DNA from: Gemmatimonadota bacterium
GTDB lineage: Bacteria > Gemmatimonadota > Gemmatimonadetes > Longimicrobiales > Gaopeijiaceae
Assembly: GCA_002724575.1 (NCBI GenBank)
Contig: PBPC01000091.1
Coordinates: 1-59,619 of the forward strand
Direction of reading: 5' to 3'
Length of the DNA: 59,619 bases
Positions 1 through 59,619 of this stretch are shown one piece after another (the stretch's first letter is position 1; each line of letters starts with the position of its first letter). The position numbers were made by a program, and so were the translations under genes. The notes beneath the pieces are model-generated. The model made no database searches, was not told the DNA's origin, and saw nothing but the letters and a program-made list of their open reading frames with translations.

Positions 1-12
1 AACGGTCGGCAT
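1..12 (-). CDS. frr: Start of a gene running off the window, probably ribosome recycling factor (frr)
   Basis: Only the first four codons (M-P-T-V) are present. A textbook Shine-Dalgarno GGAGGA lies three bases before the ATG on the minus strand, so a start codon here is well supported. The identity is inferred only from position: tsf-pyrH-frr is a very common bacterial gene order, and this gene follows pyrH on the same strand after about 75 bases. No protein-level evidence is available from four residues. Confidence 0.5.
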
Positions 13-86
13 AATTCCTCCACTAAGCTCAGGTCAAAGAGCACAGGCTCCAGTAGTATTTAACTAATCGCCTTTGACAACGACTA

Positions 87-812
87 CTAGGATACTAGGC
101 TTCCCACTCGCTCACCAAGGATGGCTCTCGCTACAGCACCCTGCTCTTCCAGGTTTAGGACAATGATAGGCAAGGAATTTTGCTTACAGAGCGCAACAGC
201 TGGCGTATCCATAACTGCAAGTTCACGCGCCACAACGTCCTGAAACGAAATCTCCGGAATGAACTCCGCATTGGGATCTGTGGCCGGGTCAGCTGTATAG
301 ACACCTCTAACTTTAGTTGCTTTTATTACAACATCAGATCCCATTTCAATAGCACGCAGAACTGCACCTGTATCAGTAGAGAAATAGGGGTTTCCAGTAC
401 CTCCAGCAAAAAGCACAACGCGTCCCTTCTCCATGTGCCGTAATGCTCGCCGACGGATATATGGTTCCGCAATCTCCTCCATCCGGATAGCAGTCATAAC
501 TCGGGTTTCAATTCCCTTGTGCTCCAGAAGGTCTTGAACTCCCAGAGCATTTATGACTGTGGCGAGCATCCCCATGTAGTCGGCTTGAACTCGATCCATT
601 CCGGATCGGGAAGCTATTGCACCCCTCACAATGTTGCCGCCGCCAATCACAACCCCCAAGGAGACACCCATTGAGGCAACGGACCCGATTTCTTCCGTTA
701 GGCGATCAACAACTTCCGGCGCGATACCAAAACCCTTGTCACCTGATAAAGCCTCACCAGAGAGCTTCAACATAACCTTCCGATATCTAAGCTCTTGAGA
801 GGGTTGGTTCAT
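87..812 (-). CDS. pyrH: UMP kinase (uridylate kinase)
   Basis: Cytosolic amino-acid-kinase-fold enzyme that phosphorylates UMP to UDP in pyrimidine nucleotide synthesis. The 241-residue length is normal. Visible family motifs are LKLSGEAL (15-22, phosphate-binding N-terminus), GGGNIVRG (57-64), FAGGTGNPYFSTDT (135-148) and KATKVRGVYTADP (164-176). It lies 51 bases downstream of tsf on the same strand, the usual rpsB-tsf-pyrH-frr order. The ATG at 812 has only a weak Shine-Dalgarno. I see no unusual feature. Confidence 0.97.
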   Translation of the reverse strand: MNQPSQELRYRKVMLKLSGEALSGDKGFGIAPEVVDRLTEEIGSVASMGVSLGVVIGGGNIVRGAIASRSGMDRVQADYMGMLATVINALGVQDLLEHKGIETRVMTAIRMEEIAEPYIRRRALRHMEKGRVVLFAGGTGNPYFSTDTGAVLRAIEMGSDVVIKATKVRGVYTADPATDPNAEFIPEISFQDVVARELAVMDTPAVALCKQNSLPIIVLNLEEQGAVARAILGERVGSLVS

Positions 813-863
813 CGAATTGGGTTTAGAGATCCTTTGTTGTCACCGGCAATTTGAAAAACAAAC

Positions 864-1484
864 TTACGTGGGTTCCTCGCCTACCTTTATCCGGGAAAAT
901 CGACCGACGCCAATCTTCTCCCCCGTTCTGGCCGACACTTCTGTGATCAAATCCTCGATGGTCTTGTCCTGATCCTTGACGAACTCTTGAGCAAGCAACG
1001 TGTTTTGCTTCAAGAACTTAGACATTTTTCCTTCGACTATTTTATCGATGATATGATCGGGCTTAGGGTCCCCTTCTTTAACTTGCTCTAGGTAGACACT
1101 TCGCTCTCGCTCAAGAACTTCGTCTGGAATTTGTTCCTGAGAGACGGCAATTGGTGCAGATGATGCGATATGAAGAGCGAGATCCTTCGCGAGTGCCCTA
1201 AAATCATCGGTGTTCGCAACAAAGTCCGTCTCACAGTTCAACTCAACAATCACGGCAGTCTTATTATCAAAATGCACATAACTTCCGATCGTCCCCTCAT
1301 TCGCAGCCTTTCCAGCACGCTTTGCGACTTTGGCGGCACCCTTTGCCCGGAGAAGGTCAACCCCCTTCTCAATATCACCCTCCATTTCCATCAATGCCCT
1401 CTTGCACTCCATCATACCTGCGCCCGTCATATCACGCAGTTTCTTAACATCCTTTGCGGATACCACCGTACCTGACTCACTCAT
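864..1484 (-). CDS. tsf: Translation elongation factor Ts
   Basis: Guanine nucleotide exchange factor for EF-Tu. The N-terminal UBA-like segment includes LRDMTGAGMMECKRAL (about 16-31), and the core carries the CETDFV signature (about 77-82). The reading frame extends seven codons further upstream, but I chose the ATG at 1484, giving MSESGTV and 206 residues. It has a GGGAG Shine-Dalgarno at good spacing, and family proteins begin just before the UBA segment. This start overlaps the rpsB stop by 8 bases, which suggests translational coupling. At 206 residues it is a compact, single-core-repeat EF-Ts rather than the longer E. coli type. Confidence 0.95.
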   Translation of the reverse strand: MSESGTVVSAKDVKKLRDMTGAGMMECKRALMEMEGDIEKGVDLLRAKGAAKVAKRAGKAANEGTIGSYVHFDNKTAVIVELNCETDFVANTDDFRALAKDLALHIASSAPIAVSQEQIPDEVLERERSVYLEQVKEGDPKPDHIIDKIVEGKMSKFLKQNTLLAQEFVKDQDKTIEDLITEVSARTGEKIGVGRFSRIKVGEEPT

Positions 1485-2496
1485 CCTTTTCTCCCTTAGC
1501 TGCATCCTCTACAGCAATTGGCACATCAGGATCTATACCGACTTCATCCGCTTTGCTAGAAGCTTCCGGAGAGCCTGTCCCTTCATCCTGGGCTGAATCT
1601 TCCAACTCAGTTTCAGCAACGGAGTTCTCCTCATCCGCAGTTGATGCTACTCGGTCATCTGAACCTAAGTGCTGGGCAATCACATCGGGTCGGGGCCGAC
1701 GCTTTCTTTTTGGCCTCCTGCGCTGCGGACGTTGTTTCTCCGTGGTCTCTCCTGTCTCAGTCGAATACGTGGTCGCCTCAAGGTCATCGATCCGTCGACG
1801 CTCACTATCTGGAACTTCCTTGCTGGCTACCGAAATTGACTCGGCAATCGCGTGCGTAATAAGAGATACCGACCGTATTGCATCGTCATTCCCAGGAACA
1901 GGAAAGTCTATTAGATCAGGGTCAGCGTTAGTGTCGGTAATCGCTATGATCGGAATGCCAAGCTTCGCAGCCTCGCGAACAGCTATGATTTCTCTCTTAG
2001 CATCAATTACAAAAACTGCTCCGGGGAGCCGTCCCATATCCTTTACCCCGGCTAGATACTTATCCAGCTTGATCCGCTCACGATCAATCATAAGGCGTTC
2101 TTTCTTGGTATAGAACTCAAAAGCATTTTCTTGTTGACCCCGCTCGAGTTCCTTCAATCTCCTAATCTGCTTCCGAATCGTCTGGAAGTTAGTGAGCATG
2201 CCTCCGAGCCAACGTTCCGTCACGAAAAATGCTCCTGACTCCTCCGCTTCCGTTTCAATTACTGAACGCAGCTGTTTCTTGGTGCAGACAAAGAGAACCT
2301 TATCCCCACGCAAAACGACCTCACGAGCTGCCTGCTGAGCAAGCTTTAAGCGGTCAAGTGTTTTTCTGAGGTCAATTATATGAATGCCGTTTCGTTCGGT
2401 GAAAATGAACGGCTTCATCTTTGGATTCCAGCGACGGGTTTGGTGACCGAAGTGAACTCCAGCCTCCAAGAGTTGTTCGAGGCCTACGTCAGACAT
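1477..2496 (-). CDS. rpsB: 30S ribosomal protein S2 (uS2) with long charged C-terminal tail
   Basis: The conserved S2 fold covers about residues 1-225, including LLEAGVHFGHQTRRWNPKM (9-27), the WLGGMLTN motif (96-103) and IPIIAITDTNADPDLIDFPV (181-200). The protein is 339 residues, roughly 100 more than the usual ~240. The extra part holds a strongly basic block (about 255-270, RRPQ and KRKRRPRP patches) followed by an acidic Asp/Glu/Ser-rich segment (about 280-339). The frame is open and continuous, and the end overlaps the tsf start, so the extension is not a misread. The function of the tail is unknown. Confidence 0.96.
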   Translation of the reverse strand: MSDVGLEQLLEAGVHFGHQTRRWNPKMKPFIFTERNGIHIIDLRKTLDRLKLAQQAAREVVLRGDKVLFVCTKKQLRSVIETEAEESGAFFVTERWLGGMLTNFQTIRKQIRRLKELERGQQENAFEFYTKKERLMIDRERIKLDKYLAGVKDMGRLPGAVFVIDAKREIIAVREAAKLGIPIIAITDTNADPDLIDFPVPGNDDAIRSVSLITHAIAESISVASKEVPDSERRRIDDLEATTYSTETGETTEKQRPQRRRPKRKRRPRPDVIAQHLGSDDRVASTADEENSVAETELEDSAQDEGTGSPEASSKADEVGIDPDVPIAVEDAAKGEKDE

Positions 2497-2576
2497 ACCA
2501 CCTTCTCTGTTTTGGGGGGCCGATTACGCCCCGATCAAGATGCCGACGGCTTTATTCGCACGCCGGTTACTGACAA

Positions 2577-2975
2577 CTAACGCTTAGAGAACTGAAAGCG
2601 TTTACGAGCTTTAGGTCGGCCAGGTTTCTTCCGTTCAACCTGACGCGCATCTCTTGTAAGCATCCCCTTACCTCTAAGAATTGGTCGCATTTCCTCATCG
2701 TGCACAACGAGAGCACGCGATAGACCCATTCGCACTGCGTCGGATTGTCCAGTAAGTCCTCCGCCATGAACACGTACTGTCACGTCGAACTGACCCTCTA
2801 ACTCTGTAGTTCGTAGTGGCTCAACAGCCCGTAGCTGATGCGCTTCCCTTGGGAAGTAATCTGTCATGGAACGTCCATTTACAGTCCATTCGCCTGTGCC
2901 GGGGCGAAGCATCACCCGAGCGACGGATCGCTTACGTCGTCCCACTGTTTGAATCTGACTCTGCTCAGTGCTCAT
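2577..2975 (-). CDS. rpsI: 30S ribosomal protein S9 (uS9)
   Basis: Component of the 30S head whose C-terminal tail reaches the P-site tRNA. The sequence shows the S9 pattern: [11 protein letters not shown] near the start, GRSMTDYF, the glycine-rich [21 protein letters not shown], and the C-terminal [19 protein letters not shown] ending in the invariant basic K-R. Length 132 is normal. It lies 18 bases downstream of rplM, the conserved L13-S9 pair. Confidence 0.97.
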
Positions 2976-2993
2976 CTAGCGTTCGATCAATCC

Positions 2994-3422
2994 TCATAGA
3001 TTTAAGGGCTTAGGATCCTGTCCATCATGTGGGTGTTCTGCCCCGGCATACACCCTGAGCTTCTTCCGCATTGCTCGCCCAAGGTTGTTTTTCGGAAGCA
3101 TACCTTTGACTGCCAGTTCAACTACCCGCTCGGGATGAGACTTGATCATACGACTAAATGGAATGTGTCTCTCACCACCCATGTAACCCGAATGACGGAA
3201 GTACGTTTTTTGGTCAGCCTTTCTGCCTGTCAGCCAAACTTTATCGGCATTTATGACAACGACGTTGTCTCCCGTATCAAGATGGGGAGTAAAAATTGGC
3301 TTGTGTTTGCCACGAAGTACCGTTGCAATTTGAGTAGCTAGGCGTCCGAGCGGCTTTTCAGCAGCGTCGACGATCCACCAGTCTCTAGATATGTCTTGGG
3401 CTTTCGGCGTGTAAGTTTTCAT
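2994..3422 (-). CDS. rplM: 50S ribosomal protein L13 (uL13)
   Basis: Early-assembly 50S protein. Diagnostic segments are [18 protein letters not shown], the [23 protein letters not shown] region and [23 protein letters not shown]. The open frame continues 13 codons upstream to a TTG, but I set the start at the ATG at 3422, giving MKTYTPK and 142 residues, where L13 proteins normally begin. No clear Shine-Dalgarno is visible. It is the first gene of the rplM-rpsI(-rpsB-tsf-pyrH) run, directly behind a strong promoter at 3464-3492. Confidence 0.96.
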
Positions 3423-3463
3423 GCCGGACAATGTAAGATTTTTCCGATAAAATATAGCCAAAA

Positions 3464-3492
3464 ATGATATCTGTAGTGCGAAATGGTGTCAA
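3464..3492 (-). promoter_or_regulatory. Near-consensus sigma70 promoter for rplM-rpsI and likely downstream ribosomal genes
   Basis: On the minus strand a perfect TTGACA (3487-3492) is followed by exactly 17 bases and TATCAT (3464-3469, five of six to consensus). Transcription would begin near 3457, leaving a leader of about 35 bases before the rplM ATG. It sits in the gap between the sigma factor stop and rplM, as expected for a ribosomal protein operon promoter. The call is by motif only. Confidence 0.75.
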
Positions 3493-3561
3493 CGGAAGTT
3501 CGGGTCTACTTGACTGTGATTCTCAATAATCCTGACTCCTCTCTGTTTCCCAGTATAGGCC

Positions 3562-4413
3562 CTACCTAAAGGTCTCAAGAAATTTAGCTCGTGAAGCGTG
3601 GCGCAGCCGTAACAAGGCCTTTTCTTTGATCTGCCGCACTCGTTCACGCGTGACGCCAAGAATAGAGCCAATCTCCTCAAGAGTCATCGGTTCTTGATCA
3701 TCAAGTCCAAAATAGAGGGTTAGGATTTTCGCTTCCCGCTCCTTCAGAGACGCGAGTGCTACCTCAATCGTATCACCAAGCGCACGCTCATAGGTCTTCT
3801 GTTCAGGACCGGGTGAATACTTGTCAGGAAGATAGTCGAGAAGGCGACCGTTCTCTCCTGGTTTTATCGGAGAATCGAGAGAAAGATGAGAGTGTGACAC
3901 TCCTAAGGTCCCGCGTACTTCTTCTTCGCTGAGCTCCAGTTCCCGTGCAAGCTCTTTAACCGTAGGTTCTCTTCCAAGTTCTTGTAATAGTTCTGAACTC
4001 CGCCGACCAATACGATAGAGTGCGCCAGCACGATTCAGAGGGACTCGAACAATCCGGGCCTGTTCTGCAAGCGTCTGAAGTATCGCCTGGCGTATCCACC
4101 AAACGGCATAGCTGATGAACCTTATTCCTTTCGTCTGATCAAATTTTTGAGCCGCTCGGATTAGTCCTAAGTTGCCCTCATTTATCAGATCTTGGAGCGG
4201 AACACCTTGGTTCTGGTACTTCTTCGCAACCGAGACAACAAATCGAAGATTTGAGCGAACTAGTTTATCAAGTCCATCCGTATCTCCATCTTCGATGAGC
4301 TTTCCCAGCCGAACCTCTTCTTCACGATCGATAAGAGGGTAACGTCCGATCTCCTTGAAGTATTGGTCCAACGATCCTTCGTTCAAGAATCCACGGCGGC
4401 TGGAGGAAGTCAT
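3562..4413 (-). CDS. rpoD: Primary-type sigma-70 factor, short form without region 1.1
   Basis: Promoter-recognition subunit of RNA polymerase. Region 1.2 is seen in LDQYFKEIGRYPLIDREEEV. Regions 2.1-2.4 include NLRFVVSVAKKYQNQG, LINEGNLGLIRAAQKFD and ISYAVWWIRQAI. Regions 3 and 4 follow, with the region 4.2 helix-turn-helix VTRERVRQIKEKALLRLRH and the RpoD-like end SRAKFLETF. I start at the ATG at 4413 (283 residues); an upstream TTG at 4464 would add 17 residues with no family counterpart. The length and missing region 1.1 resemble the short housekeeping sigma of Bacteroidota-like lineages. It could be a group 2 paralogue, but the region 2.4/4.2 signatures look primary. Confidence 0.9.
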   Translation of the reverse strand: MTSSSRRGFLNEGSLDQYFKEIGRYPLIDREEEVRLGKLIEDGDTDGLDKLVRSNLRFVVSVAKKYQNQGVPLQDLINEGNLGLIRAAQKFDQTKGIRFISYAVWWIRQAILQTLAEQARIVRVPLNRAGALYRIGRRSSELLQELGREPTVKELARELELSEEEVRGTLGVSHSHLSLDSPIKPGENGRLLDYLPDKYSPGPEQKTYERALGDTIEVALASLKEREAKILTLYFGLDDQEPMTLEEIGSILGVTRERVRQIKEKALLRLRHASRAKFLETFR

Positions 4414-4575
4414 CAATAGCGCGGTCAGCTTGAGGACAGGACCAACTAACTCCTGCCGTTCCAATCATTCGCTCGACAGGGAACTTGGTTCCGGTGAACA
4501 GAATCAGGGTTGATTGACTGGGACGCAACCAGGGCTCTCCCTAGAATCACCCTGGAAGGACATCGAAATTACGTC

Positions 4576-5937
4576 CTAGTCCTCTCTCACAAGACCATAT
4601 TTTTCAATTTTCTTATAGAGGTTGGACCTGGGCATTTCAATACGGCGTGCAGTTTCAGCCACATTCCAATCATTTGCTCGAAGCTTTCCTAGAATGTAGG
4701 CGCGTTCGGCCTCTTCCTTGAACGCACTGAAATTACTTAGCGCCAATAGTTCTCTTCCTGGATTAGCAGATCTTGCTCCTGAGATCGTGAGCGAATCAAC
4801 ATCATCAGAGGTGATTTCACTACCATCCGAGAGGATCAACAAGCGCTCTACAGTATTGCGCAATTCGCGAACATTACCAGGCCAAGTCAATGTCTTTAAT
4901 CGCTCTATCGCCGCATCGGAAAAGACACGTGGTGCACTTCCCTCACGAGTAGACATTTCCGTGCTAAAGTGAGTTACTAGCATTGGTATATCTTCTCGGC
5001 GCTCACTCAAAGATGGTACCCTGATCGGCACTACATTTAGCCGGTAAAACAGGTCTTCTCGAAAACCTCCATCTTCAATTTCCTGTTCAAGGTCCTTGTT
5101 AGTCGCCGAAAGAACTCGAACATCGACTTCAATCGGTTCCGATCCCCCAATTCTGGTTAAGACTCCCTGCTCCAGTACCCGGAGCACTTTAGCCTGTGCA
5201 TCCGAAGACATATCACCGATTTCATCAAGGAAAAGTGTACCCCCATTCGCTTGTTCAAACTTCCCTGCTCGATCAGAGAAAGCCCCAGTGAACGACCCTC
5301 TCAAGTGTCCGAACAATTCAGATTCAATTAACTCTGATGGAATCGCGGCACAATTAACTTCAATGAATACGGCATCGGACCGTGATGACAGTCGGTGAAT
5401 AGCACGAGCGACAAGTTCCTTCCCGGTACCATTGTCGCCAGAGATCAATATTCGAGCATCTGTCGCTGCCACCTTCTCAATCCGCTCAAGAACACGACGG
5501 AGCGGTGGTGAATCACCCACTATTTCATAGCGACTCTCAACCTGGCTCCGGAGTTCCTCCATGCTTTCTGTGAGACCCTTCAACTCCAATGCTCGGCGAA
5601 AAGTGACTAAAAGGCGATCCGTATCCAAAGGTTTCTGCAGGAAGTCATAAGCACCCTTTCGGGTCGCCTCCAGCGCGGTATCGATAGTCCCATGACCCGA
5701 AATCATGATTACCAGAGACTGTGGACTTTCATACTCAAGCCTAGCAAGCACTTCCAGGCCATCCATTGCTGGCATCTTTACATCCAAGAACACTAGGTCT
5801 GGCTGGAATGCGTTAGCCAGCAGAAGAGCGTCTGGCCCATCCTCTGCTACACGGACTTCTTGACCCTCATACTCAAACACCTGTGCAAGGGCGTCACGAA
5901 TTCCCTTCTCGTCATCGACGATCAACACTCGGGCCAT
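4576..5937 (-). CDS. Sigma54-dependent response regulator, NtrX/NtrC type
   Basis: Cytosolic transcription activator of 453 residues. An N-terminal receiver domain (about 1-115, acceptor Asp52 in VFLDVKMP) is followed by an AAA+ domain with Walker A GDNGTGKE (167-174) and Walker B GGTLFLDEIGD (232-242), then a Fis-type helix-turn-helix (about 425-450). The sigma54-contact loop reads GSFTGA (214-219), with Ser replacing the usual second-position Ala. Its start directly abuts the stop of the upstream membrane-anchored gene (TAGATG), implying coupled translation. The most plausible partner kinase in the window is the NtrY-like protein at 11890-15960, about 6 kb away. The pairing is inferred. Confidence 0.92.
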   Translation of the reverse strand: MARVLIVDDEKGIRDALAQVFEYEGQEVRVAEDGPDALLLANAFQPDLVFLDVKMPAMDGLEVLARLEYESPQSLVIMISGHGTIDTALEATRKGAYDFLQKPLDTDRLLVTFRRALELKGLTESMEELRSQVESRYEIVGDSPPLRRVLERIEKVAATDARILISGDNGTGKELVARAIHRLSSRSDAVFIEVNCAAIPSELIESELFGHLRGSFTGAFSDRAGKFEQANGGTLFLDEIGDMSSDAQAKVLRVLEQGVLTRIGGSEPIEVDVRVLSATNKDLEQEIEDGGFREDLFYRLNVVPIRVPSLSERREDIPMLVTHFSTEMSTREGSAPRVFSDAAIERLKTLTWPGNVRELRNTVERLLILSDGSEITSDDVDSLTISGARSANPGRELLALSNFSAFKEEAERAYILGKLRANDWNVAETARRIEMPRSNLYKKIEKYGLVRED

Positions 5938-6600
5938 CTAGTTTTCCCCATCTTTAGCAAATTCTTCTATTTCAGGATTAGCTGATAAAAAGAGACTATC
6001 GCCTTGCACAAACGCCGACTCTATGCCGTCGGGTTTCGGTATCAATAGAGCATTCCGAGGTAGGGCCTTTCGTCCTTCTCGTCCGAAGGCTGTCAAGATT
6101 GCGGGTATCAGACTTGAGGGCATCGGTATCTTGACCATCCAGAGTTTATTGATGATCAAAGAAAAATAGCTTTGATCTAGTGACGCGATTACACCCTGCA
6201 TTTCAACCGTCATGGTATCTGGTAGAAGCCCAATGATTTCATCCAGTTTTGGCAGACCCGGAAACTCCCCCGCAATAACAAGCCCAGATAACCTGACTTG
6301 TCCTTCTTCAAATCCTACTCTCGGCTCTAGTAGGCCTGGAGGTATGATCCCCGGAATCGCATAGCGGACCACTGATGATATCTCGACGCTACTTAGTGCA
6401 AGCTTGTCATCTGATTCACCCCAGCGCAGTTGCTCAACACGATCCATCGTGAGATCAGAGAGGGCTAGGCTAGGGTGGACATCCTCTATACATCCCTGAC
6501 AGATATCTGCATCTAGAAAACGATTGACTGGGATGAGGCCCCATCTCAAGCCTGCGTATGTAGCGGGAATGAGAAGGCCTAAAAGCATCAATTTCTTCAT
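5938..6600 (-). CDS. Membrane-anchored protein of unknown function
   Basis: A 220-residue protein with a hydrophobic N-terminal segment (MLLGLLIPATYAGLRW, about 4-19) that could be a signal anchor. The rest looks like an extracytoplasmic beta-rich domain with alternating hydrophobic stretches (VRLSGLVIAGEFPGLPKL, MTVEMQGVIASL). A faint resemblance to LmeA/DUF2993-type lipid-binding domains is possible, but I cannot confirm it. The stop codon is immediately followed by the ATG of the sigma54 activator, so the two are likely cotranslated. It may be an envelope sensor or accessory for that regulator (inference). Confidence 0.7.
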   Translation of the reverse strand: MKKLMLLGLLIPATYAGLRWGLIPVNRFLDADICQGCIEDVHPSLALSDLTMDRVEQLRWGESDDKLALSSVEISSVVRYAIPGIIPPGLLEPRVGFEEGQVRLSGLVIAGEFPGLPKLDEIIGLLPDTMTVEMQGVIASLDQSYFSLIINKLWMVKIPMPSSLIPAILTAFGREGRKALPRNALLIPKPDGIESAFVQGDSLFLSANPEIEEFAKDGEN

Positions 6601-6616
6601 ACACTACCTAGCCTTC

Positions 6617-7180
6617 TCAAGCAGAGGCCAGCTTAGCACTGGAAACTACATTATAACGGGCACCATTCTTGGATAGCTGACTACGGATAAGATTAATCCT
6701 ATCTACCTTCAATGCCCCAGTGAAATCCAACTCGGCGAGCAACTTATCAAGTCCACGAAACATACCCGCGCCATCCTTTCCCTTTGCTCGAGCAAGTGTG
6801 ATATGCGGATGGAATCTCCTCATTTCAGACTCGAAACCACACTCGGCCAAAGCCCGCTCTAGATCCTGCTTCAAGCACCTGAGTTTGGGGCTTGCGCCGA
6901 GCCCAAGCCAAATCAGATTTGGAGAACGAATACTCGGGAAAGCACCAAACCCACCCAGAACAATCGAAAATACTGCGTTCTTGTTCGCCACCTCGGACAT
7001 TGTTTCCTCGATTTGCTCTACCCGCTCACTATTCACATCTCCAAGAAATTTCATTGTAATATGGAAGTGTTCTTTACGGATCCAACGCAAGGGAAAATCC
7101 TCCTCCCGTAAAAGCTGAGTTGCACTCTGGATCCGCTGGCACTCCCTTTTGGGGAGATTCAAGCCTATGAAGAGGCGCAT
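6617..7180 (-). CDS. thpR: RNA 2',3'-cyclic phosphodiesterase (2H family)
   Basis: A 2H-phosphoesterase-fold protein with the two catalytic HxTx motifs: HITMKFLG (about 40-47) and HPHITLAR (about 123-130). Family members open 2',3'-cyclic phosphates on RNA ends. The N-terminus MRLFIGLNLP matches the family, so I start at the ATG at 7180 (187 residues) rather than at the TTG five codons upstream. It is 16 bases upstream of the membrane-anchored unknown gene, in the same minus-strand run. Confidence 0.9.
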   Translation of the reverse strand: MRLFIGLNLPKRECQRIQSATQLLREEDFPLRWIRKEHFHITMKFLGDVNSERVEQIEETMSEVANKNAVFSIVLGGFGAFPSIRSPNLIWLGLGASPKLRCLKQDLERALAECGFESEMRRFHPHITLARAKGKDGAGMFRGLDKLLAELDFTGALKVDRINLIRSQLSKNGARYNVVSSAKLASA

Positions 7181-7438
7181 CTGACTTTGATTCAATGGTT
7201 GAATTAGAGGAGGCGCGTTTTGATACCAGTAACACCCTGATAACTAATGACTTGATCCATTATTTTGGGCGTGAACGGATAAGGTAGGTACCAGTCCTGT
7301 GAGGCGTCGAGATATCATGACAAATATCCCGTCCAACAAGAACAGAAATAGACCATGGGTTGTGTTACTTATCAGTGCTCTATAGGATGGCCGGCGCTAC
7401 TTGGGGGTACTCATCAAAAAATCGTCCGGAGAGTGTGA

Positions 7439-8581
7439 ATGAGGTTAGCTGTTCTTAAGGAAACCTGTTCCACGGAAAACAGAGTCGCGTTGGTTCCCTT
7501 AGGTGTTAAAGCTTTGGTGAAGCGGGGACTCACTGTGACTGTCCAATCAGGTGCAGGGGAAACATCTGGAATCTCGGACCTCATCTACCAGGAAGCCGGC
7601 GCTGAAATCGCAAGCAACGCCCAGGACACCCTCAAGGATGCGAAAGTTGTTTTGGTTGTTAATCCGCCGCCTTCTAATGCGCTTGACCTGCTTTCTGAGG
7701 GCTCGATACTGGTAGGATTTCTTGACCCATTGTCGAATTCTGAGCTAGTAAGTCGACTTGTAGAACTAAATGTTACTGGGATTTCCATGGAACTCGTCCC
7801 TCGAATTACAAGGGCCCAATCCATGGATGCCCTCTCCTCACAAGCTACTGTGGCGGGCTATAAGGCAGTTTTACTAGCTGCTAACCACCTTCCAAAATTT
7901 CTACCGATGTTTACTACGGCTGCAGGCACGATCCGGCCAGCCAAAGCACTTATACTCGGGGCAGGAGTTGCGGGACTTCAGGCAATTGCCACAGCAAGAA
8001 GGTTAGGAGCAGTCGTAGAGGCCTTTGATGTGCGACCAGCTGTAAAAGAACAAGTTGAGAGCCTAGGTGCATCATTCCTTGAATCAGAAGAAGAGGTCAC
8101 TGCTGAAGGAGAAGGGGGATATGCGAAAGAGCTCACAGAAGACCAGCATCATAAGGAACTTGAACTGATCGGTGATGCACTAGCAGATACGGATATCGTG
8201 ATCACTACTGCTCAAATTCCTGGCAGAGAAGCCCCGGTCCTCATCACTGAAGATATGGTTAAAACCATGAAATACGGGTCAGTGATCGTTGACCTCGCCT
8301 CTGAAAGCGGAGGTAATTGCGAACTGAGCGAGGCTGGAGAAACCGTACTAGCACACGGAGTCCAAATTCTGGGTCCTTCAAATCTACCAACGAGCATCCC
8401 AGTACACTCCAGCCAAATGTATTCAAAAAATATTGTCACCCTAATCAGCGAATTTCTTGGGGAAGATGGTGAACTCCAATTGGATTTTGAAAATGATGTG
8501 GTAGGACCCTCTACCGTAACACACGGGGGTGAGGTTCGGAATGAACGTGTACAGTCGGCAATGCGATCAAATAGCCTGTGA
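7439..8581 (+). CDS. pntAA: NAD(P) transhydrogenase subunit alpha part 1
   Basis: NAD(H)-binding domain I of the proton-translocating transhydrogenase, a peripheral cytosolic subunit. It has the alanine dehydrogenase/PNT N-terminal opening MRLAVLKETCSTENRVALVP and a Rossmann dinucleotide motif ALILGAGVAGLQAIATARRLGA. The loop region that contacts the NADP-binding domain contains IVDLASESGGNCELS. The 380-residue length fits the split three-gene form. The ATG at 7439 has GGAGAG upstream. It is the first gene of pntAA-pntAB-pntB. Confidence 0.96.
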   Translation: MRLAVLKETCSTENRVALVPLGVKALVKRGLTVTVQSGAGETSGISDLIYQEAGAEIASNAQDTLKDAKVVLVVNPPPSNALDLLSEGSILVGFLDPLSNSELVSRLVELNVTGISMELVPRITRAQSMDALSSQATVAGYKAVLLAANHLPKFLPMFTTAAGTIRPAKALILGAGVAGLQAIATARRLGAVVEAFDVRPAVKEQVESLGASFLESEEEVTAEGEGGYAKELTEDQHHKELELIGDALADTDIVITTAQIPGREAPVLITEDMVKTMKYGSVIVDLASESGGNCELSEAGETVLAHGVQILGPSNLPTSIPVHSSQMYSKNIVTLISEFLGEDGELQLDFENDVVGPSTVTHGGEVRNERVQSAMRSNSL

Positions 8582-8615
8582 ACCGGGCTAACAACTTCAC
8601 CTCCCAGGAGAACTA

Positions 8616-8900
8616 ATGGGCGAGTTTGACTTGATGACCGGGCTTTACGTATTCGTGCTAGCCACCCTCGCAGGCCGTGAGGTGATCACAAAGGTCCCGC
8701 CGACTCTACATACCCCGCTCATGTCAGGTGCCAACGCGATTTCAGGAATTGCAATCGTAGGAGCAATCATCGTTGCAGCAAAAGCAGAAGGCACGCTTCA
8801 GGTGACACTTGGAGTTATTGCCATCGCCATGGCTACAATCAATGTGATCGGTGGATTCATGGTTACCGATCGGATGCTTGCCATGTTCAGGAAGAGGTAG
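8616..8900 (+). CDS. pntAB: NAD(P) transhydrogenase subunit alpha part 2
   Basis: Small 94-residue membrane subunit forming part of proton-translocating domain II. Three hydrophobic helices are evident (about 6-22, 40-60, 62-82), and the family sequence VPPTLHTPLMSGANAISG follows helix 1. It has an AGGAG Shine-Dalgarno seven bases before the ATG. It sits 34 bases after pntAA and 5 bases before pntB, as in bacteria where the alpha subunit is split. Confidence 0.95.
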   Translation: MGEFDLMTGLYVFVLATLAGREVITKVPPTLHTPLMSGANAISGIAIVGAIIVAAKAEGTLQVTLGVIAIAMATINVIGGFMVTDRMLAMFRKR

Positions 8901-8905
8901 AGGTA

Positions 8906-10288
8906 ATGGAGACCGTTATCCAGCTAACTTATCTGCTTTCCGCGATCCTATTCGTTGTTGGCCTGAAGCGCCTGCAGTCACCTGCGACAGCCCGCAAAGG
9001 GAACAGTCTCGCAGCCTTGGCAATGCTTCTCGCTATCATCGCGACAGTCCTTGAGACTCAAATCCTGGACTGGACTTGGATCCTAGTGGGGATCGCCCTA
9101 GGTGGAATGATCGGTGGAGCAGCAGCTCGTTCAGTCGAGATGACTGCAATGCCTGAACTCGTGGGCATCTTCAACGCTTTTGGTGGCGGAGCTTCTGCAC
9201 TCGTGGCAATAGCTGAGTTCCTTGCAACACCTGGGATTGGAGCAAGCACCACAGGAGTAACTATCCTGCTTGGCACCTTAATCGGAAGCGTGACCTTCTC
9301 TGGTTCGTTCATCGCGTTCGCAAAATTACAAGGCCTAATGACTGGGAATCCAATCACTTTCCCATTCCAAAATGCATTCAATGCCCTGTTATTCATAGCT
9401 GCTATCTCTCTAGGTGCAGTGACCCTTGGTGTATTCGGATCTGGAGATCCTCAAACACTCTTCTACGTGTTCTGCACCTTCGCTCTCATACTCGGAGTAT
9501 TGCTTGTGATTCCGATTGGTGGAGCGGATATGCCAGTCGTAATCTCACTACTCAACTCCTACTCTGGCCTAGCAGCCAGTGCTGCCGGCTTCGTGATCGG
9601 TAACACCGTCCTAATTATCTCAGGCGCGCTTGTTGGCGCCTCTGGACTAATCCTCACACAACTCATGTGTAAGGGGATGAATAGGTCTCTGGCCAACGTC
9701 GCCTTCGGTGGCTTTGGTGGAAGTGCGGGCGTTGATCGATCTGAGATTGGTCAACGGCCAGTGCAGAGTGCTGACGCGGAAGGGGTAGCAGCTGAACTAG
9801 GATATGTTAATTCGGTCGTGGTGGTGCCCGGATATGGACTAGCTGTGGCACAGTCTCAACATGAACTGCGGAAGGTGGGGGATCTACTAGAGGAACGCGG
9901 AGTTGACGTAAAATATGCGATCCATCCCGTCGCTGGTCGTATGCCAGGTCACATGAACGTTCTGCTCGCAGAAGCAGACGTGAGCTATGATAAGCTCTAC
10001 GATCTCGATGAGATCAATGACGATTTTGGAAATACTGATGCAGTGTTGGTTGTTGGAGCAAATGACGTCGTGAATCCTGCTGCGAGAGATCCACAATCTG
10101 TCATTACTGGAATGCCGATCTTGGATGTTGATCGGGCAAGAAGAGTCATCGTAATGAAACGCAGTCTTTCACCGGGCTTTGCTGGTATCGACAACGACCT
10201 CTTCTACATGGATAACACGCTTATGTTTTTTGGCGATGCGAAAGAATCCATGGCGGAACTAGTGCGTGAAGTGAGAGAGCTGGCCTAA
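8906..10288 (+). CDS. pntB: NAD(P) transhydrogenase subunit beta
   Basis: Membrane subunit of 460 residues. The N-terminal ~280 residues hold multiple transmembrane helices (domain II), including the MPELVGIFNAFGGGASALVA segment. The C-terminal domain III binds NADP(H), with VVVPGYGLAVAQSQHELRK, the VAGRMPGHMNVLLAEADV segment and MKRSLSPGFAGIDNDLF all characteristic. The complex couples hydride transfer from NADH to NADP+ with proton entry, supplying NADPH. The gene is complete and follows pntAB by 5 bases. Confidence 0.97.
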   Translation: METVIQLTYLLSAILFVVGLKRLQSPATARKGNSLAALAMLLAIIATVLETQILDWTWILVGIALGGMIGGAAARSVEMTAMPELVGIFNAFGGGASALVAIAEFLATPGIGASTTGVTILLGTLIGSVTFSGSFIAFAKLQGLMTGNPITFPFQNAFNALLFIAAISLGAVTLGVFGSGDPQTLFYVFCTFALILGVLLVIPIGGADMPVVISLLNSYSGLAASAAGFVIGNTVLIISGALVGASGLILTQLMCKGMNRSLANVAFGGFGGSAGVDRSEIGQRPVQSADAEGVAAELGYVNSVVVVPGYGLAVAQSQHELRKVGDLLEERGVDVKYAIHPVAGRMPGHMNVLLAEADVSYDKLYDLDEINDDFGNTDAVLVVGANDVVNPAARDPQSVITGMPILDVDRARRVIVMKRSLSPGFAGIDNDLFYMDNTLMFFGDAKESMAELVREVRELA

Positions 10289-10346
10289 GTAAATTTTCTC
10301 TAGCCACACCGAAGGTCTAGGGCACAGAGAAATCAATCAAAGCATT

Positions 10347-11807
10347 TCAGGAAGGAACACCATCTTCGTATGCGGCCGCTTCCTGAAGTAGTTCCCACAA
10401 ACGCTGCACATGCAGATGTGTCGTCTTGAGATTTCCGATTGAAACCCTAAGGCATGTTCGACCACGAACTACGGTATGGGTTATGAAGGCTTCACCACTC
10501 TTATTAACACGGTCCATAATCCGATGATTGGCATCGTCCAGCGCAGTGGCATCCAATTTCTCAGAGATAAATCGAAACGCCACAAGAGATAAAGGGGCCG
10601 GTGCAACACGCTCCCATTCGGGCGCAGCATCAACCCAAGATGCTAACGATTGTGCTAACTGCACATGATTGCGCAATCGGTCAATGATTCCCTGCTGACC
10701 AAAATAACGTAGCACAAACCAAAGCTTGATCGCCCGAAATCGGCGCCCTAGTGCTACACCGTAGTCCATCAAGCTCCGACCCGCTTCTATTTCTGGGGTT
10801 TTCAGGTATTCCGGAACAATCGAAAAAGCACGCTTCAATACCTCAGGACGACGACAGTATAGGAGCGAACAATCCACGGGAGTAAATAACCACTTATGTG
10901 GGTTGACTACGATCGAGTCAGCAATTTCCCAACCGTTAAAGAGCTTACGGAGTTCAGGGATGATTGCAGCCGGCCCCCCGTAGGCCGCATCCACATGAAA
11001 CCATAAGCCAAATTCTTGAGCCAACTCGGCGATTTCACCTACAGGGTCGATTGCGGTCGTTGATGTCGTCCCTAATGTCGCTACCACAGCCACCGGTTTT
11101 AGTCCCGATGCAATATCTTCTTGAATCACAGATCTTAGGGTGGATGAACACATACTGAATTCCTCGTCAGTCCTGATCGTTTGGTATCCAGATCGTCCGA
11201 ATCCCAGAGCCAAGGCAGCCTTTTCTATTGAAGAGTGAGCTTCCTCAGATGCATAGATGCGACCAGGAGCCTGCTGGAACATCCCCTCATTCCGCACCTC
11301 TGGATACGCCACTTCTCGGGCAGCTGCAAGTGCGTGCAGAGAGGAAGAAGAAGCTGTATCGTTGATGGTTCCATCGAATGAAGAAGGCAGCCCGAGTAGT
11401 TGCCGAAGCCAGTCAACTGTCAATTCTTCCAATTCCGTACCGGATGGCGAACTTCGCCAAACCATCGCGTTCACATTCAGAGCAGCGGCAAGCATCTCAC
11501 CTAGAATCCCCGGCCCCGATCCAGTCATAGCGAAGTAACCGAAGAAAGAGGGATGATTCCAGTGGGTCAGGCCGGGTACTATCACGTCCCGGAAGTCGCT
11601 TAAGGCATCAGTAAGCGACTCACCCTGCACAGGAGGGGTTGCTGGCAAGACTGACCGAATATCTCCTGGCTGGACACTGGGTAGCACCGGTAACGATCCG
11701 ACACCTTCCAGATAATCAGCAATCCAATCCGCTACTTCGTGAGCGAGTGCCCTGAATTCCTCTACAGGGATATCTGTGCCCAAATCAGTTGAAACAGGAG
11801 ACATCAT
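10347..11807 (-). CDS. PLP-dependent group II decarboxylase (aromatic-L-amino-acid decarboxylase-like)
   Basis: Fold-type I PLP enzyme of 486 residues. The PLP lysine motif is VVNPHKWLFTPVDCSLLY. Upstream are the cofactor-binding HVDAAYGG and the TASSSSLHALAAAREVA segment that is conserved in aromatic amino acid decarboxylases. The N-terminal WNHPSFFGYFAMTGSGPGILGE also matches that subfamily. The substrate (Tyr, Trp, Phe or other) cannot be read reliably from sequence. It is convergent with pntB (58-base gap) and 82 bases downstream of the NtrY-like kinase. No clear Shine-Dalgarno is seen at the tandem ATG start. Confidence 0.9.
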   Translation of the reverse strand: MMSPVSTDLGTDIPVEEFRALAHEVADWIADYLEGVGSLPVLPSVQPGDIRSVLPATPPVQGESLTDALSDFRDVIVPGLTHWNHPSFFGYFAMTGSGPGILGEMLAAALNVNAMVWRSSPSGTELEELTVDWLRQLLGLPSSFDGTINDTASSSSLHALAAAREVAYPEVRNEGMFQQAPGRIYASEEAHSSIEKAALALGFGRSGYQTIRTDEEFSMCSSTLRSVIQEDIASGLKPVAVVATLGTTSTTAIDPVGEIAELAQEFGLWFHVDAAYGGPAAIIPELRKLFNGWEIADSIVVNPHKWLFTPVDCSLLYCRRPEVLKRAFSIVPEYLKTPEIEAGRSLMDYGVALGRRFRAIKLWFVLRYFGQQGIIDRLRNHVQLAQSLASWVDAAPEWERVAPAPLSLVAFRFISEKLDATALDDANHRIMDRVNKSGEAFITHTVVRGRTCLRVSIGNLKTTHLHVQRLWELLQEAAAYEDGVPS

Positions 11808-11889
11808 AGCATAAGAGGCAACAGAGTAGCCAAGTTAGAGGATCGAATAGGTCTAGCACCAAAACTTTGAAGACGGCCGGTTTCGGAGG

Positions 11890-14800
11890 TCAGCCAACCT
11901 CCGTATCTGAAGTTCCCGTCCAAAGACTAAGAAAAACTGAGACAGTCGTACCTTGTCCAGTAGCACTATCTACTTCAACTGTTCCTCCCCAAGACTCCAC
12001 AATTCGTTTTACGATAGGCAGGCCCAGGCCGGCACCTGTGGAGCGCGTCGAGAACTGTGGTTCGAAAATCCTTGGAAGCAACTCTTTAGGGATTCCAGTA
12101 CCGTCATCTACAACCGCAAGCACAACCCGGCCATTTATCTGGTTACCTAAGATTCGCACTATACCACCCTCTGTGACCGCAACCCGAGCATTCTCAAGAA
12201 GGTTGATCAAAACTTCCTTCAATTCAGATGCACGAGCTCGGATTGGTGGAAGATCTAGGGCTATTTCTTGTTCAAACAGAGCTGTGGTAGAAGACCCTCC
12301 TCCGTAAAGAGCCATGACGTCATTGACAATTTCATGCAGATAAACCTGGCCAACCGGGATCTCATCTTCTCCCCCCGGTGCGCCATACTTAGAGAAACTC
12401 TGCGCAATTCCCGCTAGCCGTTCAATCTCACCTAATATGGCATCCACATTCTTGACGAGTATATCGTCGAAATCTGCACGGCTGTCTTCCCTGGCTCTTC
12501 TTATGTGTTGGATGCTGAGCTTGATCGGGGTAAGAGGGTTCTTGACTTCGTGGGCAACCTGCCGAGCCATCTCACCCCAAGCCAACACTCGCTCTGTCTC
12601 TAACTCATCTGTTATATCGTCCATAGCCACTACCACCCCACGTCCCCCACTGGTGGTACCTAAGCGTCTCGCGCGAACTCTCACGCGGCTTTCTTCTACT
12701 TGAATCTCAGTATCGGCCTCAGTTGCAGAACCTTGGAAGAAGTTATTGAACCAAATGGAAAGATCCTCTGCGAATGGACCTTTTCCTGGTAGAGGCTGTC
12801 CCACGACAACCTTAGAACCAAAGAGATGCTCAGCTCTTGGGTTGACCAAGGTCACTCGTCCATCCTGATCCAAGGCCACCATCCCCACGGCAGCTTCTTC
12901 CATGATCGCCTGGGTACGGCGCGATGTTCGTACCAATTGGTGCCGAGCACGGCGCACCCTATTAACCATTCGATTAAAGGCTCTGAATACTGCTCCGAAC
13001 TCATCCTTTCTCTCATTCGGGAGTCTTAAGTCCAGATTTCCTGAACCAACACCTTCGGACGCAACCTGCAGTGCACGGATAGGGCTCGTGAGTGCTCGGC
13101 CCGCCATCCAGGCAAGTATTAGTGAGAGTGCAGCACCCACTAACATCACAAAGCCAAGAAGTTCGATCAGATCCATCCTCTGGATCGCAGTAGCCCCAGC
13201 GCTCAGCGGCACTTGAGCACCGAGTATATCTCCGTCCGGGAGTCGTCTATATGCAGTGACGTACGTTAGCCGTCCCAATGATGTCTCGGTAAATTCCCGA
13301 ACTCCCTCCCGACCATCTAGCAAATAATTCTGTGTGAATGGCATCCAGCCCTCGTAAAGGCCCAACTCCACCAACTCCGCTACGCCACCTCCACCGCGGA
13401 GTTCACCATTGCGATACTCTAGAAGCTCCGCTCCAACTTGAGTTGCAAGCCGTTCCATGCGACTACCGGGACCTGGATCAAGCGAGAGATACCAACCAGC
13501 GGCATCCTCTACGACTCTCTCGGCAACTACTCGAGCCGACGTACTAGATGCTTGAGTAAGGGTCCTGTATGCCAGGGTACCAAAAAGCGCGTTCGCCAAC
13601 GCGAAGAATCCAAATAGCGCTAGTGTTACTCGGGCACGAAAGGAAATCACTAGCCCTGAGATCCTAGTCTCCGATGGGACTACATTAAGCAGCAGCCCTC
13701 GACCAAGAACCCAAAACGCTGAGAATACCAAAAGGTTGAGCACTAACAGTAGGGATCCTCGTGCGCTTGCAAGAAGCGATCCCGGAAGACTAATACGAAT
13801 ATGTGCATGGTAGTTCGCATTACTGAATGCAATCGCCATCTCCCCCTGCCACCCAGAGGTCGTCCGCTGCCAGATAAGAGAGTCACTACCCAGTGGGTCA
13901 CTAGAAAGAATAGGAATCAGTGTAATCGGATCTGTCTCCGATGGCAGACCACCTCGCACCAGGGAGGCGAGAGGAGAGCGAGCACCCTCAGGAGGCAGCG
14001 GCGGTGCGATAGCTGTCAGAACTTGTCCACTGGTCAAAGGAAGGGCCATCACGTATCGGGCGTCATCACGATGCGGTCGAAGCATCCTGAATTCTCCTGA
14101 CTCCTGAGCCTCACGGACTGTTACAGCTAGGTCGTCCGAAGGATCGCCGTCGATTCCAATCCTCAGTTCCTGACTATTCTCGCCCGCCTCGTCCCACATC
14201 GTCAGCCGCAAAGCAAACAATTCCTCCGCCAGACCACTCGCCCGCCAAGCCTGGTAAAGAACATCAACGTCACCCCTTCCCGAACCCACAAGAGAATCTG
14301 CTAAGGAACCGAGTCGAACTAATCCATACTCAAGATCGGGATCTTCAATGGCTGCAGCTTCGACGAGCTGAAGACCACCCGCAGTCATTCTCGCATTCAC
14401 ATGGTCAAGCAATGCATTGGGGACAGCAGCAGTGGTTGCAATCACGATTGCAAGTAACCAACCAACTATGGGCCGATGCTCATCGGACCACGCTGTCATC
14501 GCCACTGCCGCTGTAGCAGTGGGAATTGCCCACAATGCGATCCACCCCACAGGTAGGAATGCTCCGTTCAGCACTAAAGTGCCACCTACGGCTCCCAGCA
14601 TAACAGCCAAGGCCACTGTTACCAGCGTCCAACTCTTATGAGCACTTCTATGGGACCGTGTCAACCAGAGTACAGAGGCCACGATCAATCCAAGCATTGC
14701 GGCCAATGCCATTTCATAAACGATCCACTCAAAACGATCTGAGCCCAAAGAGAGTGGCTGTAGCCCTGATCTCACCCAAACAATTACAAACGGAAATAGA

Positions 14801-15960
14801 AGTGCCGCAGATAGTGCCGCAGCCCATACTGGCATAGCGACCTTAGGACGCGGCAGAACAGCGAATCCAGTGAAACCTGCGATAGCGAGGAGCGCCAGTC
14901 GTCCAAGAGATATCTTCAACACACTTGGCCACAGGGGAAGAGCAAAAAGAGTCCCTTCGAAGATCCTCTCTAACCCGGCTATCTCTTGAAGAGGAAGTAA
15001 GGCTAGAAGGAAAAGAAGCCCCCCAGCTGCAACAACACCCGCTGATCGCTTTGGCACACCTTCAACTGCAAGAAGTAGCCATGCTACAAGTAACCCACTG
15101 GATACAAGCCATCGCCAACGGGCTAAAACTTGTTCAGCGCGACCCACTGCGTCAGGTCGCTCAATTAGAACCTCGAACAGTCTCTCTTGATCTGGAAGTA
15201 AAAGAGGTACTAGGCCCTCTGAATTCGTTGTATCCCCTGGATTGATGCGAATGCTTTCACCCGTAAGTTCTAGGAAATCAGACCCGAAATCTCCTAAGCG
15301 AGCCCCTATTTCTAACGGTAAATCAGTTCGCATGAGCTGTGCAGCTACTGCTACTCCACCGTCCGGTACCAGTGCAGTTACATACAGATAGCCGAAGAGC
15401 GGTAGATCAACATAGGCGTAGCGTTCCTGCCCAGCTTGAACCTCTTCGGGCACCTTGCCGCGGTGCATGCCATCCCATATGCGAAGCCTTCCATCCGAAT
15501 CATAAAGAGCCAGTGCTGAGACTCCGTGCTGCATACGAATGTCCTGTATTGTCGGGACATCTTCCAGCCGCTCGAATTCAGTTATTCCGCGAGCCAGTTG
15601 ATCCGCAGCAGCTTCGCTCGAGCTCAAGCGAGCTTGAAGTTGATCTCGGAGTTGTTCGCCAACCTCCGCCTCTCTTGCTGACCAAAGTGTATTCCAATTT
15701 GCTGATAGGTCACGCCCCTCGAGGTCTGCAAAGGTTCCCGTAAGAATCCCAACGACTAGGATTATCGATGCGCTAAACCAGATTACACCTCGTTCGCGTA
15801 CCCCTCCCAAAAACCCTAAGACGATACTGAGTGCGGCAAACCCCAACAGGAGGCTACTTGGAGAAGCAACCCACAGGGACAGAGACACCAGAGTGATCCA
15901 GGGGCCAATCCAGCCTAATGTCTGACGCATACTACGCCACTCGGTAAATAGACGGTTCAC
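11890..15960 (-). CDS. Giant multi-membrane NtrY-type sensor histidine kinase
   Basis: A 1356-residue sensor kinase, about twice the usual NtrY size. The C-terminal order is classical: transmembrane helix, HAMP, PAS (IMEEAAVGMVALDQDGRVTL), HisKA with phospho-His about 1137 in HEVKNPLTP, then HATPase with N box NLLENA (about 1253), G1 DDGTGIP (about 1285), F box FEPQFST and G2 GAGLGL. The HEVKNPLTP box is typical of the NtrY class. The N-terminal two-thirds contains roughly ten or more hydrophobic helices interleaved with about three soluble, probably periplasmic, sensing regions. The likely partner is the activator at 4576-5937 (inference). Confidence 0.92.
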   Translation of the reverse strand: MNRLFTEWRSMRQTLGWIGPWITLVSLSLWVASPSSLLLGFAALSIVLGFLGGVRERGVIWFSASIILVVGILTGTFADLEGRDLSANWNTLWSAREAEVGEQLRDQLQARLSSSEAAADQLARGITEFERLEDVPTIQDIRMQHGVSALALYDSDGRLRIWDGMHRGKVPEEVQAGQERYAYVDLPLFGYLYVTALVPDGGVAVAAQLMRTDLPLEIGARLGDFGSDFLELTGESIRINPGDTTNSEGLVPLLLPDQERLFEVLIERPDAVGRAEQVLARWRWLVSSGLLVAWLLLAVEGVPKRSAGVVAAGGLLFLLALLPLQEIAGLERIFEGTLFALPLWPSVLKISLGRLALLAIAGFTGFAVLPRPKVAMPVWAAALSAALLFPFVIVWVRSGLQPLSLGSDRFEWIVYEMALAAMLGLIVASVLWLTRSHRSAHKSWTLVTVALAVMLGAVGGTLVLNGAFLPVGWIALWAIPTATAAVAMTAWSDEHRPIVGWLLAIVIATTAAVPNALLDHVNARMTAGGLQLVEAAAIEDPDLEYGLVRLGSLADSLVGSGRGDVDVLYQAWRASGLAEELFALRLTMWDEAGENSQELRIGIDGDPSDDLAVTVREAQESGEFRMLRPHRDDARYVMALPLTSGQVLTAIAPPLPPEGARSPLASLVRGGLPSETDPITLIPILSSDPLGSDSLIWQRTTSGWQGEMAIAFSNANYHAHIRISLPGSLLASARGSLLLVLNLLVFSAFWVLGRGLLLNVVPSETRISGLVISFRARVTLALFGFFALANALFGTLAYRTLTQASSTSARVVAERVVEDAAGWYLSLDPGPGSRMERLATQVGAELLEYRNGELRGGGGVAELVELGLYEGWMPFTQNYLLDGREGVREFTETSLGRLTYVTAYRRLPDGDILGAQVPLSAGATAIQRMDLIELLGFVMLVGAALSLILAWMAGRALTSPIRALQVASEGVGSGNLDLRLPNERKDEFGAVFRAFNRMVNRVRRARHQLVRTSRRTQAIMEEAAVGMVALDQDGRVTLVNPRAEHLFGSKVVVGQPLPGKGPFAEDLSIWFNNFFQGSATEADTEIQVEESRVRVRARRLGTTSGGRGVVVAMDDITDELETERVLAWGEMARQVAHEVKNPLTPIKLSIQHIRRAREDSRADFDDILVKNVDAILGEIERLAGIAQSFSKYGAPGGEDEIPVGQVYLHEIVNDVMALYGGGSSTTALFEQEIALDLPPIRARASELKEVLINLLENARVAVTEGGIVRILGNQINGRVVLAVVDDGTGIPKELLPRIFEPQFSTRSTGAGLGLPIVKRIVESWGGTVEVDSATGQGTTVSVFLSLWTGTSDTEVG

Positions 15961-16238
15961 TTCAGATCAATAGTGTGCCGCAGCACGTACTGCACCTTTG
16001 GCTCAGAATCATCCTTCTCTCCGTTTGCACAAGTCATTAGGGAACCATCAGACGGTGTGCTACTCCCGATAACTGTCACTGCTTGTTACAGATTTTCCTT
16101 CTACTGAGATCCTCTCACACGTTTTATAGAATTTATGAGCACTAACTTCTCTAATGATATCAATACTTGCGAATGCTATCATAAATCACATAAGGCTTAT
16201 TACTGTGAACGCTATCCAACCCAAGGTGTATACCACTG

Positions 16239-16955
16239 ATGAATCTGCTCTTGCACATTGCCCACTCCTTCTTCTTGGGTCTCTATATCACGAGCTTCGC
16301 TCTCGTTGTACCGCTGGGGTTATACGCTCAAAGTGTGGTCGTCGACCAGGGAACATTTGGTCTGAGTATTCACGGTGAAAAAATTGGCACAGAAGACTTC
16401 ATTATTCGACGAGCAGGGCTTGGTAATGAAGCTGCTTTCATTTCACGCGGAGTGGTTGTTCGTGCACTGAACGGCACTTCAGAAGAGTTTACGACCCTCT
16501 TGAGGGTAACCGCGACCGAAGGCACCGCAGCTGGTTACGAATTCAAGTCATCTAGACCAGCACCAATTGAGATTATGCTCAATATCTCCGGTCCCAGGTA
16601 CTTTTCTAGATTTATATCTGGAGAAGGTCAAGAAGAGAGAGAGTTTCGGGCAGAGCGTGGCACCCGGATCGTAGAACACCAGGTAGCTCATCATCTTTAT
16701 TTTCTAGGAAATGTGCTAAATGACTCCATCATTCATGTGATCGAACCATTGTCCCGCACTGATAGACAGTTCTTGGTTTCGGCACAGCAGGACGAAGAAA
16801 TCCGTCTTGGTCGTAACCGTGTTGTAGCTCGACGGGTTATGTTTACGAGTGCTGACGGGAACCGGATCGTTTGGTTCGACAGACAAGGCCGTGTACTAAG
16901 GGTAGAAATCCCGAGAATCGGATATCTCGCCGTGCGTGAAGATCTCGTTGGTTGA
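16239..16955 (+). CDS. Secreted protein of unknown function
   Basis: A 238-residue protein with an N-terminal signal peptide; the hydrophobic stretch spans about 4-28, with likely cleavage after ...GLYA. The mature part is beta-rich with alternating patterns (GTFGLSIHGEKIGTEDFIIRR, RIVWFDRQGRVLRVEIPRIG). It ends in a layout resembling periplasmic DUF3108/DUF6134-like barrel proteins, but I could not assign a family. It is divergent from the giant kinase with a 278-base gap between them. No Shine-Dalgarno is visible at the ATG. Confidence 0.7.
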   Translation: MNLLLHIAHSFFLGLYITSFALVVPLGLYAQSVVVDQGTFGLSIHGEKIGTEDFIIRRAGLGNEAAFISRGVVVRALNGTSEEFTTLLRVTATEGTAAGYEFKSSRPAPIEIMLNISGPRYFSRFISGEGQEEREFRAERGTRIVEHQVAHHLYFLGNVLNDSIIHVIEPLSRTDRQFLVSAQQDEEIRLGRNRVVARRVMFTSADGNRIVWFDRQGRVLRVEIPRIGYLAVREDLVG

Positions 16956-16965
16956 TTTTAGCTAC

Positions 16966-17016
16966 CCCCTAACAACATTCATCTCAGATCAAGTGTCTCT
17001 TTAGGGGCATCCTTTT
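16966..17016 (+). terminator. Possible hairpin terminator after the secreted unknown gene
   Basis: A perfect 7-bp inverted repeat CCCCTAA (16966-16972) / TTAGGGG (17001-17007) is separated by 28 bases and followed by CATCCTTTT. It lies 11 bases past the stop of the 16239-16955 gene. The large loop and short T-run make this a weak terminator candidate. Confidence 0.3.
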
Positions 17017-17118
17017 ATCAACCGAATGCAGGATAGATCCAATAGGACCGGTAAGAGAATGACGGTCACTAAACTCTCAACTCTGAACAGCAAGCCTAAC
17101 TAGATCATTAAACAAGAA

Positions 17119-18729
17119 ATGACAAGCCATCCTAAAATAGTTCGTGACCAAACTGGAAGCAGACCAGCCCTCAGCAATATGACCATTCCAAAAATGTCGG
17201 CGAAGAAAAATCCCAGTGCGACTTCACTTTCGAATACTAAAATTTCTCTATCTGTACTAGCTCTAATCCTTATCGGTGTCACCACACCCCTCTGTGCTCA
17301 ACAAGTATCAGCCAGATCTGTGTCACTCGCTGAAGCACTCGATATAGCAAGGGAAAACAACCCCAGTTTCCTGCAGTCAAGAAACGACGAGTCACTCTCA
17401 GATTGGGATGTGCGACAAGCTTATGCGGCCCTGTTACCCAGCGCCTCAGCTGGTTCTGGTATCTCATGGCAAGGACCTGGTGAGCAGCAATTCGGAAGCT
17501 TGACACTCGGAGATCTGGGCTTTGGAGACCAACCCTCATACTACTTCTCCAATTACAATATTGGCCTCAACTACTCAATCGATTGGAGAACGATCAAGGG
17601 ACCAGCACAGGCGAAAGCACAGAGGGGTGTCACGCTTGCACAGATTGATCTCGCCGAAGCGAGTCTAGTCTCAACCGTAACCAATTCTTACGTAGAGATG
17701 CTCCGACAACAGGAGGCTCTGAGATTAGCTGAACAACAACTTGAGAACAGCCAGTTCAACCTCCGACTGGCCCAAGGCCAGCTAGAAGTGGGCTCAGTAA
17801 CACCAATAGATGTTGGACAAGCTGAGGTCCAAGTTGGTCGTTCTGAAGTCGTAGTGCTTCGGACCCGTAACTCTTTGTCTACAAGTAAGATGAGGCTCCT
17901 TCAGCAGTTAGGCTTAGGAGTCAATGAAGACATCACGTTGTCAACTGATTTCACACTTTCAGAGCCTACCTGGAATCTTGAAACTTTGACAGCCATGTCG
18001 CTTGATCGAAACCCAACACTTCGCTCAAGACGAAGGTCTAAGGAAGTAGCAGACATCGGAATAAGCTCGGCGCGCTCTTCCTATTTTCCATCCCTATCCA
18101 TCTCAACCGGATGGAGTGGGTTCACTCGAGAGGCTAGCAACACAGACTTCCAGATAGCACAGGCCCGTGCTCAGGTCGCTTCATCTGTAGCTCAGTGTGT
18201 GCAAACCAATAATCTGTACTCGCGCCTCGCCGATCCTCTTCCGCCGTTTGATTGCTCCCGATTTGCATTCACAGATGAACAGAGGCAGGGGATCCTCAAT
18301 TCAAATAGAGCATTCCCGTTCAACTTCCAGGGCTCTCCACCTAGTGTCTCTCTTCGCCTTCAAATCCCGATTTTCCAAGGTCTCAGTCGAGAACGGAACC
18401 TGCAGGCAGCACGCCTTCAAAGAGATGATATGGTGCAGCAGATACGGGAACAGGAGTTAGCACTAGAGGCGGATCTATCGATTGGTATCGCCAATGTCCA
18501 AACAGCTTACGAGAGTGCTCTCTTGGAGGAACGCAACCGAGAGTTAGCTGATCAACAGCTAACTCTCGCACGTGAACGCTATCAGTTGGGAGCAATCACC
18601 TTCGTTGAACTCGTAGACGCGCAAACCTTACTGGCTCAGGCAGAAAGGGACCGGATAGCAGCGGTCTTCGCTTATCATGACGCAGTGACTAGTCTCGAAG
18701 TACTTGTTGGAACATCCCTTCGAAACTGA
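17119..18729 (+). CDS. TolC-family outer membrane efflux protein
   Basis: Outer-membrane channel component of a tripartite efflux system, 536 residues. A signal peptide is visible (LSVLALILIGVTTPLCAQQ, about 45-63). The OEP pattern follows: VSLAEALDIARENNPSFLQSR after the signal, and long alpha-helical repeats such as LAEQQLENSQFNLRLAQGQ and LADQQLTLARERYQLGAIT. The start is uncertain: ATGs at 17119, 17179 and 17194 (MSAKKNPS) are all in frame and none has a strong Shine-Dalgarno. It is upstream of the membrane fusion protein by 38 bases. Confidence 0.93.
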   Translation: MTSHPKIVRDQTGSRPALSNMTIPKMSAKKNPSATSLSNTKISLSVLALILIGVTTPLCAQQVSARSVSLAEALDIARENNPSFLQSRNDESLSDWDVRQAYAALLPSASAGSGISWQGPGEQQFGSLTLGDLGFGDQPSYYFSNYNIGLNYSIDWRTIKGPAQAKAQRGVTLAQIDLAEASLVSTVTNSYVEMLRQQEALRLAEQQLENSQFNLRLAQGQLEVGSVTPIDVGQAEVQVGRSEVVVLRTRNSLSTSKMRLLQQLGLGVNEDITLSTDFTLSEPTWNLETLTAMSLDRNPTLRSRRRSKEVADIGISSARSSYFPSLSISTGWSGFTREASNTDFQIAQARAQVASSVAQCVQTNNLYSRLADPLPPFDCSRFAFTDEQRQGILNSNRAFPFNFQGSPPSVSLRLQIPIFQGLSRERNLQAARLQRDDMVQQIREQELALEADLSIGIANVQTAYESALLEERNRELADQQLTLARERYQLGAITFVELVDAQTLLAQAERDRIAAVFAYHDAVTSLEVLVGTSLRN

Positions 18730-18767
18730 AACCTACCAAACCAAAGAAGAACGATCTAACAAGAGAT

Positions 18768-20138
18768 ATGAAAAAACGAACTAAGGTTGTCATCGGGATT
18801 ATCGGCATCATCTTGTTAACGTCTGCCGCAGCATTCCAGACGATGTTTCGAGGTGACCGAGGAGTCGATGTTCGTATCGAGGAAACCCAAAGACGTGACC
18901 TTGTTGAGGTCGTAACAGCAAGTGGGAATATCAGGCCTCGACGAACAGTCAATATTAGTTCTGATGTTTCTGCTAGAGTTGCAGAGCTATTAGTTGATGA
19001 AGGCCAGGACGTCCAACAGGGACAAGTGCTGCTTCGCTTAGAGCCGGATCAATACGAAGCATCGCTATCACGTACCCAAGCATCTCTCGCTCAAGCACAA
19101 GCGCAGCAAACTCAACAAGAGGCGAATCTCCTACGTACACAGCGCGACCTAGATCGCCTGCTGGCTCTACGGTCCCGCGATTCTATATTGGTGAGTCGTC
19201 AACAGATCGATGATGCACGCACTAATCTAGATGTCTCAGAAGCAACTCTTGCCTCAGCAAGACATGGAGTGTCACAGGCTCAGGCTGCGGTTGAGGAAGC
19301 TGCCGAACAGGTCTCGAAGACAATCTTCATCGCGCCCATGGATGGTAGGGTAACAAGACTGAACGTTGAAGAAGGGGAGACCGTTATCATCGGTACGATG
19401 AACAACCCGGGCTCACTTGTACTTACAATCTCTGATCTTTCTGTAATTGAAGTTGTTGTCCAGGTAGACGAAACTGATGTCCCTCAGATTTCGTTAGGTG
19501 ACAGTGCCACAATTCGGATTGATGCCTTCTCTAACGAGTATTTCTCCGGCCGGGTCACAGAAATCGGTAACTCAGCAATCAACCCTCCATCTCAGCAATC
19601 AGCGGGTCAGCAGGCTGCGATCGACTTTGAAGTTGTGATCACACTAGATGAGACGGGTACATCCCTACGACCAGACTTGTCCGCTACAGCTGACATCGTC
19701 ACCGAAATACGTAGAAGTGTTCTTTCAGTTCCAATCATCGCAGTGACGGTTAGAGAGACTGAATCTTCAGAGAATCAATCTGCCGATCTTAATCAATCAA
19801 CTGACAGGACTGCTCCGGGATCCGGTGATTCCTCTCAAGGAGAAGATTACTCTCCGGATGAGGAAGGCGTCTTCACTGTCGTTGATGGCACTGTCACGTT
19901 CACCCCCATAAAACTGGGTATCGCCGGTCAGGAATATTTTGAGGTCCTTGCTGGTATTGATGTTGGAGACAACTTGGTCGCAGGTCCTTACCAGATGATC
20001 CGCCAACTACAAGACGGGGATCTAGTAAGGAATGTGGATGATGAAAGCACCGGCGGCTTCCAGTTCAGCATCGGTGGTGGTGGTGGTGGTGGTGGTGGTG
20101 GCAGCGGGTTTAGGATCAGAATTGGTGGATCTGATTGA
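18768..20138 (+). CDS. Periplasmic membrane fusion protein (MacA/HlyD family)
   Basis: Adaptor joining an inner-membrane ABC permease to the TolC-like channel; 456 residues. An N-terminal membrane anchor (VVIGIIGIILLTSAAAF) is followed by the lipoyl/barrel-sandwich motif VSARVAELLVDEGQDVQQGQ, a Gln/Ala-rich coiled-coil hairpin (about 100-185), the second lipoyl half IFIAPMDGRVTRLNVEEGE and a beta-barrel domain. The C-terminus is unusual. After the barrel comes a low-complexity segment with a ten-glycine run, then a short SGFRIRIGGSD end. The neighbours are the TolC-like gene and two permeases. Confidence 0.93.
   Translation: MKKRTKVVIGIIGIILLTSAAAFQTMFRGDRGVDVRIEETQRRDLVEVVTASGNIRPRRTVNISSDVSARVAELLVDEGQDVQQGQVLLRLEPDQYEASLSRTQASLAQAQAQQTQQEANLLRTQRDLDRLLALRSRDSILVSRQQIDDARTNLDVSEATLASARHGVSQAQAAVEEAAEQVSKTIFIAPMDGRVTRLNVEEGETVIIGTMNNPGSLVLTISDLSVIEVVVQVDETDVPQISLGDSATIRIDAFSNEYFSGRVTEIGNSAINPPSQQSAGQQAAIDFEVVITLDETGTSLRPDLSATADIVTEIRRSVLSVPIIAVTVRETESSENQSADLNQSTDRTAPGSGDSSQGEDYSPDEEGVFTVVDGTVTFTPIKLGIAGQEYFEVLAGIDVGDNLVAGPYQMIRQLQDGDLVRNVDDESTGGFQFSIGGGGGGGGGGSGFRIRIGGSD
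20073..20102 (+). repeat. (GGT)9-GGC trinucleotide tract encoding ten glycines
   Basis: Nine perfect GGT units and one GGC lie in frame near the 3' end of the membrane fusion protein gene, encoding ten consecutive glycines close to the C-terminus. Trinucleotide tracts can vary by slippage without changing frame. The glycine run may be a flexible linker before the last residues. Confidence 0.9.
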
Positions 20139-20175
20139 TGCTGACTGAAGTTTCACTAGCAGGCTGAAGGATTAG

Positions 20176-21417
20176 ATGCAGGTCTGGGAAGGCGTCATCC
20201 TCGCGATGCAACAGCTTCGATCCGAGAAGCTGAAAAGCTTTTTTAGCCTTATAGGTGTGATCCTTGGGGTAATGTTCTTGATCGTAGTTGTGACGATCAT
20301 CGAGGGCCTAGATCGTTATGTACGTGAAGAAGTTACCTCACAGGTATTCGGCGTAAGTACCGTCACACTTCGCCGCTGGCCCGAAGTTGATATCAATAGC
20401 GACGAGGAGCGGTGGCGTCGTCGGATGCGAGCACCCCGGCTTCGCTACGAGGATGCAGAAGCGATCCGTGCCAGACTCACGATCCCAGCACGAATCGCAA
20501 TCCAGAGCAGCTCCGGTGGAACGGCAGTTGCAGATAATGGTCGCACTGCCACCGGAGTTCAGCTGATCGGAGCATCCCCCGAGGTGTTTCCCATCCGCAA
20601 CCTCAAGATTGACCGTGGTCGAGCTTTCACGGAACAAGAAGCTGCAGCCGGAACTCCAGTCCTCGTATTGGGTTTTGAAACTTCTGAAGTCCTTTTCGAA
20701 GACCTTGATCCAATCGGACATACAGTCCGTTTGAGGGGGTTCCCCTACAGGGTGATCGGTGTACTCGAAGAGCGGGGCTCACTGTTCGGAATGTCACTCG
20801 ACAACTTTGCAGTCGCTCCTCACCAATCACCGATTCAAGCTGTACTCAACCCTCCCGGTATTGTGGATGAAGTAATTATCCAGACCGTCAACCCGGATCG
20901 CCTTCTTGAGGCTCAAATGGAGGCAGAGGGTATCATGAGGACCAGGCGTCTGTTAAGGCCCTCGGAAGCAAATAACTTTGCTTTGGAAACTGCGGACGAT
21001 GCCATAAGCTTTTGGGATAATATTTCCCGTATACTCTTTACGGCATTGCCAGGTCTCGTGGCCATATCTTTGGTGGTTGGTGGGATCGTTATCATGAATA
21101 TCATGCTGGTCTCTGTGATGGAGCGTACCCGGGAGATCGGAGTGCGAAAGGCACTGGGAGCGCGGCGCCGAGATATCCTGGCGCAAGTCCTCATCGAATC
21201 GGCAACTCTCTCCACAATGGGTGCGATTCTCGGAGTCCTCGCAGGCATCGGAATCGCCACACTCGTAGCATCGCTCTCACCGATGCCTGCCGCAGTCAGC
21301 GCCAAGTGGATAGCGCTTGGAGTTGCTCTCGGTATGAGCGTGGGCATCGTAGCTGGAGTATACCCAGCTTCTCAGGCTTCTAAGCTAGATCCTGTGGATG
21401 CACTCCGGTATGAATAA
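20176..21417 (+). CDS. ABC transporter permease, MacB/FtsX type (first of two)
   Basis: Inner-membrane permease of 413 residues: an N-terminal transmembrane helix (LIGVILGVMFLIVVVTIIEG), a MacB-type periplasmic domain (about 45-270), and three C-terminal helices of the FtsX domain with the signature VMERTREIGVRKALGARRRDIL. There is no ATP-binding cassette in the protein. The start ATG at 20176 has GAAGGA upstream. Its stop overlaps the start of the next permease, indicating coupled synthesis, probably as a heterodimer. Confidence 0.94.
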   Translation: MQVWEGVILAMQQLRSEKLKSFFSLIGVILGVMFLIVVVTIIEGLDRYVREEVTSQVFGVSTVTLRRWPEVDINSDEERWRRRMRAPRLRYEDAEAIRARLTIPARIAIQSSSGGTAVADNGRTATGVQLIGASPEVFPIRNLKIDRGRAFTEQEAAAGTPVLVLGFETSEVLFEDLDPIGHTVRLRGFPYRVIGVLEERGSLFGMSLDNFAVAPHQSPIQAVLNPPGIVDEVIIQTVNPDRLLEAQMEAEGIMRTRRLLRPSEANNFALETADDAISFWDNISRILFTALPGLVAISLVVGGIVIMNIMLVSVMERTREIGVRKALGARRRDILAQVLIESATLSTMGAILGVLAGIGIATLVASLSPMPAAVSAKWIALGVALGMSVGIVAGVYPASQASKLDPVDALRYE

Positions 21418-22699
21418 GCCCAAGCCGCAAGAGGGAGCATCGAGATTGGCCGCACTTAATGAGGGCCTCAGGATAGCCTTTGAGGCGATACGTACCAACA
21501 CTATTCGTTCGATGCTCACAATTCTTGGTGTCGCAGTCGGTGTATCGGTTGTCGTAGCTCTAGCCGCTGTCATTACCGGGATCCGGACTAGTGTTATGGA
21601 AGCGTTCGAGGCTAGCGGCCCCAATAATTTTATGGTTACCCGCTTTGATTTCACAGCGGTGCGAATTTCGGATGTAGGCAATGGTCGGCCTCCATGGTGG
21701 AACAAGCCTGAGATTGAGCCTGAAGAAGCTCGTGCCCTAATGAATCTTCCAACGGTCGATGAAGCCCTATACACATTTCAATTTTCCACCGACATGTCCT
21801 TTGAGGGCCACCAGGTACGTGGTGTACAGTCGACGGGGTACTCCTCCGGATGGCCAAAATACACGCTTGGCGACTTCATCGCCGGGAGGGACTTCACTCC
21901 TGCGGAGGTTGACCAAAACCGATCCGTGGTTGTCCTGTCCTCTGAATTGGCTACAGAACTTTTTGGCCAACGTGATCCAATCGGAAGACGCGTCCGAATG
22001 CTCAACCGGTGGCGCGGAACACAAGAGCCGTTTTCAGTAGTTGGCATATTTGAGAACGAACCCAATGTTTTTAGCGATGCGGTTGAGCACTGGGCCATCT
22101 TCCCGTGGACAGCCGCCAACAGGAGGTTGCGTCAATCAACCTCTCAAGCACAAATCATGATTGTGCCAATAGATTCCGTTTCCATGGAACGTGCTCAGGA
22201 TGAGGTGATCGCAACAATCAGAGGAATGAGAGGACTCGGGCCTAGGGACGAGAATAATTTCGCTGTGCTCGGTTCTGCTCAAATCCTTGATCTCTTTAAT
22301 CAACTGACTGCAGTCTTCTTCTTGGTGATGTTTGCACTTTCGTCAGCTGGCCTGCTTGTGGGTGGAGTGGGAGTTATTGGGATCATGCTCATAAGTGTTA
22401 CAGAACGAACCAGAGAAATTGGTGTCCGAAAGGCCGTTGGAGCGACCAGAAGGGAGATCCTCTGGCAATTCCTTGTTGAGGCATCAGCTTTAACAGCTAT
22501 GGGTGCCGGTGTAGGTATGTTCATGGGTTGGGGACTCGCAACTGGTATCGCTACCTGGACTCCACTCCCAGCTAAGATTCCGGTGTGGGCTGTCGGGACA
22601 GCGCTCGGTATGGCATCACTCACGGGCATGCTCTTCGGTCTCCTGCCAGCAATCCGTGCGAGCCGCCTAGAGCCAGTTGCTGCCCTCCGTTTCGAATGA
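21410..22699 (+). CDS. ABC transporter permease, MacB/FtsX type (second of two)
   Basis: A second MacB/FtsX permease with the same architecture: an N-terminal helix (MLTILGVAVGVSVVVALAAV), a periplasmic domain and C-terminal helices with TERTREIGVRKAVGATRREIL. I start at the ATG at 21410, which overlaps the previous stop by 8 bases; an in-frame ATG at 21398 would add four residues. The end overlaps bshB1 by 4 bases (ATGA). The two permeases are diverged paralogues. Neither carries a Walker A motif, and no ATPase gene lies nearby. Confidence 0.94.
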   Translation: MNKPKPQEGASRLAALNEGLRIAFEAIRTNTIRSMLTILGVAVGVSVVVALAAVITGIRTSVMEAFEASGPNNFMVTRFDFTAVRISDVGNGRPPWWNKPEIEPEEARALMNLPTVDEALYTFQFSTDMSFEGHQVRGVQSTGYSSGWPKYTLGDFIAGRDFTPAEVDQNRSVVVLSSELATELFGQRDPIGRRVRMLNRWRGTQEPFSVVGIFENEPNVFSDAVEHWAIFPWTAANRRLRQSTSQAQIMIVPIDSVSMERAQDEVIATIRGMRGLGPRDENNFAVLGSAQILDLFNQLTAVFFLVMFALSSAGLLVGGVGVIGIMLISVTERTREIGVRKAVGATRREILWQFLVEASALTAMGAGVGMFMGWGLATGIATWTPLPAKIPVWAVGTALGMASLTGMLFGLLPAIRASRLEPVAALRFE

Positions 22700-23448
22700 C
22701 TGAAAACGGCGAGATACAAGCGTTGCGAAAGCCACTTGACGTACTCGCAGTCATGGCACATCCAGATGATGCAGAACTCCTCTGTGGAGGTACGCTCATC
22801 AAGAGTACTCGCCAAACTCACCGGGTTGGGGTTATTGACCTCACAGCGGGTGAAATGGGAAGCTCCGGATCAGCTGCTATTCGAGGTACGGAGGCGGGCC
22901 ACGCCGCGGAAATCATGGGGCTTGTAGAACGGCGGTGCTTAGGTCTACCAGACGCAGCACTTGAGAACGACCGGGAGTCCCGTCATCTCCTAGTTGAACA
23001 TCTACGAGCCCTTCGGCCTACAACTGTGATCACTCATTGGCCTGTTGGCCGCCACCCTGACCACCGTATTGCAGCCGAACTCGTTAGAGATGCTTGTTTT
23101 CTAAGTGCTCTCAAGAAGCTCGATATTGAAGCAGAACCGTTTCGACCAATGAAACTGGTCTACGCAACCGCATTTCGTGAAGACGCATCCCCTCCAGATT
23201 TTGTGGTGGATATAACAGACCACATAGACAGGAAACTTGAGGCGGTAGCTGCATATAGTTCCCAGTTTGATGGAGCAACAAAGGGTGGAGAAGTTTTACC
23301 AGGAGGGGAACGTCCATTGATAGAGCAAATCCGTATGCAACTAGCCCATTACGGATCGCTTATCCGCGTACCATACGGTGAACCCTTCCGAATCTCAGAG
23401 GCACTCGAAGTAGAGGATATTACAAAGCTGGGCGTATCAACTTTTTAG
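22696..23448 (+). CDS. bshB1: LmbE/PIG-L-type deacetylase, probably BshB1 of bacillithiol synthesis
   Basis: Zinc-dependent de-N-acetylase of 250 residues. It has the metal-binding AHPDDAE motif (about 20-26), the DLTAGEMGSSGS segment matching BshB DLT.GE.G..G, and a second metal/catalytic region HWPVGRHPDHR. BshB1 removes acetate from N-acetylglucosaminyl-malate. The length and the DLTAGEMG motif favour BshB1 over MshB or general LmbE enzymes. The ATG at 22696 overlaps the preceding permease stop as ATGA, so it is cotranslated with the efflux genes. The other bacillithiol genes (bshA, bshC) are not in the window. Confidence 0.85.
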   Translation: MTENGEIQALRKPLDVLAVMAHPDDAELLCGGTLIKSTRQTHRVGVIDLTAGEMGSSGSAAIRGTEAGHAAEIMGLVERRCLGLPDAALENDRESRHLLVEHLRALRPTTVITHWPVGRHPDHRIAAELVRDACFLSALKKLDIEAEPFRPMKLVYATAFREDASPPDFVVDITDHIDRKLEAVAAYSSQFDGATKGGEVLPGGERPLIEQIRMQLAHYGSLIRVPYGEPFRISEALEVEDITKLGVSTF

Positions 23449-23469
23449 ATGCCTGTCTTTACTTTTGTT

Positions 23470-23805
23470 CTATATCCTACAAACAACCTCGAGAACGATA
23501 CGACGCCATGATGGCACGTCTGCGCCACCCACTCGCAGAACTCTAGCCTCGGCCACGCCCCCGCTGAGCATCCATCTCCATAGCCAACATCCAATCTCAT
23601 CTGGGAGGTGCCCAATTGGATCCCCAGAGTCGAGATGCACCCAAACTTCCGGTTTACTTTGTACGGGGGGATCAGCAATGAGTTGGAGCATATCTCCATC
23701 CCTAACTGCATCGATATGCTGGTCACGTCCGGCAAAAATGGTACCATGAACGGTAGACCGGAAACATGTCGGACGTCCGGCAGGAAATGGTGGTGCAATC
23801 GGCAT
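23470..23805 (-). CDS. Small HIRAN-domain-like protein
   Basis: A ~111-residue protein whose core fits the HIRAN domain pattern. There is a small-residue start STVHGTIFAGRDQHIDAVRDG, then GDMLQLIADPP, an aspartate/valine core VWVHLDSGDPIGHLPDEIG, and a terminal strand ARVLRVGG. HIRAN domains occur in DNA repair helicases and as stand-alone proteins, and bind DNA ends in HLTF. The family call is from pattern alone. The ATG at 23805 is preferred over a TTG two codons earlier. It is an isolated minus-strand gene between two plus-strand operons. Confidence 0.6.
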   Translation of the reverse strand: MPIAPPFPAGRPTCFRSTVHGTIFAGRDQHIDAVRDGDMLQLIADPPVQSKPEVWVHLDSGDPIGHLPDEIGCWLWRWMLSGGVAEARVLRVGGADVPSWRRIVLEVVCRI

Positions 23806-23908
23806 ATTCAATGCTAGCCAGTTAAGGAGTAGGGCCCGGACCGGGGGGCGGTTAACTTACGGATCACGTCCGCTGTAGCAACACAAAACTGGAGTCGAGT
23901 ACGATCTT

Positions 23909-25069
23909 ATGAAGGCGGTTTACCTTGACCATGCCGCAACGACCCCCATCCGAAATGAGGTTCGCGAGGCAATGGAACCATACCTCTCTGAATCCTTCGG
24001 GAACCCTTCAAGTCTTCATAGGTGGGGGCGAGAAGCATCTGCAGCTCTTGAGAACGCAAGGGCTACCGTAGCTGAAACACTCAGCGTAAGCCCCCAAGAA
24101 ATTTACTTCACCCGTGGAGGAACTGAGTCCGATAATCTTGCAGTTCTTGGCTGCTGCAGGTTCATGAAAGCTCACAAAAAGCAGCTGACATTAGTAGTGA
24201 GTGCAATCGAACACAGTGCAGTTCTAGATCCAGCTAAACTCGTTAGAGAGTGGCAGGGGGTAGAGCTGGTTACACTCCCAGTTTCACAAGACGGAGTACT
24301 CGACCAGGAACTTCTGAAGTTGGCACTGGAGTCTGGACCTACGGTCGTTTCACTACTGTGGGTGAATAACGAGACAGGACTGGTCTTTCCGATTGCTGAA
24401 ATATCAGGCCTAGTCAACGAACTGGGTGGCACTATGCACACGGATGCTGTCCAAGCCGTGGGGAAGATACCGGTACACGTCAAAGAGACTTCGATTCACC
24501 TACTTACAGCCTCGGGGCACAAGATATACGGCCCAAAAGGTACAGGGATACTTTTCGTTCGTTCAGGTGTGGATTTAGTCCCACTCATACACGGTGGCGG
24601 ACAGGAACAAGCACTCCGCCCTGGCACTGAAGATGTTGCGGGTGCGGTAGGCTTCGCTTGCTCTTTACAGCTGGCGATTGAAGAACAGCAACAATCGTGC
24701 AAAAAACTTACAGAGCTCCGATCTGTGCTTGAGAGACGTCTTCTAGAACTTATCCCTGGACTAAGCATCAACCTGCAAGATGCAGAACGGGCATCACATA
24801 TCTCAAGTATTGCTATCGATGACGTTGATCGAGAAGATCTACTCGCTGCGCTTGACCTCGAAGGTATAGCAGCATCTGGTGGCTCAGCCTGTGAGAGTGG
24901 AAGTACACAGACCAGTCATGTGATCACAGCCTTATATGGCGAGGAACATTCTGCCGCGACCGTTCGATTTTCACTCGGCATAGAGACCACTGAGCAAGAC
25001 ATTGAACAGACCATACTCAAGTTCACTAGTATCGTTACACGACTCCGGAAGCTGGGGGTAGCATCGTGA
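23909..25069 (+). CDS. Cysteine desulfurase (IscS/NifS class)
   Basis: PLP-dependent enzyme that takes sulfur from cysteine to form a protein persulfide. Motifs are YLDHAATTPIR at the start, GGTESDNLAVLG, IEHSAVL, HTDAVQAVGK, the PLP-lysine TASGHKIYGPKG and the catalytic Cys loop SGGSACESGS. The 386-residue length is normal. It ends in a 4-base GTGA overlap with mnmA, so the two are translationally coupled. It is likely dedicated to tRNA thiolation. No iscU or suf genes are adjacent. Confidence 0.95.
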   Translation: MKAVYLDHAATTPIRNEVREAMEPYLSESFGNPSSLHRWGREASAALENARATVAETLSVSPQEIYFTRGGTESDNLAVLGCCRFMKAHKKQLTLVVSAIEHSAVLDPAKLVREWQGVELVTLPVSQDGVLDQELLKLALESGPTVVSLLWVNNETGLVFPIAEISGLVNELGGTMHTDAVQAVGKIPVHVKETSIHLLTASGHKIYGPKGTGILFVRSGVDLVPLIHGGGQEQALRPGTEDVAGAVGFACSLQLAIEEQQQSCKKLTELRSVLERRLLELIPGLSINLQDAERASHISSIAIDDVDREDLLAALDLEGIAASGGSACESGSTQTSHVITALYGEEHSAATVRFSLGIETTEQDIEQTILKFTSIVTRLRKLGVAS

Positions 25070-26154
25070 GCAGGATTCTAATGGCTATGTCCGGTGGAGT
25101 AGACTCATCTGTGGCGGCAGCACTTCTTGTAGAACAGGGCCACGATGTCGTAGGTGTCACGATGAAAACCTTCTGTTACTCAGAGACTCCTGATCATTCT
25201 AAAACATGCTGTGGACTCGATGGAATAAGTGACGCCAAACGAGTCACCGCCGCACTTGGGATTCCGCACTACGTTTTCGATGTCGAAGAAGCATTTGATC
25301 GTGATGTGATTGATGACTTCGTAACCCAATACGCTGAAGGGAGAACGCCAAACCCGTGCGTGCGATGTAACGGGTACACCAAGTTTCGAGATCTTTTGTC
25401 TCGAGGTCGCTCCCTTGGTTGTGATCTCATTGCATCCGGCCACTACGTGCAGATCGAGCACACCCACTCCCAATCAAGGATCCTGAGAGGTCAGGACAAA
25501 CAAAAAGATCAATCCTATTTCCTATGGGCGCTTCCGGACGAGATGCTAAAGAGCTTGTTATTCCCTATTGGCAGCCTCACGAAAGAACAAGTGCGCGAGC
25601 ATGCTCATACCCAAGGACTGGTGAATGCAAACAAGCCCGAGTCACAAGAGATCTGTTTCGTTCCGACAGGTAATTATCGAGATCTCCTTCGAGAGCGCCT
25701 AGGAAAAGTGCACCCCGCTCTACAGCCCGGATATCTAGTACGTAGATCTGGAGAGATCGTAGGAGAACATAATGGCTATGCCGGCTTCACGATTGGCCAG
25801 AGAAAAGGACTTGGCGGAGGATCTTCGGAACCCATGTTCGTCCTGAGCATTAATCCGGACACCAAAGAGGTCATCGTCGGCACTCGTGCTGAACTTTTTG
25901 ATGACATTGTGATTATCAGTGGACTCAACTGGCTGGGAGGACCCATCGAGGATGGTGCAACAGCCTTAGTGCAGTTGAGATATCGAGCTCCAGCTGTACC
26001 GGCGCTAGTGAGTCGTGAGGAAGATCAAGTTATTCTAAAACTCCAAGAAGCTCAGCCAGCAGTAACACCTGGCCAATCAGCCGTACTCTTTGATCAAGAA
26101 AATCGGTGCTTAATAGGCGGGGGTACAATTGCAAGTGCTCACTCCAGTGATTAA
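25066..26154 (+). CDS. mnmA: tRNA-specific 2-thiouridylase
   Basis: Makes 2-thiouridine at wobble position 34 of Lys, Glu and Gln tRNAs using ATP and persulfide sulfur. Features are the PP-loop AMSGGVDSSVAAALL near the start, the catalytic Cys pair in TPNPCVRCN and SQEICFVP, and the YAGFTIGQRKGLG segment of the C-terminal domain. The start is GTG at 25066, overlapping the desulfurase stop (GTGA). The stop overlaps the dnaJ stop by 4 bases on the opposite strand. A tRNA-Gln (UUG), a likely substrate, is encoded in this window. Confidence 0.96.
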   Translation: MSRILMAMSGGVDSSVAAALLVEQGHDVVGVTMKTFCYSETPDHSKTCCGLDGISDAKRVTAALGIPHYVFDVEEAFDRDVIDDFVTQYAEGRTPNPCVRCNGYTKFRDLLSRGRSLGCDLIASGHYVQIEHTHSQSRILRGQDKQKDQSYFLWALPDEMLKSLLFPIGSLTKEQVREHAHTQGLVNANKPESQEICFVPTGNYRDLLRERLGKVHPALQPGYLVRRSGEIVGEHNGYAGFTIGQRKGLGGGSSEPMFVLSINPDTKEVIVGTRAELFDDIVIISGLNWLGGPIEDGATALVQLRYRAPAVPALVSREEDQVILKLQEAQPAVTPGQSAVLFDQENRCLIGGGTIASAHSSD

Positions 26155-27266
26155 TCCCGCTTTCCCCTAACAGTCGCAAACTCTTCCATCGCCTGCTGCT
26201 CTTCCTCTGAAAGTTCTTCAAGCACCTGAACTAGCACTTCTACATACTGGTCACCTAAGACACCCTCCTTTTCGACCCCCTGATCCCTTATCCTGAATTT
26301 CGTACCTGACTTGGTGCCTTCTGGGATCTTGAGTATCACTTTTTGTCCGGATACTGTTTGGACTTTGATCTTTGTCCCTAGTGTTGCCTGCACAATATTT
26401 ATCGGTACCACTACGTGAACATCGAGGCCCTGCCTCTTGAAGAAACGATGCGGCTCCACCTTGAAGGTGATAATCAAGTTGCCACGTTTTCCTCCACCGT
26501 GACCCTTCACTCCTTGGCCAGAAAGTTGAACTCTAGCACCTGTATCGACCCCACGAGGAACTCTCACCTGAAGCTTGCGTTGCTGTCGGAGAGCCCCCTG
26601 ACCTGCGCAGGAACCACAAGGCACTCCTGAGATTCTCCCTCGACTAAAGCAGGCTGGACAAGGACGTTTTACGGCAAACCCACCCTGACCAAATGAAATA
26701 TCCCCGGTCCCACCGCACTCCGGACACCGCTGGCTCTCTGTTCCCGGTTTTGCACCGTTTCCACCACATGTCACACAGTCCTCTGTGAAAGAAACATCGA
26801 ACGAGACCTTTCCTCCATGTACCGCCGTAAGAAATGGTATCTCAAGGACATATTCTAGGTTTCTGCCACTCTCTCTTCGTCTATTCTGAGTCCCAGAAGA
26901 AGCTCTTTTTCCAAGATCGAAAAGTGAGCTAAACAAGTCGGAGAAGTTCCCAAAGCCACCCTCTAGATCCTCGAAAGAAAAAACCTGATGACCTCCCTGA
27001 GGCGGACGATTGGAATACCTAGTACCTCCCATACTGAAAGCATCCCCAGAGCGCATCTGGTCATACTGGCTGCGTTTTGTAGGATCACTCAGGACAGAAT
27101 AGGCTTCACCTACTTTCTTGAACTGTTCAGCAGCCTTCTTGTCACCCCGGTTGGCGTCTGGATGGTACTCCTTAGCCAGCTTCCGGTAAGCCTTCTTTAT
27201 CGTTTCGTCACCCGCTTTCTCGTTGACTCCGAGAATCTGGTAAAAATCCTTCCTGGCAGGCGCCAT
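26151..27266 (-). CDS. dnaJ: Chaperone DnaJ
   Basis: Co-chaperone of DnaK, 371 residues. The J domain (about 7-70) includes the HPD motif in EYHPDANRG. A Gly/Phe-rich region (about 95-120) is followed by the zinc-binding cysteine-rich domain with four motifs: CVTCGGNG, CPECGGTG, CPACFSRG and CGSCAGQG. The third deviates from CxxCxGxG (Phe-Ser-Arg-Gly after the cysteines) but keeps both cysteines. The substrate-binding C-terminal domains follow. It lies 15 bases downstream of grpE. dnaK is not in the window. Confidence 0.96.
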   Translation of the reverse strand: MAPARKDFYQILGVNEKAGDETIKKAYRKLAKEYHPDANRGDKKAAEQFKKVGEAYSVLSDPTKRSQYDQMRSGDAFSMGGTRYSNRPPQGGHQVFSFEDLEGGFGNFSDLFSSLFDLGKRASSGTQNRRRESGRNLEYVLEIPFLTAVHGGKVSFDVSFTEDCVTCGGNGAKPGTESQRCPECGGTGDISFGQGGFAVKRPCPACFSRGRISGVPCGSCAGQGALRQQRKLQVRVPRGVDTGARVQLSGQGVKGHGGGKRGNLIITFKVEPHRFFKRQGLDVHVVVPINIVQATLGTKIKVQTVSGQKVILKIPEGTKSGTKFRIRDQGVEKEGVLGDQYVEVLVQVLEELSEEEQQAMEEFATVRGKRD

Positions 27267-27281
27267 CTACCCCCGACCTTA

Positions 27282-27824
27282 CTAGCCGTGCTTGCGGACG
27301 CTCACCCGAGCTGGTCGGACGAGGATTCCCTTTAGCAAGCAGCCCTTCTGAAATACCTGGGCTACCGTGTCATCTTCCTCTGCACTCTCAGCCGGAACGC
27401 GCATGATCGCTTCCATTCGCTCGGGATCGAAAGAGTTACCAAGTGGATCAATGATCTCAGCTCCTGAGTCCTGGAGGGCACCAAGAAATTTTTTCTCAAC
27501 AAGATTGATTCCCTCCATGACCCCTTCGACAGTCACGGCATCCACTTCCAGCTGAGCAACTCGATTTAGATCATCAAGAATGTCGAGGAATGAACAAAGG
27601 ATGTCGGCCTGCGCTCTAGACCAGGACTCTAACCGCTCCTGCTCGTTGCGCCGTTTGAAGTTGTTGAACTCAGCAGCAAGTCTTAAGTGTCGATCCTTTA
27701 GATCCTCGAAATCTTCAAGGACTTGGTTGAGTTGCTGGACCTCTTCTTCTGCAATCTCATCGGCATCTGTAATTTCTTCGGCCGGACCGAGATCCTCTTC
27801 CTGTGATATTCCTTCCGTCATCAT
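27282..27824 (-). CDS. grpE: Nucleotide exchange factor GrpE
   Basis: ADP-release factor for DnaK, 180 residues. An acidic N-terminal region (about 1-35) leads into a long coiled coil (LRLAAEFNNFKRRNEQERL) and the C-terminal beta domain. The start is the tandem ATG at 27824 with AAGGT five bases upstream. No CIRCE or sigma32 element is visible in the 72-base gap upstream; a -10-like TATAAA is present but there is no convincing -35. Confidence 0.95.
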   Translation of the reverse strand: MMTEGISQEEDLGPAEEITDADEIAEEEVQQLNQVLEDFEDLKDRHLRLAAEFNNFKRRNEQERLESWSRAQADILCSFLDILDDLNRVAQLEVDAVTVEGVMEGINLVEKKFLGALQDSGAEIIDPLGNSFDPERMEAIMRVPAESAEEDDTVAQVFQKGCLLKGILVRPARVSVRKHG

Positions 27825-27896
27825 CGTACCTTATGGATCGGGGTTCTATAATTTATAATGGACCCTGCTATCCGTTCAGTGTTGGGGGCCGAATTC

Positions 27897-29171
27897 TCAG
27901 AGAGTTCGTAGCAGCATTGCGAGCGCGGCCTGAGCTGCTCTTTCCCTTACAGCATCACGATCTCCCAAGAAGTCGACCGAACGTGTCATCTTCCCACCAT
28001 TACTTACAACGGCAAACCACACCCTTCCTACTGGTTTATCCTTTGTTCCCCCACCTGGGCCTGCAACACCTGTCACGGATAATCCCACGTCTGAATCCAG
28101 GCGTTTAGAAACCCCCAAGGCCATCTGAAGAGCGACAACCTCTGAGACTGCACCAAATCGGGACAAGTCCTGCTGACTCACATCAAGAGCAGAAATCTTA
28201 ACCGAGTCATCATATGCGATGACTCCACCAGCGAAGGAAGCAGACGCACCCGGATAGTCCGTTAAGCGCTTAGTGACCAGGCCACCAGTACAACTCTCTG
28301 CCACTGCTAACATCAAACCCCGATCTTTTAGGGTGTCTGATACTGATTCGACAATGTCGCCACCGTTGGCATGGTAGCGCCAACGTGCAATCCGAGCATC
28401 TAATTCCTGCTCAGCCTGATCAATTAAAGCCTCCGCTTTCCCCGTTGAGACTGCCCGAGCCGTTATCCTAAGATCCACACCCCTCAGATCCGGTAGATAC
28501 GCGAGTGAGACCTCTCTCATTGCACGCGCGAAAGTAGTGTTTGAGTTGATCGCATCTTCAATTATTTCTGCTAGGCGTGACTCTGGAACTCCTGTGGTGT
28601 GAAGCATCCTATGATGGACTGGTGCTATTTTATCCCCAAGCCATTCTTCCAGCAGCTTGCTTAAATCACCAAGAAAAATTCCACGCAGCTCCCGTGGTAC
28701 ACCCGGTAACATTACCACTAGTGTCGAGCCTTCTTCGAAAGCCAGCCCTGGTGCGGTTCCATTTGGGTTATCGAGCACTATTGCTCCCTCGGGCACTTCA
28801 ACTTGAGAAAGATTTGTCTCAGGAAACTCCCGGTAGCCGCGTGAATGAAACCGGGCTTTAAGATCAGAGAGAAGCCTTTCATTTCGGTGGAGTGGGCGGT
28901 CAAACAAGTCCGCTACCGCATTTCTCGTGATATCGTCTTGGGTCGGACCTAGGCCACCAGAAATAAGCACAAGATCGGTAGAGCGGGTTGCCGTCTGCAC
29001 CACCTCCTGGATACTGATTCGGTTATCTCCGACCGTGTATCCACGAGAAACTACGATGCCCCTTTCCGCCAGTGCACGGCCCAGCCAAGCAGCGTTGGTA
29101 TTGATAGTCTCACCAAATAAGAGTTCATCCCCAACACTAACAAGTACTGCGCGTGCAAGTTGACTGGTCAT
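27897..29171 (-). CDS. cinA: CinA family protein (nicotinamide-nucleotide amidase plus MoCF-like domain)
   Basis: Two-domain protein of 424 residues. The N-terminal MoCF/MogA-like domain carries VSVGDELLFGETINTNAAWL and LVLISGGLGPTQDDITR. The C-terminal amidase domain has AESCTGGLVTKRLTD and SVTGVAGPGGGTKDKPVG, with the catalytic Ser-Cys-Thr cluster. Family members deamidate nicotinamide mononucleotide and may act on ADP-ribose derivatives. It sits in a run with pgsA, a common arrangement. Confidence 0.95.
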   Translation of the reverse strand: MTSQLARAVLVSVGDELLFGETINTNAAWLGRALAERGIVVSRGYTVGDNRISIQEVVQTATRSTDLVLISGGLGPTQDDITRNAVADLFDRPLHRNERLLSDLKARFHSRGYREFPETNLSQVEVPEGAIVLDNPNGTAPGLAFEEGSTLVVMLPGVPRELRGIFLGDLSKLLEEWLGDKIAPVHHRMLHTTGVPESRLAEIIEDAINSNTTFARAMREVSLAYLPDLRGVDLRITARAVSTGKAEALIDQAEQELDARIARWRYHANGGDIVESVSDTLKDRGLMLAVAESCTGGLVTKRLTDYPGASASFAGGVIAYDDSVKISALDVSQQDLSRFGAVSEVVALQMALGVSKRLDSDVGLSVTGVAGPGGGTKDKPVGRVWFAVVSNGGKMTRSVDFLGDRDAVRERAAQAALAMLLRTL

Positions 29172-29212
29172 GTTACACGCTCCCAGAAGGTTGCGACAAA
29201 TCTAGGAGAATC

Positions 29213-29857
29213 CTAGCTCTTGGAACGCACCAAAGACCGATAGGACCACAGATACTCCATCATAGAGTAAATCGTCATTAGAATAGCTAGAGGGAGTGTG
29301 ATACCACTCCATACTAGAAAAAATCCTTCAGACCAGGCCCAACCAACTCCATCCCAGGCTTGAGCTTTTGCAAGGATACTTAGCGGATACCATAAAAGTA
29401 GTCCGCCTGCAAATAGAAACTGCAAAAGTGCCTTTCGTTTCCCTGATTTTCCAGCTGCTATGATGATTCCTTGTCTAGCCCCATAGGTCCGAAAAATCGT
29501 AATTAAGGCCTCTCGACCAAAGATGATAAACAGCACCCAACCTGAAAGTGCCCCCCAAAAAGGGATGTGTTCAGATTCAAAGCCCCTATTGGAGACGATA
29601 AAGATCGGAACGAATGTCGATACAAGCAGAATTTTGTCAGCAATAGGGTCAAGTAATTTCCCTAGGTCGGTAACGAGATCATAACGTCGAGCAATATAGC
29701 CATCCAAAGCATCAGACAGAGCTGCTAATAGAAAAATCACAAAAGCTGAAAATCTCCAACCCAAATCCTCCGATTGCGCAGCAAAGAAAACAACCGGGCA
29801 CGCTGCTATCCGCGAGAGCGTGATAACCAGGGGTAGGGTGAGGAGGTTTTTCGGCAA
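29213..29857 (-). CDS. pgsA: CDP-diacylglycerol-glycerol-3-phosphate 3-phosphatidyltransferase
   Basis: Integral-membrane enzyme making phosphatidylglycerol phosphate, the first step to phosphatidylglycerol. The CDP-alcohol phosphotransferase motif D-G-x2-A-R-x8-G-x3-D-x3-D is seen in DALDGYIARRYDL and TDLGKLLDPIADK. Several transmembrane helices are evident. I start at a TTG (29857) because it is preceded by a very strong GGGGAGG at 4-5 bases and the following sequence MPKNLLTLPLVITL is a normal family N-terminus. TTG starts are uncommon. Confidence 0.93.
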   Translation of the reverse strand: MPKNLLTLPLVITLSRIAACPVVFFAAQSEDLGWRFSAFVIFLLAALSDALDGYIARRYDLVTDLGKLLDPIADKILLVSTFVPIFIVSNRGFESEHIPFWGALSGWVLFIIFGREALITIFRTYGARQGIIIAAGKSGKRKALLQFLFAGGLLLWYPLSILAKAQAWDGVGWAWSEGFFLVWSGITLPLAILMTIYSMMEYLWSYRSLVRSKS

Positions 29858-29936
29858 GGGGCCTCCCCCTGTGCAGTGAATGACTAGAGCGGCCGGAAAT
29901 TCGGCTCCACCGCGGGATGAGGCAAGATCACTTCCC

Positions 29937-30251
29937 TCACACTGTTTCCAGCTTGGGCTGCGCGATCAATTCCGCCACCTCTTCTTCCATACGCTCCACG
30001 ATTGATACGGCTCTTTCACGGAGAAGACCGTTAGGCTCCCACGCAATGAAGTCCCTAAGTAAGTTGACCATATCCACTGACGCTGGTGCACTTGATATAT
30101 GACCTAAGGCAGCTAAGCGACGGAGCCTGCTCCCACTAAATAGATCTCTCTGCCGACGGGTAATCTGATCACGAATAACTAGTGCAGTTAACGCGCCAAA
30201 ACCCGCTGCAACAAGCACTATAATACCTGCTCTCCGAATTTTCTTGTTCAC
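29937..30251 (-). CDS. Small membrane-anchored protein of unknown function
   Basis: A 104-residue protein with one N-terminal transmembrane helix (GIIVLVAAGFGALTALVI, about 9-26), then a mostly helical soluble part (DMVNLLRDFIAWEPNGLLRER and an acidic EEEVAELI stretch). The GTG start at 30251 overlaps the recR stop (GTGA), so it is likely coexpressed with recR. I recognise no family. Confidence 0.7.
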   Translation of the reverse strand: MNKKIRRAGIIVLVAAGFGALTALVIRDQITRRQRDLFSGSRLRRLAALGHISSAPASVDMVNLLRDFIAWEPNGLLRERAVSIVERMEEEVAELIAQPKLETV

Positions 30252-30847
30252 GACTCCATCTCTATTCTCCCTGCCAGCGCCTGGGCAATCGTATTTCCAT
30301 CTATATACTCCAAATCACCACCCACCGGAATACCTCGAGCCAAACGAGTCACGCTAGGGCCTAGAGGCCGGATCTCATGTTCCAAATACACAGCAGTGGC
30401 CTCACCCTCAACACTCGCATTTGTAGCTAATATAACTTCCTTAATTTCACCGTTAGAAGACTGGATCCTTTGTAATAGGCCACCGACATTCAACTCGTCC
30501 GGCCCCACACCGTCTAGCGGTGAGAGTCTACCACCTAGGACATGGAAAAGACCCCTGTATTGGCCGGTTCGCTCAATCGAACCAACTTCATATGCTTCTT
30601 CGACTACGCAGATTGTGGAACGATCGCGTCTTGTGTCTGAGCATACTTGGCAACGATCCTCTTCCGAAAAATTCCCGCAAACATCGCAGGGGCGAATCTT
30701 TTCAGCTAGTTCAACAACCAGCTTAGATAGCCTCTGAATATCATGCTTGGACCCCTTCATAAGGTGGTGAACAAGACGTAATGCCGTTTTCGGTCCGATG
30801 CCCGGAAGTCGAGCTAGTTCGCTGCTGAGGTGATCGATAACCGACAT
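30248..30847 (-). CDS. recR: Recombination protein RecR
   Basis: RecF pathway recombination mediator, 199 residues. The N-terminal HhH region (RLPGIGPKTALRLVHHLM) is followed by a four-cysteine zinc finger (CDVCGNFSEEDRCQVC), a Toprim domain (ICVVEEAYEVGSIE), and the family GRLSPLDGVGPDELNV and NASVEGEATAVYL segments. It follows ybaB by 25 bases in the conserved dnaX-ybaB-recR arrangement. Confidence 0.97.
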   Translation of the reverse strand: MSVIDHLSSELARLPGIGPKTALRLVHHLMKGSKHDIQRLSKLVVELAEKIRPCDVCGNFSEEDRCQVCSDTRRDRSTICVVEEAYEVGSIERTGQYRGLFHVLGGRLSPLDGVGPDELNVGGLLQRIQSSNGEIKEVILATNASVEGEATAVYLEHEIRPLGPSVTRLARGIPVGGDLEYIDGNTIAQALAGRIEMES

Positions 30848-30872
30848 GGCCCAGTGCCCTTTCCAGACCAGA

Positions 30873-31199
30873 TCAGAAGAGTTTTGGTAGACCTGGAATA
30901 TTCATCGGAAAGCCTCCGGCGGCCTTCTTCATCTTGCGTTGGTATACAGACCGAGCTTTGTCTTGAGCGTCGCCCAATGCTCCCAAGACGAGATCCTCTA
31001 GCATCTCCACGTCACTCGGGTCTACACAAGTAGGATCAATTTTCACCAGTTTCACCGAACCCTTCCCATCTACTGTCACCTTTACCATCCCTCCACCTGA
31101 AGAAGAGGATATTCTTTCTTGGTCGAGAGAGTCTTGGAGACTTTTCATTTTTTCCTGCATTTGCTGACCTAGCTGCATCAGCTGCTTAAGATTATCCAT
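30873..31199 (-). CDS. ybaB: YbaB/EbfC nucleoid-associated protein
   Basis: Small 108-residue DNA-binding protein of the YbaB/EbfC family. It has an N-terminal helix rich in Leu/Met/Gln (MDNLKQLMQLGQQMQEKMKSL), a central beta segment (VKVTVDGKGSVKLVKIDPTCV), and a C-terminal helical AQDKARSVYQRKMKKAAGGF with the usual GGFPMNIPGL end. It lies between dnaX and recR, as in many bacteria. Confidence 0.94.
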   Translation of the reverse strand: MDNLKQLMQLGQQMQEKMKSLQDSLDQERISSSSGGGMVKVTVDGKGSVKLVKIDPTCVDPSDVEMLEDLVLGALGDAQDKARSVYQRKMKKAAGGFPMNIPGLPKLF

Positions 31200-31237
31200 G
31201 TGTTCTAGAAAGGATTGAGGGGCTAGCTGGCATCTCT

Positions 31238-32926
31238 TTAGTCCATCAACTCGAGATCAAGCTCTTCTACAGCTCTGCCAAGGCGGGGTTCCTGTTGCAA
31301 TAACTCTCTCAAGGTATCCTCGCGCACTGATTTTTCAGTAATACGCTCAGTATCCAAAGGCTCTGTTGTGATATCAGCGATAACTATATCTGGAGCCTGT
31401 TTAAGGTAGGCCCCAACCCCTTTACAGATCTCTAACATGACCCCGGGTTCCTTGAGTTTTCTAGCCCCAGGGCCCGGTAAGATAGTTACCTCAAGTCTAC
31501 CATCTGACAATTCTCTTACTGTTGCTGATCTCAAGAACCCGCTCAACCCAAGGGGAATATTATTTCCTGATTCCAGCCACCTCGTCCAACCTTCCTGAAC
31601 ATCATCTGAAAGGATCAACCCATCCGAGGAACTCTCAGTTGATCCATGTTGAGTATGTTTTTGTGATTCTATATCCAGCTCAGGAACATCACTCGCTGCT
31701 CCTTTATCGATCTGCTCTGACTTTCCTGAATCCCCTCCACCTTCAATAGGGTTTCCTGCACCACCTGCCGATGGAGGAACTCCCCCAAGAGCCTTGATCA
31801 ACTCCTCTAAGGCAACAGTTCTGTCCATGTAGCTCAAACGCAGCAAGAGCATTTCAATCAACACTCGAGGATTCGAACTACGTCTCAGACTGCCTTGACC
31901 CTCAAGCTCAGCGACAACACTAAGCATTCGAACGATGTCTTCCGGTTCAAAACGAACTGATTGCTCTAGAAGTTGATCCCGAAGAGTACCTGGTAGGCGG
32001 ACCTCCGTGTCAGGCGCTAAACGCAGACGAAGGAGGGTACGTAAAATATCAAGGAGACCGTGATAGAATTCGACTAGGTCATACCCCTCGTTAGCTAATT
32101 TTTCAATTAAAATAAATACTTCCGAGTGCTTACTCTCTGAAAAAATGTCCAAGAGTTCGAGGTATCGCTCCTCTTCGACGAGACCCATCACCTTCCTCAC
32201 CGATTCAGTTTCGACCTTACCCCCAGTGAGTGACATGACCTGATCTAAGAGCGAGAGAGCATCGCGCATCCCGCCATCAGCCTTACGTGCAATCAGTCGG
32301 AGTGCCTCGTCCGTAGCCTCAGAACCCTCTTGATCCACAACGGCAACTAATCGTGATAGAATATGATCTACTCCTATACGTCTGAAGTCGAAGCGCTGGC
32401 AACGTGAGAGAATAGGAGAAGCCGACTGTTCTATCTTCTGAGGTTCGGTCGTTGCAAAAATAAAAACCACACTCGCTGGAGGCTCCTCAAGTATCTTGAG
32501 CAGGGCATTCCATGCCTCTCGAGTGAGCATGTGAGCCTCATCGACGATGTATACCTTGAAGCGCCCTTCCGCAGAAGGAGCATACATCGCCCGCTCTCGG
32601 AGATCGCGTGCGTCATCTACACCGCGGTTTGATGCCGCGTCAATTTCGACAACATCGAGAGCAGTGTGACCACCCCAAATCCGCGTACAATTATCACAGG
32701 CACCACAAGGTTCACCGTCATCACTCCGTTTCGAGCAATTCAAGGCCATAGCAAGAACTCGCGCCAGCGTAGTCTTGCCCACTCCCCGAGGTCCACAGAA
32801 CAAGTACGCATGCCCTACCCGGCCACCAGATACAGCCCGACGGAGTGTTTCTGACACATGCTCCTGAGTCGTTACGTCCGCAAATGATTTCGGACGATAT
32901 TTTCTGGCTAAGGCATTGTAAGACAA
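31238..32926 (-). CDS. dnaX: DNA polymerase III subunit gamma/tau
   Basis: Clamp-loader ATPase, 562 residues. It has Walker A GPRGVGKTT, a zinc-binding cysteine cluster (CSKRSDDGEPCGACDNC), DEAHMLTREAWNALLKILEEP and the SRCQRFDFRRI sensor region. The start is a TTG at 32926, supported because the family sequence SYNALARKYRPKSF begins right there. No Shine-Dalgarno is visible, and a TATAAA-like element lies just upstream, so a near-leaderless message is possible. I find no slippery A-AAA-AAG tract, so only one product is expected. Confidence 0.95.
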   Translation of the reverse strand: MSYNALARKYRPKSFADVTTQEHVSETLRRAVSGGRVGHAYLFCGPRGVGKTTLARVLAMALNCSKRSDDGEPCGACDNCTRIWGGHTALDVVEIDAASNRGVDDARDLRERAMYAPSAEGRFKVYIVDEAHMLTREAWNALLKILEEPPASVVFIFATTEPQKIEQSASPILSRCQRFDFRRIGVDHILSRLVAVVDQEGSEATDEALRLIARKADGGMRDALSLLDQVMSLTGGKVETESVRKVMGLVEEERYLELLDIFSESKHSEVFILIEKLANEGYDLVEFYHGLLDILRTLLRLRLAPDTEVRLPGTLRDQLLEQSVRFEPEDIVRMLSVVAELEGQGSLRRSSNPRVLIEMLLLRLSYMDRTVALEELIKALGGVPPSAGGAGNPIEGGGDSGKSEQIDKGAASDVPELDIESQKHTQHGSTESSSDGLILSDDVQEGWTRWLESGNNIPLGLSGFLRSATVRELSDGRLEVTILPGPGARKLKEPGVMLEICKGVGAYLKQAPDIVIADITTEPLDTERITEKSVREDTLRELLQQEPRLGRAVEELDLELMD

Positions 32927-33145
32927 TAGTTTATACTTATGATAGAGTCGTTGTTGTTAGAGTTAGTCTGAGTTTTCCCAGTCCTTAGAGAAGAAATAAG
33001 AGTAATTCCCCTAAGGGACCCAAAATACCGACTGCTGAGCTTACCATTAGTGCCTTCCGGCACACCAACAACATTTCCGACGTTTTAACCGATAGAAGCT
33101 ATTTCAAGAGTAGTGCTATACCTCACCTCGTCAACCAAAGGAGAG

Positions 33146-34177
33146 TTACTGGAGGCTGGGTGTGAATTCCCGTCCTATCGCATGCGCGATCACCCTTACT
33201 TCATCCACTAACTTTGCGAACTGATCCGGATAAAGGGATTGTGCTCCATCTGACATCGCTCTAGGAGGATCATGATGAACTTCTACAATAAGCCCATCAG
33301 CACCGGCTGCCACCGCAGCCCTACCCATTGGGGTGACCTTGGAACGAATCCCGGTCCCGTGGCTTGGGTCTGCGATTATAGGTAAGTGGGAAAGAGATCT
33401 TACAACTGGAATCGCTGCCAAGTCGAAGAGGTTCCGCGTGTGAGTGTCAAAGCTACGTATCCCTCGTTCGCATAAAATTACGTCAGGATTCCCTTCAGCC
33501 AGAATGTACTCTGCAGCAAGAAGCAATTCGTCAATCGTGGCTGACATTCCGCGCTTCAAAAGAACGGGTTTCCCCGCCCTGCCCGCTCTACGAAGAAGTG
33601 CATAATTTTGCATGTTCCGTGCACCGATTTGAACAATGTCAGCGTATTGAGCAACCAGATCTACTCCATCCGGATCCAGGGCCTCCGTCACGACCGCAAG
33701 CCCTGTCTCTTCTCTGGCACGCGCCAGGAACTCGAGGCCCTGTAACCCAAGTCCCTGAAAAGAGTAGGGTGAACTGCGTGGTTTGAATGCACCTCCACGC
33801 AGAACTGTCGCACCAATATCTTTGACCCTGTGAGCTATGTCTAAGATCTCACGTTCATTTTCCACTGAGCACGGGCCAGCCATTAGGACCAGTTCCAAAC
33901 CACCAATCTTAGTTCCGTTCGGGAGAGATATTATGGTATCCTCATCCTGCCATTCCCTAGAAACTTGTTTATAGGGGTGGGTAACAGGAATGAGTTCGAG
34001 CACGCCTTCGAGACCCGCAAGTCTATCTGAAGAAATCCCGCCATCGTTTCCTATGATTCCTATGGCAGTGCGCTGTCCTCCTGGTATGGGCGTAGCATCG
34101 TAGCCCATATCCTTGACTACTCCCACAACCGCATGGATCTGTTCAGCAGACGCATTGTTTTTCATCACGATTAGCAT
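33146..34177 (-). CDS. aroF: 3-deoxy-7-phosphoheptulonate (DAHP) synthase, Thermotoga-type AroA-beta
   Basis: First enzyme of the shikimate pathway, condensing PEP with erythrose 4-phosphate. The N-terminal ~85-residue ferredoxin-like regulatory domain ([19 protein letters not shown]) precedes the catalytic barrel with [33 protein letters not shown] and [12 protein letters not shown]. The regulatory domain suggests feedback control by an aromatic amino acid (family knowledge). It is isolated, with gaps of about 210-220 bases on either side. Confidence 0.96.
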
Positions 34178-34389
34178 GGGAGTTATTCCCCTCTGTGTTC
34201 TTCAGAACTCTAGGGTGTGAGGCGCAGTTCTTAACGAAACCTTGGTCTCGGATTCTTGAACCCGAAAGGTCGGACAATAACCTCCAGGCTCAATCTGCCC
34301 ACCAGACTTGATTCTACAATTAACACCGCTGATCCAAATACACCCACAAGGTCATATAGCAGGAAGTAAACGTGTATACCCTGAATCGG

Positions 34390-37300
34390 CTATGGCTTGG
34401 AAGAAGCTTCCGCATTCTCTAGAGCATCTTCCAGCTTAACACCCACAACTGTGCTAATCCCTGGCTCTTCCATAGTTACGCCATAAATCCAGTCAGCAGC
34501 TTCGATGGTACGGGGATTGTGCGTGATCACTACGAACTGACTCTCCGCCTTAAAGTCCTCCAGTAGTTTGATAAACCGACCAATATTGTTTTCATCAAGA
34601 GGAGCGTCTACTTCATCCAAAACACAGAATGGACTCGGTTTAACAAGGTAGATTCCGAAAAGAAGTGAGAGGGCAGTCAATGCGCGCTCTCCTCCAGAAA
34701 GCAGATCTATTCGTTGTGTCCGTTTTCCCCTTGGAGATGCGTGGATTTCGATCGGCGATTCCAGTGGGTCATCTGTTACCTGAAGCCAGATGTCTGCCTC
34801 GCCACCCTCAAATAATCTCAGAAACGTTTTTCGGAAGTGTTCACGAATCTCGGTAAAAGTGGACATAAAGAGATCCGTAGCAGTTGTGTTAATCTCACGG
34901 ATTGCCGAACGGAGATCATCACGAGCTTCGAAAAGATCATCTCTCTGCTCAGCCAAAAACTGGAGGCGCTCACTCTCTTCTTCATGCTCTTCCACTGCAA
35001 GCATGTTCACCGGGCCTAATCTCTCTAGCTTTAGCACGATTTCCTTGAGTTCTGCCTCAAGTTCATCCTGATCACCTTCGATTACCTCGGCTTCCTCAAG
35101 GAGAGCATCTAGCGACCGTCCCCACTCGGTCTCCAATCGCTCTCGAATGCGACTTATGCGACCATCGAGTTCTTGATGCTCCAACTCTAATGTATGCCGA
35201 CGATCTGAAGCCGCACGTTCAGCTGTCCGTGCCTCTCGAAGGTGTTTCTCAGATATGCCGAGGGCTTCCTCTAATCCCTGAAGGATATTGTCCTTGTCCC
35301 TGACTTCACGCTCAGCAGCGCTACGTTCATCAAATAAACGCTCTGTGACAGCATCACCTTCCGATCTAATCTCGCGGGCCTCTGCCTGCTCCTTCCTCAA
35401 CTGACCTTCCTCTTCATCTAGAGCAAGAACACGGTCTTCAGCCTGGTCACGCGCTTGACCAATTGTCTCGTGACGCTCGTTTAAGCGTGCCACGTCTCCT
35501 TCTAGATGAGCAACATCTACGGCCAAAGCAGCTTCTTCAGATCGGGCGTGCTCCCATTCATTTTGAGCTAACTGAAGAATTTCTTTTGCTTCCTCACGTT
35601 GTTGGCTGAGGCCTTCCTCTTGTTCTAATAGAATACCCCGATCAGATCGTGCTTCCTGAGCTCTTTCGAGCACTCGTGCACGTGTCGAGTTAGTAGCTCC
35701 TATTTCGCGAGCAAGATCATCCTGTAGACGGTTCATCCGACCTTGCTCACCTGATCGTATTTCTCCCTCAGCTCTCATTTTGTGAAGAGCGTCCTCTGTC
35801 TCATGCATTTCTAGTCTAGAGGCAACCACCAGTTTTTCAGCATCTATAAGTTTGCGTTCTTGAGCCTCACGTGTCTTGCACGCCGATTCTTCCTCTAGCA
35901 ACTGGAGATCAAGTTCCTCCCTTATCCTCAGCAGTTCTTCCTTACGTTCTAGTATTCCTGAGCCACCGGAAGGATTACCAATTCGCACCACGCCATTAGA
36001 GGTCGTAAAGGATGTACCTTCGACCCCTTGAGGAATCTGAACGCCATTAAGAAGTGCCTTCACCCAAGGTGCTCCCGCACCACTAGTGTTGATTTGTGAG
36101 AGAAGCCCTTTGCTTTGTCCAATGCTAGATTCTGGAACCGTGTCCAATGGCAGGACTATCAGACCTCCTCCACCTTTCCAGCGTTCGTTGAACCACTGGA
36201 GAATACTGTCGACCGTAGCACCTTCATTCACGACAATAGCCCGTGCGAATGTACCCAAGTGGGACTCAAGAGAAGGGGTTATTCTAGCAGACGCCTCGAT
36301 ATAGTCTGCTAAAGTTCCTAATACGCCTGGAATCCCTGAATCGAGCACAGCTTGCACGACAGGTTCAATGCCTTCCCGGTCACGTTCAAGTAACTCTAGA
36401 GCAGACAGACGAGCCTTAAGTTCTATCACAAGATCGGTAGATATGCGTTCTACCTGACGGGCATCATCCAACTCCCTCCGAACTATCGAGACATCAGAGA
36501 TTTTCTGCTCTACACGAGCTGTAACAACCTCTAGATCCTTTAAGGCTTCTTCGAGCCTTCCCTCAAATAAATCACTTTGTGCCTGGAGTTCTGAGAATGT
36601 TTCATCTGTAGAGTCCAACTCTTTAGAAACTCGAGTCAACCTTTTCCCTAATTCATCAGCCTGGGCCTCGGAAGCTTCAACATCACCCTCTAATTGAGCT
36701 CCTCGACGCACCAGATCACGTTCTTCCGCCTCTAATTTCTCAAGATTTTGTCGAGCAACAGACATGTCATCATGAAGTGTTGCAACTCTAGTTTTCCGAT
36801 CACCTGCGAGTTTTTGAATCTCTTCAAGCTCCTCAAGTGCCCGAGTCCGCTTCCCCGTCAAGCCTCGCTCGTCACGTTCAAGCGCTTCAGCCTGAAGCCG
36901 TGCTTCAGCACGTTCCTCATCAATTTGTGCCAAACGGCGACCTGCATAAGCTGCCCGCTCATCTGCAACAGCAAGATCCCGCTCCCAACGGACTAGCTGT
37001 TCTCTGACCTTCTCAAGAGTCGTGGCTGCCTTTGTGCGTTCCTTCTCGGCCTCAATTTCCCGTAGCCGCATAGACTCGTACTCAGCCTCCGCAGTATGAA
37101 GTTGCACAACGGTATGCTCACTAGATCTGGTATCTGTATCCAACGACTCTTGTACCCCTGTTAAACGCTCTCGCAAGAGATCTAATTGACCACGGACAAC
37201 AGCAACTTCTACATCTAATCTGCGCTGCCGATACTTGAGATAACGTTCAGCTTTCCCCTTTTGCCGAGCTAAGGAACGCACTTTAGTCTGCACTTCAGAG

Positions 37301-37884
37301 ATAACATCCTCGAGCCGCTGGACATCTACTTCAGCTCTCTCAAGCCTGCGAGTTGCAGCTTTTCGGCGATCCTTATACTTACCAACACCAGCCGCTTCTT
37401 CAAACAAAGCACGCCGCTCCTCAGCACGATCCGAAAGAATCGCGTCGATCATTCGATTTTCTATGATCGAGTATGCATTTGCACCAAGTCCTGTGTCCCT
37501 GCAAAGGTCAAGGACATCGCGCAAACGACATGCAGACCTGTTAATCGAGTACTCACTACCACCATCCCTGAAGACTTCTCTCCCAACCTCTACTTCTTCA
37601 AATGGGATAGGTAGTACTCCGTCCTCATTGGCAACCGTAAGAGATACGGATCCACGATTCACTGGGCGTCGCGCAACGGTCCCTTGAAAGATTACCTCTT
37701 CCATCTTAGCGCCCCGGATCGCGGTCGGGCGCTGTTCACCCAAAACCCAACGGATCGCATCACTGATATTCGATTTGCCACATCCGTTCGGGCCTACCAC
37801 GGCAGTAATACCATCATGGAACTCAATGGCCGTTGAGTCCGCAAAGGACTTGAACCCATGAACTCGAAGTGAACGAAGCTTCAT
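34390..37884 (-). CDS. smc: Chromosome segregation ATPase SMC
   Basis: Large chromosome condensation ATPase, 1164 residues. The N-terminal head has Walker A GPNGCGKSN. Two very long coiled coils (about 165-500 and 650-1000, Glu/Arg/Leu-rich) flank a hinge (about 505-645, IPGVLGTLADYIEASARITP). The C-terminal head has the ABC signature LLSGGERALTALSLLFGIYL, Walker B FCVLDEVDAPLDENN and the H-loop VVITHNPRTI. The gene is full length and starts with ATG. Confidence 0.97.
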   Translation of the reverse strand: MKLRSLRVHGFKSFADSTAIEFHDGITAVVGPNGCGKSNISDAIRWVLGEQRPTAIRGAKMEEVIFQGTVARRPVNRGSVSLTVANEDGVLPIPFEEVEVGREVFRDGGSEYSINRSACRLRDVLDLCRDTGLGANAYSIIENRMIDAILSDRAEERRALFEEAAGVGKYKDRRKAATRRLERAEVDVQRLEDVISEVQTKVRSLARQKGKAERYLKYRQRRLDVEVAVVRGQLDLLRERLTGVQESLDTDTRSSEHTVVQLHTAEAEYESMRLREIEAEKERTKAATTLEKVREQLVRWERDLAVADERAAYAGRRLAQIDEERAEARLQAEALERDERGLTGKRTRALEELEEIQKLAGDRKTRVATLHDDMSVARQNLEKLEAEERDLVRRGAQLEGDVEASEAQADELGKRLTRVSKELDSTDETFSELQAQSDLFEGRLEEALKDLEVVTARVEQKISDVSIVRRELDDARQVERISTDLVIELKARLSALELLERDREGIEPVVQAVLDSGIPGVLGTLADYIEASARITPSLESHLGTFARAIVVNEGATVDSILQWFNERWKGGGGLIVLPLDTVPESSIGQSKGLLSQINTSGAGAPWVKALLNGVQIPQGVEGTSFTTSNGVVRIGNPSGGSGILERKEELLRIREELDLQLLEEESACKTREAQERKLIDAEKLVVASRLEMHETEDALHKMRAEGEIRSGEQGRMNRLQDDLAREIGATNSTRARVLERAQEARSDRGILLEQEEGLSQQREEAKEILQLAQNEWEHARSEEAALAVDVAHLEGDVARLNERHETIGQARDQAEDRVLALDEEEGQLRKEQAEAREIRSEGDAVTERLFDERSAAEREVRDKDNILQGLEEALGISEKHLREARTAERAASDRRHTLELEHQELDGRISRIRERLETEWGRSLDALLEEAEVIEGDQDELEAELKEIVLKLERLGPVNMLAVEEHEEESERLQFLAEQRDDLFEARDDLRSAIREINTTATDLFMSTFTEIREHFRKTFLRLFEGGEADIWLQVTDDPLESPIEIHASPRGKRTQRIDLLSGGERALTALSLLFGIYLVKPSPFCVLDEVDAPLDENNIGRFIKLLEDFKAESQFVVITHNPRTIEAADWIYGVTMEEPGISTVVGVKLEDALENAEASSKP

Positions 37885-38196
37885 TCAGTATCTTGTAGAA
37901 GTTTTCAACAGATGCGGACTACAGATACAACTGGGATAAAGCCTTACTGGGCACAAAATATTCACTGTGTCTTGAAGGCACAGAAGGTGCAGCCCTTTTG
38001 TACCTAATACCAAAGCCACAACTGGATCATACGGGAGCACAAGACACTTCAGATAAGACCGCAATCCCAACGCCGCGAGGCTTAAAAAGTTAGAGCCACA
38101 GGTGCATCTTGCAAACCCCAGAACATTTGAAAAGCACCAGTATCTTTAGCTCTCAGATACTCGAAAGCGTACTTGTTAATTTATCCGACTGATGCA
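37885..38196 (-). other. 312-base gap between smc and rsfS with nothing convincing
   Basis: I looked for genes, tRNAs, terminators and promoters here. An open frame of about 61 codons on the minus strand lacks family features and Shine-Dalgarno and looks like chance. No long inverted repeat, no tRNA TTCGAA loop, and no near-consensus -35/-10 pair was seen. The smc promoter is presumably within this stretch. Confidence 0.5.
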
Positions 38197-38562
38197 CTAC
38201 GATTCGTTAGAGACGTCCCAACGAGGCGCATCACCCCAAAGGTCCTCAAGCTGATAAAATATCCGTGCCTCAGGATGCAATACATGGACGACAAAGTCGA
38301 TGTAGTCTAACAAAACCCAACGGCCTCCTCGTATCCCTTCAATATGGCCTGGGCGGACACCCTCTACCTTTAGTTCATCAACCACGTGTTCCGCTATCGC
38401 CCTGACCTGCACATCTGAAGTTCCACTAACCAAGACAAAGAAATCTGTAGCTGTAGAGATTCCCCTGAGATCAAGCACAACGAGTTCGTGTGCCTTAAGC
38501 TCAAGCGCTAGGTCAAGAGCTCGGGTGACATCGGTAGGAAAGTCCACTGCTAAGACTTCCAA
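38197..38562 (-). CDS. rsfS: Ribosomal silencing factor RsfS
   Basis: Small factor (121 residues) that binds L14 and blocks subunit joining under starvation. The family motif LVVLDLRGISTATDFFVLVSGTSDVQVRAIA and the C-terminal EGIRGGRWVLLDYIDFVVHVLHPEAR are clear. The start is uncertain: a TTG at 38562 opens the frame, and a GTG at 38550 is another candidate. It lies 46 bases downstream of rplI. Confidence 0.93.
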   Translation of the reverse strand: MEVLAVDFPTDVTRALDLALELKAHELVVLDLRGISTATDFFVLVSGTSDVQVRAIAEHVVDELKVEGVRPGHIEGIRGGRWVLLDYIDFVVHVLHPEARIFYQLEDLWGDAPRWDVSNES

Positions 38563-38608
38563 AGTCTTCGGCAGGTTGCGGCGGACATAGCCACTCTAAT
38601 GCCAAGAC

Positions 38609-39061
38609 CTACTCACGCTCAATATGCACCTCTACATGAGCTTGAACCTCTCCATGGAGATTAAGTGGGACCTCCCACACACCTAGCATTTTGATCGGCT
38701 CATCTAACAAAATTGCTCGCCGGTTGAGCTCAAAATCCATACCGGATTCATTGATGCGATCGGCGATGTCAGCGGTAGTAACTGACCCGAACAATTTCCC
38801 GTCATCTCCAGCACGTGCATAGAAGGTGATAGGAGAAATATCTTCAAGCTGGGAAGCTCTTCGACCTGCTTCGAGGAAGTCGCGTTTGGACCGCTCTTCT
38901 GACTGAGCCTGCTCTTGTTCAAGCTTCTCTATGTTCGCTTGGGTTGCAGTATACGCTAGCCCCTGAGGAATCAAATAATTCCTTCCGTATCCAGGCTTAA
39001 CCTTTATCACCTCTCCAGCCTCACCAAGGTTCTCGACAGATTGTTTTAAGATCAGCTTCAT
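38609..39061 (-). CDS. rplI: 50S ribosomal protein L9 (bL9)
   Basis: 150 residues. The N-terminal domain is textbook (MKLILKQSVENLGEAGEVIKVKPGYGRNYLIPQGLA), followed by a connecting helix (about 45-80) and the C-terminal domain (LFGSVTTADIADRI). A GGAGGAATGATG start region has two consecutive ATGs; the second (39061) has the proper four-base spacing from GGAGG. It follows the DUF2232 gene by 16 bases, in the S6/S18-L9 neighbourhood. Confidence 0.96.
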   Translation of the reverse strand: MKLILKQSVENLGEAGEVIKVKPGYGRNYLIPQGLAYTATQANIEKLEQEQAQSEERSKRDFLEAGRRASQLEDISPITFYARAGDDGKLFGSVTTADIADRINESGMDFELNRRAILLDEPIKMLGVWEVPLNLHGEVQAHVEVHIERE

Positions 39062-39077
39062 CATTCCTCCAGAGGGT

Positions 39078-40010
39078 CTAGCGCGCAGCTAACTGTTCCG
39101 AGCGCTTCCGAAAATCTAAATAGATATCCGCAATTCCGATTAGAATCGCACCGCCCAGTACTATCGGAGGAACGATAACCAAACCGAAAATCGTCATAGC
39201 GTAACCAAGAACTGAGAATCCCCCAGTTATGAATACGATGACAGCCGCACCACGCACGGCACAGAGTGCACCGATGAACACTACTGCATTAGATCCTACA
39301 CGCTGCAGTGGTTCACTCCATCGAGTGAATAGCAAGAAAAGCCCGACTACAAAGATCCAGATAAGATGATCATTAAAACGAAAGCTCTTAACCGATCCAA
39401 GTACTTCTTCACTCCTTCCAGAAAATAAAGTGAATAACCACCAAGAAAGGAGAAGTGCACTCATCGAAGCGAGAGCAGTCAAGGCTGGAAATATCAGAAC
39501 CTGCACCTCCGCAGTCTGATAAAGGGCCGAAATAAAAGCAGGAGTCAACCATTCACTACCACCAAGGGCAATAACTTGGGCAACCGTAGCTCTGACCCGG
39601 TCGGATATTACCCAATCCACAACATTCCAGGCACCGGGAATCAAGGTCATCAATATTACCAGAACCATTAAAGCCCCAAAGACAGCTTCAAGAGCACGAT
39701 CTGAGATCTTCATTCCTGGACGAACTATAGACAGCCCCACAAAGCTACCTCCCAGTAATAAGGCCCATCCACGCTCTAGGTACCACATCCCATCATATGG
39801 GCCAATCATCACAATGAGCATAGCTATCAGCGTGGCACTTAAAATCGCATACCTGTGAGGCAGGTTAGTCGCTACGAGTACAAGGAATGGGACTGCCACC
39901 AACACTGATGGCCTGGCTGTAGACGTTAAAAGCACGAGCACAAACAGCACACCAGCACGCAGCCAGTCACTTTTCCGGAAGACTGATGCCCTCCGTGTCA
40001 GATCTGGCAT
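39078..40010 (-). CDS. DUF2232 (YybS-like) multi-pass membrane protein
   Basis: A 310-residue integral membrane protein with about 8-9 hydrophobic helices. The C-terminal helices (VLGYAMTIFGLVIVPPIVLGGAILI) and the location between rpsR and rplI match DUF2232/YybS. The function is unknown. It is 9 bases downstream of the fused S6-S18 gene and 16 bases upstream of rplI, so it is probably cotranscribed with them. Confidence 0.78.
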   Translation of the reverse strand: MPDLTRRASVFRKSDWLRAGVLFVLVLLTSTARPSVLVAVPFLVLVATNLPHRYAILSATLIAMLIVMIGPYDGMWYLERGWALLLGGSFVGLSIVRPGMKISDRALEAVFGALMVLVILMTLIPGAWNVVDWVISDRVRATVAQVIALGGSEWLTPAFISALYQTAEVQVLIFPALTALASMSALLLSWWLFTLFSGRSEEVLGSVKSFRFNDHLIWIFVVGLFLLFTRWSEPLQRVGSNAVVFIGALCAVRGAAVIVFITGGFSVLGYAMTIFGLVIVPPIVLGGAILIGIADIYLDFRKRSEQLAAR

Positions 40011-40019
40011 AAAGTCAGG

Positions 40020-40709
40020 CTATCCCTGGTGGCTACGTGTGTAAGGCAACAAAGCCAGATAGCGTGCACGCTTCACTGCTCGTCCTAATTGCCTCTGGAA
40101 CGCAGCAGTCACTTTTGTCGTGCGCTTGGGCAAAATCTTCCCCTGTTCAGTAACGAAATTGGAAAGGGTTCCCACATCCTTGTAGTTCAAGGCAATAATT
40201 GGAGGTCCTTCCATACGTTGGCGGCGCCCCCGTGGACCCGTAAACTCTGGGGGGCCAGATACTCGATGCTCAGATTCAGTATCTTCACCATCTTCCTCTT
40301 CACCTAGACCAGGTTCAGCATCGGTCGGAGGCTCTTGCTGATCATCTCCATCTTCATTTTCGTCTTCATCTTTGATTCTCTTTGGCCGAGGCTCTCCCAT
40401 TATAGAGTCTCCCCCAGTAGGCTCTCCTTCGTTGAGAACCAAGAGATAGCGGACGATATCATCATCTAGCTTGAGCATCCTTTCATACTCCGGTAACGCT
40501 TCCGGTACCGCAGTAAAATGGGCTGCCACGTAATAACCTCTAGACAGCTTATTAATTGGATACGCTAGCTGTCTGGTTCCCCAGTGATCGATTGCCGAAA
40601 CTTCACCACCCTTGGAGGTTGCCAGCTGGTGAAGGTGATCGAGCTTGGCAGTGATAGCGCTTTCTTCAAGCGCGGGGTCGAGAATGTAAACGACCTCGTA
40701 GAGTCGCAT
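40020..40709 (-). CDS. rpsF-rpsR: Fused ribosomal proteins S6 (bS6) and S18 (bS18)
   Basis: One uninterrupted 229-residue frame joins two ribosomal proteins usually encoded separately. S6 occupies about 1-97 ([38 protein letters not shown]). A linker of about 50-60 residues (about 98-158) is very acidic around 113-145. S18 occupies about 150-226 ([39 protein letters not shown]). S6 and S18 form a heterodimer on the 30S platform. An in-frame ATG at 40400 (residue 104) has a strong GGGGGAG Shine-Dalgarno seven bases before it, so free linker-S18 may also be made. The main start ATG at 40709 has GAGGGA eight bases upstream. No ssb gene lies between the two halves. Confidence 0.93.
40398..40415 (-). 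promoter_or_regulatory. Internal Shine-Dalgarno and ATG inside the S6-S18 fusion
   Basis: On the minus strand GGGGGAGA (40408-40415) precedes an in-frame ATG (40398-40400) by seven bases. Initiation here would give a 126-residue protein made of the acidic linker plus S18. It may be a relic of an ancestral separate rpsR start, or an active second start. Purine-rich stretches can occur by chance in codons, so activity is unproven. Confidence 0.5.
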
Positions 40710-40716
40710 GATTTGT

Positions 40717-40732
40717 TCCCTCGGTCCGTAGG
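40717..40732 (-). promoter_or_regulatory. Possible S6:S18 autoregulatory leader element plus ribosome binding site
   Basis: Just upstream of the fused gene the leader reads CCTACGGACCGAGG (40719-40732), with the GAGGGA ribosome binding site at its 3' end (40717-40722). Known rpsF leaders in several phyla contain a conserved CCG bulge bound by S6:S18. The ACCG here is reminiscent, but I could not fold the RNA. Treat it as a hint only. Confidence 0.25.
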
Positions 40733-40816
40733 TTTGTAACGGGCCCCGTCGATTCAGCCAATATCATTGCGAGAGCGGCTACCCACGGAGCGGGATGTCT
40801 GTTCTTGTAAACATCA

Positions 40817-40856
40817 GTACTACCTGGAAAACCTAGTTGAATCTTAGTACTCCAGG
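40817..40856 (-). repeat. Swapped inverted repeats / paired AGTACT-CCWGG boxes upstream of rpsF-rpsR
   Basis: Reading the minus strand, CCTGGA and GTACTA (40856-40845) are followed after 16 bases by TCCAGG and TAGTAC (40828-40817). Each hexamer is the exact complement of its partner, but the order is swapped, as in mutually exclusive stems or a pseudoknot topology. Read as DNA, it is two direct copies of AGTACT-(A)-CCWGGA spaced 30 bases apart. It lies about 110-150 bases before the gene start, in the gap after the M20... hppA-side operon boundary. Confidence 0.55.
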
Positions 40857-40895
40857 AAGCATACGAAGCAACAATAAGTTTTCACAGGACGCCTA

Positions 40896-42095
40896 TTAAT
40901 TTGCTGCTGCCCTCTGAACTGCAGTGATTAGGTGGGGATACCGTGCATAACCCCACTGAGCCTCTTCAACATTTAATCGCTCACGGTTTGTATGTGCAAA
41001 GCCCTCCTCTCCGGGAGCGAAACCAATCGTCGGAATCCCGTGAATCCCACAAGACCAGCCCCCATCCGTTGCAAACAACCACGGTCGAACGACAGCCCTT
41101 CCCTCACCTCTTTGTAGACCCACAGCACCAGCTGCACTGGTGACAACTGGATGCTCTGGGTCCATCAGAAATCCAGGAGTGAACAGACTCCTCTCTTCTT
41201 GGATTCCTGTGTACGTAGTTTGAAGTTCTTTTGCCATCCGCACTTCGTAGGACAACCCCTCGGGTAACAGAGGGATCTGGCCCTTGATCGAGCGCCTGAC
41301 CCTATCAAGAAGTGAATCATCATCGTCAGATGGCAAAATCCTCCAATCTAAAGCCAAAATAACCTTGTCCGGAATTACATTTCGACTCTCTGGAAGAACA
41401 TCCACAGTCGTAGCAATCAAACTAGCAGGCCCTAGTACCGGATCAGCCTCTTGGTTTTCACCCAACTCTCTTACTGCGACCAATACATCCCCCAGCAGGT
41501 CTAAGGCATTCCTAGCACGATCAGGGGCACTTGCGTGTCCAGCTAACCCAGTGATTACGACTTCAAGCTCTGCACGGCCTCGATGGCCAATACATACATC
41601 TCCGTGCGTCGCCTCACCAATGATCACTACTGCCGGATCAACTGTGCCTGACTCTAAGAGATGTTTCATTCCTAGCCCACCACGTTCCTCAAGAACCGTG
41701 TGAGCCACGATGACATCACCAGGAGCTTGTCCAATCATTGAGGCTGCTGCATACGTCTGCAGAGCAAGGGGGCCTTTTATATCCATAGAACCACGTCCAT
41801 GGAGAAAACCATCCCTCACCTCTCCGCTAAACGGGGGCACTTCCCACTCCGAATGATCACCTTCGGCAACGACATCTAGGTGGCAGTTTAGCATGGCAGG
41901 AGGTGCATCCCCTGCTCCCACGGCAACACCTATGACATTGCCTGTATTGTCGATGTGAACATCACTCAGACCGAGCACCTCCATTTCCGCCTTGAGCCGA
42001 GAGGCAACTTCTCTCTCTTCCCCAGGAAGTCCTGGGATGCTGATCAGCTCACCGGCAAATGCAAGTGCATTCTCAAAACTCGGCTCCTTCGGCAT
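40896..42095 (-). CDS. M20-family metallopeptidase/deacylase (ArgE/DapE/YgeY-like)
   Basis: Dinuclear zinc hydrolase of 399 residues. It has the metal ligand motif NCHLDVV (His72, Asp74), the bridging Asp105 in GRGSMDIKG, the catalytic Glu pair in TVLEERGGLG (136-137), the GEATHGDVCIGHRGRAEL segment before the dimerisation domain, and a C-terminal histidine in EEGFAHTNRERLN. The substrate cannot be assigned: amino-acid deacetylation, desuccinylation and peptide cleavage are all possible. Its ATG overlaps the hppA stop by one base (TAATG), indicating coupling. Confidence 0.88.
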   Translation of the reverse strand: MPKEPSFENALAFAGELISIPGLPGEEREVASRLKAEMEVLGLSDVHIDNTGNVIGVAVGAGDAPPAMLNCHLDVVAEGDHSEWEVPPFSGEVRDGFLHGRGSMDIKGPLALQTYAAASMIGQAPGDVIVAHTVLEERGGLGMKHLLESGTVDPAVVIIGEATHGDVCIGHRGRAELEVVITGLAGHASAPDRARNALDLLGDVLVAVRELGENQEADPVLGPASLIATTVDVLPESRNVIPDKVILALDWRILPSDDDDSLLDRVRRSIKGQIPLLPEGLSYEVRMAKELQTTYTGIQEERSLFTPGFLMDPEHPVVTSAAGAVGLQRGEGRAVVRPWLFATDGGWSCGIHGIPTIGFAPGEEGFAHTNRERLNVEEAQWGYARYPHLITAVQRAAAN

Positions 42096-44215
42096 TAGCT
42101 GAAGAGTGTTTGGATCACGTCTATGATCCTGGAAAGCGAATCACCCTCTGCATTAAGTCCGTGCACTTCTACAAACCAAGGGGCAAGTACCAGTGACACT
42201 ACACTCATCAGCTTGATCAAAATATTCAGAGATGGCCCTGAGGTATCCTTGAATGGATCTCCTACGGTATCTCCTACAACGGCAGCCTTGTGAGAATCGG
42301 ATCCCTTACCACCATATGCTCCACCCTCGATGTATTTCTTTGCATTATCCCAAGCGCCACCGGCATTCGCCATAAAAAGAGCCATAAGTACACCGGTAAC
42401 TGTAGCGCCCGCCAACAAACCTCCGAGTGCCTCTACTCCTAGTACATAACCAACAAGTACCGGGGCGAGGACCGCTGTTATGCCGGGTAAGATCATTTCC
42501 CTTAATGCGGCAGTTGTGGAAATATCTACACATCGAGCCGAATCTGGCTTGGCCGTGCCTTCCATAATCCCCGGAATTTCTCGGAATTGTCGACGAACCT
42601 CATCGACCATACCCTGGGCAGCTCGACCTACTGCAGTCATTGTTAATGCTGCAACGAAAAATGGAAGACATCCACCGAGAAAGAGACCAATTACCACCAG
42701 TGGATCAAGGATATTGATCCCGCTTTCCTGGAGGCCAACCTTAGATGAGTATGCTGAAAATAGTGCTAGAGCAGTGAGAGCAGCCGACCCAATTGCGAAT
42801 CCCTTGCCGATAGCGGCTGTTGTATTTCCGATCGCATCGAGTGAGTCTGTAATCTCCCTAGTCTCTGGACCCAGTCCGCTCATCTCGCTAATCCCACCTG
42901 CGTTATCTGCGATGGGTCCGTAAGCATCAACTGACATCGTCACACCAACAGTTGCTAGCATACCAACTGCTGCTATCCCGATACCGTATAGACCCGCATA
43001 GTTAAAGGCGGTCCAAATCGCAGCGCAAATGAGGAAAACCGGGAAGACCGCTGATTGCATCCCAACAGCTAGCCCGGTGATCAAGTTGGTCGCCGAGCCA
43101 GTTTGGCTAGCTTCCGCAATCTTCTTAACCGGACCCTTGCCCGTGTAATACTCTGTGACCATACCAATAGCCACACCTGCTAGAGTTCCTGCTAGGATTG
43201 CGATCCAGGGTCCAGAAATGGGGAAAGACTGCCCAGCATCAACGTATGTGATTCCCATGCTCTGGACGACGAAATACATAATTCCCAGAAACAGTGCGCC
43301 AGCTATCCACGTCGTTCCATGAAGGGCGTGAGCTGGATTGCGCTTCTCGAGTGTCTTCATCGCGCCGATGCCGACTAGAGATGCCAAGAGACCGACCATC
43401 ACCGTAAGGATTGGGAGTGCGACCGCAGCAGTTCGATGGCCAGCAAGAGCAGGCACTGTCGCTCCAATCGCGATCGTCGCAACAATTGAACCTACATACG
43501 ACTCGAAGATATCAGCACCCATTCCGGCAACGTCACCAACATTGTCCCCCACGTTGTCCGCAATCGTGGCCGGATTCCGCGGATCATCCTCCGGGATACC
43601 TGCTTCGACTTTTCCGACGAGATCAGCCCCTACATCCGCAGCTTTCGTATATATACCGCCTCCGACTCGAGCGAAAAGCGCGATAGAGCTCGCACCCATA
43701 GCAAAGCCTGAGACAATCTCCGCGAAGGTCGCGTACTCACCATCTACTACTGCTCCGGCACCGAAAACCATATAGAGGATGCCAAGTCCCAGGAGTCCAA
43801 GGGCTGCGACGGCAAGTCCCATCACTGCCCCACCGAAGAACGCAATGCGCAGGGCCTTGCCCTGACCCTCTTGATTAGCCGCTGCTGAGGTACGTGTGTT
43901 CGCACGGGTTGCTGCCTTCATACCAAAAAAGCCAGCTGAGACCGAGCTGAGTGCCCCGAAAACATACGCTCCTGCAGGAGTCCACCCGATCGCAAAGCCA
44001 AGCATGACTGTCACCACCAATACAAACCCGGCTAGGACTGTGTATTCACGTTTGAGGAAAGCCATCGCCCCATCGTGAATCTGTTCACCTAGATCAATCA
44101 TAGTCTCGGATCCAGCCGGCTGCTTTTTCAAGTATCGGTAGATAAAGAATGCTATAACCAAGCCGATAAGACCCAGAAGCCATGCCCATTCAGTTACTGC
44201 TACAAAGTCAGTCAT
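42095..44215 (-). CDS. hppA: K+-dependent membrane-bound pyrophosphatase (ion pump)
   Basis: A 706-residue integral membrane pyrophosphatase that pumps ions using PPi hydrolysis. Substrate-site motifs are [20 protein letters not shown] (220-239) and [16 protein letters not shown] near the C-terminus, plus [12 protein letters not shown]. The segment GNTTAA (463-468) has Ala where K+-independent enzymes have Lys, so this belongs to the K+-dependent subfamily. I cannot tell from sequence alone whether it moves H+, Na+ or both. It is followed without a gap by the M20 hydrolase. Confidence 0.95.
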
Positions 44216-44258
44216 TGAATCACTCTTATTTTTACCATGATTTGTGAACTATATCTCT

Positions 44259-44828
44259 TTATTGATTGAAGTGGTTCATTGCAGCCTCAGTTCCCTCTTC
44301 AATCCATGCTTCAATCGCGCCTGTCATGATGGGAAGCAGATCTACCACGATGTCCTCGTCCTCCTGGGGCATGCGCGAGAGCACCCAGTCTGCTAAGTCT
44401 TGTCCTTCTGGCTTCAAGCCAACTCCAATTCGGAGCCGAGTATATGCGTCGGACTGTAGCACTCCTGTTACTGACTTGAGCCCCTTGTGTCCCCCGGATC
44501 CTCCCTCTGGTCGAAACCTCACTCGTCCCACATCAAGTGCAGCATCATCCACAACTACCAGAAGGTCTTCTCCGATCTGAAAAGACTCCATCTCACCCAA
44601 TCGTAGCAAGGACAGTCCACTGCGGTTCATATACGTTGTGGGCTTTACCAGCTGCACATGCGACTCGCCGACTTCACCCTCAGCGACGAGAGCGCGGCCC
44701 TCCTTTTCGAAAGAACCAAAACCCCAATCGTAGGCAAGCCGATCAACAACCCACCACCCTACGTTATGCCTTGTAGCGTCGTGTTCAGGACCGGGATTCC
44801 CCAGTCCAACCACAATCTTTACGCACAT
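44259..44828 (-). CDS. pth: Peptidyl-tRNA hydrolase
   Basis: Recycles stalled peptidyl-tRNAs; 189 residues. The opening VGLGNPGPEHDATRHNVGWW contains the catalytic His and Asn, followed by KPTTYMNRSG, VVVDDAALDVGRVRFRPEGG and GGHKGLKSV. It lies 15 bases downstream of rplY, the common prs-rplY-pth order. Confidence 0.97.
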   Translation of the reverse strand: MCVKIVVGLGNPGPEHDATRHNVGWWVVDRLAYDWGFGSFEKEGRALVAEGEVGESHVQLVKPTTYMNRSGLSLLRLGEMESFQIGEDLLVVVDDAALDVGRVRFRPEGGSGGHKGLKSVTGVLQSDAYTRLRIGVGLKPEGQDLADWVLSRMPQEDEDIVVDLLPIMTGAIEAWIEEGTEAAMNHFNQ

Positions 44829-44843
44829 AGGAATGAACCGATC

Positions 44844-45536
44844 CTAATCGCCATCTCCCCCAGAATCGTCCGGTGACCCTTCTGCCTCCGCTGCATCATC
44901 TTCACTCGGCAGAGCTTCCTCGTCCGGTATCTCACCTTCAAGCAATTCATCCTCTTCAACCACGGCCTCCTCAACAACTTTGGGAATTGCCACTGAACAA
45001 ATAGTTCGGCCTTCATCAACTGTGATGTCGATGCCTTTTTCAAGCTCTAGATCATAGACGTGGAGGGAATCGTTAATATCGAGTTCAGAAACATCGACCT
45101 CGATTAGCTCTGGAATCTTCGATGGGATGCACTTTACTGGAAGTTCGTTCATCACCTGCTCAAGCACACCACCACTATTCTTAACACCGACCGGATCTCC
45201 AATCAGACGCAAGGGAACTTCAACATCAACCGCAACACCAGCCTGGATACGGAGAAAATCCACATGAATAAGCGAAGACTTGAATGGGTGGCTCTGAATC
45301 TCACGCACCAAAGTTTGGAATGGTTCACCCACCCCCTCAACCTTGAGATCCACAATTGTATTCTCAGTACTGATCGAATAGAAAAGATTCTCCGCCTCAT
45401 GTATATCCAGCGATAAATGCATGGTACCCAACTCCCTTCCATACAAGACAGCTGGAACCCGGCCCTCCTGACGCAGCTTTCTTGCTACACCCTTTCCCGT
45501 ACCTTCTCGTTTTTGTGCTTTCAGCATAGTAGTCAT
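44844..45536 (-). CDS. rplY: 50S ribosomal protein L25, CTC/TL5 type (bL25) with acidic tail
   Basis: 5S rRNA-binding protein of 230 residues. The N-terminal L25 domain (about 1-95: GTGKGVARKLRQEGRVPAVLYG, FKSSLIHVDFLRI) is followed by the CTC beta domain (about 96-185: LIEVDVSELDINDSLHVYDL). The last ~43 residues are an Asp/Glu-rich low-complexity tail (VVEEDELLEGEIPDEEALPS... GGDGD). Acidic tails do occur in CTC proteins, but this one is long. It lies between prs and pth. Confidence 0.95.
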   Translation of the reverse strand: MTTMLKAQKREGTGKGVARKLRQEGRVPAVLYGRELGTMHLSLDIHEAENLFYSISTENTIVDLKVEGVGEPFQTLVREIQSHPFKSSLIHVDFLRIQAGVAVDVEVPLRLIGDPVGVKNSGGVLEQVMNELPVKCIPSKIPELIEVDVSELDINDSLHVYDLELEKGIDITVDEGRTICSVAIPKVVEEAVVEEDELLEGEIPDEEALPSEDDAAEAEGSPDDSGGDGD

Positions 45537-45562
45537 TGTGGACTCTCGTTCTCCTGATTATC

Positions 45563-45587
45563 GGCCCCCAGGGCTATCCTGGGGCCC
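45563..45587. terminator. GC-rich hairpin between prs and rplY
   Basis: GGCCCCCAGG - GCTAT - CCTGGGGCCC forms a 9-10 bp GC-rich stem with a five-base loop and one mismatch/bulge. It sits in the 57-base gap between the prs stop and the rplY start. There is no T-run on the minus strand, so it may be an attenuator, a processing site or an RNA stabiliser instead of a full terminator. Confidence 0.45.
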
Positions 45588-45593
45588 TTTCCC

Positions 45594-46607
45594 TCAGTTT
45601 TCCTTCGGAATCTCAAAGAGTTTGCTTACAGATTCGTTCGAGTGCACGTGGTGAATTGCCTTAGAGAGCAAGTCAGCTACGGAAAGAATCTCTAGCCTGT
45701 CAGACCGCTTTTCATCTGGAACATGAATCGTATTGGTCACGATCATCTGCTCCAAGGGCGAGTTGGCAAGCCTACTCGGTGCCTCCCCGGAAAGAATCGG
45801 ATGGGTTGCCGCCGCATAAACTGTCTTAGCACCACGGTCCTTGAGTGCTTCGACGGCATTAGCCAGCGAACCTCCTGTATCAACCATGTCATCAACGATC
45901 AGACAAGTCCGATCCTGAACATCACCAACAATGTTTAATACCTCAGACATATTTGCCTTCGGCCTACGTTTATCGATAATCGCCAAGGTCGCCCCAAGAC
46001 GACGGGCAAAACCCCTTGCCATTTTTGCCGCTCCGACATCAGGGGCTATAACTACGAGATCCTCGAGTGCGAGATCCCTGAAGTACTTTGTCACAACCGG
46101 TGCTGCGTAAAGGTGATCAACGGGAATATCAAAGAACCCTTGGATCTGATGCTGATGGAAATCAATTGAGATAACCCGATCAGCTCCAGCTGCTACAATA
46201 AGGTTCGCAGCGAGCTTAGCACCAATCGAGACCCTCGGTTGGTCTTTCCTATCCTGACGACCATATCCGAAATACGGGATAACCGCTGTGACTCGAGCTG
46301 CCGAAGCCCTTTTAGCAGCGTCTAACAGAAGACATAACTCCATGAAGTTGTTCGCAGGAGCTGAAGTGGGTTGGATGATGAAAACGTCCCGCCCACGAGC
46401 ATTGTGGTCTATCCGAACAAAGATTTCACCGTCCGAAAAATCTTTGATCGTCGCTCCTTCTGGCGATTCTCCAAGCTTTTCAGCTATCTCACGTGCTAAC
46501 GAAACATTGGCGCGTCCACTAAGCAGCAGAAGCGGCCCATGCCTGTAAGTGTCTTCCATTTGACCGAAGCTAGAATCTGAATCCCTATAGCTATCATTTG
46601 ATAGCAT
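45594..46607 (-). CDS. prs: Ribose-phosphate pyrophosphokinase (PRPP synthase)
   Basis: Makes PRPP from ribose 5-phosphate and ATP. Motifs are FSDGEIFVRIDHNARGRDVFI, the flexible-loop/ATP region YGRQDRKDQPR, SIDFHQHQIQGFFDIPVDHL, and the PRPP-binding LIVDDMVDTGGSL. The family usually has DLHxxQ; here it is DFHQHQ, a conservative change. The start is ambiguous: ATG 46607 gives 337 residues, whereas ATG 46559 (MEDTYRHGPLLLLSG, 321 residues) fits the family better. Neither has a strong Shine-Dalgarno. Confidence 0.95.
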   Translation of the reverse strand: MLSNDSYRDSDSSFGQMEDTYRHGPLLLLSGRANVSLAREIAEKLGESPEGATIKDFSDGEIFVRIDHNARGRDVFIIQPTSAPANNFMELCLLLDAAKRASAARVTAVIPYFGYGRQDRKDQPRVSIGAKLAANLIVAAGADRVISIDFHQHQIQGFFDIPVDHLYAAPVVTKYFRDLALEDLVVIAPDVGAAKMARGFARRLGATLAIIDKRRPKANMSEVLNIVGDVQDRTCLIVDDMVDTGGSLANAVEALKDRGAKTVYAAATHPILSGEAPSRLANSPLEQMIVTNTIHVPDEKRSDRLEILSVADLLSKAIHHVHSNESVSKLFEIPKEN

Positions 46608-46702
46608 GCAACGTTAGAAAAACCACTATGAGTGGTCAACGCTAAGAGTGTAATGGATGTTTAACTTTGGTCCTACATCTGACCAAAAGATAGAAAACTT
46701 TC

Positions 46703-48514
46703 TTAACGCTCTTTGACGCTAAAAACTCGAGTGCTAACTGCGTCTGCCCGCCCCACCGTCTTCAAAACCAGACGAACTTCGTACTTGCCCGCCTTGAGGT
46801 TTGGCAAATCTAGATTTAAGTAGTGAAATAATGGGCCTGGGCTTTGCGGTCCAAGTTCCTCCCAAGAGAGCCGGAGCGGTCTTGGGGGTTTTGTGATCCG
46901 GAGAAACTCCCCGATCTGGCGGAGCACTCCCCGATTTATCTGACTTACTGAGACTTCGAAAAGCAGAGTCTCCGATCTAAATCCAAGGCCGGCGACCTCC
47001 CAGGCAATAGCAAACGTTTGACCTGTTAGGATTTCTGCTCGTTTGAGTGCCAGAGGAAGCGATGCCTCAAGAACTTCAGGCTCCTCGGAAGAAGGTCGCA
47101 ACATCAGGATGTCAGAAAGCGATGCCACATCCTCCGGTACTGGCAGACTTTCAAGCCCCATCCTTAGGCGCCCAGCTCGACGCTTACTCGGACTCCACAT
47201 TTCAGCCGAAAGCACATAACTCCCCGACGGCACCTCAAGTGAGAGTGCACCCTCTACATTGCCTATTCTTTGAGCACTCTTGATCCGTGCTCCGTCTTGT
47301 GGCACTAGAAAGATTCCAGCACGATCCAGCATCCCATCCTGGGCACCCGGATCTAGCCAAGGTATCGGATGGTCATGGTCCACATGCCGAGTCGTATCAT
47401 CTGGAAGAAAGTGAGTTCCCACTACAACTACTCGACTACCTCGGGGGAACAATGCGACTTGACCTTCCATTGGAAGAAAGACAGGTGCATATGCTGGCGC
47501 ATATAAAGAACGAGGCCGTTCCACATCTGCCCGCAAATCTTCTGGTGCTGCACGGCTTGGGGTATTCAGCACTTTACCAGGAGGCATATAGTCCCTTCCC
47601 TCCGGATGTTTGTGACCAATCACATGTTCGACGGTAGTGAATCCTGTATCAGAAGTCCTATCCCACCCTAATTCCCAACCGTGTCGGATCGTCAGTTCAT
47701 CAAGGTCCTTACCCCAACTAATTCGGTAGGGGTTCTTTGCCTCCTCACGGATCGTTGCAACAGTCCAGCGCGCATAGTGTGAAGTTTTTCGGTCATTACC
47801 CTCGACTAGATATAGCGGATCCGCTAGTAACCAGAGGCGTTCGAGAACAGTATCCAGGGATTCAGAAGATAAGTTTTCTGCTTCCTTTAGCGCATTTTGA
47901 CCGTCGTCATCCATAATCCAACGCGGTACCCGCCACCTAAGTGACTGCCCACTATCCATTCGGTCTATTGCTATCGAAAATGCTCGATCGGCCTCGACAT
48001 ACCTTTCCAGTCCATGTAGAGAAAATCCTACTAAAGCTGCACACCACCACGGCTCTACAGTCCCACATGAACGAGCTGTCTCAAGCGCTTCTTCCCAACG
48101 CCGAGCTTCAGAAAGGTACCAGACTCGCTGCCCCAGCAACCATCCGTCACCTGGAAGAAGTACCTGTATTGAGTCCAATAAGACCAGCAACTCCTCTCTA
48201 AGTTCTTCAACTTGGACTGATTCGGGACGCGGGTACCAATCCCCTTCATCGTACCAAGAACAAAAACGCCCAACTCGCTCATCACAAACATCATTGACCG
48301 AGCCAAGTATGAGAGGAAAGTGACGAATTCTCTGTCGCTCAAAACGAGCTTGGGCTGCCCGGGCAATCCCCTGTATATCCGATGAATCAATAACAGCAGC
48401 TACCGTATCAATTTCACGGTATACGCTCTGTGCCATGTTGACCTGAGGAGAGGTAGCACAAATCAATAGAAGTGTGCCGAGTCCCCTGGCATACAGATGT
48501 CTCCTCGACTTCAC
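46703..48514 (-). CDS. Secreted TPR-like protein of unknown function with GWxTD-like features
   Basis: About 603 residues with a signal peptide (LGTLLLICATSPQVNMAQS). The N-terminal half is helical and TPR-like (WYLSEARRWEEALETARSCG, ALVGFSLHGLERYVEADRAF). The middle has ELTIRHGWELGWDR, recalling the catalytic-looking GWxTD domains common in Gemmatimonadota and relatives. The C-terminal part is beta-rich (LFHYLNLDLPNLKAGKYEVRL). The start could be GTG at 48514 or TTG at 48517; both are weak. The family is not certain. It lies between prs and the tRNA-Gln gene. Confidence 0.72.
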   Translation of the reverse strand: MKSRRHLYARGLGTLLLICATSPQVNMAQSVYREIDTVAAVIDSSDIQGIARAAQARFERQRIRHFPLILGSVNDVCDERVGRFCSWYDEGDWYPRPESVQVEELREELLVLLDSIQVLLPGDGWLLGQRVWYLSEARRWEEALETARSCGTVEPWWCAALVGFSLHGLERYVEADRAFSIAIDRMDSGQSLRWRVPRWIMDDDGQNALKEAENLSSESLDTVLERLWLLADPLYLVEGNDRKTSHYARWTVATIREEAKNPYRISWGKDLDELTIRHGWELGWDRTSDTGFTTVEHVIGHKHPEGRDYMPPGKVLNTPSRAAPEDLRADVERPRSLYAPAYAPVFLPMEGQVALFPRGSRVVVVGTHFLPDDTTRHVDHDHPIPWLDPGAQDGMLDRAGIFLVPQDGARIKSAQRIGNVEGALSLEVPSGSYVLSAEMWSPSKRRAGRLRMGLESLPVPEDVASLSDILMLRPSSEEPEVLEASLPLALKRAEILTGQTFAIAWEVAGLGFRSETLLFEVSVSQINRGVLRQIGEFLRITKPPRPLRLSWEELGPQSPGPLFHYLNLDLPNLKAGKYEVRLVLKTVGRADAVSTRVFSVKER

Positions 48515-48555
48515 CAATATCTCGGCTCGTTTTACTGCGGCTAGAAGTACTGCAA

Positions 48556-48626
48556 TTGGCCCGGGTGGATTCGAACCACCACCGCCGGTTCCAAAGACCG
48601 GTGTCCTGCCATTAGACCACGGGCCA
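48556..48626 (-). tRNA. tRNA-Gln (anticodon UUG)
   Basis: A 71-base cloverleaf can be drawn by eye. The acceptor stem TGGCCCG pairs fully with CGGGCCA (7 bp). There is a 3-bp D stem, and an anticodon stem CCGGT/ACCGG with loop CTTTGGA, giving anticodon TTG. The T arm is GGTGG-TTCGAAT-CCACC. The U-A first pair is typical of glutamine tRNA. CCA is not encoded. Confidence 0.95.
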
Positions 48627-48660
48627 TCATAATCATCCTACCGGAAGCTAGGCCCTAGGT

Positions 48661-49560
48661 TCAAGGCTTCGCGGACATTGGTGTAATCAGTTGATAGCTC
48701 TCCAATGTCCGTGTTACAAGACAAGGCCAACCAAGCTCTTCCGTAAGCTCATGTGCATCGGATTCAACGTCACCGCCATTCCTAGTGATTGCAAAGCAAG
48801 CACCGCCACTCCCGGAAAGCAAAACGAGCGGGTAACCTTTCTGCCTCAGGGCACCAAGAGAACATCGGACTTCGGGGTACAAGTCAGCAATCGTGACCTC
48901 GAAATCATTGTGTGCTGAAGAAATAACCGTATCCCAACCCCCTCTCGCGCTAACAAGACCTGGGCTAGTGTGGTGCTCATAATCATCCGACGACCTCCCG
49001 AGCATCCCATAAGCATCACGCGTTGACACGTGCACAGGTGGAAGCACGAGGAGGAGAGTGTGCCCGGGTAGGGCCTGGATGGGCTCAAGTATCTCCCCTC
49101 GTCCACGGGCTATCGCAGTGGTGCTGTCACTCAAAAAAAATGGGACATCTGACCCTATATTGGATGCGATTTTACTTAAGGACTCGCTATCCAGAAGACT
49201 CTCGGTAAGGTAGTCCAACCCGCGAAGCACGGCCGCAGCGTCGGATGACCCACCTCCAAGGCCAGCCCCAGCAGGGATGTGCTTTGCTAAGCTCACATGG
49301 ATTCCCTCATGCAAACCAGCTGCCTCTCGATAAGCAGAGGCCGCACGGTATGCGAGATTCTCCTTTACGGGCCCTACTTCCAAACCTGTAACTTCAAGGC
49401 TTATTTGTCCGAGGTCGTTTAACTCAATCAGTACGTCGTCACAGTAATCAATGGCCTGAAAGAGAGTCTCCAGTTCATGGAACCCATCTGAGCGACGACG
49501 TAAAACCCTTAAGAACAGATTCACCTTCGCAGGAGCCGAAAGGGATACAGTTTGATTCAA
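48661..49560 (-). CDS. ispE: 4-diphosphocytidyl-2-C-methyl-D-erythritol kinase
   Basis: GHMP kinase of the MEP isoprenoid pathway, 299 residues. The N-terminal APAKVNLFLRVLRRRSDGFHE and the glycine-rich ATP motif PAGAGLGGGSSDAAAVLRGL are diagnostic, with SGSGGACFAI near the C-terminus. Its ATG overlaps the stop of the upstream flippase-like gene by 4 bases (ATGA). It is one gene away from pdxJ, so this run serves cofactor and isoprenoid synthesis. Confidence 0.96.
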   Translation of the reverse strand: MNQTVSLSAPAKVNLFLRVLRRRSDGFHELETLFQAIDYCDDVLIELNDLGQISLEVTGLEVGPVKENLAYRAASAYREAAGLHEGIHVSLAKHIPAGAGLGGGSSDAAAVLRGLDYLTESLLDSESLSKIASNIGSDVPFFLSDSTTAIARGRGEILEPIQALPGHTLLLVLPPVHVSTRDAYGMLGRSSDDYEHHTSPGLVSARGGWDTVISSAHNDFEVTIADLYPEVRCSLGALRQKGYPLVLLSGSGGACFAITRNGGDVESDAHELTEELGWPCLVTRTLESYQLITPMSAKP

Positions 49561-50600
49561 TGCTCCTCCGTGAAATCCTCATTTCCATTTGTGTCTGGAT
49601 TCAAGGACCTAGCCTGACCAAGGGAGAGACCGAGTGCCCAAGTGTAATACAGGCCAATAATTGTGATCGGGATCCAACCTCCAAAGTGATATCCGAAAGC
49701 GAATGCTAGGGAGTCGGCACTTTCTACACCGTAAACTGTGCCAATAGCAAAGTCTGAGCCCGCATGAAATGTACCGAAGAATCCCGGAGCGGCAGGAAGA
49801 GCAACTGCAAAAGCAACGACGCCTGCAGTGAAGATTGCTGAGATAAAACCAGTGTCTATTCCAAATGCCAGCATACCCAACCAAAAAGAGAGAGCATGCC
49901 AGGTCCAGAAGGCTAGTGTCCAAGTAAAACCAAGCAGCAAGAGTTTCACATCTCTCATGATCTTGAGCGAGCTGATAAATGACTCGAGGATCTCGACTGA
50001 AGCCGCTCCGACTCTTGGGCTTACTAGCTGACCACACCGCTCAACAATGTTAAGCACTAAGCGTGGCGCTGCTACGATTAGACAGAGTACTGATGTCACT
50101 ACTATCACGATCAGTACAGCCAACCTGAGAAGCCCAGCCCCCCAACCTTCTGAAAGCACCTCCATCGAAGGAAATCCAGAGGTATACACCGGAATGATCA
50201 GAAATAGTAGGAGAACCACACCGTCCATGAAGCGTTCAACAACGAGTGACCCAAAAGCCGCACTCGCAGAAACAGGTTCTAGGCGGCTGAAGGCATACGC
50301 CCTAGCAAGATCTCCCACTCTAGCTGGGAGAAGGTTATTGGCCATGAATGCGATTGAGACACTCGCGAACCTTGATCGGAGTGCTGTATCCGCCTTGACG
50401 GGTGTCAGGAGGATATTCCACCGAAGGGCGCGAATGAAGTAGCCAAAGGTTCCAACACTGATTGAGGCACTCAGAAGCCAGAAATTAGCCTGTGTGATGT
50501 TGGCGATGATGTCCGTTAGCGATTCGCCTCGGAGTACCCACCAGAGAAGGAGAACAGTGACTAGGGCACCTACGAGGGCCATGCCCCATTGTCTTTTCAT
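49557..50600 (-). CDS. Flippase-like multi-pass membrane protein (UPF0104 / LPG synthase transmembrane family)
   Basis: A 347-residue protein with about eight transmembrane helices. Family-type signatures are TFGYFIRALRWNILLTPV, FASVSIAFMANNLLPARVGDLARAYAF and FAVALPAAPGFFGTFHAG. The family includes the membrane part of MprF and lysylphosphatidylglycerol flippase-like proteins; there is no catalytic LysPG domain here. It overlaps ispE and pdxJ by 4 bases on each side, so all three are likely coupled. The substrate is unknown. Confidence 0.88.
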   Translation of the reverse strand: MKRQWGMALVGALVTVLLLWWVLRGESLTDIIANITQANFWLLSASISVGTFGYFIRALRWNILLTPVKADTALRSRFASVSIAFMANNLLPARVGDLARAYAFSRLEPVSASAAFGSLVVERFMDGVVLLLFLIIPVYTSGFPSMEVLSEGWGAGLLRLAVLIVIVVTSVLCLIVAAPRLVLNIVERCGQLVSPRVGAASVEILESFISSLKIMRDVKLLLLGFTWTLAFWTWHALSFWLGMLAFGIDTGFISAIFTAGVVAFAVALPAAPGFFGTFHAGSDFAIGTVYGVESADSLAFAFGYHFGGWIPITIIGLYYTWALGLSLGQARSLNPDTNGNEDFTEEH

Positions 50601-51331
50601 CCCTTTGACCGCGCCCGTCTCAAAATTTCGCTCATCTCACGAACAGCGTTTTCCATCCCAACCAGCACCGCCCGGGCAATTACACTGTGTCCTATATTTA
50701 ACTCCTCAATCTCTTGTATCTGTGCTACCGGACTTACGTTTTCGTAGGTAAGCCCGTGTCCGGCGTGAACTGCGAGTGCAAGCTCCTGGGCAAGGGTAGC
50801 CGCACCAGCCAGTCTTTCGATCTGCGCCTCCTCTGGCTTCCCTCTCCAAGAGTTGGCGTATTCACCAGTGTGCAGTTCAATAGCATCTGCTCCTAACTCA
50901 GCCGAATATCGTATCGACTCCTCATCCGGATCGACGAAAAGCGCAGTCCTTATCGCACTCTTTCCTAGACTACGTATCGCCCCACCGATCTCCTCTCGTT
51001 TCGAATCACTAGAAAGGTCTAGACCACCTTCGGTAGTCACCTCCTCTCGGTTTTCGGGCACGAGTGTCACTTGCATAGGTCTGAGTTCGTGTGCTAGCTC
51101 AAGAATATCAGAAGCAACAGCAAGCTCGAGATTTACTCCTGTCCGAACAATTTGCATCAAAAGTCGGAGATCTCGATCCTGGATATGTCGTCGGTCTTCA
51201 CGTAAATGGACTGTGATTCCGTCGACACCAGCTAGTTCAGCGAGCACGGCTGCCCTTACGGGATCCGGTTCATCGGTGCGCCGTGCCTGACGCACAGTAG
51301 CCACGTGGTCTACGTTCAGATAGAAGCGCAT
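50597..51331 (-). CDS. pdxJ: Pyridoxine 5'-phosphate synthase
   Basis: Last step of DXP-dependent vitamin B6 synthesis; a TIM-barrel of 244 residues. The opening LNVDHVATVRQARRTDEPDP, TVHLREDRRHIQDRDLRLL and HAGHGLTYENVSPVAQIQEI are hallmarks. It overlaps the flippase-like gene by 4 bases. PLP enzymes in the same window include the decarboxylase and the cysteine desulfurase. Confidence 0.97.
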   Translation of the reverse strand: MRFYLNVDHVATVRQARRTDEPDPVRAAVLAELAGVDGITVHLREDRRHIQDRDLRLLMQIVRTGVNLELAVASDILELAHELRPMQVTLVPENREEVTTEGGLDLSSDSKREEIGGAIRSLGKSAIRTALFVDPDEESIRYSAELGADAIELHTGEYANSWRGKPEEAQIERLAGAATLAQELALAVHAGHGLTYENVSPVAQIQEIEELNIGHSVIARAVLVGMENAVREMSEILRRARSKG

Positions 51332-51462
51332 TTTTCCAATCGAAGCCTCACATCTAGCTCCTTTATGATAGGTCCATATTCGAAGACTATACCTACTACT
51401 TTGCTAAGTGTCCTTACACAGGATGCCCAGAATCTAATATTTAAAAGCACACAGCTAGTAAT

Positions 51463-52737
51463 CTATTCAAGACAGATGTCTGGACACCCCTTAAGTCTTC
51501 CGAGAAATGCGGGTGAGACCCGTGCGGTAATCGAAACCGTCATATTCTCATCCACTCGATTAAGAATCTCGGCCTCTTCATAGATTCTTGAGATCATCCG
51601 TCCATTCGACACCGGGATGTGGGCTACAACCTCGACCAACTTAGCCCGAATCCTAGCACCAAGTGTCTCTCTAAGTGCTATCAACGTGCTCTTATCTCTA
51701 GCAGATACAAAAACCGCAGGAGTAGGTTCGATGGTCCGAATCCGTCTACGAAGCATTTCTTCTTCCGCATGAGTGATAAGATCAACCTTGTTGAAAACAA
51801 GAACCTTACTGGCCTTTGCTAGGCCAAGTTCAGATAGTACACCCATCACCACATCATACTGATCCTCCCAATCTTCCCTAGAAGCATCAATCACATGCAG
51901 TAGAACATTGGCTTCTTTCGCCTCTTCCAGTGTGGAATGAAATGAAGCCACCAGGTGATGTGGGAGCTTTCGGATGAAACCCACCGTGTCCGTGATTAGC
52001 GCCTGATAGCCCTGACCCAGATCGACGGTACGGGTCGCCGAGTCGAGTGTTGCAAAAAGACGATCTTCGATAAACAGGTCCGAACCCGACAAAGAGCCCA
52101 AAAGAGAAGATTTACCAGCGTTTGTATAACCGACCAACACTGCCTGGAAAGTTCCTTCTCTCTGCTGACGCTGAACCTCTCGAGCCTTCGCAACCTGGCG
52201 AAGCTTTGATCTTAGGATAGAAATACGCTTCCGTATAAGTCTACGATCAGTCTCGAGCTGAGTCTCTCCGGGACCCCTAAGCCCGATACCACCCCGAATG
52301 CGTGAGAGGTGAATCCACATCCGTCGAAGGCGAGGCAGAAGATATTCAAGTTGTGCTAACTCAACCTGCATTCGAGCTTCACTCGAACGCGCTCTTGTAG
52401 CGAAAATATCTAGGATCAATTCAGAGCGATCCATAACGCGGACGCCAAGAACATCTTCGAGATTCTTGCCCTGAGCCGGTGTGAGTTCGTCGTCAAAGAT
52501 TACCAGGTTCCCTTCCTGATCAAAAACGAGCTCTTTGAGTTCTGTCACCTTACCCTCACCCAGGTAAACTCTCGGATTAGGCTTATTGATGCGTTGAGTT
52601 AAACATCCTACAACCTTGCCTCCAGCCGTGTCTGTTAAACGTGCGAGTTCCTCTAGATGATCTTCTATGAGAGCAGGATTGACGGCTTGACGGGGTGGTG
52701 TCCCAACCAGGATTGCCCTATCCACGGGCGTGCGCAT
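51463..52737 (-). CDS. hflX: GTPase HflX
   Basis: Ribosome-binding GTPase of 424 residues. The N-terminal HflX domain (RINKPNPRVYLGEGKVTEL, FDDELTPAQGKNLEDVLGVR, IFATRARSSEARMQVELAQL) and GLRGPGETQLETDRR lead into a G domain with GYTNAGKSSLLG, DTVGFIRKLPHHL and FNKVDLI. It splits stalled 70S ribosomes in other bacteria (family knowledge). It is preceded by a 144-base gap after cca. Confidence 0.97.
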   Translation of the reverse strand: MRTPVDRAILVGTPPRQAVNPALIEDHLEELARLTDTAGGKVVGCLTQRINKPNPRVYLGEGKVTELKELVFDQEGNLVIFDDELTPAQGKNLEDVLGVRVMDRSELILDIFATRARSSEARMQVELAQLEYLLPRLRRMWIHLSRIRGGIGLRGPGETQLETDRRLIRKRISILRSKLRQVAKAREVQRQQREGTFQAVLVGYTNAGKSSLLGSLSGSDLFIEDRLFATLDSATRTVDLGQGYQALITDTVGFIRKLPHHLVASFHSTLEEAKEANVLLHVIDASREDWEDQYDVVMGVLSELGLAKASKVLVFNKVDLITHAEEEMLRRRIRTIEPTPAVFVSARDKSTLIALRETLGARIRAKLVEVVAHIPVSNGRMISRIYEEAEILNRVDENMTVSITARVSPAFLGRLKGCPDICLE

Positions 52738-52881
52738 GTCGATGAGCTGAGTCGGTATCCCACTACCCTCCAGACATCTGTATTAGGGGGATCTGTTGCT
52801 CAGTCATGAATAACTCGAAAGGCTTGTGTTTGAACGATGTCAATCTACTCATTTGGTCGAGATGTGTGAGTTCATTTTCTA

Positions 52882-54156
52882 CTAACCATCTGAACTGGTC
52901 TCAACACGGGCCTCGAGAACCTCTCGTTCATTCTGGGTTGGGTCTGTGAGAACGAAATCCAGTAGGTCTTGAAGTATTCGAGTAAAAGCCGGACTTGGGC
53001 GGAGCCCCATGCGAATGAGGTCATTGCCATCAATGGCTAGATCAGAGATGCTCAATGGCACACCAGTCGCTCGTATTAAGCGAGCACGACGCCATGACTG
53101 TACAACCTCTGCTGGCGTCTTCTTTAGAGAAGGATGAGCTTTCGCTCGTGCCAGTTCTAGACGAGCCAGAGCATTAAGTTGTTCCGGGCTATTTGAACTG
53201 AGCCAGCGTCTTATGGCTTCATCATCCTCATCTAGCCCCGGAAGAAGACTAGCTGAGGATCGCTCAGATATTTCATCAGTCTGGGCATTTGAGAATCGAA
53301 GTCGAACAAGGATTCCTAAGATCTTTTCGGGATCGAGCAAATGAAGGAGCTGGGCCAGCCTTAGAAAGGCGTTACCCGGAGGCAGTTCATCAATTGATGC
53401 AAGCGTAAACTCCCATGGATTCAGGGCAACTGAGCGGTCTGTTGTACTAAGTTGCTCAAGTTCCGGATAAAGTGCACCCAAGGCTCCTGACTTTTTGTAA
53501 AGGCTCAGGGTTCTTGAGGGAATACGGTGCTGATACAAAGCCTTCAGAAGTTCGTCCCGAACCCTCTCGCACGAGAGAACTCCCAAGTGTTCTATACCGT
53601 CACATAGTGCCTTCCATGAAGCCTCATCAATGTTGAGATCAAAGCGCCCTGCGAATCGAAAGGCCCGAAGAATTCTGAGGTAGTCTTCCGCAAATCTTTT
53701 CTGAGGAACACCGACAGTCTTGAGAACACCCGCTTCAAGATCCTTGAGCCCACCAAAGGGATCGAGAAGTTTCTGGTCGGTAGGATGCCACGCGAGAGCG
53801 TTTATCGTGAAATCTCTCCGGGCCAGGTCTTCCTCTATTGTATCGGCGAAAGTTACTACTGCATGTCTTCCATCAGTTTCGACATCCCTGCGAAAAGTCG
53901 TAACCTCAAATAAAGTCCCATCCCGAGCGAGAACTCCCACAGTACCGTGTTCGATCCCTATCGGGACAGTCCTCTTGAATAGCTCTTCTATTTCTCGAGG
54001 CCGGGCCTGTGTGGCGAGGTCCCAGTCACCCGCATAGTGACCAGACAGAATATCCCTAACTGCCCCTCCTACCGCCCAGGTATCGTGACCCGCCTTCTGG
54101 AGCGTATCAGTAATCCAGTGGACTGCTGGAGGAGGCGAAAGCTGGACCGTGCTCAT
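52882..54156 (-). CDS. cca: tRNA nucleotidyltransferase / poly(A) polymerase family (CCA-adding type)
   Basis: A 424-residue class II nucleotidyltransferase. The head motif VGGAVRDILSGHYAGDWDLAT holds the GG and DxD residues, followed by RRDFTINALAW and EDYLRILRAFRFAGRF, then neck/body helices. Adding CCA would be needed here because the tRNA-Gln gene lacks it, but poly(A) polymerase activity cannot be excluded. The start at ATG 54156 overlaps the SDR stop by four bases; the longer upstream frame lies inside the SDR gene and has no family match. Confidence 0.92.
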   Translation of the reverse strand: MSTVQLSPPPAVHWITDTLQKAGHDTWAVGGAVRDILSGHYAGDWDLATQARPREIEELFKRTVPIGIEHGTVGVLARDGTLFEVTTFRRDVETDGRHAVVTFADTIEEDLARRDFTINALAWHPTDQKLLDPFGGLKDLEAGVLKTVGVPQKRFAEDYLRILRAFRFAGRFDLNIDEASWKALCDGIEHLGVLSCERVRDELLKALYQHRIPSRTLSLYKKSGALGALYPELEQLSTTDRSVALNPWEFTLASIDELPPGNAFLRLAQLLHLLDPEKILGILVRLRFSNAQTDEISERSSASLLPGLDEDDEAIRRWLSSNSPEQLNALARLELARAKAHPSLKKTPAEVVQSWRRARLIRATGVPLSISDLAIDGNDLIRMGLRPSPAFTRILQDLLDFVLTDPTQNEREVLEARVETSSDG

Positions 54157-54911
54157 CCCACTAGGACAGCACCTCCATTTACGTTCAGAACTTCCCCGGT
54201 GATATGGCGTGCAAGCTCTGAACAAAGAAATAGTATCGGACCAGCGACATCTTCAGGTGTCGCAATCCTGCCCAGCGGAATTGATCGAGAGATCAGCTCT
54301 CGCCCCGCCCCCTCGAAGGCTGATGACGACATCTCGGTATCAATCCAACCTGGTGCCAAGCAATTCACTGTAATATCTCGCGAAGCGAGCTCAATACAGA
54401 AGCTTTTGACAAGAGATATCATCGCTCCTTTGGTCGAAGCATAGTCAGCATGAAATGCTTCACCACGTTGGCCAGCTGTACTTCCGACAAGAACCAATCG
54501 CCCATGATCCCGAAGACGCTGAGCAGCCGCACGACAGGTATAGAACACAGAGTGCAGATTAGCGCCTAATGTCTTCTGCCATTGCTCGTTAGACATTTCT
54601 GCAATACTCGCTTCTTTGTTTGGCCATATCCCATGGTTCCCAACAAAAATGTCTAAGCCATCGAATTCTGTATCCACTCGTTCGAAGAGGCTCTCTACAT
54701 CCCTAGGATCAGAGAGATCACCCATCTCAGCCCATGCAGAGACCCCGATTTCGTGAAGTGCATCCAATGTTTCTTGCGCTTGCTCAGAACGGCTGTGATA
54801 TCCAATACCTACATTCGCTCCAGCGCTAGCCAATAGAAGGGCTGTAGCTCGGCCTACTCCCCGTGATCCACCAGTGACGAGAGCATTCTTACCTGTGAGG
54901 TCAATTTGCAT
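54153..54911 (-). CDS. Short-chain dehydrogenase/reductase (FabG-like)
   Basis: Classical SDR of 252 residues. The NAD(P)-binding motif is LVTGGSRGVGRATALLL, the N-A-G equivalent reads VGNHGIWP (His in place of Ala), and the active site has Ser in LVGSTAG and YASTKGAM (YxxxK). It ends in ITGEVLNVNGG. This is typical of FabG-like reductases, but the substrate is undefined, so it may not be the fatty-acid FabG. I use the ATG at 54911 (MQIDLTGKNALVTGG) over a GTG five codons upstream. It overlaps cca. Confidence 0.9.
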   Translation of the reverse strand: MQIDLTGKNALVTGGSRGVGRATALLLASAGANVGIGYHSRSEQAQETLDALHEIGVSAWAEMGDLSDPRDVESLFERVDTEFDGLDIFVGNHGIWPNKEASIAEMSNEQWQKTLGANLHSVFYTCRAAAQRLRDHGRLVLVGSTAGQRGEAFHADYASTKGAMISLVKSFCIELASRDITVNCLAPGWIDTEMSSSAFEGAGRELISRSIPLGRIATPEDVAGPILFLCSELARHITGEVLNVNGGAVLVG

Positions 54912-55008
54912 CTTAGGGTTTCTCACTAATCAGTTGGCTCACTTCTATCTCATAACCAATAGCATAGTAGTATCGAATCCTTGATTAACACTATCTGATA
55001 GTGACCTT

Positions 55009-55299
55009 TCAAGAACTCGCAGCCGAATCCTGCATAATCAATCCCAAGACTAAGTCAGGATCTTCAGTATCAAGCGCTAATTCACAGGCATAGGTAAGTA
55101 ATGCATCTGCGGTAAGAAGTTGAAAAGCACTATTTCGCACGCGCCCTGGCGACAATCGCGCTTGGCCTAGAGCATCGCAGGCGATTTTCGTGAGGCCGGA
55201 AGCAGACACAGCAGTAACTCCCGACGCATCAATCCAAGATCCCAACTCTAACGGGGATACTGCGCGTCGTTGGCTAATCCATGTCTTTAGGTCACTCAC
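55009..55299 (-). CDS. Small conserved-looking protein of unknown function next to alaS
   Basis: A 96-residue helical, soluble protein (WISQRRAVSPLELGSWIDAS, LLTADALLTYACELALDTED). The ATG overlaps the alaS stop by 4 bases, making it likely to be translated with alaS. I see no known family. It lies in the slot downstream of alaS; recX is absent between recA and alaS. Confidence 0.65.
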   Translation of the reverse strand: MSDLKTWISQRRAVSPLELGSWIDASGVTAVSASGLTKIACDALGQARLSPGRVRNSAFQLLTADALLTYACELALDTEDPDLVLGLIMQDSAASS

Positions 55300-57938
55300 C
55301 CCTCAGCCTCTCGGAGAAAAGCCTTAACGGTGTTGGCACCAGACTCCAAGGCTTCATCAATTTTCGTGATGTCTTCCACACCCGCTTGAGCGATATGGGC
55401 CTTACCCCCACCCCTTCCTCCTACAAATCCGGACACTTCCCGAATCAATGCATCTGCGCGTACACCCCTTGAGATCAGATTCTCACTCACAAACGCAAAT
55501 AGCACATGCTTTTCGTTAGGCATCTCAGCCGCCAGTACTGCGACTCCGGAGGTGCCAGACTCAAGAAATCGGTCACCCCACTTTCGTGCATCATCTGCAT
55601 TCCGAGCACGAATACGGACACCCCGATAGGGTGCAGTGTCTCCTCCTCCGAGATCAATCACATCAGAAGTGACATCTGTTTCAGTGCTCCCTCCCCCCGA
55701 CCTTAATTGATCGAGGAGGCTCTCAAGTTCAGCGGTATCAGACAGAAGTTGCTCTGCTCGATGCCTTACCCCATCCGGTCGCGTTTTCAGTACTGCTGAG
55801 ACCTCTTCCAGAGCAGTCTCACGTCCCTTTAGGAAGGTAAACGCTGCTCGCCCAGTAAGTCCTTCAACGCGTCTTACTCCTGCTGAGACTCCTGACTGAC
55901 TAACGAACCTGAATAGACCAATCTCAGCAGTTTGGCTCGCATGCGTGCCCCCACAAAGTTCCATACTGACGCCGGCTATACTCACAACTCGAACCTGTTC
56001 GGGATATTTTTCTCCAAAAAGAGCCATCGCCCCGTCCTCAACAGCAGTTGCATAGGAGCGGTGGTCAATTTCAACCGGATGATTAGCCCAGATCCCTTCA
56101 TTAACAATCAATTCTACCTGTTCTAGTTCATCGGTACCCAATGGGCCCGTGTGTGCAAAGTCAAAGCGGAGCCGATCAGGAGCGACCAGGGAACCGCGCT
56201 GGACAACATGGTCGCCCAGCACCTCTCGCAAAGCCGAGTGCAGGAGATGAGTCGCGGTATGGTTCCTCACTGTGTCTCGCCGAACATGATCGGTCACCTG
56301 AGCTTCAACTGAAAGCTTCTCGCCTCCATCGGGGAATACACCCTCGATTGAGCCAAATACTGCGGTTTGTCCCATTACGTCAGCTACCTCTTGAACATCT
56401 AGCTTCCAGACATCACCAGAAACAACACCCACATCTGATACCTGACCACCACTTTCAAGATAGAAGGGGCTTTCACGCAGTATGAGGCCGACTACGTCAT
56501 CCTTAACACGATACGCAAGAACCTCAGTTCTTATATGGATTTGTTGGTAACCGACAAATGTCTGCTCTTGGTCGACAATCTGCATCCAGCCATCTGTGAT
56601 ATCACCCGCCCTGAAAACCTCTTTGGCCTCTTCACGGTCTGCGCGTGACCTGGCTCGCTGTTTAGCTAATTCCTCTTCGAAGCCGACTTTATCAACACCA
56701 TACTCTCTTTCTTTAGCCATGATTTCAGTCAAATCGATCGGGAAACCAAAAGTGTCATAGAGCTTAAAAGCGTCATCCCCAGCTATTGTACCTCCCCCCT
56801 CTGATATGAGTTCGTTAAACCGGGTCATGCCACCTTCGATGGTCAAAAGAAAACGTTCTTCCTCCGCCTGAGTTGTTTTAAGCAGATGATCGCGTCTATG
56901 GATCAGATCAGGGAAAGTGTCGCCCATACTATCGATGACTGCAGCGACTACACCCGTGAGGGTTGGCTCTCGTTGTCCAAGTAGCCAAGCATGCCGCATC
57001 GCTCTCCTTAGGATACGACGCAACACATACCCACGACCTTCATTGCCTGGAAAAACACCATCACAAAGAAGAAAGGCAACTGCACGGGAGTGGTCTGCCA
57101 GAACCCGATAGCTAACAGCATCGTCAGCCTCAGCGTCGTAAGCTCTCCCCACTAGTTCACCGACACGATCAAGCATTGGGCGAAAAAGGTCAGTATGGTA
57201 CACTGAACCCACATCTTGAAGTACCGAAGCGAGCCGCTCCAGTCCTAACCCGGTGTCAACAGATGCGGCAGGAAGTTCGGTGAGGCTACCATCTTCAGCC
57301 CGATCGTACTGCATGAAAACAAGATTCCATAACTCGCTGATCTTCCCAGAATCATTGAGCTCGACAAACTCCTCTGTGTCCGTCACAGAGGTCCGGTCTT
57401 CTCTCAAGTCGTAGTGCAACTCTGAGCAGGGGCCACACGGTCCGGTGTCAGCCATCTGCCAGAAATTATCCTTGTCACCCAAGCGATGTACCCGTTCCGC
57501 TGGAAGTCCCACCTCGGTTGTCCACAGTTCTGCCGCTTGATCATCCGTATGATGGACCGTCGCATAGAAACGTTCGGGATCAAGCCCATAAACTCCTGTT
57601 AACAGATCCCAAGCGAAACGAATCGCGTCTTTCTTGAAGTAGTCCCCGAAAGAGAAATTACCGAGCATCTCGAAGAATGTGAGATGACGAGTAGTACGTC
57701 CGACCTCCTCAAGGTCATTGTGCTTACCACCGGCACGAACACACTTCTGGGATGTGACTGCTCGTCTGAACGACACCTCTTCCTGACCCAAGAATACGCG
57801 CTTGAACTGCACCATGCCCGCATTAGTGAACAACAGTGTGGGATCGTCCTCCGGTACAAGCGAAGAACTCTGTCTTCGAGAGTGACCTTGTTCCTCGAAG
57901 AATTTGAGAAATTGCTCCCGGATCTCGGCGGTCGTCAT
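55296..57938 (-). CDS. alaS: Alanyl-tRNA synthetase
   Basis: Charges tRNA-Ala; 880 residues. The N-terminal class II catalytic domain (TTAEIREQFLKFFEEQGHSR; LLFTNAGMVQFKRVFLG) is followed by the tRNA-recognition region. The editing domain has zinc ligands HTATHLLHSAL and MELCGGTHAS, and a C-terminal DHHA1-type oligomerisation region ends in GFVGGRGGGKAHIAQAG. Complete, standard architecture. It lies about 150 bases downstream of recA. Confidence 0.98.
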   Translation of the reverse strand: MTTAEIREQFLKFFEEQGHSRRQSSSLVPEDDPTLLFTNAGMVQFKRVFLGQEEVSFRRAVTSQKCVRAGGKHNDLEEVGRTTRHLTFFEMLGNFSFGDYFKKDAIRFAWDLLTGVYGLDPERFYATVHHTDDQAAELWTTEVGLPAERVHRLGDKDNFWQMADTGPCGPCSELHYDLREDRTSVTDTEEFVELNDSGKISELWNLVFMQYDRAEDGSLTELPAASVDTGLGLERLASVLQDVGSVYHTDLFRPMLDRVGELVGRAYDAEADDAVSYRVLADHSRAVAFLLCDGVFPGNEGRGYVLRRILRRAMRHAWLLGQREPTLTGVVAAVIDSMGDTFPDLIHRRDHLLKTTQAEEERFLLTIEGGMTRFNELISEGGGTIAGDDAFKLYDTFGFPIDLTEIMAKEREYGVDKVGFEEELAKQRARSRADREEAKEVFRAGDITDGWMQIVDQEQTFVGYQQIHIRTEVLAYRVKDDVVGLILRESPFYLESGGQVSDVGVVSGDVWKLDVQEVADVMGQTAVFGSIEGVFPDGGEKLSVEAQVTDHVRRDTVRNHTATHLLHSALREVLGDHVVQRGSLVAPDRLRFDFAHTGPLGTDELEQVELIVNEGIWANHPVEIDHRSYATAVEDGAMALFGEKYPEQVRVVSIAGVSMELCGGTHASQTAEIGLFRFVSQSGVSAGVRRVEGLTGRAAFTFLKGRETALEEVSAVLKTRPDGVRHRAEQLLSDTAELESLLDQLRSGGGSTETDVTSDVIDLGGGDTAPYRGVRIRARNADDARKWGDRFLESGTSGVAVLAAEMPNEKHVLFAFVSENLISRGVRADALIREVSGFVGGRGGGKAHIAQAGVEDITKIDEALESGANTVKAFLREAEG

Positions 57939-58090
57939 GGCGTCACATTAAGGGAAAACTACATTTATTAATGCCAAACTACTAACGATAACGGGTGACG
58001 CAGTGTGTAAGGAGTACCCGATAGTATGAAATCACGAGAGCCGAAAGACCGAAGGCCAAAAGCTTACGTTCGCTCCAACTGCTAAGAAAG

Positions 58091-59194
58091 TCAGCCGGCA
58101 ACTTCCTCCCCAAGCATTTCTGAAACCAAGTCATCACCTTCTTCAAGCTCTTCTTGATTCTCACGATCCAGCCCTAAAGCAGTACGTAGCTGCGATTCAA
58201 TCTCTTCGGCGATATCCGGGTTCTCCACTAAGAAAATCTTCGAATTTTCCTTTCCCTGACCCATGCGCAGATCCCCGTAGGAGAACCATGAGCCTGATTT
58301 CTCAACAATTTCGTGGTCGACTCCGAGATCGATGAGTAGTGCGGTATGGCTGACCCCTTCGTTGTATTGGATATCGAATTCAGCTTGCTTGAATGGAGGG
58401 GCACATTTGTTCTTTACCACCTTTACGCGTGTCCGGTTACCGATCACATCCTGCCCGTCCTTGATTGCACCAATGCGGCGTATATCGAGCCTGAGTGAGG
58501 CATAAAACTTGAGCGCTCGCCCTCCTGAAGTCGTCTCTGGACTACCGAACATGACGCCCACCTTAACACGTATCTGGTTCGTAAAAATCACCGCAGTATT
58601 AGAGCGATTTACAGCACCTGTGAGCTTTCGGAGCGCTTGGCTCATGAGTCTTGCCTGAAGTCCAACATGGGTGTCGCCCATCTCACCCTCAATCTCTGCT
58701 CTTGGAACGAGCGCTGCTACAGAATCAATGACCACGACATCAATTGCATTGCTACGAATTAGCACTTCTGCAATCTCAAGCGCTTGTTCCCCGGTGTCCG
58801 GTTGTGAGACTAAGAGGTTGTCTACATCGACACCAAGCTTGCGGGCATATGTCACATCCAAGGCGTGCTCAGCATCTACAAAAGCTGCTATACCACCAAG
58901 GCGTTGAGCATTTGCGATCACTTGAAGACAGAGCGTTGTCTTACCTGAGGATTCCGGACCATAGATCTCGCTGATTCGACCTCGCGGGATTCCTCCTATG
59001 CCGATTGCAGCATCCAAATTGATCGCGCCAGTAGGGATGGCCTCGATACTATTTGCAAATGAATCTTCTCCCATTCGCATGATTGCGCCCTTACCGTAAG
59101 AACGCTCGATCTGTGTGATCGCAGTATCTAAAGCCTTCTGGTTCTGGGTTGCCTTCTTCTTCACGTCTTGGTCAGTCATTTGAGCCGCAGCCAT
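58091..59194 (-). CDS. recA: Recombinase RecA
   Basis: Strand-exchange ATPase and SOS coprotease, 367 residues. Walker A is GPESSGKTT, Walker B is in [12 protein letters not shown], and loop L1/L2 segments [20 protein letters not shown] and [20 protein letters not shown] are present. The C-terminus is acidic ([12 protein letters not shown]), as expected. I start at the ATG at 59194, which has GGAGAA five to six bases upstream; the frame opens 15 codons earlier without a match to the family. Confidence 0.97.
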
Positions 59195-59239
59195 GTGTTC
59201 TCCGTCTTCGTGAGACCCCACTTCTAAGGGGTTCGACAC

Positions 59240-59280
59240 CCAAAATATAATACCCGAAGATAAAACGAAAGTGCATCTTT
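59240..59280 (-). promoter_or_regulatory. Candidate recA promoter region
   Basis: About 50-60 bases before the recA start the minus strand contains GGTATTATATTTTGGG with a -10-like TATTAT. About 17 bases upstream lies TGCACT, a poor -35. No clear LexA box of the GAAC-N4-GTTC or CTGT-N8-ACAG type is evident next to it. Confidence 0.3.
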
Positions 59281-59287
59281 GCCCTTA

Positions 59288-59314
59288 GGTCACTCACCCG
59301 GAAGAGGAGTGACC
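59288..59314. repeat. Perfect 8-bp inverted repeat upstream of recA
   Basis: GGTCACTC (59288-59295) and GAGTGACC (59307-59314) are exact complements separated by 11 bases. The repeat sits between the gene at the right edge and recA. No T-run follows on the minus strand, so it is not a standard terminator. It could be an operator or a 5' leader hairpin. Confidence 0.55.
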
Positions 59315-59447
59315 AGAAAACCGTTGCAATATCATGGTATACATCGAATTTTCGTCGTTCTCGATGATTGTATAGAGTTTCTTTGGGAGGACTCTGAATA
59401 GAGCGGAGCAGTACATGGCCCTCCTGGAAACATATGCAAGTCACAAT

Positions 59448-59618
59448 CTAGTTACTCATCAGTTTTTCTTGACGATAAAAATACGTCTGCCATACCCCTG
59501 GCCTAACTGCCACGTAAAAAGTCTCAAACGGCCGATCCGCATTTCTCGGCGTGAAAAGACCCACCCCTAGATGCTGCCCCACTCGCATGATCTGCTCACA
59601 ATCGACTGGACCTTCACC
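59448..59618 (-). CDS. C-terminal 56 residues of an unidentified gene entering from the right edge
   Basis: An open frame with no start in the window runs from the edge to a TAG at 59448. The sequence includes EQIMRVGQHLGVGLFTPRNA, DRPFETFYVAVRPGVWQTYF and YRQEKLMSN, a balanced composition that looks like real protein. I do not recognise the family. It is on the same strand as recA and ends about 250 bases before it. Confidence 0.55.
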   Translation of the reverse strand, partial: GEGPVDCEQIMRVGQHLGVGLFTPRNADRPFETFYVAVRPGVWQTYFYRQEKLMSN

Positions 59619-59619
59619 T

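Follow-up and report, generated by a model that had tools for sequence, protein, structure and literature searches.

Ribosomal proteins S6 and S18 form a classic pair in the assembly of the 30S subunit. According to PMC4647458, dimerisation precedes rRNA binding, and the S6:S18 dimer acts as a repressor of its own operon; the rpsF leader bound by S6:S18 is described as widespread (PMC4647458, PMC10931766 and PMC7247131), and published leaders have a bulged CCG flanked by a stem and a hairpin (PMC10931766). The CxxC...CxxH motif of bacterial S18 binds zinc, as stated in PMC11791143, which also cites work on C- bS18 paralogues without this motif, for example in mycobacteria. Ribosomal proteins joined to another protein in a single frame are known from the bifunctional signalling protein/L9 (NCBIfam NF011110) and from ubiquitin-RPS27a/RPL40, where the partner is not ribosomal.

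In contrast to these two cases, the gene described here joins two direct ribosome partners. It was found in the window, the whole 59,619-nucleotide stretch that was analysed (contig PBPC01000091.1 of assembly GCA_002724575.1, from a Gemmatimonadota bacterium of the Gaopeijiaceae), and runs on the minus strand at 40020..40709, from an ATG at 40709 to a stop at 40020-40022, as one continuous open frame of 229 codons encoding 229 amino acids (S6-linker-S18). In its domains and gene order, with rplI two genes on, the fused rpsF-rpsR gene corresponds to the rpsF-rpsR-rplI operon with its separate rpsF and rpsR, but it encodes one chain instead of two. The next gene downstream is a membrane-protein-like open reading frame of 310 amino acids (39078..40010, minus strand) without any Pfam or NCBIfam match, followed on the same strand by rplI for ribosomal protein L9 (38609..39064; Pfam and NCBIfam) and rsfS for the ribosomal silencing factor (38197..38562; Pfam). 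No S6-S18 fusion was described in the titles and abstract beginnings of the open-access literature, searched with partial coverage, in agreement with the earlier note's suggestion that the fusion may be new; S18 was not mentioned in the searched part of PMC7203096. Automatic annotation in protein databases may already assign two domains to the fused proteins.

Both halves of the protein were recognised by profile models. Pfam Ribosomal_S6 (PF01250) matched residues 4-91 (40437..40700, minus strand) with 95.1 bits against a cut-off of 27 and spanned the whole domain, while Ribosomal_S18 (PF01084) matched residues 172-221 (40047..40196, minus strand) with 71.5 bits against 21; the NCBIfam equivalogs for S6 (TIGR00166, 79.3 bits) and S18 (TIGR00165, 72.8 bits) also exceeded their curated cut-offs, placing the protein in both bS6 and bS18. 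Eighty residues separate the Pfam edges, and about 66 of them (the acidic linker, residues 92-157; 40239..40436, minus strand) precede a basic stretch that we take as the N-terminus of S18, so that the linker of about 55 residues proposed from the first inspection was about right, as was its richness in Asp and Glu (23 within residues 96-155). Residues 153-165 (40215..40253, minus strand) hold a PPEF.G motif as well as the basic stretch GRRQR, with P153, G161, R163 and R165 invariant in 28 rows; of the 108 distinct fused frames, 105 have a PPEF-type motif just ahead of the basic S18 N-terminus, and the three that lack it, L086, L091 and L171, are all of one genus. The chain aligned with the fused protein for residue numbering is presumably E. 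coli S18, whose numbering fits. In this alignment K60, R63 and K24 of E. coli S18 correspond to K213, R216 and K177 of the fused S18 core, all three invariant among 28 fused proteins. Since K60 and R63 are rRNA contacts and K24 belongs to the S6 interface (PMC4647458), the fused protein keeps contact residues of separate bS6 and bS18.

A single match to the fused protein was obtained in the window's genome (E up to 1), and a profile search found one S6 and one S18 there, both in the fused gene. S6 and S18 were single-copy in all 26 genomes tested, 15 of which are fused, and no second gene for either was found in these or in the window's genome. Across the window's family (f1), 116 of 121 genomes, the window's included, matched the fused protein, and in 109 of them S6 and S18 lay in one stop-free frame. 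The remaining 12 comprised five genomes without a match, three loci cut by a gap or contig ends (a run of N inside the linker in G002; contig ends in G122 and G125), one frameshift where the linker is repetitive (G105), one genome with distant genes and two, G103 and G104, in which S6 and S18 are truly separate genes. The distant genes, unfused and 30% and 40% identical, lie on a 4-kb contig of G034 (L085, contig C9) that is probably foreign to this genome.

The window comes from a draft genome (2.4 Mb in 100 contigs, 88.7% complete), and the frameshift in G105 and the N-gap in G002 both fall in the linker; loss of the stop codon through an assembly or binning error therefore had to be weighed. 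Against it stand the 109 family genomes with one frame, five of them assembled as a single contig (G008, G026, G028, G090 and G095), and an error shared by all is excluded because the full-length-matched relatives outside the window's genus are only 55-75% identical. We rejected the artefact and give it practically no credence. Closer relatives, Gemmatimonadota metagenome-assembled genomes such as UBA1120 (placed by NCBI in Gemmatimonadales, unclassified), UBA1142 and UWMA-0308, shared 86-90% identity with the fused protein. The natural fusion that the earlier note had read from this one locus, and for which it had asked that close relatives share the joined frame, was thus borne out with both domains complete. 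The S6-S18 fusion is inherited across a family, an unusual change to a conserved part of the ribosome, and can serve as a family-level marker for this branch of the Gemmatimonadota.

Phylum-wide, 383 of 395 genomes (f1 included) matched the fused protein. In families f2 and f3 of the same order, 23 of 24 genomes gave two matches each and one gave none. When 25 loci from six other families were read (six from f2, three from f3, three from f4, two from f5, six from f7 and five from f9), the S6 and S18 frames were separate in all of them. G302 gave the only near-full-length match outside f1 among the matches listed, and a stop lies between its domains. Judged from the two matches in most of the genomes listed and from these 25 loci, the fusion probably does not occur elsewhere in the phylum. 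Outside the Gemmatimonadota the search covered a plasmid collection, in which 61 records matched; among the matches listed, two covered at least 80% of the query, and both were unfused. A Halomonas replicon carried S6 and S18 as two genes with two stops between them, and plasmid record H49 had separate rpsF and rpsR by annotation.

For the origin of the fusion, rpoB was sought in 30 genomes and a tree of 26 was obtained, leaving out G034 and G035 (no match), G103 (179 residues only) and G261 (match in pieces). All 17 family rows with the fused gene, including the frameshifted G105, fell on one side of a branch with support 97/97, and the unfused G104 and eight genomes of six other families on the opposite side; several deeper forks within the family were weak. 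The fewest state changes on this tree was one (G105 unscored). From this branch and the single change, the simplest reading takes the two separate genes of G104 as the ancestral condition; G103 is absent from the tree. The earlier note was silent on this single origin, as on the loss of the zinc motif and the conserved leader described below. The junction was inspected in 22 of 27 unfused loci, and in 18 the start of S18 overlapped the S6 stop or was no more than 4 nt from it; the distance was about 11 nt in L106 and larger in three f9 loci. The S6 tails of unfused loci were acidic, and in G103 and G104 S18 is in frame with S6, three bases past its stop. The simplest way for the fusion to have arisen is that the S6 stop was lost, because here only three bases lie between the end of the acidic tail and an S18 start in the same frame; we infer that this loss alone would yield a fused frame from such an arrangement. 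The linker probably derives from the acidic C-terminal tail of S6.

In 107 fused frames the stretch taken as linker had a median length of 43 residues (31-173). Its Asp/Glu content had a median of 41% and was never below 17%, and the median of its net charge was -15; it varied in length and sequence yet stayed in frame. Substitution rates were computed for 10 close pairs, six of them among four genomes of the window's genus (two further listed pairs were dropped, one being of unfused loci and one having no entry after removal of identical frames). Both domains had a dN of 0.00-0.04. The linker had a dN of 0.08-0.25, which was below dS in eight of the 10 pairs, above it in L002/L003 (0.106 vs 0.08) and without a defined dS in one. 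The linker is under loose constraint and the S6 and S18 domains under tight constraint.

AlphaFold2 gave a mean pLDDT of 76 and a pTM of 0.66 for the window's protein (with 28 fused proteins), and 77 and 0.69 for a second member (with 26 proteins). The S6 domain of the window's protein reached a pLDDT of about 93-95, and most of the linker was under 50 in both models (residues 112-161 in the window's), consistent with disorder. In a Foldseek search with the whole model, the S6 half was matched in the 50 rows listed, for instance by 2j5a, 1ris and 1lou, and solved S6 chains alone reached a TM of 0.36-0.40 of the query in these rows. The higher pTM of both models (0.66 and 0.69) therefore suggests that the models position S18 with respect to S6, and on this basis the fusion may pre-assemble the pair.

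A long and variable linker of low model confidence, in which a conserved motif and Arg-rich residues directly precede the S18 core, would also suit a precursor from which proteolysis within the linker releases ordinary S6 and S18, as in the eukaryotic ubiquitin-ribosomal protein fusions, and the frame alone is compatible with this. However, no protease or site is known for an S6-S18 linker, and the basic stretch needs no cleavage to explain it, because the S18 N-terminus of unfused relatives has one too. We consider such processing unlikely, and an uncleaved chain is what we predict.

Another way to free S18 would be its separate synthesis, additional or predominant, from a start codon inside the fused frame, such as the ATG at residue 166 in the window, which would give an S18 of 64 amino acids. 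In 64 of 107 fused frames there is indeed an ATG, GTG or TTG among the 35 codons that precede the S18 core, and 32 of these 64 had a Shine-Dalgarno-like tetramer upstream, a count that carries no chance control. On the other hand, the remaining 43 frames had none within 35 codons, and nine of the 107 had no start-type codon at all between the two cores. At the place of M166 itself the codon was ATG in 33 frames, GTG in 8, TTG in 1 and a non-start codon in 64, with one unlocated; with start-type codons in only 42 of 107 frames, an internal start was rejected as a conserved feature, and we regard this route to S18 as very improbable. S6, for its part, would always be made fused unless cut, because no stop lies between S6 and S18.

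The claim that all signature segments are intact held for the S6 domain and the S18 core, but not for the zinc-type Cys motif found in S18 of close unfused relatives. No Cys was present in the last 75 residues (the S18 part) of any of the 108 distinct fused frames, so the fused S18, lacking CxxC...CxxH, does not belong to the zinc-binding (C+) form of bS18, whereas CxxC and CxxH were both present in S18 of G103, G104 and all 20 loci from f2, f3, f7 and f9. The motif is also missing from the unfused S18 of L173, L175 and L177, three of the five f4/f5 loci read. Fusion is thus not required for its loss; the two events coincide in this branch and are not bound to each other. The C- bS18 paralogues of mycobacteria likewise lack the motif, but the Cys-less S18 of these Gemmatimonadota differs in being the only copy found and in being fused to S6. 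A solved chain named 'S18 C-' was among the structures aligned with the fused S18.

Directly upstream of the fused gene, a putative S6:S18-type mRNA leader (CUCUC...CCCGU...ACGG-ACCGA-GGGA; 40717..40775, minus strand), recognised from a signature together with folds and a consensus of relatives, overlaps the Shine-Dalgarno sequence. The leader set comprised the 105 of 108 distinct fused frames with a clear start and 130 nt upstream (101 distinct 70-nt stretches). The signature CCCG[TC]...CGG-N-CC-NN-GG was present in 105 of 105 fused genes tested as against 28 of 21000 base-shuffled stretches, a contrast that speaks for conservation rather than independence because the pattern was composed after viewing the same sequences and the genes are related. 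Both unfused family members (G103 and G104) carried it, and none of eight f2/f3 leaders did, although a related hairpin occurs there and the S6 starts are less certain. In the predicted folds of many relatives, GCUCCGCC/GGCGGGGC and CCGU/ACGG each form a hairpin, a CC(G/A) stays unpaired, and the Shine-Dalgarno sequence is part of the closing stem. In the window's own minimum-energy fold the CC was paired rather than free, and in a few relatives, too, the first hairpin was unformed or the CC paired. A consensus of 22 hand-picked leaders showed the arrangement expected of an rpsF leader and had 15 pairs. Four of these varied in both partners, and all four belong to the first hairpin; covariation thus supports this one hairpin only, and the other two stems hardly vary. 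The element resembles the known S6:S18-binding rpsF leader in its position directly upstream of rpsF and in the CC(G/A) left unpaired in many relatives' folds. It differs in having a sequence signature of its own, with no relevant match in an Rfam 15 scan (E up to 10), and in a putative ligand that is one chain and not a dimer. By analogy, the fused protein likely represses its own mRNA through this leader.

Taken from sequence, our best reading is an obligate 1:1 S6-S18 unit that is predicted to stay uncleaved and probably still represses its own mRNA. The S6 stop codon would have been lost in an ancestor in which S18 began only a few bases further on in the same frame, and the acidic S6 tail would have become a flexible tether to the basic N-terminus of S18. 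Within the one chain both domains would then fold and associate with each other, and the resulting obligate 1:1 unit would bind the 30S platform. Acting on the conserved leader, in which the Shine-Dalgarno sequence is part of the predicted closing stem, the fused unit would also repress translation of its own mRNA. The S18 zinc knuckle, lost in the same lineage, may have become dispensable through tethering. That one polypeptide serves as both bS6 and bS18, pairs in cis and autorepresses via the leader is, in our judgement, probable. More tentatively, and with rather more doubt than belief, the family may have swapped a non-covalent, zinc-supported S6:S18 heterodimer for a single-chain, zinc-free module, whose acidic tether would stay on the 30S platform near the S21/anti-Shine-Dalgarno pocket and shield basic S18 before rRNA binding, the chain acting as a one-molecule autorepressor. 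With a single-chain S6-S18 and unfused members in one family, it becomes testable whether dimer formation limits assembly, what role the acidic S6 tail plays and whether tethering frees S18 from zinc.

We also considered a loss of RimK after burial of the S6 C-terminus, which was unsupported: RimK scored above its curated cut-off in three of 15 fused and none of 11 unfused genomes, with the unfused G252 falling 6 bits short and weaker matches to the RimK model in other genomes. RimK-type glutamate ligases of fused genomes lie at G095:C1:1819902-1820774, G022:C31:143669-144547 and G008:C1:3065870-3066739; their substrate may differ, as S6 has no free C-terminus in these three genomes. Since bS21 was present in 26 of 26 genomes, it does not distinguish fused from unfused ones; three S21 matches were seen on contig C1 of G261, a single-contig genome of the same class. 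Elsewhere in the window, the sole Rfam match at gathering level was a tRNA gene at 48556-48626 on the minus strand.
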